From Henricia sp. BOLD:AAB3569 (lineage: Eukaryota > Echinodermata > Asteroidea > Spinulosida > Echinasteridae): DNA of 64,000 nt. Positions 1 through 64,000 of the stretch are shown one piece after another (positions within the stretch are counted from its first letter, which is position 1; every line of letters starts with the position of its first letter). The stretch is from positions 434,001-498,000 of the forward strand of contig JBBELK010000539.1 in the NCBI GenBank assembly GCA_037783545.1. The letters run 5' to 3'. The notes under the pieces were generated by a model. That model searched no databases, was not told where the DNA came from, and saw only the letters and a program-made list of their open reading frames with translations. Position numbers and translations under genes: made by a program.

Positions 1-516
1 CCATATGTGACACGCTCCAGGAAAAAGGTGACAAGTCATAATTTTCATGAGAAGTGTGATTTTTATTATTTTTTTTTAAAATGGACATTTTTGTATCACA
101 ATATTTGACATTGACCAGTTCGTCCAAAAAATGTTTTTGTCCAAAGTGTGACATTTTTCTGTCCGGCGTTACACCTGACATGTGCCATACAAGTATCATT
201 AAAAATGCCTTCAAAACATATTTTTGTGAATTGTACTTTATGATAGAAGGTATTTAAAGAATGTGTCCTGAATTTACAAACTACAACACTGTCAACATTT
301 TACAAGATGTAACGGAAACAGAAAAAAAAATTTGACCCATATGCAAAATAAACACATTTTCAGGTACTTGCATTTTGTTTGAAAGTTACAATATACAAAA
401 ATTACAATTATTTCTCTTCAAAAGACTCAAGTTTATACAAAATATGAAATACAAAATTTCTTGGTCCAAAAATTACAGAAACTACAATGATTACATTTTA
501 GTGGAATCACTTAAAC
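1..516. other. 3' flank of the sialidase gene
   Basis: AT-rich sequence just beyond the sialidase stop codon. I see no coding potential. A TTTATT at 62-67 (AATAAA on the minus strand) is a possible polyadenylation signal about 450 nt beyond the stop; it is weak evidence alone. Confidence 0.4.
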
Positions 517-3500
517 TTAGTCATACAAGCTGACTCTTACAAATGAAATGGACTCGGTGGTTTTTACGATGCCTTTCTCGTACGCGATAAACACGTACTT
601 GGATGATCCCGGATGCGCCGTCATTGTGCTGTAGCCACTGGCTTTAGGCCAGATTGGCAACCCGCTGGTCCAGGTCGTTCCGTTATTGTAACTCCACCGT
701 AGAGTCAGGTTGACTCCTGACAACACAAACAATTGAAAGAAATCACAAACGTTAATAATTAAGTAATTTTGCCCATTCACGACGCGGTATGCACTATATA
801 CTAGGAATGGGAATTTAAGGTTACGTTTGCAATTCTTTCAAGTGTCGGTTAACAGTTCAGCCGACACTAAAGATTGTTGCTGGTGTTTATACAGTAAACT
901 CTCGTTATAACACCCCCTAATATAAAGCTCCTTTTCCTTAGTCCCAGCCATTATTATCTGCATTGTGTATGCAATTGGTTATAGTGCTCTCTGGATATAA
1001 GGCTCAAATTATTTCTCGCCCTGAAGCATTTGGCCCCAAAACAACTTCGTTTCCAAGTGACTGTAAACTATTTTTTGACTGTTTTCTCAAAAGTTAGACA
1101 AAGTACGGAGCTGATTTTTACTAAGGTTGGTTTTAATCATGCATACCTTAAATGAAATGATTTGTAACAGTTTACCAATCATGTATACTACCGTTAAAGC
1201 AACCATGGTTGTTTCATATGCAATGGGTTGGGAGCAAAATCGACAAGTTACTCACTTGAGCTTCCACTTTTAGGATTGGAGAAAAACAGCACATCTCTGT
1301 GAAGCAGCAATCCCGCAGCACAAGCTGGTTCTATTAATGCGTAGTCTGCGTAGGTGGTGTTCATGTGTATCGTCTCTCCACCGTCGTAGCTAAAAGCTGT
1401 GATGCGACAGTGACACTTGTAGCGATACTGGTTACGTGCGTTGATCATGATTGAACCGTCGTCTAACTCAACGGCCTACACAAATAGGAAACAACAAATA
1501 AAAAAGTGTATGAACGCCTTGTGGTAAGATTGACTGTACCAGCCTCTATAAGAGCCACTGAGGCAGGGTGTGGCACTCTACTTGAGGTGCCTCCCTGAGT
1601 TCCTGCACTTATAGGGCCTTTTTTGAGGTCTACACGCTGCTCCAGAGGTCAGCTCATCCCTCACAGAAACAGGAAATGTCACATTCATTGCTGTGGTAAT
1701 AATTTTTTGAAATAGTTCCTGGAGGAAATCACTAAAGCGGAACAGTCTTGAAAACGATTCCAAATTGATTGGTCGATCAGTGCCTCGTTATCCACAAGTT
1801 TACTGTACAGTAAACTCGGGCCAATTCGACATCGTACAAGTCGGCAAATCGCCTAAGTCCGACGTAAGTCCCGATCGTCTATAATGCATTTACATTGAAA
1901 TGTTTGTTTCTAAGTCAGCATTTGTAAGTCGGCATGTTATTCTCGCTCCATTTCAACAAAATGCAATACAAAATCCTTTGTGTAAGTCGGCACTTAAAAA
2001 AAAAAAACACACACAATGGCATCGATTTCTCTCCGTGCGGTTTTCAAGAAGTGTTGAGTGAAAAGACAAACGCTGCTTAACTGACGTCTGTTTATTGGCA
2101 CGCACCGACTGTGTGGTCGCCAGTGTATCGGTGTCATGTTATAGCCAGGCCATGTGTGAGATTGCGTGCACTCAAAAAGGGGTTTCCCCTGTACGCATGC
2201 GCACTCTCCATTTTGGGGGTCGTCGCATGATGATGTACATGTACATCCATTACATGTAGAACTTCACACATGCTCGCTTACGCGTGCGCGTATTTAGCGT
2301 GTCTATAAAAACATGACGTTGATATAAATCAATTAAGGATTTCGTTGCTGGAATCGACCCCAAAAACAAGGAGATTAAACCAAGGTAAATTAAAGCCTCC
2401 ATGCTGCAATTAAACGTATGCATAGGCCATTCATGTAACGTTGTGTAAGTCGGCACAAATTTTCGGGTCCCAAGAGTGCCGACTTAGCCAGAGTTTACTG
2501 TATTTAACAAACTTCTGTTCAAGAATTGATATTTTAAGTAAATTGCATTTTTTGGTTGAACCATGTTATTCCTTGGTTCCACTTACCTGACATTCATCTG
2601 GCACAAAGTCTCCTTCCTTCTTGGGCTTATCATAGGGTAACCCTAACAGCTCGCCACCCCATCGCCACGTCATCCCATGGTCATCACTCAGCAGGCAGTA
2701 CACGCCATCTTTGTTTAAACCACTGTGTCCGCAGGAAACCAATCGGCCCTTAGCGGGGACCAACCTTTTCTGCACAAAGAGTACAAGTATAAAAAGATAA
2801 AATTAATAGTTTAAAATCATTTTTGTTGCGTAATTTTAGATAAAAGGGAAAATCGTTGGATGTAATTTAGTCAATTTTTGGATTGTTCTGTCATAATACT
2901 GTTCTCCCAAATGTGAGACGAATCATATGGTCTTCATCACGATTTGAACCCAAGACATCTGGCACACCAGGCAGATGCTCCACCAGTTCAGCTGAGGCAC
3001 AGTGGTATACTCCCTCAGGTTTCCTTTAAAAACCAAACTTTTCTCTCAATGTTGCATGGACGTAGCAATTAGATACCGCATCAAATATTGTATTCGCTAC
3101 CATTTTTTGTCTCACCTGAATACCGAAACCCGGACCCGGTGCAAAAACCTGCGTCCCAACCTGCTCCGAGATGTTAACTGGTCGCGACCACGTGACACCA
3201 TCATCCTTGCTTTGAATGAGCATCGTGCTGCCAACCGTGCATCGATCATGATGGAAACAGATTGAATACATGATGAAGATGATTCCTTTCTCATCATCTA
3301 TGATGATGTTGCCAAGGTTAAGGCCATCTAGTATGAGATAGCCGTCGTCAACGATAACTTTCATGGGCTCCCACTCATCACCTGGGATTTCATAAGCAAA
3401 AAGGGTCCCTGGGTCATTATCCCTGAAAAAGAAATAGCTATTCATAAGAAAAAAAAGTGATTACAGGGCAAGAAATTCGTCAAAAGAGTGCTGCCATTTG

Positions 3501-4786
3501 TGTTTTTGGAGGAGTCTTTTAGAGTTTAAAAAGGAACACTTCAATTAGAAAAATGAAATGAATGGGAGAATTGCAAAAGGGCCCTGCAGAATAGACCTTA
3601 TGCACGGCGGCCATGATAGAGGGCAGTCACATTGTCACAGTGCGTCATGCACGAGTAGGCACTTTGTGGGCCTATTGTCACATCATTTGAATATGAAAAC
3701 CTGCCCTCTATCATGGCCGCCATGCATAAGGTCTATTGCAAATTTCCTGAAATGCAAATTATAGTCGGACCGAAAGATGGAGGAGATGTAACATATTGTA
3801 ATCACTCAGTATCGTGTATGAAAACCTTATGGTAAAGCTGACTGCACCAGCCTCTGTAAGAGCCACTGAGGCAGGGTGTGCCACTCTGTCAAATCTCTAC
3901 ATTTACTTATGCATGACAACTCATTTTAGTGAAAATTAGTCAGGGTCAATAGATTTATGTAATTGCTAATATTCATAAAAGTAGGCAGACCCATTTATAA
4001 AGTGACAGTACAAATCATTAAAGAGGCAGTCATACCCAACTCATCCACAGATCTCCGAATGACCATGAATTTCTGACCACGATCGTTCCAAGTGTACTTG
4101 CGTGCCTCTGCTACGGCCAGCAAGTGACCATTAGGCGTGTAGCTAAGCAACGGAATGCGGTAGATAACAACCTCTGCCTCCTCCTGTCTCCATAGAGTGC
4201 GCTCTAAATCAACGAAGGGCTTTACCTGTATTTTAGAAGACTGATTTAGGCATTCGTCCAATCTCATTCAGCTTATTAAATACAACACATAAATCGTAAC
4301 ATTGTTTTGTTTTTAAATAACATGGCCCAGCCTCAAGCATGTCAGCGGTCAGGACCAGGGAGCTTGCGCCATCCCCGCCCTTGGCTCCATCTAAACTAGT
4401 CCAAGTGCCCCTGACGCTCACCTCTGCTAACGTATCGCAAGAACCGCCAAATTGTTGCCCAACAATTTATATTTTTAGGCTAAACCAAATTTCTAATCAG
4501 ATACATGTACCACTGCATTTTATATTAAAAATGAGTGTTTTATGCAGGGTTCAATTTAATCAGTTTTCCATTGGCAATTTTGCACTTAAATAAACAGCGC
4601 CCTCTTAGTCTTAGGCTCTTTGTAAGTTGTGGTTTTGCAAATGCCAGTTTAACAATAAAATGATTAAATATGAAAACATAAAATTAAAAGCGGTACCTGT
4701 GCTTTAGGCAACCCGTAACCGGCCTCTACATGTACACACACAATTGCTGATAGAACAACAAAAATAGCCCCAGGAATTCTGCCCAT
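517..4786 (-). CDS. NEU1: Lysosomal sialidase (neuraminidase-1 type), six exons
   Basis: Predicted exo-alpha-sialidase that removes terminal sialic acid from glycoconjugates in the lysosome. Coding exons (minus strand, transcript order): 4786-4697, 4225-4036, 3381-3116, 2769-2587, 1475-1256, 716-517. Phases agree at every junction and give 382 residues (human NEU1 is 415). Residues 1-23 form a hydrophobic signal peptide. The catalytic arginine motif YRIPLL is at 52-57. Asp-box repeats lie at 151-158 (SKDDGVTW) and 210-217 (SDDHGMTW), with a third-like segment near 327-332. The block around [11 protein letters not shown] (173-182) and the RVNLTLRW stretch from 317 match the NEU1 branch rather than NEU2-4. 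A conserved Tyr (near 345, ASGYS) and YEKG are present. The protein ends in SLYD, without the YGTL-type lysosomal sorting tail I recall for mammalian NEU1. Start chosen at the Met before the signal peptide. Introns contain MITEs and SINE pieces. Confidence 0.9.
838..1190. repeat. Dispersed repeat copy, also present near 61330-62020
   Basis: The segment around 845-890 closely matches 61335-61385 (both contain CCGACACTAAAGATTGTTGC). 1130-1187 matches, in reverse, the terminal motif ACATGATTGGTAAACTGTTA found at 61570, 59390 and 40190. It lies in the last intron of the sialidase gene. It also includes a pogo-type end (CAGTAAACTCTCG near 895). Family not named. Confidence 0.55.
1510..1580 (+). 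repeat. Copy 1 of an intronic repeat pair
   Basis: Matches 3816-3890 in the same orientation; both share AGAGCCACTGAGGCAGGGTG and the preceding CAGCCTCT. A shorter echo (GTACCAGCCTCTATAA) occurs in the arms of the large palindromic element at about 24810. Function unknown. Confidence 0.6.
1808..2500. mobile_element. Pogo/Tigger-like MITE (693 bp) with TA target site
   Basis: Left end CAGTAAACTCGGGCC and right end GGCTAAGTCGGC...GAGTTTACTG are imperfect inverted repeats, flanked by TA at 1806-1807 and 2501-2502. The CAGT start is usual for pogo-type elements. The interior repeats the motif TAAGTCGGCA several times near the ends, which looks like transposase binding sites. No coding sequence is visible. 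It sits in an intron of the sialidase gene. Confidence 0.7.
2940..3015 (-). mobile_element. tRNA-derived SINE fragment
   Basis: On the minus strand this reads GCCTCAGCTGAACTGGTGGA (A-box-like) followed by GGGTTCAAATC (B box). It is the same family as the tandem copies at 48630-48860. It is degenerate and intronic, not a functional tRNA. Confidence 0.6.
3591..3736. mobile_element. 146-bp MITE, family A, copy 1
   Basis: Terminal inverted repeats of about 34 bp: left TAGACCTTATGCACGGCGGC, right GCCGCCATGCATAAGGTCTA, extending inward through GATAGAGGGCAG and its complement. TA on both sides fits a Tc1/mariner-type target. Other copies are at 39488-39640, 44608-44753 and, in part, 41931-41975. 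No ORF. It lies in the second sialidase intron, between coding exons 2 and 3. Confidence 0.8.
3816..3890 (+). repeat. Copy 2 of an intronic repeat pair
   Basis: Partner of 1510-1580, same orientation, with several mismatches. Both copies are inside introns of the same gene. Confidence 0.6.
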
Positions 4787-5196
4787 TTTCCTAAGATTTT
4801 AACTTCACTTCAGCTCAAATTTCTGTTCTGCACTGTACTGCTGACATGCATCAGCTGACTTCGAGCGAATCAGCTGACATGCAAATGTATGTCTCATGGA
4901 AAACTCTTGAGGGCGTTGTAACCAAAATACGGAAGTCATTGTTGGTAACCGGTCCACAAACGTAGCAAAATTAACCGGAAACCAACGAGAAACATATTTT
5001 TTCGTCTGTTAAAAATCATAAAAAAATTTGCCCTCAAATTCGATTTCTATTAATTACCGTGACGGCTATGCAGATAATACACACAATACCTTGTACTGTG
5101 ACTGTCGCTTATCTGTGGTCTTAGTCAACATAAAACTACTGAGAACTTCCCAAGAACTTTGAGACCGAAAATAAGACACACGATACGACGATCGCG
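4787..5196. promoter_or_regulatory. Shared divergent promoter of the sialidase and MVB12 genes
   Basis: Only 410 bp separate the two start codons, so both promoters and 5' leaders must lie here. I see no TATA box at a convincing place. Two copies of the E-box-containing TCAGCTGAC occur near 4850-4880. Both products act in the endolysosomal system, so shared control is plausible but inferred. Confidence 0.65.
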
Positions 5197-8100
5197 ATGG
5201 GTGACGAATCTCGACCAATCACAGGAGTCTGTGTGGTTTCCAACAAGGAGCAACGCCCTGTGCACTTTGAAGTGGTGAGTTGATTTGAACATTTGAAAAA
5301 ATCTTTGTTATTTTTATGTGGTTATCCATGACTGGTAATTTGCTGATACGCGTAATGGAAAATGTTTTGCCGGAAATTTATAAAACCCGGAGGTCGGAGG
5401 TACCCGGAGGTAGATTTTTTTTTTTCACTAGAACTGCAGCCGAAATATACTAGGCTATAGGCCTACATAGGCTAGGATAACAATTGGGAAAGAATTATGT
5501 TTACTGGTCGCCACTTGTTTTTCTTATAATGACTCAATAACCACCAAAACGCATTAATATTTTGAAGGGAAGTGAAATTTAGTGAGTGAAAAACATTTAA
5601 CAATTCGTCGCATAGCTGGCGAAGTGACGAATGTACAGCGGCTTTATAAAGCCGCATATTCGTCACTTCGTCAGCTATGCGACGAATTACAATATCCTTG
5701 AAAATACTTCAACTTTCTCTGCCATGTTCCATAGACTTAACACATGCCATCTCAGTGGTGACCAGTGAACGTAACTCATACCCAAAATTGACTTAAATGT
5801 AACTGAGGCACTGTGTTTCAGCTGTATGGAATGATACGGTATAGTACTATTTACCGGAAAACACCAGAAAACACCGGAAAACATACTAAATACCGGAAAA
5901 CACCGGAAAACAGTATTTTTATGGTGTTTTCTGTAGGTTGTGGGGGTGGTGCTTTAAGTGATTTCGGGTGTTTTCCGGTATTTAGTGTGTTTTCCGGTAT
6001 TTAGTGTATTTTCCGGTGTTTTCCGGTATTTAGTGTGTTTTCCGGTGAGTTTTCCGGTGAGTTTTCCGGTATTTTCCGGTGTTTTCCGGTATATAGTATC
6101 ACCCGAATGATACACTATTTTCACGTAATTAATCTGCTTAGCAATTGTATGAAATGGGAAGAAATTTCTGAAGATTCTGTGAAGGAAATAATGGCATATC
6201 TTGAACATAAATAACTAAAGAGACTATCATGTGTATTTCTTTGAAGATTGACACCACAACAGATGGCCAAGATGCTGATATTTGGAAAGATGGATTCTTT
6301 AGGAGAGTGACTCGCTACTTGTGCTTCACACGGCAACCTGTGAGTTTGGAGGATATGAAGTAGAGCTGCGACGTTTAAACGACCGAAATTTAACTATCCG
6401 TTTAGAAAAATGCTAAACGGATATCCGAAACCAACTTGTGAAAAAACGATCCTCCCTTTTTCAAAGATCTAATGGCCGTTTTGCGCCGCCAGAAATTTCT
6501 AAAGCGGCAATTTTGTTCGTAAGAATCAGGCAGCATACCGTTGTGATGAGCCCAATGGTACGTCGGTAACCTTTGTGGTTTCAAGCCGAAGATGTACAGT
6601 TGCGTTCGCGGGCGGAAGCGATTTTACTGGTTTACGGTTTATAAAGCAAGGCGGTAAACACTGTTTACTATATAGCTGAACTTTCGTGGCCTGCATCATG
6701 TATGCTCCAATTCAATGAAGTGTCAGTGGTGCCGCGCGAACGCACATGATACCAGGTCAAAGAACTTTTTATTGCGAGCGCGGTAATAAGTTTTACTTTT
6801 TGTTATGTTTACTATTTGTTTAAACGTTTAAACGAACGTTAAATTGACGTTTAAACGGTAACTCCCAGCGCTAATAAGAAGGGTTGAACACACAGTGAAA
6901 TTATATTACACATGTGTACACGGTCTGTGGAGAAAGCCACCTAGTGTCTACCTACTCCTAGATAGCTGAAAGTATATGCCCCCTTTTTAACTGGAAGGAC
7001 ATTCTAATGGGCCTATACTTTTAGGAAAATGTAATGGAATCCTTAACCTTTCCAGACTGTTACTCTATTTATTGTGTACTTTGATTATTGTGCTCCCTAA
7101 AAATTCAATTTTCTGATATTTATAAATCAATAATCCCTTGAACAGCATTATAATGAAAGTTTATTGTAATTATCTACTTGTCTATGCAGAGCCACATGGT
7201 TTTAGCGGATCTCACTGCCATTAAGGAGTATGACCAAATACCGCAGGGGTACACAAGTCTGTCTACAACGTCAGATACAAGTAAATATATCGAAAGAATT
7301 GAGTAGTTGATCATGGCTTCAGACCTTGTGTTCAAAACATACGGGACAGGTATCTTAATTACAAAATCTTAATTTTAAACCGGTATCTTAATCACAAAAT
7401 CTTAATTTTTTTCACTCCCAAATTTGGGTTTTCTTAATAAATCTGCACTTACCGATGCTTGATGAGTCATTTTAAAGAGAAACAAATTATGATTAACTTC
7501 TCAACTCTTAACAAATCTGCTGTTATTGTTTTGAAATATAACATGAAAGCCAATGATAGGGGTCCACATGCATCATGCATGAATTGGAACTGTGTGTTTT
7601 CATTGTCACATGATTTTAATAAGAAAAGCTTCCCACAGACATGGCTTCCGTTGCAAAGAGTTTGCAGGCCATCATTGCTAGCATTCATCACAACGGTGAT
7701 TTGCAAAAGTGAGTCGCTTCTCACACAGCCTAGGCTGAGTTTTGTGACCAGAACTAGGAGCCATTGGTATAAAATATCACCTCATAAACAGTGCATCACC
7801 TGCCTGGTTTACTCACATACTTGTTATCTAGTCAACCCTGAATTTTATGAATTTTTTAAAATACTGTTTGGAAGTTACAAATGTTTCCAAAACCATCAAA
7901 TTCTGGCAATTTGCTAATCCACAGAGGAACCGATTTTGAAGAAGAGAGTTCTGGTGGCACACTTTGCTATGAGGGAAACCGTGGCTAACGCCATCTGCGG
8001 TATCAGCTTAACGTCACCCAAGGCAAAGACTAGACCACTTGATGCTTCGCTAAGAGCGTGAGGACATAACTGGAAATAGGAAGAAGTCTAAGACTATTGA

Positions 8101-10857
8101 AAGTGACTTAAAGGAGCATGACCAGATCACATTTTTGACCCCTGTCCCCCATTTTTCCCATGGGTGTTGAGATTTTGTTAGCATATCATGTCATATTTTT
8201 CTCATTACCATTCTGAAATTTCGCGTTCTCGATTCATATATCTTCAAGGATATTGTCCCCAAAAAAATAAAAAGTTTTGTAAAAATTACTAATTTATCCG
8301 TTCTATAAAACAGTGCGGTGATCACACCAACCTTTTTGCTTCCACATCCAAATTGAAAATTACAAATTTCCTGTTTTCTTCCCATGGATGGTATTTTGGG
8401 GAGGTATTTTATATGATTGTTTGGTTAGAAAGAAATCCATTTTCTGGAAAAATCTGAAAAGGCTCCTTTAAAGTGTAATTTGACGTATTCTTTATTTACC
8501 ATGTAGAGAAATCAACGGTCTCTCCTTGTACCTTAAGATGGGTACATTATCCACCCCTCAAGGACAACCAAATGAAGTGAATTCCTACGGCAGTCAACCG
8601 CCAGCCAGTAATGCACAGCCGTATGCTTACAATGCCACAGGCCAACACGGGTAAGTAATAGGGTAACAATCCTCAAACTGGCCTAGAGCTTGGAATCAGA
8701 AAATAATTTCCACTCACGCCTCAAAACATTTGGGCCGAGTTCGGGCGGTCTGTTCTTGACACGGGTTAACTCTTTACCGTGCTCGAACGACAGGAACACG
8801 ACCCGGGAACAGTGCACTTGGAACAGGATAAGACACCACCTATCCATCGAGAACAAGTTACCTGTGTCGAGAACAGCCCGCCTGAACTTGACCACGCACA
8901 GTGAAAACAAACTGACTTTCCTCGTGTCTCCATCTCCGTCCCCCCAACCCCTTCCTTACCCCCTCTCCGTCCCCCCAACCCCTTCCTTACCCCCTCTCCG
9001 TCCCCCCAACCCCTTCCTTACCCCCTCTCCCACCCCATGCCTCTCCCTGCATGTGGGAAATAAATAAAAGTGAGAGCATGTGACTGTTCACAGTATTTTG
9101 TACATTTTCAAGAAATAAAGGGCATAGATTGATTTGTTTTCTTTTCGCAAACACTGTTTTAACTAAGTATTTATTGCGTGAGTCCATATGACGATACATG
9201 GAAGTTATTCGCCCCCACGAATGGTAACCATGTTTTAATCTTGGCTTCCTATTATAGACTTCAACCTCTTATCGGATATTTTATCCAAATCACATCTAAA
9301 TGGGAGACTTTGGAGATGATTGGTGGCAGCAAACATAACAGTTTGCGTCATTTTCAGCGTGCGCACTTTAGCGGAAGAGTGGCGCAAACAATAGCGGACT
9401 GGTCACGTGGGACCGTTTTGTTTGCCGCTACCAAGCCAAGCATCTCAAAGTCTCCCATTCTTTTTACAATAAAAGAACGCCTTGGTGGCGCTCTGTACTG
9501 TGAAAGGCCCAAATCCTAATTTGTTGATCATTTTTGTCCGTAGTTTACCGCATCAGGCAGGTAATAGTACGGCTCCGACCCAGCCACTGCCTTACCATTA
9601 TCCATCAAGAGGCAGTACCTTGACCAGGCAGGCTTCAATGGTACAAACCACTGCTGCCACGGAGCGAATACACTCGGGTAAATTGATGTTGGAAATTAAG
9701 TAGCTTAGCTTGTATTAGGTTTGTAATCTAGTCCTCCCTGGGTCTTCATTCAAGTCACAAGCCATGTAGGGGCCAGCCAAAGTTGTCAACATTTTCACGG
9801 TTCCACAGAGAGTAGTGTTTTTCAAGACCCCCTTCCTTCCCATAATTATGAACATTTTTCTGTCACTACCAGGAAATATCAACATTTTACAGTGCATGTA
9901 AAGTCCTACATGGCCCTCGACCCCCCTCCCCTCTTTTTACGCTTTGTCACTATGAGCAAAAACATGTACATGTTCATTGTGACCCCATTGTTAGTAACAA
10001 TGGTGTGTGCCCAATTTCCATTGTTAGATGTTCATAGTGTGTACAGCCCTGAAAATTTGAAACACCCCGCCAAGACCAGGAAAACGCATATGGATTTTCA
10101 TGGTTTTTTTAAACGTGGTACATTTGACAAAGCTGAAATTTCTTCGGATGAGTTTGTTGATGTCTTTCTTTTGATTTATATTGGTTTTATTCGCAGAATC
10201 GCTCAAAAACAGATCATATACAGGGCCTTTAATGTAAACTAGGTAAAAAGTAATATTTGTATACCGTTTTCTTTATATTTTGACAGCTATTGAGGGTGTA
10301 CCATTTGAAGTTCATCCGTTGCTGCAGCAAACTAACCAATCACAGGTGAGTATCTGTGTGATGTCATTTGTTACTGACCTATCAACTATGCTGTTCCTCT
10401 TGTTAAAGGCCCAATGTGACATTTGCAAACTTTGAACATGGAACTTTTTACGACAGCATAACATATCTAAAGAAGAATGTTGGTAAACTAGTCTGCAGAT
10501 ATTTCAGCTACATAGATACATCAATGTTTAAAAATGATTCTTGCATTATTTTTTAGGGTTAAGTGAATGGGGAAAAACATGTGTGGTGTTTGTTACCATT
10601 ACTATCGACACATTGAGCAAGTTTTTTCTTGTCAACTCGTGAAGTAAATTTTGTTTTTTTTCTGTGTTTTTTGTCAATTTTGCATTTTGTTGTTGTATGC
10701 ATTCAGAGAAGATAAACCACTACATGTAGTTTGTGTGTCCATTCAACAGGATCTTCCAACATTACATCTGCCAACAGACCAAGATGTTTTCTTCCGATAC
10801 AGCTACGATTTCAGAATGGAGCAGCAGTGCAAAGAGAAAAGGGTCGCGCCACTGTGA
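5197..10857 (+). CDS. MVB12: ESCRT-I subunit MVB12 (MABP and UMA domains), eight exons
   Basis: Predicted accessory subunit of ESCRT-I, which sorts ubiquitinated membrane cargo into multivesicular bodies. Exons: 5197-5274, 6247-6339, 7190-7280, 7925-8057, 8507-8650, 9544-9677, 10287-10345, 10750-10857. Phases agree throughout and give 279 residues (human MVB12A is 273, MVB12B 319). Residues 8-150 form the MABP domain: PITGVCVV, then DADIWKDGFF and VTRYLCFTR, which match human MVB12B almost word for word, then KKRVLVAHF and INGLSLYLKMG. Residues 151-225 are a Ser/Pro/Gln-rich linker. The C-terminal UMA-like segment runs from EGVPFEVHP to YDFRMEQQ. The ATG at 5197 gives the usual short N-terminus. 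Intron 1 is filled with an 87-bp hairpin and an inverted minisatellite. I cannot tell whether it is orthologous to MVB12A or B; a single invertebrate gene is likely. Confidence 0.92.
5602..5688. mobile_element. 87-bp near-perfect hairpin (foldback MITE)
   Basis: The left arm AATTCGTCGCATAGCTGGCG and the right arm CGTCAGCTATGCGACGAATT are inverted copies. The pairing continues through GAAGTGACGAAT and a second palindrome, GCGGCTTTATAAAGCCGC, at the centre. Located in MVB12 intron 1. Direct repeats at the ends are not clear. Confidence 0.7.
5851..6100. repeat. Minisatellite of CCGGAAAACACC units in inverted arrangement
   Basis: 5851-5915 carries repeated CCGGAAAACACC and ACATACTAAATA units. 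5965-6095 carries the complement (TTTTCCGGTGTTTTCCGGTA). The whole block can therefore fold into a long imperfect hairpin with a roughly 50-bp loop. Located in MVB12 intron 1, about 150 bp before exon 2. Confidence 0.75.
8934..9030 (+). repeat. 31-bp C-rich tandem repeat, three copies
   Basis: Three near-exact copies of a unit beginning CTCCGTCCCCCCAACCCCTT. Located in MVB12 intron 5. The copies look essentially identical, which suggests recent amplification. Non-coding. Confidence 0.85.
10403..10655. repeat. Dispersed repeat fragment, family B
   Basis: Contains GTGGTGTTTGTTACCATTAC and TTCTTGTCAACTCGTG. Both are shared, with changes, by 59372-59690 and 47385-47605, and in part by 40178-40440. 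Located in MVB12 intron 7. Confidence 0.5.
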
Positions 10858-11237
10858 GGGCGCTGTTCACCAGGGCTGTGGACTGGTTCCTTGACCTAAT
10901 ATTCCACAAACAAACAAAAGAGCTGTTGATTAGCTGAACAATATATGGCAATGAATATTACATTCCCCTCTTTGCGCGCCTCCCAATCCCCCCCCCCCCC
11001 CCCCCCCCCCCCCCTGGGTGGTGGTGGTGTTGTTAACTTTATGGCATCTTCAGCAACTAAGGGCCTTTATGACATCAACTATACGGTACATGTATTAACT
11101 TTACTTTATTATGAGCTTGAGATGAGGAAAAAAGGAGTTGCAGTTTTAGAATTGGGAGGAAACTTACACCCCCACCTCCCCCCTCCCCCCAATTCACTGG
11201 AACATTTCAGGTATTTCAATGTGTATTGCTCACCTGA

Positions 11238-11606
11238 TCACCCTGACGCCTGTAGGCCAGTTGGCCTGTCAGTTGAAAGCCTCTTGACGAGCGCCTTCCA
11301 CTCTACTCTCTCTAGCGCCATTGTCTTAACTTTCTCAAAGTCTTTCTCCTCCCTTTGAGTTATTTCTTTGATTTGGTCCACCCATCTTTTTCTGGGGCGG
11401 CCAGTTGGTCTTTTGGCTTTTGGTTTCCAATTATACATTCTTTTAGTGTCCCTTGTGTCTGGCATTCTTAGAACATGCCCAAACCATCTTAACTGGTTTC
11501 TCTCAATGATGGTGAGCACAGATTCTACTGCTAGTGACTTTCTGATTTTGTCGTTCCTTATCCTGTCTCTCCGTGTCACACCATAGATCAGCCGCAGTAC
11601 TCTCAT
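11238..11606 (-). mobile_element. 3' fragment of a non-LTR retrotransposon (endonuclease-reverse transcriptase C-terminus)
   Basis: An open frame of about 122 codons reads RNDKIRKSLAVESVL, then RNQLRWFGHVLRMPD and RPTGRPRKRWVDQIKE. This is the familiar C-terminal segment of LINE-encoded endonuclease-reverse transcriptases. The catalytic reverse transcriptase and endonuclease domains are missing, so it is a 5'-truncated dead copy. Confidence 0.75.
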
Positions 11607-12160
11607 TTTTGTGTATTTTGCATTGTAATTAGTGAACTATTGGAGGACAATTGCAGCAAATTCACTTAACCAGTTTACAAAATAAAATTTAAATAAACAA
11701 ACTCTGATTTAGATCAACATATGAACAAATACATGAATCAAATAAATGTTACAATATTCACTACAGATAAAACAAAATTAAGAGAGTTTAACAAAGCGGT
11801 CTCTTTTAAAACTCAAAATTAGTTTAGAATATTTGGCGAGGAGGTTGTAATTTTACAAGATATATTGACCTAAACTTATAAATGTAAAAATTAACAAGAC
11901 ATTTTGAAACCAAGTAATGTTTGAATGTTTAATGTGCAAACAAGAATCTTGTAAATACTTGTAATATATATATATACAAACATAAATTTCTCTTCACAAA
12001 TAATAGAAAAATGTCTTGCGGCTTTTAATTTTCATGCTGACGTTCTGTGTTGTCGTTTCCTTTTTGCAAAGAATTTAGTATGAATAAGTGATTATTTTTA
12101 GGGGTTATGATACGAATGTGGACCAATGTTTGGGAAATCTGGATGCAGTGAAAAGTTACT

Positions 12161-12224
12161 TGGCTCCACCAGGATTCGAACCTGCCTAACTTGCAGACAC
12201 CCTACCAATTGAGCTATGAAGCCA
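12161..12224 (-). mobile_element. tRNA-like (tRNA-derived SINE head)
   Basis: On the minus strand the 7-bp acceptor stem TGGCTTC / GGAGCCA pairs fully. A D-arm-like TAGCTCAATTGGTAG and a T-arm CAGG-TTCGAAT-CCTG are also present. The total is only 64 nt: the variable loop is missing, the anticodon and T stems overlap, and position 33 is A rather than T. A degenerate or SINE-derived tRNA is more likely than a working gene. Confidence 0.5.
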
Positions 12225-13316
12225 ACTGGTGGTCTCGAATTACGGTAGTGCAGTTGTTCTTCACTGATTGGGATTGACTATCACGTGAGCTTAGCAAGCC
12301 CTACAGAAGGATAACTACCCCTCCCAGAGAGCATTTAAGATACGCCCCAAACCCGGCCTTGCCCCAAGAATTTCACAATTTTGTTTATTTTGTTTGAAAA
12401 GCGAACATAATATTCTTGTTTCAAAATGTTGAATGTTCAATCTGTGAAGTAATCCCCGCGAATTCACTTTAAAATTCTTGGAGAAATTACAATTATTTTT
12501 GCCAGTACAGACCAGTGTACAGTATAGTACAGACACAATTAATATGTATTTGACATGTAGAGAAAGTGGTATCTAACATGTCAACTACATGTTAAAACCT
12601 TAGTCTGGTTCTCTGCTCGTCCAGCCGTGGTTAACAATTACGCGCGTAAGGGGACTACAACAGTGTGTTGGCGGTAAATTCAAGTATGTTCGTCTGTGAC
12701 GTGCTTGTTGGAAGATTGCCTGATTTTAATCAACTTTTAATCAACTTTGGGTAAATATAGTAGGAAAATCGACCGTACTGATGGAAATAAGTGAAATTCT
12801 GGCAGAAAAGCAATTCATCTCAACAGGAATTTGCCGACATTCTGCCAATCCCCGATGAACATGTGCTATCGCGGGGAGCTACGACAATCGGCACTGACCG
12901 TTCGCCATGCTCGCACTCTGGTGGGGAAAACATGTCGAAGATTCAGCCAAAATGACATTTTTTGGCGCTTTTGCATGGATGTAATGGTGTACTTTTTCAG
13001 CGAGCAGACGTTAAAACTTCAAGATAAAAAGGATCATTTTCGATTGGAATGTGGACCTCGCAACTAGGCCTAAATCTCCAAGCCGACCGTCGTTACACCA
13101 CGTGCAGCGCACCTTCATGCCACCTCGTCACAGAATGGTAAGAACGTTTTTTCTGTATGAGTTTGCAAATTGACATCACTAATTTGCCAAGAATTTACAA
13201 GTCGGACATTACAAGGCCTCGTGTACAAACCCTACACGAGGCTGAAATTTCTACATTTTTTTTCTTTCCAAATATTTGTCTTTTCATTTAGATCTGCACT
13301 TACTAATGGCTGATAA

Positions 13317-13420
13317 TTAAAGGCACATGCTCGTCAGCAATGCGCGCGCGCCAAATTCGTGCCACGAAATACGCAGCTCCATAGCAAAGGCATGGAGCTG
13401 CGTAATTATAATGATGCAGA
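13317..13420. repeat. Dispersed hairpin repeat, copy 1
   Basis: Contains GCAGCTCCAT-AGCAAAGGC-ATGGAGCTGC, a 10-bp-stem hairpin, preceded by TTCGTGCCACGAAATAC. The same block occurs in inverted orientation at 37253-37345, including the TTAAAGGCACA edge. Probably a MITE-like family; ends not defined. Confidence 0.55.
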
Positions 13421-13828
13421 CAAGGTTTGAATTTGATTTTTTGTACTATGATGGGCATGTGTAATATTTTATGGTTAATATTTTTATTGGCCAAATATAG
13501 AATAACCCCTTTCAATTAATATACTCTCGTGCCATGGCGCTGCTTTGAAAATTAACGGTTATGCGCTCCTGAAAATAAATGCATGACGTAATGCTTAGTG
13601 CTATTTTAAACGCTATATTCATTCGTTGTATGTGGAATATGTGGAGCGGGAACCAGTCTACCAAGTCATCAGAGTAAAATGTCCAATTAAAGGAACAATC
13701 ACAAGTACTATTAAAACAATTTATTGAAATGAGCCAAACAAAACTTAAAAATTTAAATTAAAACAAAATTCACCGCCTGAATTTGTCACTCGTGCAAATT
13801 CAAGCTCATAATCGTACGAATTGATATA

Positions 13829-16800
13829 GGGTAGAATGGGGTAACTGGGACACTTAAGCATGTATTTGGTTGCAGTTTGTAGACAATAAGCTTTATTTAT
13901 CAAATGAAAGGTTTTGTTGAATTACTAACACCTCTTGAACATATTTTGATCATATTTGTTTCCAAACAAGCATGTTGTGGGGAAGGAGGCGGCAAAACAT
14001 GACGACCTGTGTTTGTCCCACTTACCCCGACACAATGGGGTAAATGGGACACCTAAATGGGGTAAGTGGGACGCACATAAAACACATGTAAACATATGGG
14101 TGTCAGCACCACAAACGCATGGCATTGCATTTGTTTAATCTGAATCATTAACTTGATCTTCTTTCACTATTCATTATTCATATTTAAGAAAAACAGGTCT
14201 TAAATTCTATTTGATACTGTTTCAAACGCGCTTAATTAGGTTCATCGTCTTTGCATTTCGCACATGCAAATTCGGTCAGTTCATTTGTTCGGCCGAACAG
14301 TCCAGTACATGATTCATGAAACCATTCCTCGCACTTGATGCATTGCCACCAGTCTTCTTTGTCCAAGTTGTCATCGTCTCCATAAAAACCACCACAATGT
14401 CCGCAGTAGTTTTCGGCGATATCGCGATCTACGTTTTCAGGAGTAGCGCGAGTGTTTTTTGTGTCCTTTTTTTTCTGTTTCTCCTGCTGAGCCGCTTCTC
14501 TGTTGCGTTTCTTTTCCTGTTGTCGCTGCTGCATTTCTAGTTTCTCCTGTTCTCGCTGTTCCCTCTTCTTCTCGCGCTCCACCTTCCGAGCCTCTTTAGC
14601 TGCAGCTTCTGCGTCTTTCTTGTTTTGTTTAGCCAGTTCGATATTGAAAACCTCATCGGAGGTGAGGCATCGCGCTTCTGTGACACGGCTAGATTTTTTG
14701 CCAGATTTGATGGTTTTGCTAACTACTGGCTTCTTGAGGACTGCTACAAATTTGTTGTTATCGCCGATTAGTGTAGCAGATATAGGGGAGACTGCGTTTG
14801 ATGTGCTGGGTCCTGGTTCGATGTCCATAGGCTCAGGCTCTGGCTCGGGCTCGGTCTCGGGCTGTGATGGAATGGTTACCTCTTCCTGAACGGATGGTGG
14901 ATCCGGTACCTCTGGGTTGGCATGGACGTCAGCAATGACTTCGATGATGACAGGCATAGACACGGTTGCTTCATCGTCTTGTGCAGGCTCGTCATCCTCA
15001 TATGTCAGCTCTGTTTCCACAGAAGAGAACTGAAGGTGCTCTGGGGTGATAGCCAGTGGATTAAAGGGGTAAATCCCTGTTGACTTGAAACCACTGATGA
15101 TGTTGGCCATTGTGAAAACATTATGATAGACATCAGCAAAAAGACCACTGAAGTCGTAGCGTGTGATTATGCGGTTTGGATTGTCGCGCATAAACTTGTC
15201 GCATCGCTGGTTGTAGGCACACTTCACCGACTTGAAAACTGACTTGTCAAGTGGCTGTGTGTGGTTCGTTGTGTGGGGTGGCAAACAGTACATGTGAACT
15301 GAGTTCTCACGAGCCAACTTCAGGGTAGAGATGCTGATGTGAGAACCGTGCCCATCAAGTACTAGTAGGACAGGGCGTACCTGTGGAATGGATGGCAGGA
15401 ACAGCTTCTTGAACCACGTCTCAAAAAGCTCTGCGTCAATGAAGCTAGACTTGCTAGTGCCGAAGAGTGTGCCTGGTGGCGCATTAGCTGTCAGACCGGG
15501 ATTGATGCGCTGACCCTTGAAGATAATGAAGGGAGGCAGTGTACTCCCTTGCGCATTGGCACATATTAGGACGGTCACATTCTCTCCGCGTTCTCCACTG
15601 GTTCTCGACTGCACTGTTTTTTTACCTTTCGTTGCGACAATGCTTGATGGTTTGTGGACCAAACTCAAACCTGTTTCATCAAGGTTGTATATCTGACCTG
15701 GGCAGGATTTGAGATCGGCACTGTCCATGACATCTCCGAGCTTCTTGAAGTGATCGCCGATAGTAGTTGGGTTCAGCATCGAGGCTCGTGCAGCAGACAG
15801 GGCTTCCGGTTTTCTCAGGGACAGGTCAGGGTGGCGTCTCATGAACCCTTCATACCAGTCATACCCCGCACTCTTGTTGATGTGATTGAAGCGGTGCTTC
15901 ATTCCGGCATGCTCCGCCATCTCGTAAGCAAGCTTGCAGACAGCTTTAACTCCAATGCCGAAACCTTGGCTCTCCAACTCTTTGATGTGGCGCACTAGTT
16001 GGCCCTCGTCGCCCATAGTGAAGACGGGTGGCCGGCTTGCCGGTGAAGGACTCCCCATTCCCTTGCTTATCCTTCTTGACAGCGTCGATTTCGGAACACC
16101 ATACTGCTTGGCGGCCTCTCGAACCCCAAGTCTGCCGTCAGTTACAGCCTTATAAGCATCAACCATTGCTTCTGCCTTCCATTTGCCTTGCTGAGGTGTC
16201 CACGTTTTCTTTTTGCGTGCCATAGGTGATCTGTAAAAATATAAATAAACAATACAAACACTGTTATTGTTATGAAGTCAATAATAAATTACTGTAAAAT
16301 TTACTTCACATGTACAATGTGGACATTGTTTTGAGAATATCTTAGTTGCATCTCAAAATAAAACAGATTTATGATCATGCTCTGTGAAAAATTGCGTGTC
16401 CCGCTTACCCCATTTACGCATGTCCCACTTACCCCGCTCCGATTGTGTAAAATTACTTCATTGCAGTATAATTTATCATTTGTATAAATGGTTAATTATT
16501 CCCATTCTATGGATGGCAATTTAAAAATAATAACCAATCCTAGAACCTGACACACTTTATTCTACTCATCTGTTTACACAATGACCCAAACAACATGACC
16601 AAAAATGCAACATGTGTGCTCACCTTATAAAATCAAAATGGCCACCATTGCGATGTGCAAGCCAAAATTATTCCAACAATTTCATCTTTTTTTACCTCCT
16701 ACAAACATTTCAAATTGATACAAATGCTTTGTAATATATGTAATTTGAAGACTTCTTGTGTTCCTATATTTTTTTCATGGTTCTATTGATGATTTTAAAT

Positions 16801-17307
16801 ATATCTAAATGGAAAAGAAAACATCATGGTTTTGTACACAAACCCTTGACAACAACAATACTTAATCCTTGAGACAAATCAATAACATCTTGACGGCTTT
16901 GATTAAAAATTGCAATATTGACCGTATTTTTGTACTGATTTGATCCATGCACAAAATGCTTACCTTCACGGAAGTAGTCTTTACACAATAGAGTGAAGAA
17001 AATCGCCTCAAATTGCTTTTTTTCCTTCAAAATAACGCCAATCAGTTAGCCTCTATTGTTCTGTGAAACACAATTATTAGTATTTTTGAAGTCAGGGTGG
17101 AGGGCACTCGAGGTCGACGGAGAAAAACTCGATTTTGGACTCAGAAACACGCGAAAATACAGCTCAAAATTGCCACGTTGGTTGGAGGTGTTTGTTCGCA
17201 TGGCACAGACTTCTTATCTCAAGTAATGATTGCTTGCTAAGGAAATACAATGAAAAAACATAGACTTGTCCCATTTACCCCACTGTCCCAGATACCCCAT
17301 GTTACCC
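13829..17307 (-). mobile_element. Complete pogo-type (Tc1/mariner superfamily) DNA transposon
   Basis: 3,479 bp bounded by TA dinucleotides (13827-13828 and 17308-17309). The terminal inverted repeats are about 24 bp with three mismatches: left begins GGGTAGAATGGGGTAACTGG, right (reverse complement) GGGTAACATGGGGTATCTGG. The core motif GGGGTAAGTGGGACA recurs as subterminal copies at 14014-14028, 14037-14051, 14059-14072, 16397-16411, 16421-16435 and 17267-17281, likely transposase-binding sites. It carries one intact transposase gene. Confidence 0.92.
14232..16223 (-). CDS. Pogo-like transposase with a C-terminal PHD finger
   Basis: Single uninterrupted frame of 663 residues beginning at ATG 16223. 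Residues 8-55 are a Psq-type helix-turn-helix (EAAKQYGVPKSTLSRRI). Residues 65-150 resemble the CENP-B/Tigger second DNA-binding region. The DDE_1 catalytic domain spans about 175-385. The three acidic residues are D182 (YNLDETG), D290 (LLVLDGHGSH) and D326 (HTQPLD); 35 residues separate the last two, as expected for D35D. Residues 400-490 are acidic and Pro/Glu-rich. Residues 530-590 are a charged coiled coil. Residues 605-657 form a Cys4-His-Cys3 PHD finger (CGHC, CIKCEEWFHESC, CAKC). PHD fingers read histone-tail states, which suggests, by inference, chromatin-guided targeting. A minus-strand polyadenylation signal (TTTATT) lies at 13892-13897. Nothing looks broken, so recent activity is possible. 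Confidence 0.9.
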   Translation of the reverse strand: MARKKKTWTPQQGKWKAEAMVDAYKAVTDGRLGVREAAKQYGVPKSTLSRRISKGMGSPSPASRPPVFTMGDEGQLVRHIKELESQGFGIGVKAVCKLAYEMAEHAGMKHRFNHINKSAGYDWYEGFMRRHPDLSLRKPEALSAARASMLNPTTIGDHFKKLGDVMDSADLKSCPGQIYNLDETGLSLVHKPSSIVATKGKKTVQSRTSGERGENVTVLICANAQGSTLPPFIIFKGQRINPGLTANAPPGTLFGTSKSSFIDAELFETWFKKLFLPSIPQVRPVLLVLDGHGSHISISTLKLARENSVHMYCLPPHTTNHTQPLDKSVFKSVKCAYNQRCDKFMRDNPNRIITRYDFSGLFADVYHNVFTMANIISGFKSTGIYPFNPLAITPEHLQFSSVETELTYEDDEPAQDDEATVSMPVIIEVIADVHANPEVPDPPSVQEEVTIPSQPETEPEPEPEPMDIEPGPSTSNAVSPISATLIGDNNKFVAVLKKPVVSKTIKSGKKSSRVTEARCLTSDEVFNIELAKQNKKDAEAAAKEARKVEREKKREQREQEKLEMQQRQQEKKRNREAAQQEKQKKKDTKNTRATPENVDRDIAENYCGHCGGFYGDDDNLDKEDWWQCIKCEEWFHESCTGLFGRTNELTEFACAKCKDDEPN

Positions 17308-19504
17308 TAAACTTGTCCAGAAACGGATTGAAATTATAACGACAGTGTATTTATAAATGCTATATGATCATGCATGTTTCCCCTCGTGTATACTGTATTT
17401 TGTGGGTTGTGCAATTATTTTTTCATTTTCTAAAAAGCTTAATCTCAAAGATGGCCGCAGCGTAGCCTCTCATCCGAGACGCTCGAACTCCTCTCCTCCC
17501 CCTCCCCTCCCCCTGTTCGCCCCTCCCCGCGGACATGAGCCAATGACTCTGATATACAGTTGAAGTCAGAAGTTTACGTATACATGTACACCACTATACC
17601 ATCATCACCCAAAATGGTAAACAGGACTACCCAAACCATTGCAAGGTGTGCAAGCTATGTTTTAAGTACTGCATGCACGTGAGGAATAACACAAAATCAC
17701 GATTTTAGTAAAGACTTACAAAATGGTGACAACGCAAGTTTAAGCACACCAGTTTTAACTTCTGACTACAACTGCAGGTATAAACAATTATCATATGTTC
17801 AATTAATTTTAATACTGTAGAACCAACTGTATAGAAATAGGAATAATTCAAATTACAACCACAAATAACAACGGAACCTTTCACTTTCTTAAATAAAAAC
17901 CACACGCATTACCGTTTTGGCACAAATTTACTGCTAAAAAGCTTATAAGGGATTACGGCAATTGCTGGCTGCATTTTTTTATCAAATTATTTTATCAAAG
18001 ACTGATTCCATCGCGGCCATCGCGTACCGGACGCGTATTTTGTTGGTATCCTATAGGAGGGTTGAGGGCATATTGGTCCAAGTTGGCCTAACCACATGTA
18101 TATATTGCATACTGATGTGTTTTGTTGATAGCTGTCACACGCTGTGTTTCGAGAGTTAGAAAGTGCTGAGGTGTTTCCTCAATTAATGAAACAAAATTTG
18201 TACGACAGCAGATTCGAACTCGCAACTCTTGATTGATATAGTCCTATACGCTTTACCACTAGACTACCAAGCTACTCGCTAAACCCTCTCATTTTCTTCG
18301 CTATATCCTTTTATTTAACAACTCCCGAGGGCGCTGTAGCCTATAGAGAATATTCACATATTCATTTGAACCAATGAGGAGTAGAGAAAAATCTCAATGC
18401 CCTCAACCCTCCTAGAAAAATATAATACGCGTACCGGACAACGATCAGAAAACTTATCACGTGTATATCTTATTATTGATATACAATGGTCTTTACTGTA
18501 TAACGGTATGACAGATTCAGATTTTTAAACAGCTGCCCACGTACTGTTTGGCAAGAACTATTATTCCCACACACAAATATTTATTAAAAATAATCAAAAT
18601 AATACCTCGAACAGCAAAGAAATGTCCATATTTTACAATCATATTAAACAGATTAACAGAATAAATTTGGCTGTGCACACTGTGCCATCACAATTTAAAG
18701 AAATAGTTGAAAATGCATGTAAAAAAATTGTAGTTTTTGTCAATTTTATTGATTGTCCGTCCCTCACGCATAAAAACCACCTCTGCATAAAACTGTCTGT
18801 GATAAACTGGGTGTGTGTATTAACATCCGTAGCAGGTAAACAAACAGGTTCACTTTAGTTTTTATTTGTTGTATTGAGGAAAGGCATTTGTCTCTTGATT
18901 TGCATCCCTCAAGTGAGGGACGGAATTGGATCACGCTGAGCGTGTAATATATGAATCCAATTTGCGAAAACCCGGTCCTAAAACTTCACAAATCAAACAG
19001 ATTTTTCCCTTTTTGTGAAACGATTTATAAATAAATAATTGGTTACGAAGGCGTTTACAAATGTACCGCAATCGATCTGTCTGTTCTGAATAATTTACAT
19101 TACGGGGTGCATTCTGGTTCTGAAAAAAATGCACCTCTGTGATATGACCCTATTATACGTTGTTTTTCTATATAAAAAAAGTGCATGACAGAATTTGAAA
19201 ATAAAGTGCTTAAGATGCTGATTGTTTGGCAAGAATTACCGGAAAATATGTAAAGTCGCCCCATCCATATAGTTATGACAGTCATGGATAGTTTTTATTT
19301 TAATATCACCACCTACAAATCGATATTCTGTTTTGTATTTTGTTTATATTTGTACATGTTGTCCAAGAAGAAAAAATATATATATTTGAACTCTATTATT
19401 CTTTTCAACAAGTGTACGTGAAAATAAACACCGTTTTGAGTTTAAATTCCGAAAAAAATATGCCTTCTTTAGTACATTACTTAGCAGCTTTTCAGACAAA
19501 ATCT
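17308..19504. other. Intergenic region
   Basis: AT-rich, with one element at 18033-18427. No conserved reading frame seen. A TTTATT at 19294-19299 may be the polyadenylation signal of the gene at 19505-20671 (minus strand). Confidence 0.5.
18033..18427. mobile_element. 395-bp element with inverted ends, internal tRNA-like sequence and 12-bp target duplication
   Basis: Flanked by an exact 12-bp direct repeat, CGCGTACCGGAC, at 18021-18032 and 18428-18439. The ends are inverted copies (TAGGAGGGTTGAGGGCAT on the left, its complement on the right, near 18394-18411). Inside, on the minus strand near 18200-18285, is a tRNA-like block with GTCTAGTGGTAAAGCG (A box) and GAGTTCGAATC (B box). The long duplication suggests retroposition; the inverted ends suggest a DNA element. 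Class unresolved. Confidence 0.7.
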
Positions 19505-20671
19505 TCACGATCCAGATCTATCTATACTCGTTTGACTTTCCTTTTTGCGCATTTTCTTTTCGTCTTTTGCAAATATTTCGTTGACCGTCAACTCCATATC
19601 TGCTTGGTGAGGTCCCTTCCAGCGGATGTAGCGAGCCTTCTTCGCCTCCTCAAAACTCTCCATGGGGTCCGGCAGCGTATGGACGGTCCTTAGACTGCCG
19701 TCCGGGGCGTAGGTGTTCTGGTCAAACACCATGTTCATGGAGTGGGGTTCATTTGAGAGGTTCTTCTTGCGGGGTTTGGCCGCAGTGCCGAGATTGGACG
19801 CGGTGGAGGCAGTGCGGCCGGGTTGTTGTTGTTTATCCTGTGAGGCGGCCTCGCCACCCTGTACCGGTTTATCTTCCCCAACGAGTCTCTTAGTGATGGA
19901 CTCCTTGATGTTCTTCAGGTCGTAGTCGGAGAAAGAGTTCCTCCTCTTGTTGTCGGGGTTGGCAAGGTTTGTTCTTCCCGGAGGTGGTAAACTTGAGGAG
20001 GGGTCTGAGGTGGTGGTCATCCCGTCGTCGCTTCTAACGCTATGCTCTGTGGGACATCGCATCGCCGGCTCTCCCTGGCCCTCTCGGGGTTTTAACGCAC
20101 CGAAATCCTCACCGAATCTTTCCACTCTCGCCGAAAGCTCCTCTTGCTTCCTACTCAAGTTCTTTTTGTGCTCCAGCATCTGCTGCTCGCGAAGGTAATC
20201 CTCCCCAAACTCGTTGTGGCTGCTCCGGTAGCCATTCCGCGGAGTACGTGAGGTGCGGTTTCCTGGGTTGATGGCCGGGAGCTCGAGCGGTTGTCGACCG
20301 CGGCTAACCAGATCCAGAGACCCCTTGGGCTCGCCGCTGGCTCCGGAAACAGGTGGTTGACCAACCGTCGATTGACCAACAGCAGGTGTGCGGAATGATC
20401 GGTTACCGCCGGCGGTCAGCGAGTCTCGGTTCAAACTGAGCTGTGTCAGCCTCGCGGTGTTATTGTTCATAACCTGCACCGGTTGACGCCTATTAAACAT
20501 TCTCTGTCCACGCCCCCTCATCCTCTCAAGTTCTTTCTGTAGTCGCATCTTCTCGTTCCGGATCGTCTGAAGATGCATCTTTTCCAGCCCTTGCTGGGCC
20601 TCCAAATCGGCGTCCAGGTGCCGACGAGCGAAGACGTTCCTCTGAAAAGCTTTGTCTTCTTTGTTACTCAT
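19505..20671 (-). CDS. Coiled-coil protein of unknown function, single exon
   Basis: An ATG at 20671 opens an uninterrupted 388-residue frame. It is strongly charged, with higher GC than its surroundings, as expected for real coding sequence. Residues 1-60 are helical and Arg/Glu-rich (RNEKMRLQKELERMRGRG). Residues 60-160 are low-complexity and Arg/Ser/Gly-rich. A second predicted coiled coil runs about 165-195 (EQQMLEHKKNLSRKQEELSA). A short block near 255-275 (DLKNIKESITKRL) and the C-terminal 60 residues (KARYIRWKGP, ELTVNEIFAKDEKKMRKKE) look like conserved islands. There is no signal peptide or membrane segment. I do not recognise the family; it vaguely resembles vertebrate coiled-coil-domain proteins, but I would not assign one. 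Upstream exons adding coding sequence cannot be excluded. Confidence 0.7.
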   Translation of the reverse strand: MSNKEDKAFQRNVFARRHLDADLEAQQGLEKMHLQTIRNEKMRLQKELERMRGRGQRMFNRRQPVQVMNNNTARLTQLSLNRDSLTAGGNRSFRTPAVGQSTVGQPPVSGASGEPKGSLDLVSRGRQPLELPAINPGNRTSRTPRNGYRSSHNEFGEDYLREQQMLEHKKNLSRKQEELSARVERFGEDFGALKPREGQGEPAMRCPTEHSVRSDDGMTTTSDPSSSLPPPGRTNLANPDNKRRNSFSDYDLKNIKESITKRLVGEDKPVQGGEAASQDKQQQPGRTASTASNLGTAAKPRKKNLSNEPHSMNMVFDQNTYAPDGSLRTVHTLPDPMESFEEAKKARYIRWKGPHQADMELTVNEIFAKDEKKMRKKESQTSIDRSGS

Positions 20672-22362
20672 AATTTAGAAAGAATATTGCATTCAGTGCT
20701 GTATAACACTCACTTCACATTGTGTTTCGGGAAATAAAGTCCAGAATATCAGCTGCACAGTACAAAGTTTCAATTGCACGCCAAACGTTATAGCGAATCC
20801 AGCCGGTTTCCCAACAGCGTTCGGTACCAGGTAATATCCAATAACACACATCCACTCGTTAGTCAATCTTGATGTTGTCGTGGCATTGTTGTCGACATAC
20901 GTGCATCGTTTTAAAAATGCTGACTTGGTCATGAGTTGACATTCACTGCTGTCAAAGTGTCAACCTGCTTCTCTTGCGTTCATGGTCGACAATGTTATCC
21001 AACCCTGATTTGCAAATGTTTGAGAGAAAACGACCGCAAACGACAACTAACTAATGCGTGGTCGATTATGAAGAGCTGTGCAAACATAAACCGTGTACCA
21101 CTGCAACAGATACAGCGCAATGAAATGTCTATGACGTGAATTTTCAAAGTTCGAGCACACTTTAACGCGTAATTTGAGCTCCCGGGTTAAACAAATTACA
21201 CAGTTTAATGTCTTCTTATCGCAGCCCTCGTGTAAATTGTACAACAGTTGGTTATCTGTTTCCGTATCGCTTTGGCCCGTCTAAACGGCTAGCGTCTCTC
21301 AAATTAGCAGCTTCAAACATCCGTGCTTTCCAAAATGGTTTATCCACGAGGAGAAATGTTTCCGTTATTCAATCCAAGTCTTCTATTTACACCTGCCGTG
21401 TGTCGTGACCATCTCCAAATCTTCTAAACAACCGTTGAACACGACTCGGTAGCAAAACGCTTGTGCAATCTCTCTAAATCTGTAAATCAAAATGAATTCA
21501 GAAATAATTAGGTCTAGTCCGTGTCATTCGTAGGCCTACTCCACAAGTTAAAAAAAAATTAAATCGATATATCACAGGCACTGCAGTAGGCCTACCGCAA
21601 GATAATTTTGTTCAATGATTTAATTTCTGCACATAAAATGCATCGCCAAACTTATCGATCAGACGTGAGCTTTTTATGATATGCGTATAATACCCACCGT
21701 GCCGAAATTACCCAAATATCGGAGTTAGAGCGCATGCCACCCGTATAATGATAAAATGCTCTGGCAGAAAAAGGATAGTTCGTGCCCAAAATTCTGCGCA
21801 CGCGCACCAGTGCGTACTGTTACAGATCACAAATTGAGAATAACACCATTTACCGCATGGGGTCCGTCATAAAAAAAAATCTCACAAAGGACACGGATTC
21901 GTGGATGAGTGAACAACGTTTGTCCCACACATTTTATAGTTCCTGGTTTATTGCAAAAACTGGCTGCATGGCGTTTAATATAGTACTGGATAAATGGATC
22001 TGTGAGTCAAATTTTCTTTTTTTGTAATATAATTGTAAAGTAACTATAACTACACCTTTTACAGTCACCAACAACTTTAAAGGTTATTGCTCCGTGCATG
22101 TACAGGGATGCAAAGTTAAAAGCATGGTATTAAATTATTATATTTCTATGAGCCGTATCTCGGAACCGTAAAACAGTTCAGGTTTCTTTCTGCCCTTACG
22201 ATTTTCTCTTATCCCAAGTTTGGTTGGTGATTAGGCACCATACCAGATGTTGCGTTCTGCTCGTACAGTGATTTTTATTGGAGAGCAGAAATTCCAGAAT
22301 ACTACGAGTGAAGATAGTTAGCCTATTATCGGAAAACATATTCATTATGTTCTAAATGAAAG
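20672..22362. other. Intergenic region
   Basis: Includes the promoter side of the 19505-20671 gene (20672 onward, no clear TATA). The rest is AT-rich unique sequence up to the 6-bp target repeat of the large element. No conserved reading frame seen. Confidence 0.5.
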
Positions 22363-22368
22363 TACATG
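22363..22368. repeat. Left target-site duplication (TACATG)
   Basis: TACATG abuts the first base of the left inverted arm. An identical TACATG (30525-30530) abuts the last base of the right arm. Six base pairs is the duplication length typical of Maverick/Polinton integration. Confidence 0.75.
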
Positions 22369-22415
22369 AGTAGTGTGTATAGTCTTAATGAGACACTTTA
22401 TGCTAATTTATTCAT

Positions 22416-22476
22416 AGGTCAAAGGTCACATGAATATTAATGAGGTCACAAGGTCACATGAATAGGGATGAGGTCA
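22416..22476. promoter_or_regulatory. Cluster of AGGTCA nuclear-receptor half-sites near the element end
   Basis: AGGTCA occurs at 22416, 22423, 22443, 22451 and 22471. The first pair is a direct repeat with one spacer base (DR1); the second pair has two (DR2). AGGTCA direct repeats are classical nuclear-receptor sites. The same cluster is mirrored at about 30417-30477. Function inferred from motif only. Confidence 0.5.
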
Positions 22477-22567
22477 CATGAATAGGGATGATGACTTATG
22501 AATAATGTATGTGTGATGCATAATGCATGAGGTATGTTTGAAATGGTCCAATAGAAGAGCGTGTACC

Positions 22568-22792
22568 TGAATATCTTGATGAGACAAAATATCGTTAGCC
22601 AATGGCGAGGCAGAGACCTGAATATCTTGATGAGACAAAATGTCGTGAGCCAATGGGGAATCAGAGCCTTGAATATCTTGATGAGACAAAATACCGTTAG
22701 CCAATGGCGAGTCAGAGACCTGAATATCTTGATGAGACAAAATGTGGTTAGCCAATGGTGAATCAGAGACCTGAATATCTTGATGAGACAAA
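22568..22792 (+). repeat. 51-bp tandem array with CCAAT boxes, about 4.5 copies (left arm)
   Basis: AATATCTTGATGAGACA starts at 22570, 22621, 22672, 22723 and 22774, exactly 51 bp apart. The first four units contain AGCCAATGG, a CCAAT box. Degenerate single copies follow at about 23264 and 23313, just before the TATA box of the PC4 gene, and the core TCTTAATGAGACA also sits 14 bp from the element's end. Likely an upstream promoter/enhancer array. Confidence 0.8.
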
Positions 22793-23348
22793 TAAAGAAA
22801 ATAAAGAAAAAACAAGTGTTCGGACCCTAAAGCTTGATGAGACAGATTATTCATGAGGTCATTGCGAAAATAAAGAAAAACATGCGTTTGGACCCTAAAG
22901 CCAATAGACCCGATTACGTCAATAAGATTCGAGCGCCCCCATTTGAAACGACCCCAATAGGAAGCGCTGCTGTAAAATATTTGTTAAATCCATTATTCGC
23001 GGATGTCCCGGAAAATGTGTACCGTTGTAATTACACACACCTATACACGCACACGCATACAATTTATATACACGCGACAACCTTGAAGTGTTTGGGGCGG
23101 AAGTTGCCAGTAATCAGGACCGTTATACATACAAGGCTGGTTTGAGGGACAGGTAATTAATTTCCTTTGGTGATAAGGACACGGGTGATAATATTGTGAG
23201 GAAACGTTTGTTTTTTTTAAATTCTTAGTAGCGTGATACAATGGAAATGCGGGTCGTGAACTGAATATCTTAATGAGACAAAGTGGCGTGAGCCAAAGGA
23301 AATGCGAAAGTGAATATCTTAATGAGACAAATATTCGGGGGGTGGAGG

Positions 23349-23355
23349 TATAAAT
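23349..23355 (+). promoter_or_regulatory. TATA box of the PC4-domain gene (left copy)
   Basis: TATAAAT, 78 bp before the ATG at 23433, leaving room for a roughly 50-nt leader. Its mirror serves the right-arm copy at 29538-29544. The position supports choosing the 23433 ATG over upstream in-frame codons. Confidence 0.65.
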
Positions 23356-23432
23356 TGTGTCGAGAATCGTGTATTTGGCATTTCACTTCCTACTTACAAT
23401 CTGCGAATACAAGAGATTCAAGATCATTCAAG

Positions 23433-24362
23433 ATGTCGGCGTCTGGATTCTACACACCTGCCACATACTCCTACGACGCTGCGGGTATCCGCAACGAGAT
23501 GCGTGAATACGTGCCGGGTGCACCCAAGTGTATGGCCAAAGTCACCCCCGACCGGTTGCGTCGGCTCGAGCAACGCATGATTAGTCACGACTTCGACGGT
23601 CCGAACGCTACACCGAGAAAGCGTCGGCGCGTGGAGCTGGCAGACTGCACGCCATCTGCAAGATTCGAACTTACCAGTGTGCGGCACGCCGTCGTCGAGC
23701 CATTCAGGGGTGAGATCTACATCAAGATACGGGAATTCGTGCAGAGAAAGGACAAGGACTTTTGGTCTAGTCCGCGGGGCATCAATCTCCGCGTACACGA
23801 ATGGAGAAAGCTCGTAGAGATGGAACCGGATATCAGCAAGGCTGTGGCTGAAATGACGCAGCAACAACAACAACAACAATGTCCCGAGGACCCCGCACTG
23901 GTGGCCGTTGAGGAGGGCGAGCTAGTCATCGACGAACAACGGCAACAGGAAAGACGCGATGACGCAGATTTGACCGCCGTCCGGGGTGCAGAGAACAAAG
24001 ATGTTGCCTTCAACATGATTCAATCCATCATCGTGCCGGTCATCTTGAGCAAGGTCGAGGAAATCTGCAAGAAAAACTGTTTTGGGTGTGATCTGCCTCC
24101 GGAAGACGACTTAACGCAAATTAATCACGAATGCATGATGTGGACATTGGGAGAGAAAGTGGAACATTACTTCTATCGCGCCGTGAAGGAGTTTCCGTTG
24201 GGAGATTGTAGGCGGGAGTGGAATATTATGGCCGCCAATAACAAACAAATATCTGATTTTTACCCCACTATTCTGGACACGAACGAATTGTTTACAGATT
24301 ACGTCAAACGTCACATCTTGAAGGACAGATCGATGCTTTTTGACGTTTGTCATTCTTTTTAA
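23433..24362 (+). CDS. PC4/SUB1-domain protein encoded in the left arm
   Basis: 309 residues from the ATG at 23433. The frame stays open upstream into the repeat array, but the TATA box at 23349 makes this ATG the likely start. Residues 61-66 are a basic patch (PRKRRR), a probable nuclear signal. Residues 76-140 resemble the PC4/SUB1 single-strand DNA-binding fold: FRGEIYIKIREF, then SPRGINLRVHEWRKL, aligning with the strand and helix pattern of human PC4. Residues 143-149 are a glutamine run. Residues 190-235 hold a Cys/His cluster (C212, C216, C219, H232, C234), possibly metal-binding. The C-terminal 75 residues are unrecognised. A polyadenylation signal AATAAA follows at 24415-24420. PC4-type proteins act in transcription and bind single-stranded DNA; a role in element transcription or replication is inferred. 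Confidence 0.8.
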   Translation: MSASGFYTPATYSYDAAGIRNEMREYVPGAPKCMAKVTPDRLRRLEQRMISHDFDGPNATPRKRRRVELADCTPSARFELTSVRHAVVEPFRGEIYIKIREFVQRKDKDFWSSPRGINLRVHEWRKLVEMEPDISKAVAEMTQQQQQQQCPEDPALVAVEEGELVIDEQRQQERRDDADLTAVRGAENKDVAFNMIQSIIVPVILSKVEEICKKNCFGCDLPPEDDLTQINHECMMWTLGEKVEHYFYRAVKEFPLGDCRREWNIMAANNKQISDFYPTILDTNELFTDYVKRHILKDRSMLFDVCHSF

Positions 24363-24912
24363 ATAACGATTTTAATAGTATGAATAATGTTTGTGTGTCG
24401 TTTTTTTTTCATCAAATAAATATTACTTTGGTAGTTGTGCACGTAATGTAAAGAGAAAAAAAAAGTACTTTAAAAAACTTATAAAACTTTATAAAACTTA
24501 GTCTTAGAATTGCACATGTGGTTTTAAATCAAACCATTTGAATCGTTTTGCAAACAACTGCATCCTTGTAGAAGAAAAAAAAAAGTAATGGGAATTTTTA
24601 AAGGGTATTAAATTGTTTGTAAAAAAAAATAAATATTAAAAATATAAAACTTGTTATACACGGTAGTTCGGAACCAAAGAAATTAAATGTTTAACTTCAA
24701 ACTTTAAAAAAAAAAAAAAATGTGTTTGTGTAGTCATTTTGCGTTTTAAAAAATAAATAAATAAATAAATAAAAAATTGATAAATAGCGCATCGCTATAT
24801 ACACGGTATTGCAGTACCAGCCTCTATAACGCGTTGGGACAAGTCATACTGGCGAGGCCTTGAACATACTGTGGGCCGGGCTTTGTTTGGGGTTGTGAGG
24901 GTCGAAACACAC

Positions 24913-25010
24913 TGACGTCATAACGAGGAGTCAGCACAAACGGTCGACGTGATAGTGCTTGTTCTCCAATGGCGCTATATTTGAAAGCACTAACCCTGCT
25001 ATTTCAGCTT
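24913..25010 (+). promoter_or_regulatory. Promoter-like block (CRE, CCAAT, TATA) without an obvious gene
   Basis: TGACGTCA (24913-24920), CCAAT (about 24966) and CTATATTTGAAAG (about 24975) follow each other with the spacing of a compact core promoter. The only downstream frame is a short hydrophobic one with no recognisable features. Mirrored in the right arm near 27880-27980. Confidence 0.4.
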
Positions 25011-25737
25011 CATTTTTGGAGTAGCATTCGTTGGATCAACAGCGCCAATACGTTTATTCCTTCATTTCAGCTCAACGCAGTATACAACATTTTTCCAGAA
25101 ATACTGCGGCAACTTAGCACATCGACGCCGAGAAGGAATTACATGGTCAATTTGTTTGTTAATTCCATTGTGTTTTCCATATAAGATGTTTGCCACATTA
25201 ATACTGTAGGCTCCTATATCATGTTTATTTGGTGTATCGGGCAGATTATTGCTCCTGTGTGGCCCTACCGAACAAAGAAACCGTCCTTGGAGCGCGAAAA
25301 TTAAATCGCTGTCAACACCATAAATGCTGTAGATTGGTATGATAAAATAAGTTTACTAACAGCATGCATAGTTATGTTTGAAGTCTTACATGAGTTTATT
25401 TGTACATGTTGTATCTTCTTTTCATTTTGAAATTAATAGTTGCAATTACATAAACAAAACAAATTGTGGTTGATTTAATCAATAAATATTTACGATCGAT
25501 CAAAAGTAAATACTCCCGACACACAATATATCAATCTATAGCATAATATAATCCTGAATGGGCTGTTCGGTGTTACCCTTATTGATAATGGATTGCTGGA
25601 GGAGTGCCTACCAGAGGTAACTATTTTTTATAATAATTCCTTTTCTACCAAAGGCACTTGAGTTATGTTATTTTAAAATAACAATTTCTTTCTGAAACTA
25701 TACTAGTTTTTAATCACCACCGCGCGTTCCTCATGGT

Positions 25738-26421
25738 CTACCTATGTTGGAACAGTCCGTTAAATTCGGCCTGGTGTTTGGGCATTACTCTGTTCAAGGC
25801 TTTGTTTACTTCCATGCCTTTATTTACTTTTTCTTCGAGCTCTTCCACAATCTCTTGATGAGTATCATTGTCTTTCAGATATAGGTAACTTGACAAGAAA
25901 TCCTTGTAGTTATTAAAAAAGATTCTCTCGACTGCCCAGATGGTCTTCCTGTTGGCTTTTTCCTTGGCTTGATCTTCACCCATACCCTCGCTGACATACT
26001 TTTCATATTTTTCACTCCACATGTCTCCAGTGGATTCTTTGGCTTCTTCCAACCAGTCTCGATAGGCGACATTGTCTTCCAATTCAGAATCAGACTCATC
26101 CGATGATTTGTCATCTTTTTCTGTTTCAGATTCCGATTCATCTTCCTCAACATCTTCGTCATCAGCCTGCGTAGAGTCAGTTCCACAGCTTTCTATTTCC
26201 GAATCTTCAAATCTACGCCTTTTAAAATCGGTTTCATAATTTTCCATGTCCGAATATTCAGATTGAATAGGTTCAATTTCCCGATCATCGTCAACTCTGT
26301 CCGTTTGAGATTCATCTTCAGCATGTACATTCTCTGCATGCCGCCGTAGATTATATTTCCGCTCAAAGCTTTTGTCACACTGGTGGCAAGCATGGGGTTT
26401 GATTGCAGAAGCAGTATTCAT
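25738..26421 (-). CDS. C2H2 zinc-finger protein with acidic middle, complete copy
   Basis: 227 residues from the ATG at 26421. One C2H2 finger lies at 12-33 (C12, C15, H28, H33; spacing C-X2-C-X12-H-X4-H). Residues 36-125 are extremely acidic (runs of Glu, Asp and Ser). Residues 126-227 form a helical, conserved-looking domain: YRDWLEEAKEST, WAVERIFFNNYKDF, ALNRVMPKHQAEFNGLF. The zinc finger and first half of the acidic region are encoded in the unique centre; the rest is in the left arm. A TATATATA sequence lies at 26474-26483, about 55 bp upstream. It is convergent with the PC4 gene of the same arm. Function unknown; an acidic DNA-binding regulator is the simplest guess. Confidence 0.8.
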   Translation of the reverse strand: MNTASAIKPHACHQCDKSFERKYNLRRHAENVHAEDESQTDRVDDDREIEPIQSEYSDMENYETDFKRRRFEDSEIESCGTDSTQADDEDVEEDESESETEKDDKSSDESDSELEDNVAYRDWLEEAKESTGDMWSEKYEKYVSEGMGEDQAKEKANRKTIWAVERIFFNNYKDFLSSYLYLKDNDTHQEIVEELEEKVNKGMEVNKALNRVMPKHQAEFNGLFQHR

Positions 26422-26473
26422 GTTGAATCTTTGAAGGTCGATCTCCGAATGGCAAAAATCGGATTAAATCGTT

Positions 26474-26483
26474 AATATATATA
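26474..26483 (-). promoter_or_regulatory. TATA-like box of the zinc-finger gene
   Basis: TATATATATT on the minus strand, 53-62 bp before the ATG at 26421. It is in the unique centre, so only the complete gene copy owns this promoter. Confidence 0.5.
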
Positions 26484-26564
26484 ACTACTCATTATGCTTA
26501 TACCTCTGGTTTTTGTGCTCATTATGAACATATATATTCCCTGCTGTCTATAACGTCCGTGTTT

Positions 26565-26784
26565 ACTCATTTTCGCTGCTCATTTGCTCACTTCGCTGCT
26601 CATTTGCTCACTTCGCTGCTCATTTGCTCATTTCGCTGCTCATGTTCGCTGCTCATTTGCTCATTTTGCTCACTTTCGCTGCTCATTTTACTCATTTTGC
26701 TCACTTCGCTGCTCATTTGCTCACTTCGCTGCTCATTTGCTCATTTCGCTGCTCATTTTGCTCACGTTCGCTGCTCATTTGCTC
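26565..26784 (+). repeat. Tandem repeat of about 20 bp in the unique centre
   Basis: Roughly ten variable copies of TTCGCTGCTCATTTGCTCAC. The array stops exactly where the right inverted arm begins (26785). The last repeat's ...CTCAT overlaps the ATCATCGG start of the arm, so the junction may have formed by short-homology joining. Confidence 0.85.
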
Positions 26785-27154
26785 ATCATCGGATGAGTCT
26801 GATTCTGAATTGGAAGACAATGTCGCCTATCGAGACTGGTTGGAAGAAGCCAAAGAATCCACTGGAGACATGTGGAGTGAAAAATATGAAAAGTATGTCA
26901 GCGAGGGTATGGGTGAAGATCAAGCCAAGGAAAAAGCCAACAGGAAGACCATCTGGGCAGTCGAGAGAATCTTTTTTAATAACTACAAGGATTTCTTGTC
27001 AAGTTACCTATATCTGAAAGACAATGATACTCATCAAGAGATTGTGGAAGAGCTCGAAGAAAAAGTAAATAAAGGCATGGAAGTAAACAAAGCCTTGAAC
27101 AGAGTAATGCCCAAACACCAGGCCGAATTTAACGGACTGTTCCAACATAGGTAG
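26785..27154 (+). pseudogene. Beheaded second copy of the zinc-finger gene
   Basis: Encodes the residues matching 107-227 of the complete copy (from SSDESDSELEDN to the stop at 27152-27154), with no zinc finger and no promoter. The frame is open upstream through the tandem repeats, which would add a hydrophobic Leu/Ala/His-rich leader starting from an ATG at 26642. That fused product is possible but unsupported. Confidence 0.75.
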
Positions 27155-28530
27155 ACCATGAGGAACGCGCGGTGGTGATTAAAAACTAGTATAGTTTCAG
27201 AAAGAAATTGTTATTTTAAAATAACATAACTCAAGTGCCTTTGGTAGAAAAGGAATTATTATAAAAAATAGTTACCTCTGGTAGGCACTCCTCCAGCAAT
27301 CCATTATCAATAAGGGTAACACCGAACAGCCCATTCAGGATTATATTATGCTATAGATTGATATATTGTGTGTCGGGAGTATTTACTTTTGATCGATCGT
27401 AAATATTTATTGATTAAATCAACCACAATTTGTTTTGTTTATGTAATTGCAACTATTAATTTCAAAATGAAAAGAAGATACAACATGTACAAATAAACTC
27501 ATGTAAGACTTCAAACATAACTATGCATGCTGTTAGTAAACTTATTTTATCATACCAATCTACAGCATTTATGGTGTTGACAGCGATTTAATTTTCGCGC
27601 TCCAAGGACGGTTTCTTTGTTCGGTAGGGCCACACAGGAGCAATAATCTGCCCGATACACCAAATAAACATGATATAGGAGCCTACAGTATTAATGTGGC
27701 AAACATCTTATATGGAAAACACAATGGAATTAACAAACAAATTGACCATGTAATTCCTTCTCGGCGTCGATGTGCTAAGTTGCCGCAGTATTTCTGGAAA
27801 AATGTTGTATACTGCGTTGAGCTGAAATGAAGGAATAAACGTATTGGCGCTGTTGATCCAACGAATGCTACTCCAAAAATGAAGCTGAAATAGCAGGGTT
27901 AGTGCTTTCAAATATAGCGCCATTGGAGAACAAGCACTATCACGTCGACCGTTTGTGCTGACTCCTCGTTATGACGTCAGTGTGTTTCGACCCTCACAAC
28001 CCCAAACAAAGCCCGGCCCACAGTATGTTCAAGGCCTCGCCAGTATGACTTGTCCCAACGCGTTATAGAGGCTGGTACTGCAATACCGTGTATATAGCGA
28101 TGCGCTATTTATCAATTTTTTATTTATTTATTTATTTATTTTTTAAAACGCAAAATGACTACACAAACACATTTTTTTTTTTTTTTTAAAGTTTGAAGTT
28201 AAACATTTAATTTCTTTGGTTCCGAACTACCGTGTATAACAAGTTTTATATTTTTAATATTTATTTTTTTTTACAAACAATTTAATACCCTTTAAAAATT
28301 CCCATTACTTTTTTTTTTCTTCTACAAGGATGCAGTTGTTTGCAAAACGATTCAAGTGGTTTGATTTAAAACCACATGTGCAATTCTAAGACTAAGTTTT
28401 ATAAAGTTTTATAAGTTTTTTAAAGTACTTTTTTTTTCTCTTTACATTACGTGCACAACTACCAAAGTAATATTTATTTGATGAAAAAAAAACGACACAC
28501 AAACATTATTCATACTATTAAAATCGTTAT

Positions 28531-29460
28531 TTAAAAAGAATGACAAACGTCAAAAAGCATCGATCTGTCCTTCAAGATGTGACGTTTGACGTAATCTGTA
28601 AACAATTCGTTCGTGTCCAGAATAGTGGGGTAAAAATCAGATATTTGTTTGTTATTGGCGGCCATAATATTCCACTCCCGCCTACAATCTCCCAACGGAA
28701 ACTCCTTCACGGCGCGATAGAAGTAATGTTCCACTTTCTCTCCCAATGTCCACATCATGCATTCGTGATTAATTTGCGTTAAGTCGTCTTCCGGAGGCAG
28801 ATCACACCCAAAACAGTTTTTCTTGCAGATTTCCTCGACCTTGCTCAAGATGACCGGCACGATGATGGATTGAATCATGTTGAAGGCAACATCTTTGTTC
28901 TCTGCACCCCGGACGGCGGTCAAATCTGCGTCATCGCGTCTTTCCTGTTGCCGTTGTTCGTCGATGACTAGCTCGCCCTCCTCAACGGCCACCAGTGCGG
29001 GGTCCTCGGGACATTGTTGTTGTTGTTGTTGCTGCGTCATTTCAGCCACAGCCTTGCTGATATCCGGTTCCATCTCTACGAGCTTTCTCCATTCGTGTAC
29101 GCGGAGATTGATGCCCCGCGGACTAGACCAAAAGTCCTTGTCCTTTCTCTGCACGAATTCCCGTATCTTGATGTAGATCTCACCCCTGAATGGCTCGACG
29201 ACGGCGTGCCGCACACTGGTAAGTTCGAATCTTGCAGATGGCGTGCAGTCTGCCAGCTCCACGCGCCGACGCTTTCTCGGTGTAGCGTTCGGACCGTCGA
29301 AGTCGTGACTAATCATGCGTTGCTCGAGCCGACGCAACCGGTCGGGGGTGACTTTGGCCATACACTTGGGTGCACCCGGCACGTATTCACGCATCTCGTT
29401 GCGGATACCCGCAGCGTCGTAGGAGTATGTGGCAGGTGTGTAGAATCCAGACGCCGACAT
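28531..29460 (-). CDS. PC4/SUB1-domain protein encoded in the right arm
   Basis: 309 residues from the ATG at 29460. The translation is identical to the left-arm copy at 23433-24362, with the same TATA box (29538-29544), 51-bp array (30101-30325) and polyadenylation signal. Identical coding sequence in both arms means either a very young duplication or ongoing gene conversion between arms. Confidence 0.8.
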   Translation of the reverse strand: MSASGFYTPATYSYDAAGIRNEMREYVPGAPKCMAKVTPDRLRRLEQRMISHDFDGPNATPRKRRRVELADCTPSARFELTSVRHAVVEPFRGEIYIKIREFVQRKDKDFWSSPRGINLRVHEWRKLVEMEPDISKAVAEMTQQQQQQQCPEDPALVAVEEGELVIDEQRQQERRDDADLTAVRGAENKDVAFNMIQSIIVPVILSKVEEICKKNCFGCDLPPEDDLTQINHECMMWTLGEKVEHYFYRAVKEFPLGDCRREWNIMAANNKQISDFYPTILDTNELFTDYVKRHILKDRSMLFDVCHSF

Positions 29461-30100
29461 CTTGAATGATCTTGAATCTCTTGTATTCGCAGATTGTAAG
29501 TAGGAAGTGAAATGCCAAATACACGATTCTCGACACAATTTATACCTCCACCCCCCGAATATTTGTCTCATTAAGATATTCACTTTCGCATTTCCTTTGG
29601 CTCACGCCACTTTGTCTCATTAAGATATTCAGTTCACGACCCGCATTTCCATTGTATCACGCTACTAAGAATTTAAAAAAAACAAACGTTTCCTCACAAT
29701 ATTATCACCCGTGTCCTTATCACCAAAGGAAATTAATTACCTGTCCCTCAAACCAGCCTTGTATGTATAACGGTCCTGATTACTGGCAACTTCCGCCCCA
29801 AACACTTCAAGGTTGTCGCGTGTATATAAATTGTATGCGTGTGCGTGTATAGGTGTGTGTAATTACAACGGTACACATTTTCCGGGACATCCGCGAATAA
29901 TGGATTTAACAAATATTTTACAGCAGCGCTTCCTATTGGGGTCGTTTCAAATGGGGGCGCTCGAATCTTATTGACGTAATCGGGTCTATTGGCTTTAGGG
30001 TCCAAACGCATGTTTTTCTTTATTTTCGCAATGACCTCATGAATAATCTGTCTCATCAAGCTTTAGGGTCCGAACACTTGTTTTTTCTTTATTTTCTTTA

Positions 30101-30325
30101 TTTGTCTCATCAAGATATTCAGGTCTCTGATTCACCATTGGCTAACCACATTTTGTCTCATCAAGATATTCAGGTCTCTGACTCGCCATTGGCTAACGGT
30201 ATTTTGTCTCATCAAGATATTCAAGGCTCTGATTCCCCATTGGCTCACGACATTTTGTCTCATCAAGATATTCAGGTCTCTGCCTCGCCATTGGCTAACG
30301 ATATTTTGTCTCATCAAGATATTCA
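30101..30325 (-). repeat. 51-bp tandem array with CCAAT boxes (right arm)
   Basis: Mirror of 22568-22792, upstream of the right-arm PC4 gene. The copy number and the variant order of units are the same as in the left arm. Confidence 0.8.
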
Positions 30326-30524
30326 GGTACACGCTCTTCTATTGGACCATTTCAAACATACCTCATGCATTATGCATCACACATACATTATTCATAAGTC
30401 ATCATCCCTATTCATGTGACCTCATCCCTATTCATGTGACCTTGTGACCTCATTAATATTCATGTGACCTTTGACCTATGAATAAATTAGCATAAAGTGT
30501 CTCATTAAGACTATACACACTACT

Positions 30525-30530
30525 TACATG
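30525..30530. repeat. Right target-site duplication (TACATG)
   Basis: Exact partner of 22363-22368. The next six bases are again TACATG, so the flank is locally repetitive; this slightly weakens, but does not remove, the significance of the match. Confidence 0.75.
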
Positions 30531-31225
30531 TACATGTATATTCCAATAGACAGAAGTACTCGTGACCGTATACCACCGTGTATACCACGACAAAACAAAC
30601 ATCGCAACAACGAATGAAATGTCGCTTCGTAAAGTGCCTGTTTTGGTTTTGATATCTTTAACGCATTTTCAAACTTACTTCAAAATCTGGAACACTGTAC
30701 ATCAGGCGAAACTCAGAAAGTCCAATTTGCAGAACTCTGCGTATACTATACGCTCAATGGATATGCTGCAATTTTCGTGCTTTTGTTCCGCCGTGGAGAA
30801 TAAAATGAGTACTTTCACCCCAAAGCCGATGATAATAAACTCGCTCACTCGGATCGGGTAGTGTTATACCGTATATGGTGACGTCATCACCTGCTGTACA
30901 CTATGGTCCAATCAGAGCCTCGCGTATACTGCACTTGACGCAGATACTCGTTGTGAGCGGCAGTTTATTTCCAATACACGTATAATAGTCATTAGAGGAT
31001 TGCATGACTGCAGATGGACGCGCCGCATAATAAGCAGTTAATAACGTTGAGTACATTGCTTGCAGCTTCACTAAGGTCAGCTTAAGACAGGATGCACTCT
31101 TCATTATCTCGCTTTGTAATTTCTAAAAGAGCTCACTTGGCAACAGAGCGCAATACTAATATTGTCATGCCGCTTATAGTTGGGAAAACAACAATATATT
31201 ATAGGCGCTTTCGTCATAGGCGAAA

Positions 31226-31256
31226 CACTATATCATAATTTTTTTATGATATAGTG
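31226..31256. repeat. Short perfect hairpin
   Basis: CACTATATCATAA and its exact complement TTATGATATAGTG are separated by five T. Possibly the centre of a decayed foldback element. Confidence 0.5.
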
Positions 31257-33091
31257 GTCCGAAGATTTAAAATAAATAAATAAAAAATTAATTTTGCGAA
31301 TTACGCATCACGATGTAGAAATTGTATATTTGCCGTTTAAATAATTGTTGTTTAAACTCGGTGTACCCTCTTCGACGTGTTTTCAGTTCAAGCGTTCCCT
31401 TTTTTGACAAATAATGGAAAATCGACGCTTTATATTATTACGCAAGCTCATCGAATTATTCGCAAAACTGCTGCCGACGGATGAGAATTGGAATTCTAGT
31501 ATTGTCAATCTTCTCAGTCTTTTGCGGGAAATCGTTATAAAAAGCGCGAAAACCGTCGGAACTAACGGACAATGCACTTCACTCCCCGTCACCTCATGCG
31601 GGGAAATTTGTCAAAGTGCCGGCAACAAAAGCACCTGCTCTCGGTCCGTCTGTGGCGCATTTGGTTTTTCAAGACTAAGATTTGACAGTTTTTTCTTTCT
31701 TCTGATAAACATATGTCAGATATGTGCGCATCTATAGATGTAATCCCTGGACAGATATGTTTTATTTCATTTTGTAATAAATTGTTTGTTATTGTTTAAT
31801 TTTTTTTAATGACCAGATTAATTTGTGTATTGCACCAATAATTAGTTCGTGTCCCAGTTTTACTTGCCGTTAACAAATCCACTTTATGGCAGATTTCTAT
31901 CTTCACGCGAGTTCGTTATGAAAGCAGTGCAAAAACCCTTTTGTCATCCACAAATGGCGCAATTTGTAGACAGTTGCAATGTCGAACGACGCCAAAAGGG
32001 CCAATTAAAAACCGATTAATTTTATCGAGTTGGCAGCGCTTGAGTATTTTTAGCCTGGAAAAAACCTCCTGCATGCATGTGCCCAATCGATGAACCATGG
32101 TACAACGAACGGTTATAGTCCAGGACCCGATTTTGGCAGCGTTAGTTACGGGGCCAAAGTGGGTGGGCAAATGCGCCGCGGAGACGTGAAGGGGGTACAA
32201 AGTTGACACTCGAGTGTACCGCCCTCACCGTCAGATGGTAATTAGGTTGGCCCATAAAAGGCTCACCGCCGAAGTGATTAATTGGTTTTTAATCGCATCA
32301 TTGTTCTCCAGATTATAGTTTTAGGGTATTTATTTGCATGAGTCATGACCACGATTTGCTAGATTTAATAGGTTTAGGTCGTAATGTTTATCTTTTTTCT
32401 CGGCACGTTATACACCTATTTTGCGGCTAGTTTTGTAAACAAACAATGTCAGGGAAATTATTATTTTTTTCCATTGAAAGGAGTGCGCGTCAATGCTCGC
32501 AAAGGGCACTTCCATAAGAAAATCCCCAAGACTATGGGAAAATTGCCAACGGGCACAATGACAAAAAAGGCATGTCACAAGCCATAAACGTCAATCCCTG
32601 TAAGCTTGGATTTTATTTTTTAAAGAAAAAGAGAACATTAGAAATGAAAGAAAAAAACTACTCTACTGCTCACTTGTCGATGAGAATTTTCTAAATCGGC
32701 TTTTTTTAACAAAGATGAAAACCGTAATTTGCCTGAAAGGTTTGAAAGCACGCTAAGAGAGTATATAATTTGGTTGATGGAAGAATGCACCCCCTCAAAG
32801 AATTTTACCATACTCTTTTCCGAATGTTACAGACACAACAATGCTTGAAATTCAGCGAGAGAACATGTAAACACCTTGGGTAGACTATAGTATTAATAAT
32901 ATGTCAAATTGTGTTTATGAATTTCCCAATCACAAATTATTCTCCCAAGCATTGTGCCCTGTGAGCGACGAGGTTAACCCTGTAACCTGTCACGTAGAAG
33001 TGTCAAGTAAATACAGAAATCCTCTCGATAATGCAGTACAATCATGTGCATAAACTTGCAAAGGGAATTCTTCAGTGCAATGAGAATAGAC

Positions 33092-33335
33092 CAGGCGCTA
33101 ATTTCATAAAGCTGTTTAGCAGAAAAATTTGCTTATACCAAAATTTGTTTGCTTTATAAAAATTTGTCTATAGTCAAAATTGTATGTCAACTTGTGTTTT
33201 TAGGAAGAATAGCAGAACACCAGTCAGTTGCAAAAATATTTCATATAATTTTGACTCAAAACCCATTTTTATAAAGCAATCAAATTTTGGATTAAGCAAA
33301 ATTTTTTGCTAAACAGCTTTATGAAATTGGCCCCA
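33092..33335. mobile_element. MITE, 244 bp, ends of the GGCCAATTTCATAAAGC type
   Basis: Left end CTAATTTCATAAAGCTGTTT and right end AAACAGCTTTATGAAATTGG are inverted copies. Internal arms (TTGCTTTATAAAAATTTG and its partner near 33275) extend the pairing. Its ends resemble those of 57005-57645. No ORF. Confidence 0.75.
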
Positions 33336-34144
33336 GTTGCGTGATAGATTTGCATAAATCCTAGAGTCCCGCCCTCGCGCTATGGCGCTCGCGTACGAGT
33401 AAGTCAAGCACCATACTATACCTGGCAAATCGGGCTGTTACCAGGTGGTGCACGCCGGTACATGGTAACCGTGCGGTACTTGGAATACCTCGTACATTAC
33501 TCTATGTATTTTTAAGCTGGACCATGTTGATTGAACATTCAAACCAGTCACATATAGCCCAAAATCGTTTCTCCACTTGTAGAAATAGGTCAGACAGTTC
33601 AACACTTCACACTTTAGATTTAGGCTTGCTCCAATACAACGAGGGGATCCTCTATGGACTCCTTACACGGTTGCGTTCAAAGAGAGGCTCTGCATGCAAA
33701 TGTTCTTGCATGTTCAGCCTCGCTGTGTTTTTTATGCAAGGAGTGAACAGCCTTGGCACGAGCCGTCTAATTTGAAATTTCATGCTAAAAGGGGTCCCCG
33801 TATTAGTCATAGCTGCCTAGTCATTTCTGAATGGGATGTAGCTAGCTTCTAATTATTAATAAGGTTATATGTTTACTGAAGTAGGATGCCATTTCATTGT
33901 ATGGCTGACATGGTTGAAGAACACTACGTTTGTCATGAGGTACTAGTATAGTAGGTGGCGCTCTTGCTGTCGCACATGCAGTCACTTCTATGCACAGTCT
34001 GTATAGAGGGGGCTATATAACAGAGCATTTTGAATGCATTAGATTGGCCTTTTTGTGTGTAACATTTTGCATTTATGGAGGTACAGTTTAGAAAGTCACA
34101 TACTACGGCGGTTACGTGGCGCCTAGCAACGCTGTTACACCAAT

Positions 34145-34275
34145 GGCTTGCAACCAACAGTTTGCTTGCTTTATACCATTTTCTCCTGCGGTGACCACGG
34201 TATTAATTTTGTACTTCACATTTGCCGCGTGCACCACATAGCAACAAAAATTAATCTGGTCAAGTGGATAGATGT
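34145..34275 (-). repeat. Dispersed repeat, family C
   Basis: On the minus strand it reads TTGTTGCTATGTGGTGCACG and GTGAAGTACAAAATTAATAC. The same block is on the plus strand at 50990-51215 and 52770-52905. Ends not resolved. Confidence 0.6.
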
Positions 34276-35265
34276 GCGTGTGAAATGACGTCTGACGCCA
34301 TTCATACGAAACAACGCAAAAGGCTAAATAGACTGATTGATCATTTCCCATAGAATCGTGTGTAATTTCAAGATATAGCCATTGGATTTGGCTGCACGGC
34401 CTTTCATAAATCATTTTAATTAGCAGGATATAATTTACACGCAACTCGCATTGTTTAATAGTTAAACGTTTTCCCTTCAATTACCATCAATAGACACCTG
34501 TTTTTAATAATAAAATCTCATTTTAGTGTGTTGAACGAGGCCGAGGGTAGAGCTCTGCTTATGGATTTCATTTATATCGAAGAACACAATGAATCAAATT
34601 TCGTTTACCAATTCCGCTCTGTTTTCTCGAAACGGAAATTACGTCACGTTTAGGACCAACCCATGACTGCCCACAACCGGCAAACCATGTCCTGACATGC
34701 GCAGTCTTGGACCATTATGCTCCGAAGGTCCGCGGAAGGTCTTATTTCCTGTATCACTTTGGCTGCATAATGCATGCAGGACGTGTAACACATACAGTAT
34801 GGGAGTAGCTCCCACAATCTCAACAGCTGTTGTGCGCATTGAAACAACACAAACTCAGCCGTTCGAAATCGAAAGAAGGAACTGAAAGGATTAAATTTAT
34901 TTTCTGAAATTTGTACTGCGTCAACAACAGATTTGTCGTACATCACTACAGAGGATCAAGAGAAACGAACACGGGGCGTAACTGAAGTTGATGAAATTAT
35001 CGTCTTTAAGACGCGAGTACGACCGGCCGTCTGCGGTGTGTTCCATGCATGTGACCTTACGGTTAGCAGTGGCACTTTGATGAATCCGTGGCTGTTGATT
35101 TGTCTGCACGTGTCGCAGCGATTGCAGCACACACAGTATGGTCTCCGAATGTGACCTTATACGTGCATAGTCTGCGTCTAATTTAGCTGGTGAATATTCT
35201 GTTTTCTCGTCTCGCGTCTCCGTTCGACATCAGGCGTGGCCAGATATTTTGTTTGTGCCGACAAA

Positions 35266-36567
35266 ATGGGTGGACACCACGGCAAATTCAAACGCAACAG
35301 TCGTATGACCACACCGACTTTTAACGGTCAACCGTCTGAGGTGGTCTATAGCAAGAGCATGGATACGTGTAGTCTCAAGCTCTACCGAGTGGAAGGGACG
35401 AACGGCGGGAGGGAAGAGCTGGTGGTTCTTCTTGACTGCGGAGGCAGGGTCTACGCCAACGGTAGACGCGTTTATCCTTTTGATTCCACAAACCCTAGCG
35501 TGGAGGGATACGGCGATGCTGCCGGCTTCCCAGGTACCTACAAGATGGCTGGTGATCTGGATAAATGCCTCAACTCTGAGGCCAACGGTATGTGTACGAT
35601 GGATGGTGTGCTTTCTCTCATCTCGCAGACCTTTGAGCAGCTCTTGAAGGACGGCATCAGACTGCAGGACGGTCTGCGTACCATGGAGGAGGAGAACACG
35701 GCCCTGTCTCTTAAGGTCCTGGAGATGAAGAGAGAGCAACTTCAGATGCAGAGGCTTGAACTCGAGAAGCAAAAACTGGAACTGCGCATCGAGGAACTGG
35801 AGTCCGATCAGAACTGTTTGCGTGTTTCTGGATTGCAGGTTCCGCTACAGCAGAGGCGTCTAGCCACTCTGGCTAGAACGAACTCAATCGGTCTGGGTGA
35901 TATCAACGGCATTGCGCGGTACAGCTCCTTACCGAGACGAGCCGAATCCCTAACCCGAGTCAACATGGAGAACCACGGCCTCACCAACGGCTGTGACCTG
36001 CCGAACAGCCATAAAGAGAACGGGCATTGTAACAACTCCGATCTCAAGGAATCCCTTCACAGAAAGATGTCAGCTGATAGCTATCGAGACTTAGAGAGCA
36101 GAAGATCGGAGCTAGCTCAAGACAGCGCCGTGATTAATTTCCAGATGGAGAGTTTGAGCCGCGAACACGAGCACGCTAAAGTAGGCATGGTGCGAGCCAG
36201 CACTCTGACCAGGAACCGAAGGATCAGCGGCGGACCTACCCCATCAGACGGGACGGTCATCGGCTTCAAGTCCAAGACAGTATCGCCATCTCTCTACCAG
36301 AGCATGGAGCGACTCAACATGGAGATAGAGCCCAATACGAAGCAAGGCAACGGCCCCTGGGATCGCTACGACACCATCAGACGCAGATATGACGCTCTAC
36401 GACAGAAGAGGATGGAGCGGATTCGGAAGTATTCCTCGCAGGAGAACGTCACCAGGACTCCGTCGCGATCCCGTCGGTCTAACGATCGTCAGTCGATCAC
36501 GAGCGACGACGATTCGTCCAATAATAGCAGGGATAGTCCCCCACCGCACCAACTTAATTTTGAGTAA
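35266..36567 (+). CDS. Coiled-coil protein of unknown function, possibly N-myristoylated, single exon
   Basis: 433 residues from the ATG at 35266 (AAAATGGG context). The start MGGHHGKFKRNSR has Gly2 and a following basic patch, compatible with N-myristoylation and membrane attachment. Residues 20-110 may be a small globular domain (CSLKLYRVEG, ELVVLLDCGGRVYANGRRVYPF). A strong coiled coil covers about 135-185 (EENTALSLKVLEMKREQLQM and onward). Residues 190-433 are low-complexity, with repeated Arg-Ser-rich, possibly phosphorylated motifs (RRAESL, RRISGG, RTPSRSRRS) and an acidic Ser-rich tail. Coding GC is above the surrounding DNA. AATAAA at 36921-36926 is a likely polyadenylation signal. 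I do not recognise the family. A 5' non-coding exon is possible. Confidence 0.75.
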   Translation: MGGHHGKFKRNSRMTTPTFNGQPSEVVYSKSMDTCSLKLYRVEGTNGGREELVVLLDCGGRVYANGRRVYPFDSTNPSVEGYGDAAGFPGTYKMAGDLDKCLNSEANGMCTMDGVLSLISQTFEQLLKDGIRLQDGLRTMEEENTALSLKVLEMKREQLQMQRLELEKQKLELRIEELESDQNCLRVSGLQVPLQQRRLATLARTNSIGLGDINGIARYSSLPRRAESLTRVNMENHGLTNGCDLPNSHKENGHCNNSDLKESLHRKMSADSYRDLESRRSELAQDSAVINFQMESLSREHEHAKVGMVRASTLTRNRRISGGPTPSDGTVIGFKSKTVSPSLYQSMERLNMEIEPNTKQGNGPWDRYDTIRRRYDALRQKRMERIRKYSSQENVTRTPSRSRRSNDRQSITSDDDSSNNSRDSPPPHQLNFE

Positions 36568-37252
36568 ATGTATGCTGCGTTTAAAACTAAAATATGTAAC
36601 ATATCTTCACTGTAAAGCTGTACAGCAAAAAGTGCCATTTTGACCATCTCCAAAGATGAATCTTGTGCCAAAATGTAAAACATTTCCGTGGAATCTTATT
36701 GTTAAATATGGCCTTTTGCATCAATAATTTGTTTCTAAATTCTCCACTGTCCATTGCAAAATTACAAAACATATCTATTAGTTGTAACATTAGTTGTCAA
36801 TGTCAACCTCTTCTGCGCAAATCAGTCAGGAAATTATTAATATCCACTGTTCCCCCTTGTACTTGTAGACACATGGTTCCTTTTTGCTAATATAAGTACA
36901 AGTTCCACAAGATGTACAAAAATAAAACTATAGGCCTACCGAGAGGAAATGGAGTTTATTTGATAAAACACCCTCAATTTCAACATCCGAATTTGGAGCA
37001 CTCCGCCCCGTCTGGCTCCAGTAAATCGGGCAATTCATCAACAACTGTTCTAGATTATAATGACGCACAGATGAAGTCACATATGTTTCTTGTCGTGTAA
37101 CATTGGTGTTGACGAATCCCCTTACCCGGTGTTAACAGGTTCATGGGCAGGTGATATAAGCCGGAGATCGTGTAGCACATATGGGCCTACATGTACATAG
37201 CAAGCACATATGGCTCAATGCAAAATATACATTTGCAATATTAGACATAATA

Positions 37253-37345
37253 GAAAATTGAGCTCCATGCCTTTGCTATGGAGCTGCGTATTTCGTGGCA
37301 CGAAATCGGCGCGCACGTATTGCTGATGAGTCTGTGCCTTTAAAC
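37253..37345. repeat. Dispersed hairpin repeat, copy 2
   Basis: Inverted counterpart of 13317-13420: GAGCTCCATGCCTTTGCTAT, GGAGCTGCGTATTTCGTG and GGCACGAAAT are shared. Confidence 0.55.
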
Positions 37346-39487
37346 TAGGACCATAACCCGAATCATCGAAGTGAAGTTTCAATTTTCGTGTTATAGCCAG
37401 TACCATGCGCAATAGGCAGTATCAATACATATGGTATTTCAATTGAACAAATCTGTGTCCTTGGAAAAACTTCGAGATTTAATAGTAATCATGAAAAATA
37501 TGTTTGCTGATGGTACGTTTGGGGAAATTATAAATCCACAAAATGGTTTTACCAGCCCTTCCCATTAACCTAGGGTTGAAAGCTTCGATAATAATCGACA
37601 TTCCACAGTGAAGATTGGTCTCGAAGTGCACACAAAAACACTCTTTGTGGAATTTGTGGGAGTGCTTTGGCTTGTATGTTTTTCATAGAAAATTGTTCAA
37701 TTCAGTGTATAGGCTACTGGGGGTAAACTAGTTTTAACGGGAATATAGGGAACCGCAACCACGACAAGTTTGTACCGTTGTTTGTACACACATGCACGTG
37801 ACCTAAATCCCATTATTTTGGTCCCAACTGACCCAGAGATGTTGCAACGTCTGCTATGCTCATCAGCAGTACTAATTGGTGTGCCTTTTTAAGCGCACAT
37901 TTCTGACATGTAAGCCTACATAATATTATAGCCATGTGAAATCGTTGGACGGCTGCAGCAAATGAACGAAATATGGATGGTTGTTGATCTCTTTTACTTA
38001 CTGCAGTATTCCAAAATAAGAATTTTTAATATGGCTTCATATGCCTGGAATTTTGTCACCCATACCAGTGCATAAACATCAACGCCGCTGGTCTTCGCTC
38101 GTGTTATTTCGATTTGTTCGTGGACACACAAAGTGTCCACGAAAAATATCAAATTGTGTTATCGCAACGATTTTTTCTATTTTTATTGATAGCTACATGT
38201 AAAAGTCTTGTATATGTTGTAATATTTTGACCAAAATCAGCATTATGAATATCGGCATTATAAAAATTATATATATCGTGCGTTATGCAAATACACACAT
38301 ATTCTGAGGTGACTAAACTTCGTTAACCACCAACTCATTTCCCGGAGCAGAAACGTTCGTTCTTGACATCAAGGCTATGTGTTACATCCTGCCGCTCCCA
38401 CGCGGTTTGGGTCCATTGTTATGATTGGGTGTTACTAAACTATTCACCCTTCATTAACCAATCAAGGGTGTTGTTCCATGAAATATGTCCTGTTTGTACA
38501 ACTGTAAAGAAAGACAACAATGGGTTTGTTGGGAATTTTTATTCACATCACTAAAAAAAAAAGGGAACAGCGAACCTGTCTGTAAAAAAAAAACAATTGA
38601 TAGAAAGTTTCTTATTGTCCCAGGACACAAATATTGACCCTGTATGTTTTAAGTTTAAATTTTTTGACTAGATTTAAATTCACCAAAATGGCGCCGGCTG
38701 TTTTTAATTGATTGTATTTGGCGGCCTATAATGACATTTTGTTACTGAATATACTTCCGTATCTATGCAAATTTATGTTTTGTTTCAATTGAAAGAAGGT
38801 GCTTTTTGATAAGTTTTTGATAAGTTAAGTAGCTTTTGTTTTGGATAATTTAATTAACTTAATTTGCTCTATGTACATTTCGCAAAAGGAATTAAACGCG
38901 GCATAGAAAATACCTTCATTTCAATATAATTCCTCGTTGTAGAATTTTACAACAATGGCAAAAGAGTGGCTTTATAGTAGTGCATGGTATAACTGATAGG
39001 TCTACATTTAAATACAAATATAATGTATTTATTTTACCTGTCAGAATTTGGATGGACACCATAATAGTTACGATAATGTACAAATGACATTATTAGTAAT
39101 CTTTGTGCTTGCAATGACACGTGATATCATTTGGAGAACTCGAATGTTGTCTTTGAGACAGTAGGCCTATATACTTAGAGTCTTAAAAGTGAGTCAGATA
39201 CATGTTTCTTCCAAGCTGTAATGGTGCTATCGAAAAGAAATAGGCCTGAAATTTCCTCCTGTTGAAACAGTGTGTGAAATGTATTTTGCCACATGTACTT
39301 AATGTACCACAACATGCAGAAAACATTATGCAGTCGCCATTAGAATGATGTACCCCCGCCGTGCAACCTCATTTATCGTACGTCAGACGTAGCGGGATGC
39401 GGCGCGTGTGTAATGTCAATAATTAAACCGCTCTGAATTTACCATAAAGCACGTGCTTCTTGTGCTTAATGAGCACCCTATTATTAG

Positions 39488-39640
39488 GCTACCCTTTGCA
39501 CGCGCGGCCATCATAGGGAGCAGTCAACATTTTCACCGTCGCCATGAACGAGGTACTTTATGGATCTAGGATTGTCACATCATTTAAATATGAAAACCTG
39601 CCCCCTGTCATGGCCGCCGGTATACAAAGAGTCTCTAGCT
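39488..39640. mobile_element. MITE, family A, copy 2
   Basis: Begins CTACCCTTTGCACGCGCGGC and ends GCCGCCGGTATACAAAGAGT. The interior ATCATTTAAATATGAAAACC matches copies 1 and 3. More diverged than copy 1. Confidence 0.7.
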
Positions 39641-40177
39641 TGGGAACACTGTATCGTTATAGAACGTGTCCGGGCCTATAAATGTTGATGACATTTTTCA
39701 CCAGAATGTTTAACTAAACGCTACAGTTAGTTAAGTCTTGGCTTCTAAATGAGTCTTTCAGCCAAGACCAATTTCATTTCTACTTTACCGATATCCACAT
39801 GCATGTTCCGCTCGATACCCCCTTTTCCCTTGCAATTTTTATAACAAATCAAACTCCAGTTTTGTGTACATTTCCTTAACAAACATAAATTTATGCAACA
39901 GTTTTCTCGCCAACGGCCTGTCCCGATACGCATTCCTTCACTGAATGTGCCTCTGTTGTCATGGTGATTAATCGAGTAGTGAATTTGATTTTGGCGGAAT
40001 CAGCGATCTCTCCTTACCACGCGTGCATGCATAATGCCAGACTCGCGTCTGAATACACCGGAAATAACCCCTTCTCTTAAACACATCTTTATCAACTCGT
40101 TCAAACCTCGTTATTTGAGATGTTTACCCCCAGAGGGTATTGTACATGTAGTCATAAATATCTTATACTGATGCATT

Positions 40178-40440
40178 AAAGGTACATGATTGGTAAACTG
40201 TTACAAAGGGCGTTATTTCCATTCGTAATTAAAAGCCCATGTTGATAAAACTGCCGTGTAGAAATATTAGCCACATAGAGGCAGTAATACTTCAGAAAAC
40301 TTGAAAAATCAATTCATGGCTTTTTTGTTGAGTTGAATGGTAAAAAAAAATTTTGCAAAAGACTTTTTTTAAAAGCCACCTTCAGTTGTACATTTTTCAG
40401 AAAAAAATTTCATGTGGTGTTTGGTACCTCCATCCGGCTG
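40178..40440. repeat. Dispersed repeat, family B
   Basis: Starts TTAAAGGTACATGATTGGTA and runs parallel to 59372-59690 for over 200 bp (GGGCGTTATTTCCA, GATAAAACTGCC, CTTCAGTTGT, CATGTGGTGTTTGGTACC). The start is shared with the MITE at 61558. Confidence 0.65.
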
Positions 40441-41930
40441 TCCGCGAGATGAAGTAGTTACTGGTTACATGTATATTTGCGTTTTTGTCTAGATGTCCGT
40501 CTGCTCTCGTGCAAAGATTGTATTACTCGGAGCACATTTATGCAATCCAGATTTTATAATCCAGAATAATAATTTCTCCTCAAATTTTTGGACATTTGTC
40601 GGGAGTGGTGTCATGATTTTCTTACCGTTGATCAACATACACCCGGGCCATCTTTGTAATCTTTTGTCAATAATTGAAGAAACGCAGGTGCAGGGAAAAT
40701 CAGGTGCAGGGAATTATGTACCGTTTACATAAAATTACACGTTGCTTTGCAGTTTATACGATATCCAAATATTGAAATAAGGAATGTAATAATTATAAAT
40801 TTGTCAAACTGCGTGATTTTATGTGTTTAATAGGCCCATAAATTAGCACACTTAACGACAATGAATGTATAGCATTTCTCGACGACTAATTCTGAAGAAG
40901 AAAAAATGTAAAAAGAGACGGTTAATTTAATGCAGTTTAATCTGTATTTCTTTAAAAATAGATTCACTGTTTTCATATTTGGGAATATGTTTTATATTTG
41001 GCAATGTTGCAGTCTATCACCAAAGTGCCACACTGAATGTACAAACTAGTCAAATCTAGTCGTAGAATATTAGCTCTTGTTTCGAACTGGCCTCTTTCTA
41101 TTACTAACGTGTATTTATGCATTAACTCACTTTTAATAACCTGTCGAAAATCGACCTAGTAATGCAATCGTTTGTACCTTGTGGCTATGTAATGACTAGA
41201 TCTCACTGCATTTTTCGCCGCATGCTTTGGCAAAAACTAACGGCCAGAAGTGAAGAAATTACATTTTAGCCGCGATGTGAATTTTCTAGATTCGAGTATA
41301 GACAGTGTGACTCAGCGCGCGCACAGCAGAACGGAATCCCTCTCAGCTCAGGTGAATAATATCGACTGCATTTAACTTATGCCGACCGCGGCTCTTAAAG
41401 GTAGAGACATTAGACAAATTTGATGCAGGTTTTTTTCATATTATGTCTTGTTTTGATTTTACCACAAGCTCTGCTAAACAGCGCCATGCATTTATCCATA
41501 AAGACTCATTCAGATAACATCACTATTAAAGTTTCATGAAGCTCTTTTCTATCGGAAATCGCATACAAATGCTAAACATCTATACCGACTCTTTTACAAC
41601 AACGCCAAAGACAATGTTGACACAGAGCCATGAAAGTACAAAGCATTGCATGACAAAGTATAGTGCTTAAAGATCATGTCGTGTTTAAACATGATGTTTC
41701 CGTTCTTGGCAAGAGTATAAGCTGCGGTGTAAACAAGAGATATAGTGTTACATTTACTGCAGTTGGACTGAAGTAGAACAAATTGTCAGGAAGTTCGCTT
41801 GTTAAGAAGAGGAAGAACATGTTAAAAAATCTCACTCTGTTGTTTTCACGACCTCAGTTAAAATAGTACACAGCATATTAAATATAGGACATTGAGAGAA
41901 CGAATTAGCGAGAATGCTCAATGCATCTTA

Positions 41931-41975
41931 TATAGGCCCCTTGCACTGGCGGCCATCGTGGGGCAGGTTTTTGGT
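41931..41975. mobile_element. MITE, family A, partial copy
   Basis: Only one end is recognisable: TATAGGCCCCTTGCACTGGC followed by GGCCATCGTGGGGCAGGTTTT. The other end is lost or too diverged. Confidence 0.5.
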
Positions 41976-42137
41976 GCGCCTGTTATATACTGCAAGCTTA
42001 TACTACATTTTTCAGCGAGGTATATGATTCAATGGGCCTTTGAGAGTGCTTTAAGAATGTTCCCATCAATAATACAGGGTGGATATAACAAAAAAACGAA
42101 ACAGAGATATTATTGCTGATGGTGACTAATACTAATA

Positions 42138-42804
42138 GGGCTCATATGAAGGTAGATATCATCTGTTAGGGTGGAATCTCCTCTTTAAAATGACACCCTG
42201 GTCATGTCATTATGTTTTCGGTTGTCTGAGCAGTGACCAATGTTATGCAAGGGTCTAGTTATGGATTTGCGCCACTTTCTTTAATGCATGGCATAGCCTG
42301 TTTGGACGACAAAGTATCCATTGGTAGCCTAGCAGGACGCCTCAGAAATTAACATGCCGATAAAAATGTTAGTGGGGGAAACCTGCACGTTCTTAGACAG
42401 AACACATTCCGTCCTACATGATGATGCAGCGATTTATTGTTGAGTCCATGGTCTGGGCGAAGGGGAACTGGTCGGTCAAAATGGTTTACCACTGGCCCCA
42501 ACCGTTTTCAATTAAATTTTCCGGTGGTACCCTTACATAATTATGAGACAACATCAACTGCTTTCTGATGATCTTCAGAGGCGTTTTAGGTTTTGCCAAT
42601 GGATACTTGATCGTCCAAACAGGCTATGTCATGGTTCAGGCCACAGGACGCCATTAAAGAAAGTGGCGCAAATCCCAAACTAGACCCTTGCATAACATTG
42701 ACCACTGCTCAGTCAACCGGAAACATAATGTCATATCAGGGTGTCATTTTAAAGAGGGGATTTCACCCTAACAGAGGATACCTTCCTTTTATTCATATGT
42801 GCCC
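42138..42804. mobile_element. 667-bp MITE with inverted arms of roughly 200 bp
   Basis: The arms at 42138-42350 and 42560-42804 are imperfect inverted copies, sharing TTTAAAATGACACCCTG, TTATGCAAGGGTCTAGTT, GCGCCACTTTCTTTAATG and ATAGCCTGTTTGGACGA with their complements. It is flanked by TA on both sides (42136-42137, 42805-42806), with GGGC/GCCC termini. No ORF. Confidence 0.8.
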
Positions 42805-44607
42805 TACTTTAGTCACAATTAGCGATAATATCTCGGTATAAAGTCCTATCGCACGGTTGCAAATTTTCGGTGAAAGTAAAACTGGCGATTTGGTGATGCA
42901 CATTTCCTTTTGAAAATTTGAGCAGGCTGCATGTTTATAGAAAATGAAACTAAATTTATGTCTGTAAATAATATACGAAACAAAAATATACATTACAAAG
43001 TCATGTGAAACGCAGTGGGGTGTTCGTGTGATTTTTTGCCAAAAAACTTGGCACTTGCGAGTGCTGAAATTAAATTGTGTGTATATGTAAATATTTTTCA
43101 ACGCGGGAGGAAAAAAGTACGTTGGATGTGATTTCACCTGTATAAATGCAGTATAAAACAGAGGTACCGGCTCGAGTACTATTTGCAGAATAAATGGCAC
43201 CACTTTAATTGAACATGTTCGATCGTGTCTGATGTGTTCGATGTCGTATTGTTCATGGAAAACAGAGGTTAAAATATCAGTATTAATGTGCAGTGTGCAC
43301 TTCTTGTCTAACCCATGTTAATAACATTATTCATGTGGATGCTAACGCTATGCTCTATATAAGGACAGATAAATGTATTTTTTTGTTTTAATACAATAAC
43401 ACATAATATTAGTGTCACAAAAGCTAGTCGTGTAGCTTGCTCCAACGTAAAATGAAAGAGTTCTGAATTTAATATTGTTTCATATTGCATTTAGCGTTTC
43501 AACAAAATAATTTGTTTCGCAATAGCACGTATAGGCTAGGCCTAGGCCTACATGTATAGCATTAAATGTCCAAAATGAAATGCCAGTAAGTGCCACAATG
43601 GTGTAAAAAATAAAATATATAAACTTATGCAAATTATAAACATGTAATATTCTTTGCGTAATCTGTTTCTTTCATCCACGTTCTTCCGTTTTAATTTTAT
43701 AAAAGGTCAATTCCTGCTTACAAGAATGGCTTAACAAAGTTTGTTTTCCATGGTCGTGTTTTGTCAGCATGCAGGTCATGGCTGTATATTTCATGTTTAA
43801 TTCTTGCTTATAATTATTGTTGATGACTAAACATTTGTGGAAAACAAGCTTACGGAAATAAATAAGCAGAGATAACAATACATTGTCACGTTTTCTGTCT
43901 TTTGTATTTTCCCCCCGCAAGGTAGTTCATTGTAGCCGTGGTCAATTTTGCAGTTCATTGTTTTTAGAGCATTCAACCTTGTACATTATGCTATTTAACT
44001 TTTTCGTTGCCAACAGATTAGGTAACCCAAGTAACAAAACGAATGAAAGTGTCAGTTTACGAGGAAATTTGTAGCGAAAGTAAAAGTTGTGACGACTGCA
44101 TTTTTAATGTAGACCTATGCAAGATAATTATTAGGATACATATTTTCGAAAATGTGGAACGTGAATCTAATCGTCGAGAAAGACACAAGACACCACCGGG
44201 AAAAGAAAGAATATTTTTTCCAAATCTCAAATTTTCAGAATTCAAAGAAACAAGGGCACAGTTTTCACTGTTTTTGTCGTTAGCTTAGGTGACATTTCAG
44301 CCCAGATTTTAACACAGAATTTAGAACGCATGATGTAAAAGTTTACTGTTGTTTTTATGCTATGCGAAACAACTTTTAAGTTAGTCCGTTTGAGGCTAAC
44401 ATGATGCAAGATTTGTCACCGCTATGTCCCAGGTCAGGGATCCCGGAACTGACCCGCCAATCCAGGCGTATCAACAGAACGGAACAAACAAGTTATCATC
44501 CTGGGACTTGGGCTACTAGGCACAAAATCCCAGGGATTGTAAGTTAGGCTGTCTGTGTGGAGAAGATAAAGTGGGATCGACGCCTTAAAATGGTTAAGAG
44601 CAACAGA

Positions 44608-44753
44608 ATAGACCCGTTGCATCGGCGGCCATGAAGGGGGCAGGTTTTCATATTTAAATGTGTGACAATAGATCCACAAAGTGCCTACTTGTACATGACG
44701 CACGGTGATAATGTGACTGCCCCCCGACATGGCCGCCCGTGCAAAGGCTCTAT
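44608..44753. mobile_element. MITE, family A, copy 3 (inverted)
   Basis: Starts ATAGACCCGTTGCATCGGCG and ends GGCCGCCCGTGCAAAGGCTC. The interior is the reverse complement of copy 1 (CAGGTTTTCATATTTAAATG). Confidence 0.75.
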
Positions 44754-45040
44754 TGTCACCGCGCGGTATGCACGGTGTAGATACCAACCTTCGCATTGAA
44801 TGGCCTTTTCGGACAGACGAAGTCTTTCAAACCACATGAGTCAAAACTTTGTGGGATTGCCTTTGCAGCCGTGTTCCTTTTAAATCGGAAAACACCTTCA
44901 CTTTTTCAAAACTGTTATACAAGACAAAGGTCGTTTGGCACTAATTTGGGCGCACGTCTTTTCTGGCGATTTTTCAAGTTTCTTTTGAATTTGAACTAAA
45001 TTCGTATAAATGCATTGCCCCCGCACTCCATAATTATACA

Positions 45041-45242
45041 GGTCGTTCCACAATCGATGTAAACTAGGGGCATGTTTTCGTGTTCATAACCAAAAACATG
45101 TTTCTGACGTAATCACTGATTCAACCAATAGTCGGCTTTGGTTTCCAGCGACCGAAGCTCATCATTGGTTAATTCAGTAATTACGTAAGAAACCTGTTTC
45201 TGCTTATGGTCGCCAAAATAGGCCCGATAGTGGATTTACATG
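45041..45242. mobile_element. Imperfect palindromic element, about 200 bp
   Basis: CATGTTTCTGACGTAATCAC with CAACCAATAGTCGGC pairs imperfectly with GTAATTACGTAAGAAACCTG and its neighbours, around a centre near 45147. Probably a MITE; target duplication not seen. Confidence 0.5.
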
Positions 45243-45554
45243 TCTAATCCCCGCATGTTATCAGTGATCTTGAGTAAGATTTCCTTCTTTTAGCGTACTC
45301 GTACACGCAGCAAATAGACTTCTAAATCCCTTTCCTTCCGTCCAAGTCTGTCCTGATTTTACAAAGAGTACAAAATCAAGGTCACCGGCCTTATTCCCCC
45401 CAAATGAACCCTTATGTGGATTTTTGTTCTATATTTATGTATTTATATCTACCAGTACAATTCGTCGTTGGTCTAAGCTTCTAAAACTGCATTTCCTTCT
45501 TCGTCCTCTCAAGTTGACAATACTGTATACTAATAGGCCTACAGTTAGGGGAAG

Positions 45555-45700
45555 TTCGGGCGGGCGACTATAGTTAACTAGACTAACCTACCCCCGGGGC
45601 TTGGTTCCTCTAGTCAGACTAGCTAGTCAAACCACGCAGCGTTCGAGTGACACCTAGATCGACTACGGTTAGTCTAGTTAACTATAGTCGCCCGCCCGAA
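45555..45700. mobile_element. 146-bp MITE with perfect 34-bp inverted ends
   Basis: The left end (45555-45588, beginning TTCGGGCGGGCGACTATAGT) and the right end (45667-45700) are exact inverted copies through GTTAACTAGACTAACC. Perfect ends imply a recent insertion or gene conversion. The interior is also partly self-complementary (GACTAGCTAGTC). Confidence 0.85.
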
Positions 45701-46384
45701 TTTGCTTTTAGTTGCCAAAGATGCTTAGTGGGGGCGACTGGACAGTGTAAAACACAGAGGGCGCTATTTGTATCCTGACACCTTTATTTTCTTATCTTGA
45801 AAACCCCTTATCCACAAACATAGCACATATATGTAGAACGTTAAAGAAAAACTTAAAGAATACCCAAACATGTTTTATGAGATCCTGTTAATAGAAAGTA
45901 AATATTTCATTCTTCTTTAATATGAAGGTTTTTTAAAGCAAATTAACTTAACAGCATAAAAATAGCGAATATTTTCACAAAGTACTTTCCATGCTTGTGC
46001 TTATTTTATCTCAGCTGCCATTTTAGTTTGACTAACCTTTGCTATAAAAGTATTTACAGCTGTTTATACATGTATAAACGCAAATAAAGTTAATTACTTG
46101 ACAGATATCAGCAGAAATCATTAAAGAAACAGATTTTGTTAGTTGCTGAGGCGTCGGCTCTATACACTAAAAGAAGCACTAAACTGTTTTCCATGCTTAG
46201 AGCCAATTATTATGGCAACCAATGTCAAACTACAACTCTCAATTCTGTCACATTTGGTGATTTACCGGTGTCTCTGGCCGTCAGCTGCCAATGGCACCAC
46301 CCACCTATGTATCAATATTTACGTGGAAGCTGCATGCAATTTAGCCTATGGGCTACAAAATGATGTCCCATAAAACCCAAGTTG

Positions 46385-46680
46385 CCTCTCTCCACCCAGG
46401 AGTAAATGGGTACCTGCAAGGGTTGCAGCCCCCGAGTGCTTGTGTCAGGCTGCCAGGGCTGCATACTCCCCAGGGAGTTATATATATGTTACAAAGTGTC
46501 ACGAGTATCCTCCAACCATGGTTCATGTGCCCTTGGGCAAGGCACTTTGCCATAAGCGTTGTAGCCCCCAAGTGCCTGTGTCAAGCTGCATATTTCACAT
46601 AGAGTTGTGCCCAATAACCAGGGCAATGTTGTAAAGCGCCATGAGTATCCCACAGGATATGCACAATGCAGTATTAGACA
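46385..46680 (+). mobile_element. SINE-like repeat, family D (GGGCAAGGCACTTT type)
   Basis: Contains CACCCAGGAGTAAATGGGTA and CCCTTGGGCAAGGCACTTTG, and ends near ATGTTGTAAAGCGCCATGAG. Other copies or pieces lie at 50185-50275, 55320-55400, 58085-58310, 58640-58950 and 59212-59350. It looks like two partial copies joined. Confidence 0.65.
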
Positions 46681-46703
46681 TCATAATAACTACCATTATA
46701 AAT

Positions 46704-51640
<4,937 letters not shown>

Positions 51641-52473
51641 GGTAGCATTTTGTGTGTATTTTACATCAGTTTTCTCAATCTCAGTACAACGACACCGCTG
51701 ATAAAAGAGCCGCGCACAGATTGCATGTAGTGGAATGTTCTACTATGTAAATGGGGATAAGTAATTCGTTTTATAAAATATTTTTCAGGAATAAAGCAAA
51801 TTCAAAGAATATTTTTCACTTAAATATTTTAAAATGTAAAAATTATTATGGAATTATGTATGATTTATTTCTCTATTTTCATTCTTTTTGAGTATAGTAT
51901 TATATATTTTTCAAGACATCACCTTTGCGTGAAATAGTTGACTCCAAAGTATTTTATGACCTTTGACACCAAAGTAAACTGTGCAAACACTTGTGCATTG
52001 TGCTTGCACTTTTAATAGTTGAGTTGAGCATGGTACATGTAGACTTTGTTCTGTTGTTCACTATTTTTCCAAATATATTTTCATATTTTGCCAAAGGTTA
52101 TCACAGTACGGTTGTTTTGATCAGTGGATGTTTGGATTGTCAACAATGTATCTGAAATAGAACCAAAACATTATTCTGATCTTTTGTGTGCACAAAAGTC
52201 AAAACAAAAGAATTTGTTTTTTTAGACAACATTGTTGACAGGAAGTGGTCATTAACAATTAAAATTATATTTAGCCCTCATATATTATACATTATTATGG
52301 TATACCGATACATGTATTTCTAGTAGTAGGTCTAAACAATATTTTCTTTTTAAGATAAACATGGTCATGATGGTGCATGCAGTGTTGTAATAATTTAATA
52401 ATTTAATATAAATAATGCAAATATACACTCCCGTTTTTGTTTTGAACAGCTGTGAAGACCAGACAACTCCAAG
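51641..52473. promoter_or_regulatory. Intergenic space between head-to-head ALDH9A1 and reticulocalbin genes
   Basis: 833 bp between divergent start codons, so both promoters are probably here. AT-rich, with no clear TATA or CpG-rich core. The stretch has no repeat that I recognise. Confidence 0.5.
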
Positions 52474-55400
52474 ATGATGGCAACATTTGGCATCTGTTTG
52501 ACTGCTTTATATCTAACCAGCATGACCGTCGTATCACGTGATTTCCCGTCCCCACCTCCTGACGTTGATATTCCACGCACACGGCCGTTTGATCATGAGA
52601 TTTTTCTTGGCGGATATGTGAGTATACAGAGTGAGAAAATGTATATTTTTTACAAATATTTGTTAATATTTTGTGATGACACCAAAACACATATGAAATG
52701 GCCTTTTACGTGTTTTGCACCAATAGCATCAGGTGTACTGACATATTTCCTTTCATATGCAAATTTGGTATCCACTTGACCAGACTAAATTTTTGTTGCT
52801 ATGTGGTGCATGCGGCTGCTGTGAAGTACAGAACCAATACCGTGTTCAAAGTAGGAGAGAGTGGCATAAAACAACCAGACTGTTGGTTGCTGGAAAGAAT
52901 ATTATAATTCAGTTTGAGAAAGAAAGCAAAACATTTTTAAAGTTTTGTGTTTCCTTGTATTTTTAATTTTTTTCACAGAAAGCTGCTAAGGAATTTCAGA
53001 CCCTTTCTGCTGAAGACAGTAAAGCTCGACTCCAGGTCATCCTGAAGAAGGCCGACAGTAACCAAGATGGTCAACTAGCAAAAGGTTTGCATCTCTTTAT
53101 CCTTAATTTGTAAGTTACTCTTTCAACCATCATGGAAATGTTCGAATCCTAGTTGATATTATTAGCTAATTTCCAAGCTTGGTAAGAGTTGAGAAGTTGA
53201 TCAGAATTGTTTGACTGATTGGAAAAACCAATATTTAGGTCAGTTTCATATGTTGTGTGCACAAGGTCTGAAGCCATGCATAGTTCCGACCTGTCAATCA
53301 ACCGAACCCGCCGACCAATCACAACAGAGCTAGCAGGTGCACCCACATAGGTCAAAGTGCACTGTACGCTCACAACAACATGATCACGCGATATGTTCTG
53401 CCGGCCCTCTACAATTTGTACAGTGTTGTATGCGACGATCCGGGTGAATTTTTGGTTTCAAGGCCGGTCGTTTCGTTGTTCAAAGGTACGAAAGCTATAT
53501 TTCGTAATGATATGATATCCCTGCGGGGTTAACTGGGCAAAATCGGAACTGTGCATTCTTTCCCCAAGGTTTGCTGGTTATGGTTTTTAAGTTTTTTTTT
53601 TTAATGTAAAAATGCTCAGATTTCTAAATTTTTAAGTACATTTTGTATGCTTGAAGAAACGGTGAGAAAAGGATATTACGTATTTTTCCTACATTTTTCA
53701 ATTTTCACTTTTTTTTGGTCATCTTCTAATCTCCTTCAACAGTCCTTTTCTCCCAGTCCCCTTTTTCCCGGTATCCCCGTTTTGTCCCCCCTCCAGCCCC
53801 AGACTTGCCCTCCGTTCCCCTAAATGGCTTTCCACTCCAACCCATCTTTCTCCAGGGGTGGATTGCAATAAAGACAGTTAGGACGTCCTAAACCCTAGGA
53901 CGTCCTAAGTCTGACATCACTAAGACATCATAGATTATTTTGCCTTGCAATAAACATTTATGTATCCTAACTTGTGTCCTAGGACACATAACATGTAAGA
54001 CACCTAATATGTGTCCTAAGTTATGTCTTTGGAAAAAAAATCTAAATTTCCTGCTAAATTTAGACAAAAGGAGCATTGTGACTAGGATCAAAAGTTTATT
54101 TTTTGATAGTTTATCTTTCTTAAACTCAGTTTCCACTAAAAGGAAATTACGATTCAAGCTGGACCTATGTTAATTCTGAAAGTTTTCACGATGTTTTTCA
54201 CGCCACTGTCACGCGTACGTACGGCATCAACAACCGGCAGGTAATGTAGTGCACATGCGCGATGGTATGCAAACACACGAATGCGATTGAAACGCCGCTC
54301 ACAACAGTAAAGACATACAAGCTTTTATGTCTTAGCTAAGACGTACTAACTTTTGAATATTGCAAGGCATTTTTCAATGTGTCGTAGCTAAGATGTCATA
54401 AACTCAGTTAGGACACATGATGTGTCTCAGACTAAAGACGGTTATATTGCAATCCACCCCAGGACTGCTTTTCTTTGTGTTTCTCCCAGCATCATATTTT
54501 AATGTGCTGTTTTTTGCACTTTATGGATCCCTATGGTGTTGTGCTCGAGACCAGCGCATATTTATCATTAAACGGTGTTCTTGTTTACAGAGGAGCTTTG
54601 TGATTGGGTAACTGGCTCATTGCGCAACATTGATCGCGTCATCGCAGAGGAGCACATGCTAATTCAAGATAAGAACCAAGATGGCCGCCTGACGTGGGAA
54701 GAGTATAACAAACACGTCTTGGGCTCTGTGCCGGAAGATGGCAATGAAGATCCCGATCAAGAAACAAGATTGGTAAAAACACTCAAACCTCTGCTTATTA
54801 TAACAAGGAAAATTTAGGTCCTAATTTCTTGTTTCTTCATTGTTTTTATTCCTGATAGTACAAAGTTCCTGTCATAACAAGGTAATCTCTAGAGTTCCAA
54901 GGACGTACGTCTTATTGCGAGGTTTAAGTGTATTATTTTTCACCTGGTAACATATGTAGCAACTGAATGTAGTAGTAAGTCTGTGTTCTGGCTTGTGACC
55001 TATTCACTTTTAAGTGAATAAGGCTGGGAACAAGATCGATTTAGGCTAGACATCTGTCTAGTGTCTAGTATGCAGGAGGTCATGTGTTCAAGTCCCACCA
55101 GAGCACGCTATGAGCTTTTAGCATGTTCTCGTTAAATGCATTTATTATATATTGCATATACTACGTCGTCGTGTATGGGCAAAATGCATTCATTTAACAC
55201 CGAATGGACCAACTTAATAATTTCAGGATTTGGGCAATATTGAGAGTTTTAAGAAGTCCGTGCCCATCTATTGAAGGGGGATTAGTTTTCTAATATACAG
55301 AACTCAAGATGCTATGCCTGGCTGGAATGTAAGTTTGATTCCTGGCCATGATGGGTTGTACATTTGTCCTTAAGCAAGGCACTTTATCCCAATTCAGTAA

Positions 55401-57935
55401 TCACATGACTGTGGCAGCCCTTACTTTAAGAATCTTCAATCTTGTGACATTTTTTCCTTCTCTCTGGACACACAGGAAGTAAAGAGCAACCGTAAAATGT
55501 TCACGCTGGCCGACAAAAACAAAGATGGATTTCTTGAAGGGCAGGAACTATTGGCTTTCTACAACCCGAATGCAGTGGAAGATATGCAGGTAAGGCACTG
55601 TTGCTGTATGCATTAGGCTTGGGTGACTCCAGCATTTTCGGAGTCGACTCCGATTCTAAAAAAAGAATCGCAATTCCATTCGGAATAAATTCCATTTTTC
55701 ACTCTAATTAAATATAATAAGAGTGTGTTAATAAGTATGTGTACATTGACAATACTAATTGTGCCGACGACGACCCAATTATTGGCACCGAGCGGCACTA
55801 AACGTCCACGAAATGATCATGCCGGCTGTGCCACACTCACGTTCATGATCAGAAGCCAAGCACTCTGGCAGAAGTTGGTGTTTTGGCTTCAGAATTGCTA
55901 GTGTAGTTTCTGGAATCGGCAGGCTATGACTGGAAATCAAATCTAGATGAAAGGGAATCGATTCCTCAAAAATCTGGAATTGCGTTTCCGATTCCCAAAG
56001 TGGAATCAATTGTACTCGACTCCGGCGTGGAATTGCCCAAGCCTATTGGGTGTTAAGTAGGGTTAGTTTTGCCCTTACCCGACGTAATTATTAACGCTGT
56101 ATATTCAGTGCTTTCCCGAGATACTATGAAAAACTTCAAGGCAGTTTATCAACATTATTCTTTAGTTTATGTCTTTAAAGAGGACTGATTCAGCAAAATC
56201 CAAGCTGCATATATTAAAGGAAAATTCCCAAATTTCTAGGGTTGACAGGAATTAAGGAAATCTCATGATTTGTTTTCTTATCCTCAATTTCCAGGAAATA
56301 GTTATCGAGAGACTGCTGGAAGATTTTGATCACAATGGTGACGGCGCGGTGGAATTGGAGGAATTTATTGGCAATTGGGAAGACGTTGACAATACCTTGC
56401 CAGGTGAGTTACAGAATCAGGTTAGATAGTGGTATTTTCCTTACCTTCCACCTCTGTGGTCCCGGGTTCGAATCCCGTCTGGGTCAGTATGTGGATTGGG
56501 TTCTCAGTCCCTGCTTGATTCTGTGGGTTTCCCCCATACATAATTGTGTAGGGGTTTCCCTCTTCACAGGTTTCTTCAGGCTTACGAGCTACAGTGCCTC
56601 GGACATTTTTGAGGAATCCTTGGTTTCAGTACCAGAAAGATTTAAGAATGAAGTGGTCGATGTGGTTTGACCATTTGACAGCAACTGTTTATTAATTTTG
56701 TGGGTGCACATAAACTTGGTAATGCCCAACACACAAGACAATTTATGAAACATGTGAAATAACTTATATTTATTGCTGAGCAGCCTGTCATAAAGCATGA
56801 AAGTGAATTTTGATTTTATTTTTCAAACACCCCAGATCTTACAGGAAGACGGAAGGAACCAGAATGGGTAACTGAGGAACGTGAAATCTTCTACCAGCAA
56901 CTGGATAAAGATGGGAATGGCAAAATGGAGGGAGAGGAGCTCTTTCATTGGGTCAAACCTCGGTATCGTGTAACGGCAGAGAAAGAGGTACGTGACTGAG
57001 ACCTGGGGCCAATTTCACGAAGCACTACGATCCTTCGTAACACCAGTTGCAATGGGTAAACCACCTAAACGTGCGTCTTGAGTAAGGCGCGAGGTCAAAA
57101 TAGAAACGGTCTGTATACCGGTAAACGATTCGAGTTAATCCCTCTTCAAATCGTTTTTCTGTTGACAGAAAACCGTGTGTCGGTTTGAAGGGAATCGTTT
57201 CCAACTTGCAGGGTTTGTCGATGATTGACAGGTTTACAACTGGCCACCTGCACGAAGGGAACAAAAGGCTGCTACTGGCCGACGACTTCAAAGGGAGCCG
57301 CCTGACTCTACAGCCGGGTGCACCCGGCCCGGGGCATGAATGGGTTGTGGTTAAACACCCTTGTTCGGGCGGTCACGTGATAAACCGTGGCAGCGAGTCA
57401 GCCCGGAGTAGTCACACAATGGCCTGTAATCCGATAAGCTCTCTATTGTTCAGTGAACGTGGGCCGGGTTGAACATTGCCAATTATCTATCGTCTGGCCA
57501 GACAAGTTGAATTGTTTGCTTGTTCACTGAAAACCATGCAACGGTGTATCGTTTATGTACTGTTTCCCGGTATACAGTACCGGCTGTTTCGCCTAACATG
57601 CATCTCGAGTTACGAAGGATCATAGCACTTCATGAAATCGACCCCTGGTCAAACAGGTTTCGGGAGTTAGTCCAAAAGTGTCAACTAAACACCAAGACCT
57701 GATGTTTGGGGGAAAAAAGTTAGAACTTTGGCCGAACCTGAACTTGCCATGTTTGATTTATTTGTCTTGTTCTAAACCTTAGGCTGAGCATCTTATCAAA
57801 GTTGCTGACGCAGATGGTGATGGAAAACTTAGCATAGAGGAAATCTTAGGCAAGTATGAACTGTTTACTGGCAGTAAAGCTACGCATTTTGGTCGGCACA
57901 TACGCAGTGACAACTTTCCCCACGAAGAGCTCTGA
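52474..57935 (+). CDS. RCN2: Reticulocalbin-2-like CREC-family calcium-binding protein, seven exons
   Basis: Predicted low-affinity calcium-binding protein of the secretory-pathway lumen. Exons: 52474-52617, 52979-53084, 54591-54772, 55476-55589, 56295-56403, 56836-56987, 57783-57935. Phases join and give 319 residues (human RCN2 is 317). Residues 1-21 are a signal peptide. Six EF-hand loops are visible: DSNQDGQLAKEE, DKNQDGRLTWEE, DKNKDGFLEGQE, DHNGDGAVELEE, DKDGNGKMEGEE, DADGDGKLSIEE. The protein ends HEEL, an ER-retrieval variant of HDEL. The segment from EPEWVTEE to the C-terminus tracks human RCN2 better than calumenin or SDF4, although ELFTGSK is SDF4-like. The start has tandem ATGs (52474, 52477); either is possible. 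AATAAA at 57999-58004 is 64 nt past the stop. Confidence 0.88.
52770..52905 (+). repeat. Dispersed repeat, family C
   Basis: CACTTGACCAGACTAAATTT, TTGTTGCTATGTGGTGCATG and GAGTGGCATAAAACAACCAG parallel 50990-51215. Located in reticulocalbin intron 1. Confidence 0.65.
53855..54460. mobile_element. 606-bp MITE with GGGGTGGATTGCAATA ends
   Basis: Left end GGGGTGGATTGCAATA and right end TATTGCAATCCACCCC are exact inverted copies. Further inward, CCTAGGACGTCCTAAGTC and the repeated TAAGACAT/TAAGACGT motifs alternate in both directions. It occupies much of the reticulocalbin intron before exon 3. No ORF of note. Confidence 0.8.
55320..55400 (+). mobile_element. SINE fragment, family D
   Basis: TTGATTCCTGGCCATGATGG followed by TTGTCCTTAAGCAAGGCACTTTATCCC. 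A B-box-like GTTCAAGTCCC also lies upstream near 55089. Confidence 0.5.
56440..56580 (+). mobile_element. tRNA-derived SINE
   Basis: B box GGTTCGAATCCCG at 56465-56477, followed by a SINE-like body (GGATTGGGTTCTCAGTCCCT, GTGGGTTTCCCCC). The 5' A box is unclear. Located in reticulocalbin intron 5. Confidence 0.55.
57005..57645. mobile_element. 641-bp MITE with GGGGCCAATTTCACGAAGC ends
   Basis: The left end GGGGCCAATTTCACGAAGCA, then CTACGATCCTTCGTAAC, is inverted at the right end (GTTACGAAGGATCATAGCAC, TTCATGAAATCGACCCC). It also holds an internal inverted pair around 57115-57200. Its ends resemble the MITE at 33092-33335. Located in reticulocalbin intron 6. Confidence 0.75.
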
Positions 57936-57998
57936 TGTCGTTCTCACATCTTCAAACTTTGAACTTAGGAGTATTTATTTTGTTTTAAAAATCGCTGC

Positions 57999-58004
57999 AA
58001 TAAA
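57999..58004 (+). terminator. Polyadenylation signal of the reticulocalbin gene
   Basis: AATAAA, 64 nt after the stop codon at 57935, in the expected position for a short 3' UTR. Confidence 0.6.
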
Positions 58005-58084
58005 GGCAACAATCTTTCGGTGTGCTTACATTTTTTTTTCACTAAATTGAGCGATTCGGTTAACTCAAGACATAGGTTAATTCT

Positions 58085-58310
58085 TTTGGCTGTGTGTTCA
58101 AATCCTGGCCATGTTCATGGTGTATGCCCCTGGTCAAGGCACTTTGTCATAAGTTGCCTCTCTCCACCCAGGAGTAAATGGGTACCTGCAAGGGTTGTAG
58201 CCTTTGAGCGCTTGTGTCGGGCTGCGTACTCCCCAGGAAGTTGTGCTCAGTGACCAGGGGTAATAAATGTTGTAAAGCAGTATAATTATACTGCAAGGTA
58301 GGTATGTGTG
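58085..58310 (+). mobile_element. SINE-like repeat, family D
   Basis: CCTGGTCAAGGCACTTTGTC, CACCCAGGAGTAAATGGGTA, TACTCCCCAGGAAGTTGTGC and CAGTGACCAGGGGTAATAAATG are in the same order as at 46385-46680. Confidence 0.65.
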
Positions 58311-58639
58311 CTGTAGAATATCACCATTATTATGATCAACATTTTTCAGAACATTTTTATTAGTATTTTGTATGAAAACCACTTCTTTTCTGAGTATGAT
58401 TATCAGATTTTGTGCGAATTTTACCATTTGAGGTAACACAAATATACTTCTCAATAAAAAAACCAAAAAATTATTTGTAGCAGGCCTCGAGAAAAATGTA
58501 GAAAAATGATTGGGTATGCAATAAATATTTCAAATTTTTAAAGCATGTTTTTATATGCACTGGTGCTATTTTGTATTCAAAGGTGTATTTAAAAAATATC
58601 AATGCAGAACCTATATGCAGTCTGGTGCATCATCCTCAA

Positions 58640-58950
58640 GACCTGTTTGATTCTACAGGTCGTGGGTTCGAATCCAGACTTCGCCATGCATGTGCCCTTG
58701 GGCAAGACACTTTGTCATAATTTGCCTCTCCACCCAGGAACAAATAAGTATCTGCGAGAGAAGTGAATGTGTTATGTGTTTGATTAGCTCACAAGTGCCT
58801 AACAGGCAGCTGGGGCTGAATGCGCCCCAGGGAGTTGAAATTTAATGGAATAATATAGTTGAGCTCAGTGACCAGGGGTAATGATGCAAGTGCCCTGAGC
58901 ACCTTGCTTGCGCGATATAAGAATTTATTAAATACAGCGTATTTCTACTG
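58640..58950 (+). mobile_element. SINE, family D, with tRNA-like B box
   Basis: GTGGGTTCGAATCCAGACTT (B box near 58667) is directly followed by the family-D body (GTGCCCTTGGGCAAGACACT) and a tail ending GCGCGATATAAGAATTTATT. This copy links family D to a tRNA-type promoter. Confidence 0.7.
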
Positions 58951-59211
58951 TATGAAATGAAGTTGCAGTATTAGCGAAAGATATTAATGCATGAGAAAAT
59001 AGGAAATGCATGGTAGTTATTTTTGTAGCAACAAATTCATAGTTTGAAATGTTTGAATTTTTTTTTTTTTTCGCAGTTATTGGAATAAAACCAAACCGTT
59101 TACATGTATTTGCAGCTTTCTAGTAAGATTTCGGTTGAGAATGTAGTACGAAAATAGTTTTTAACTCTTGTTTCTGCTAACAAGGTGAGTTTGACTACCT
59201 ACTTTTACTGT

Positions 59212-59350
59212 GCCCCTGGGCATGGCATTTTGTCAAACGTTGCCTCTCTCCGCCCATCTGCAGAGGTTGTAGCCCCTAGGTTGTGCCTAATGACCAGGGT
59301 TATGCTGTTGCAATGCACTGTGTGCATCTTGCGTGATATGTGCACTGTAT
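59212..59350 (+). mobile_element. SINE fragment, family D
   Basis: GTGCCCCTGGGCATGGCATT and TTGCGTGATATGTGCACTGT, a shortened copy. Confidence 0.5.
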
Positions 59351-59371
59351 AAATACATATTGACAGTTTAA

Positions 59372-59690
59372 AGGTAGAACACATGATTGGTAAACTGTTA
59401 AAAGGGGCGTTATTTCCACTCGTGATTAGAAGCCCGTGTCGATAAAACTGCCCTGTAGAAATTTCAGGTAGTAATACTTCTGAAAACTTGAAAATTCCAT
59501 GCATGGTTTTTGTGTTGAGTGAATGGTAAAAAAGTCTGTTGCAAAATACTTTTTTTTAGAAACTACCTTCAGTTGTTAATTTCTCACACAAAATACCATT
59601 TTGGACTGAAATAAAATCATGTGGTGTTTTGTACCATTGTTATTAACTCTTAGAGGAAGGTTTCTCTTGTCAACTCGTCAAAAAAACATT
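59372..59690 (+). repeat. Dispersed repeat, family B
   Basis: Parallel to 40178-40440 for over 200 bp. It adds a segment shared with 10403-10655 (GTGGTGTTTTGTACCATTGT, TTCTCTTGTCAACTCGTC). Confidence 0.65.
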
Positions 59691-60389
59691 GGGGTCACTG
59701 CAAAGTATGTACTCTACATGCAGTGATTTATTTGCAATCATAAAATACCTCAAACCAGCATTTACATAAAACTTGACTGCTAGCAGAGGCTCTTCCTGAA
59801 ATTGCATTATTTAAGAGAAAGGCTTGTGGGGACACAGAGATAGTTAAATCTAATTTAGGAACTAAAAACTATAAAATTACAACTTTGATCTTTTCGACAT
59901 TATAAAACGACTTTCCCCCCACACATTTAAATGTCATCAGGGATCTCAGGTAGACATTTGAAAAGGCCAAAGTGTCTTCCTCCTACATAAATTCATTGTT
60001 TTTCTCAACAACTGTAGGCTTGTAAAAAACAACTTTGAAATTGTCAGTCAAGCCAAAATTAAATCTGTTTTCATTACTGACTGTTCGGGTCTTTAGAATT
60101 AAGAAGCATTTTTTTTTAGACTAGGTAATACTTTAGCATAATTTGTGATTTTCAGTGCAAAATAACGACCTAAACTGTCCGTGTTTGGGTGAAAGGATTA
60201 CAAAAATTAATTCACACAAGCGAACGAATTTAGAAAGCTTGCGTGTCTCTGTAAAGAAAAATATATTTGGAGATACAAGCCTTTTTCTTGAAACGGGCTT
60301 CACATGTTGTACATGTGCGCATTCGCTCATATGTACATAGTATGTGTACAATGTACGTGCACATGTACATTTACGTCATAACCCTGTCA

Positions 60390-60416
60390 AATAAAAGACA
60401 GGGCCTGTCTTTTATT
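60390..60416. repeat. Perfect palindrome carrying AATAAA on both strands
   Basis: AATAAAAGACAGG, one G, then CCTGTCTTTTATT. It provides a polyadenylation hexamer in both directions, but no gene is near enough to claim it. Confidence 0.5.
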
Positions 60417-61557
60417 ATTTCTTGTTTTTAATCGACTGGCATTATTCCTTGACGGATTTTTCGTTCTTGGTACCAAATGAAAGCTAATAACTTTTTTCTA
60501 TTCTAGAAAAATAGCAATTTAAATTTTTTTTTAAATTTGACACTTAAATCGGCCAGTGTAACTTTAAAATAGAATTTAGGTCTTTGACTTTTGTCAATAT
60601 ATGCTAATTTCAAGTTCTGCTCAGCGGTCAAAAGTGTTCAGTGTGATTTTTCAAGTATAAAGCAAACCTTTCACAGACAACTTGCAACAACATTTAGATG
60701 GATTTTGTGTTTGTGCTAAATTGTATTATTTTTCCTAAATTTACTCATTTTACTCCACTCAGATGGGGCACCTCGGATAAATAACTGCATGGGTAACATG
60801 CTTACAGTAAAGTGAAAAACATTTCTTCATTAAAAAATAAAAATCCAGGAGCTCCATATTAACTTTGACATTTATTAATATTCATCATTTTTTTTATACA
60901 ACTGTAATAAGACTTGACCCCGAAATTATAACCTAAATCCTTTATACTAATCTTCAGACATTTTGAATTTTAATTGTGTTGAAAAAAAAAAAATCCAGTG
61001 TATTTATTTACTCAAATGAAATCAAATTTGAATTTAAATTAACACCTTTAAAGCAAGTTTCACATTCATTTAAACACATTTTCAGGTAAAAAAAGGCTTA
61101 AGGGTATGCGTAAGTTTTGTTTAAATGCAAGTAAACATGTTGATACAAACTACATGTATACACAATTTCATTCCACTTTTCAAAACAATTTAGGTAAAAA
61201 AAAAATTTGAAATTATTACCCTGAAAAATTAATGCGGAACAACCCTCGGCAATGTTTGGCAACCCATGCATGATGCAGGCAGTAAATCAAACGAGGGATG
61301 AGAATTTACGGTTAATTCAGAAATCTGTTTGCAATTTTTGTCAGTTAACCGTTCGGCCGACACTAAAGATTGTTGCTGGCGTTTATAGATGTATGTGCAA
61401 TGTACACAATAATACCCCTTTGCCCCCAAAATAATCATTAAACTGGTCAACATTTTACTATGGTATGACCCCATATGAATTTATTTCAGTTTCATGACTC
61501 ATTACAAATAACCCTCTGAGTCTGAAACCATTGTAAACTCTATAAAATTGGGTTTCG

Positions 61558-62021
61558 TTTAAAGATAGTATACATGATTGGTAAACTGTTACTAAGTATT
61601 CTGTTTTATTGTTATGCGCCATGAGCGTCATTTATGACGGATACCGGCGCAGTATAAATGTTCGTTATTATTATTATTATTAAATAGTTTTATCCCCCTG
61701 TGTGATTGAAGATATGCATGATTAAAACCAACCTGAGCAAAAACCAGCTCAGTACTTTTGAGAAAACAGTCAAAAAAGGGTTTGCAGTAATTTTGCCCCA
61801 AAACCATTTCGCCCTGAACCACGGTTTTGGGGCGAAATGGTTTTTCGTCTCACGAGACGAAAACTATTTATTTTGATCATTTCTCAAAGACTATAGCACT
61901 TCAGACAAAACCATTTCAGGGGACGTTTTCTACGGTCATCATGTTTATATTGCGTAAGTTAGGCGTAAATCTGTGAACATTTCTGATTTTCGAGATACCA
62001 ATCATGTATACTGCCTTTAAA
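61558..62021. mobile_element. 464-bp MITE with TTTAAAGRYAGTATACATGATTGG ends
   Basis: Left TTTAAAGATAGTATACATGA and right TCATGTATACTGCCTTTAAA are inverted with two mismatches. The interior includes an (ATT)n run at about 61665 and the block also seen near 1020-1190. The family-B repeats share this terminal motif, so they may be related. Confidence 0.7.
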
Positions 62022-62608
62022 CGTTCGGCAAAACTGGTTTTTCAAATTTTGTTTAGTTAAACGCCCCATCCCTAAATCAAACATTCCCTTTAATGCGTGG
62101 CTTTTGGATTATCAATATTAACGCATGATGAATAGCAAAAGTGCAGTTACACGTGATGTGAATTTTTTTACCAGACAAATTTAATCCATGTCTGCATAGA
62201 TCAAAAGCCATGAACGGTGGAAAACCATCTGTGAATACAAAATTAATACGAGGTTACATTACGGCCGAATGTTATCCTAATTATTCACCAATGGCAGTAA
62301 ATCTTTTTCTCAAAGATTACATGTACCGTAGTTCCAAAGACTGCATAATGTCATTAAGTCTTTTTTTGTGGAGAATGTGCTTCTAATGTACAGTTAGGAT
62401 CGGGTGTTTAAATATTACAAAATATTTTTTATGCACAGGTTTAAAAAAGAAGAAAAGATTTTACATGAATAAATAGCTCATGCAAACATGACCTAGTACT
62501 GTTGCTTTCATGAAACTAAAGACCTAATTACACCAAATTTACAAGAGTTAAATAAGGAAAAATAAAGGTATTAAATTGGTTTTAATGAGACATTAAGACC
62601 GTGTTTAC

Positions 62609-62960
62609 ACTGGTCCATAGCTCGGGATCAATATTGATCCCCTGATAAGAATGCGTCAGTGTTAACCGCAATGATGCCGCGTTTACATTTTGCAGTTCAT
62701 CTCGAGCGCGGTGCCAGTCAAAGGTCATGATCAATGTGTGCATAAGTTATGCATGTACAGTGGTACAATACCACTTTAATTTCGCGGGCTTTTCCCCCCT
62801 CGTTACGGCTGTGGTGCGGATGTGGTGCAAATTAATTGCCTTTCTAACCGCAAACTGATTCCGAGCCCTCCACCAACTCGGGGCCTGATCCGGGGCCAAT
62901 TTGGTCCCGAGAGCGTTTACACTCAGTTTGTGATCTGGGATCAAGTGTAAATAGGGTAAA
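62609..62960. mobile_element. Probable MITE with TTTACACTGG-type ends
   Basis: CGTGTTTACACTGGTCC on the left matches, inverted, GATCAAGTGTAAATAGGG on the right. Inner GTTTACATTTTGC and GCGTTTACACTC repeats are also present. Ends and target duplication are not precise. Confidence 0.4.
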
Positions 62961-63891
62961 TTAAAAACGTTTTCATTGGACAATAAACAAATCAGCTAAG
63001 TGCAGAGTATTAGAAGATAAGTGTTCACTTTAATTGCAAATGACTCATCTCTGTTTTCACTTTGTTAGTGGCATGAGAAACGATGTGTACGGTCAAAATA
63101 ATTGTGTGCGTGGGTTTGTCCACAGTAATGGGGTACATTTGAAAAATAAGTCAATAATTCCTTTCAGATGTCTTTAGTTTATCTCAGAATTAAAGAAATT
63201 GCTGCCACAACATACATTTTTGAAAAGCTTGTGTACAAATTTTCCTGTAACGTGGACGGACCATTTTGTGACAATTTTTCCGTCTGTTACATGCGTAATA
63301 GGACAATGTATGTTGTAGGACTATTTTTCGTCCTCAGTTTAGCTTGATATTTTAAAGATAAAATTAAGACATTTGAAGTGAACTGGGACCTAAGATCTTG
63401 AATGTTACAGAAATGTACCCCATTACTGTGGAAAGACCCACATGTAAGTAGCACTTTTCTTTAGCTTTCGAACCTTAGTGCAATTTTAACAGGATTTTGA
63501 AATAGTTTGAGCAAAGGAACCATAAACTAAGATAAAATTTGTTTAAATACTCCTGTAAGTATTCCCCAAATCTTACTGAAATAAAAATGATGTACATTTA
63601 CCTACTTAATACATACAGATTTAAAAGATAATACATGATTACAATGCTACTTTTTAAATACGAAATGAACCCCTACCTTATTACAATACAATATTACTAC
63701 ACCAACTCTCAAACACACCATTTTAAACAGAGACGTCATATAAACCAATAAATATTTCTTTTAAGTATCTTATTTGCAATCGACCTGAAAGGCTGAAATG
63801 ACACAATTTACTTATTTTTGGAGAATAGTAGTTTGCTATTATTTGATGGTATACAAGTAATAAACGTTTATGAGTTTAATGGTACGAGTTG

Positions 63892-63951
63892 AAAGATGGA
63901 ATGTTCCATTCAACGAGGCGGAGCCGAGTTGAATGGAATAATTCCATCTTT
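63892..63951. repeat. Hairpin around GAGGCGGAGCCGA
   Basis: AAGATGGAAT-TCCATTCAAC on the left pairs with GTTGAATGGA-ATTCCATCTT on the right, with a 13-bp loop. Probably a small dispersed element near the window edge. Confidence 0.55.
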
Positions 63952-64000
63952 TAACAAATGAAAATATTTGTTAAAAAATATTCACTATTTGTTTTATATA

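Follow-up and report, generated by a model that had tools for sequence, protein, structure and literature searches.

What kind of element consists almost wholly of two inverted arms with genes inside them, and how does it move? The question is raised by an insertion in the genome of the sea star Henricia sp., at positions 22369–30524 of the 64,000-nt stretch that was analysed (contig JBBELK010000539.1, positions 434,001 to 498,000; hereafter the window). Our answer, which we hold to be probably correct, is that this insertion and its relatives are non-autonomous, gene-bearing palindromic satellites of Polinton/Maverick elements, mobilized in trans, in which one arm has been copied from the other. 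The features of the window element are as follows.

22363..22368, no strand: left target-site duplication TACATG, read from the sequence
22369..26107, + strand: left arm of the palindrome, from inverted-pair comparison
22369..23228, + strand: left helper-type terminal segment, a C70-type Polinton end containing 51-nt repeats, from similarity to Polinton C70
23350..24799, + strand: left Polinton-derived PC4 segment, from similarity to Polinton C679
23433..24362, + strand: PC4-like gene, left copy, 309 aa, Pfam PF02229
24835..26421, − strand: left satellite core, zinc-finger gene and downstream region, common in whole or in part to the palindromic copies read
25738..26421, − strand: zinc-finger gene, complete copy, 227 aa
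26108..26784, no strand: non-palindromic centre, remnant after deletion of the centre's right half
26566..26785, no strand: central tandem repeats, unit ~20 nt (TTCGCTGCTCATTTGCTCAC), upstream of the zinc-finger gene
26785..27154, + strand: zinc-finger gene, right copy, 5'-truncated, codons 106–227
26785..30524, − strand: right arm of the palindrome, from inverted-pair comparison
28531..29460, − strand: PC4-like gene, right copy, 309 aa, from arm identity
29665..30524, − strand: right helper-type terminal segment, mirror of the left segment
30525..30530, no strand: right target-site duplication TACATG, read from the sequence

The element is 8156 bp long, with two inverted arms around a 677-nt centre. 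One inverted pair (22369–24720 and 28173–30524) extends over 2352 nt and the other (24703–26107 and 26785–28189) over 1405 nt, both at 100% identity. The two pairs overlap in a poly-A tract, where a single extra base is the sole difference between arms that, at 3739 and 3740 nt, make up 91.7% of the element. Such a palindrome is far beyond chance, and the coordinates and two ~3.74-kb inverted arms (~92% of 8.16 kb) given in the initial annotation proved exact. The termini (AGTAGTGTG.../...CACACTACT) are flanked by a perfect 6-bp duplication, TACATG. Relative to a sister copy, C121, which carries the central repeats on both sides of its centre, the window element lacks a 943-bp block and ~160 bp in smaller gaps. 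Because that block is missing, the right zinc-finger copy is without codons 1–105, and the 5' part of the complete gene lies inside the centre. Thus, of the complete genes that had been annotated in both arms, the PC4-like gene is indeed present twice, whereas just one copy of the zinc-finger gene is complete.

The ends of the element are those of a Polinton from the same genome. Polinton C70 is 15.7 kb long and apparently full-length, with a chromodomain-bearing rve integrase and DNA_pol_B_2 above the Pfam cut-off, an adenain-like protease and an A32-like ATPase below it, and a target duplication of its own (AACGCT). The window arm matches its left end at positions 1–524 (97.7%, 524 bp) and its right end at 1–373 (95%) and 248–860 (93%). 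A 6-bp target-site duplication is part of the Polinton/Maverick definition, and two local Polintons, C70 and the internally deleted C679, have such duplications. In tblastn searches of the window with C70 proteins (E 1e-5) there was no match to PolB or integrase, nor, with C70 and Polinton capsid-like proteins, to capsid, protease or packaging ATPase; the only match to C70 proteins was the PC4-like gene (Pfam PF02229, E 2.7e-8). This gene is helper-derived and would have arrived with a helper's terminal segment, given that positions 982–2136 of the arm are 97.9% identical to C679 but merely 74% to C70, and positions 2127–2431 are 90% identical to C679.

The window element is one of a family. 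In the 740-Mb host genome, the same zinc-finger core occurs as an inverted pair at 23 or more loci, and 15 of the 18 core loci whose DNA was read are palindromic, the exceptions being C869 and C40 (one-armed) and C130 (rearranged). Perfect 6-bp target duplications flank all nine palindromes in which both ends were identified (the window, C121, C229, C998/C351, C498, C201, C1010, C1 and C168). All nine duplications differ from one another, as do the flanks of the eight loci compared, indicating several independent insertions. The common plan is a pair of zinc-finger genes diverging from central repeats, joined to variable end modules that match Polintons; a protease-like remnant lies inside the arms of four copies (C1960, C272, C869 and C798). 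The initial annotation, which had read the element as a Polinton satellite without the Polinton core genes, is therefore supported: copies with the same termini exist, the arrangement is not confined to one contig, an apparently full-length Polinton with the same ends is present in C70, and no core gene was found in the window. To that annotation the family adds three points: the constancy of the zinc-finger core, the helper origin of the PC4 gene and the exchange of ends between Polinton lineages.

Not all copies wear the same ends. Those of C1010 are 97% identical to the deleted C679, and those of C168 match C861, a decayed Polinton whose integrase, polymerase, ATPase and capsid-like fragments are 30–61% identical to C70 proteins; for copies other than the C70 type, the end-matching Polintons identified are these deleted or decayed ones, and no Polinton was identified that matches the ends of C408/C40 or those of C869. 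The cores of the window element and C498 are 98.8% alike over 1647 bp while their end types differ, and C498 falls within the window's group in the core tree (support 96/96). Since the window ends match C70 and those of another copy the C861 lineage, one core sits on termini from two or more Polinton lineages, between which ends are exchanged. Within any one copy, the end type is the same on both arms.

The zinc-finger core is the constant part of the family. The predicted protein has one C2H2 finger, an acidic linker and a C-terminal helical domain, and its reading frame (225–235 aa) is intact in 26 of the 28 arms counted, the two others being the truncated right arm of the window element and the broken left arm of C130. 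Between the window gene and those of C168, C1960, C272, C361 and C130, dN/dS is 0.25–0.45; of 66 pairs, 58 give values below 0.65 and eight give higher ones (including C1–C498 at 0.98 and C1960–C130 at 1.23), indicating that the gene is mostly under purifying selection. None of the Polinton sequence read (C70, C679, C861 and parts of C425 and C109) contained the core, and the gene thus appears to be the satellite's own and not a helper gene. We can only guess at its role; it may act on the central repeats or influence how the helper is expressed. Public assemblies yielded 85 related proteins (E ≤ 0.01, with five weak matches), including one from Patiria miniata and one from a Tara ocean set; IMG/VR gave no confirmed relative. 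Should these proteins also be encoded in palindromes, such satellites could be widespread.

The arms of these copies evolve in concert. Sites that differ between elements while each element's own arms agree outnumber one-armed differences by 26 to 9, 83 to 10 and 58 to 6. Arm divergence within elements is 0.05–0.67% (13 rows, 12 loci, leaving out the window at 7.2%, where the truncated right gene is misplaced, and the rearranged C130 at 34%), while divergence between loci is 0.3–36.8%, in alignments that run partly through unrelated sequence. In nine of ten elements the two arms are sisters in the tree. In the four-element run, 109 one-arm sites private to the window and two shared with C998 were not used; we took them as the probable product of the deleted, misaligned centre. 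One locus was assembled twice, as haplotigs C998 and C351 that are 99.9% identical over 9334 bp including flanks; these stretches differ at seven positions and have 14 arm differences in common.

Shared ends, the consistent 6-bp duplications and missing core genes all fit mobilization in trans by Polintons. A helper's polymerase would start at the borrowed ends, its integrase would insert the product, and its capsid would perhaps package the satellite. One arm would be copied from the other, probably through fold-back during replication: the displaced single strand of the palindrome would fold into a hairpin whose end is double-stranded, and copying round the hairpin loop would regenerate two identical arms. 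Fold-back copying would account for the presence on both arms of an end type that one arm had captured, and for one-armed differences, as later mutations, being private to a locus. More tentatively, and with the balance of probability somewhat against it, this may be a long-lived lineage of palindromic Polinton parasites in which the palindrome is a replication strategy, symmetric end capture allows a change of helper, and the zinc-finger protein adapts or controls the helper; each displaced strand would then form a hairpin whose double-stranded origin is ready for use, letting the satellite outpace its helper.

The most serious competitor keeps the same satellite but lets chromosomal arm-to-arm gene conversion, as is known from large sex-chromosome palindromes, homogenize the arms after insertion. 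It, too, would leave the arms nearly identical and the differences between loci symmetric. However, for both arms to switch to a new end type, conversion would have to extend as far as the terminus, and, at one locus only, the haplotigs keep their common arm differences: with 14 common against seven differing positions, conversion has not erased these since before the haplotype split. We regard gene conversion alone as unlikely, if by no means negligible. Less probable still is a MITE-like decay, in which Polintons lost internal sequence, their inverted repeats became larger, and the genes are passengers without a role. The Polinton-derived PC4 and terminal segments, the protease-like remnants and the very existence of C679 speak for such decay, but the zinc-finger core is absent from the Polinton stretches read, is common to elements with unrelated ends, and keeps its frame while its surroundings diverge.

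Two other possibilities have little to commend them. Foldback and Galileo elements (PMC3573991; PMC3688188), and also Tetris elements, have very long, internally repetitive inverted repeats, as the satellites do, so that a foldback-type transposon with its own unseen transposase, Polinton-like merely at its ends, might be imagined. Yet the ends are 97–98% identical to those of integrase-encoding Polintons and the duplications are of 6 bp, making this highly improbable. Long palindromes are also a known type of assembly error, in which a read is joined to its own reverse complement. Such a join is even less credible here, because the two flanks differ, the duplications are perfect, the architecture recurs at other loci (where arms are not quite identical), and the two haplotigs agree.

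The satellites thus share with Polintons (adintoviruses or polintoviruses) ends that start AGTAGT, 6-bp duplications, a terminal segment and the PC4-like gene, and differ in lacking polymerase, integrase, ATPase and protease genes and any capsid match. Their arms are 2.8–4.8 kb, against terminal repeats of ~0.4–0.8 kb in the local Polintons compared, and whole elements 6.1–9.5 kb, against ~15–16 kb. The non-autonomous Polinton derivatives of repeat libraries also keep helper ends without the machinery; the satellites, in contrast, are palindromic, have a conserved gene of their own and draw ends from several Polinton lineages. From Foldback, P and hAT-type elements they differ in their Polinton-type ends and duplication, and to our knowledge no conserved gene pair lies in Foldback arms. 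Putative dependence on a larger element, with common ends or signals, recalls virophages, transpovirons and phage satellites, whereas the present elements are palindromic, reside in an animal genome and have no capsid or replication gene that we could find. Copy-back defective viral genomes are inverted duplications formed when a strand is copied back onto itself, as we propose here, but the satellites form a family spread over many loci, with a gene under selection, and are not a transient by-product. Our searches of the open-access literature found no description of such palindromic Polinton satellites.

If our reading is true, animal genomes contain Polinton satellites, and virus-like elements there carry parasites of their own, much like the virophages of giant viruses. 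Where copies differ from one another but the two arms of each agree, the arms would be a natural record of a mode of replication. Finally, the exchanged ends hint at the Polintons that could serve each satellite, and genome data can thus be used to test helper dependence.

The element in the window is a palindromic insertion with gene-bearing arms, 677 bp apart. In function it resembles a satellite, one that we take to use borrowed Polinton ends both as replication origin and for integration. Its features are:

22369-30524: palindromic insertion, 8156 bp
22369-26107: left arm
26785-30524: right arm
25738-26421: complete zinc-finger gene, one C2H2 finger slightly under the Pfam cut-off
Immediately outside each end: 6-bp duplication TACATG

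The initial annotation had described near-identical inverted arms, and the two indeed show zero mismatches, their sole difference being one base in the length of a poly-A tract. It had also placed two intact genes in the arms; this holds for a PC4-like gene, present once per arm (PF02229, E 2.7e-8), but only in part for the zinc-finger gene, whose mirror copy lacks codons 1-105. Relative to the sister element C121 (9257 bp), the window centre is missing a 943-bp block and ~160 bp in smaller gaps, and both C121 and C229 hold two complete zinc-finger copies, so that the asymmetric centre is secondary. Polinton core genes, noted as absent, gave no match in the window by tblastn with the proteins of Polinton C70, and it is on these genes that the satellite falls outside the autonomous Polintons.

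Elsewhere in the window are an intact 663-aa frame (14232-16223, minus strand) matching DDE_1, HTH_psq and, weakly, a PHD finger, which we take to be a pogo/Tigger-type transposase; a 388-aa frame (19505-20671, minus), perhaps a host exon, whose match to coiled-coil protein 190 stays below threshold; and a 443-aa open frame (35236-36567, plus) in a GC-richer stretch, for which a Pfam search gave no match.

The host genome (740.7 Mb, 2104 contigs) was searched with 601 bases of the end, the zinc-finger gene (40 of 110 candidates scored) and the core of a divergent copy (40 of 127 scored), the core being the zinc-finger gene and its downstream region. Close inverted pairs of the core or of the zinc-finger gene occur at no fewer than 22 loci: C539 (the window), C121, C229, C998/C351, C498, C201, C1010, C1, C387, C168, C1960, C272, C361 and one at C408, all palindromic when their DNA was read, together with C1202, C109, C482 (second copy partial), C1275, a second at C408, C450, C457 and C666. 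Another palindrome, C798, found by reading its DNA, raises this lower bound to at least 23. C998 and C351 are a single locus assembled twice (99.9% identity across 9334 bp), with the same ends as the window element. The palindromic arrangement, seen at 15 of the 18 core loci read, is thus not unique to one contig, and the window palindrome is real, neither artefact nor lone oddity. Two of the 18 (C869, C40) are single-armed, the arm ending inside the central repeats, for which palindrome instability and half-copies are alternative explanations; no matching duplication was seen at the C869 break. The last, C130, is rearranged via other insertions. Its 22-kb element (C130:1143993-1165966) combines Polinton-type ends, a perfect 6-bp duplication and the rearranged core with frames that, by eye, resemble retroelement genes. 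One-sided matches occur at C229:1369233, C201:1448484, C1347, C1035, C218 and C99, and a matching pair at C706 lies 17.8 kb apart.

All nine palindromic loci with both ends identified have perfect 6-bp duplications, each of different sequence (TACATG, ATTAGT, TAGGCC, GTCGTA, ACCGTG, CCCGGC, CATATA, GCTGCT and, at C168, GGCGTG); at the remaining six palindromic loci read, an end was interrupted, not found or beyond the stretch. Perfect 6-bp duplications also flank Polintons C70 (AACGCT) and C679 (GGAGCA) and element C130 (GGTGGG); no clean one was seen in the flanks of Polinton C861. Both C498 and C679 are inserted within arrays of tandem repeats, and the two flanks of each are mostly 97-99% alike.

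These three Polintons are candidate helpers. C70:1515323-1531077, apparently the full-length Polinton sharing the window ends that the initial annotation had suggested seeking, encodes an rve integrase with chromodomain and DNA_pol_B_2 (a frame reaching the edge of the stretch read) above the Pfam cut-off, an adenain-like protease and A32-like ATPase below it, and PC4. Its frames of 445 and 282 aa, without Pfam matches, are presumably the major and minor capsid proteins by position and size. C679 is an internally deleted relative; it has identical 813-bp terminal repeats and altered gene order (stretch L016, 722-9188), and a second, truncated PC4 start adjoins its left end. A different lineage is represented by the decayed Polinton C861:1022022-1037214, in which pieces of integrase, polymerase, ATPase and capsid-like type share 30-61% identity with C70 proteins. 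Terminal repeats span ~0.5 kb in C70, ~0.8 kb in C679 and, patchily, 0.5 kb in C861, and long arms are therefore not usual among these Polintons.

The window arm is a mosaic. Positions 1-860 match the C70 ends (97.7% with the left one over 1-524, 93-95% with the right one), and 982-2136 are 97.9% identical to the PC4 region of C679 as against 74% to that of C70. The zinc-finger core common to the other satellites starts at about 2432-2467 and extends to the centre. C998 has window-type ends adjoining the core directly, with no PC4 segment. C679-type ends (90-97%) occur at C498, C201, C1010 and C1, whereas C168 ends match C861 (75-92%) and gave no alignment with window ends. C408/C40 and C869 start with further, distinct AGTAGT ends, for which no Polinton was identified in the host genome. 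The C498 core is 98.8% identical to the window core over 1647 bp and groups with those of the window, C998, C1010, C121 and C229 (support 96/96), while its ends are of C679 type; ends and core thus have different histories. Because both C1960 arms bear a different PC4-like gene (137 aa; stretch L030, 327-740 and 6019-6432; PF02229, E 1.2e-13), PC4 was probably acquired with helper segments more than once. Extra zinc-finger fragments lie further out at C1960, and the C408 arm holds a high-copy repeat (bases ~270-483 of probe L038 918-1400 match many genomic places; 40 of 2747 first-look candidates scored).

Arms within an element diverge by 0.05-0.67% over 1.95 kb (13 rows, 12 loci). The range between loci is 0.3-36.8%, its upper part including unrelated outer sequence. 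Between-element sites at which both arms agree outnumber one-armed sites by 26 to 9 in window/C121/C229 (3349 sites), 83 to 10 in C498/C1010 (2204) and 58 to 6 in C1/C201 (2848). No one-armed difference in these three alignment sets was common to different loci; a larger, worse alignment including C998 gave two common to it and the window, located where the window's deletion disrupts the alignment. The two arms are sisters in nine of 10 elements (the tree leaves C1010 unresolved), with support from 84/77 up or identical rows.

Chromosomal gene conversion between arms is the main rival explanation for such concert. However, 14 arm differences persist in both C998/C351 haplotigs, and the arms at that locus are therefore not continuously converted. 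The arm data fit a process in which one arm serves as template for the other, either ahead of insertion or during it. One account describes Polintons as encoding a protein-primed polymerase and retroviral-type integrase (PMC6431247). Were single strands displaced in replication, one that is palindromic would fold on itself, and copying round its loop, a presumed replication step, would yield both arms from one. We propose that such loop copying would explain why arms are identical, why end types change on both arms alike and why PC4 was acquired repeatedly.

Of 28 arms, 26 hold a zinc-finger frame of 225-235 aa; the right arm of the window element and the left arm of C130 had been excluded before counting, and C998 and C351 represent a single locus. 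For this gene, dN/dS is 0.25-0.45 between the window and C168, C1960, C272, C361 and C130, and below 0.65 in 58 of 66 pairs (highest 0.98 and 1.23). In public assemblies, 85 proteins match this family at E <=0.01, the last five weakly; Patiria miniata and a Tara set contribute one each. No match was confirmed in IMG/VR. Four helices are predicted in the C-terminal domain, with no recognisable fold match. In complete copies the two genes diverge from central repeats of a 20-nt unit, which may be their control region. Where matches of the PC4-like protein carry a species name, it is Patiria miniata (48%) or Acanthaster planci, which makes an echinoderm host probable. As a family, these elements are best read as palindromic, gene-bearing satellites of Polintons, and they appear to exchange one helper for another through end swaps.
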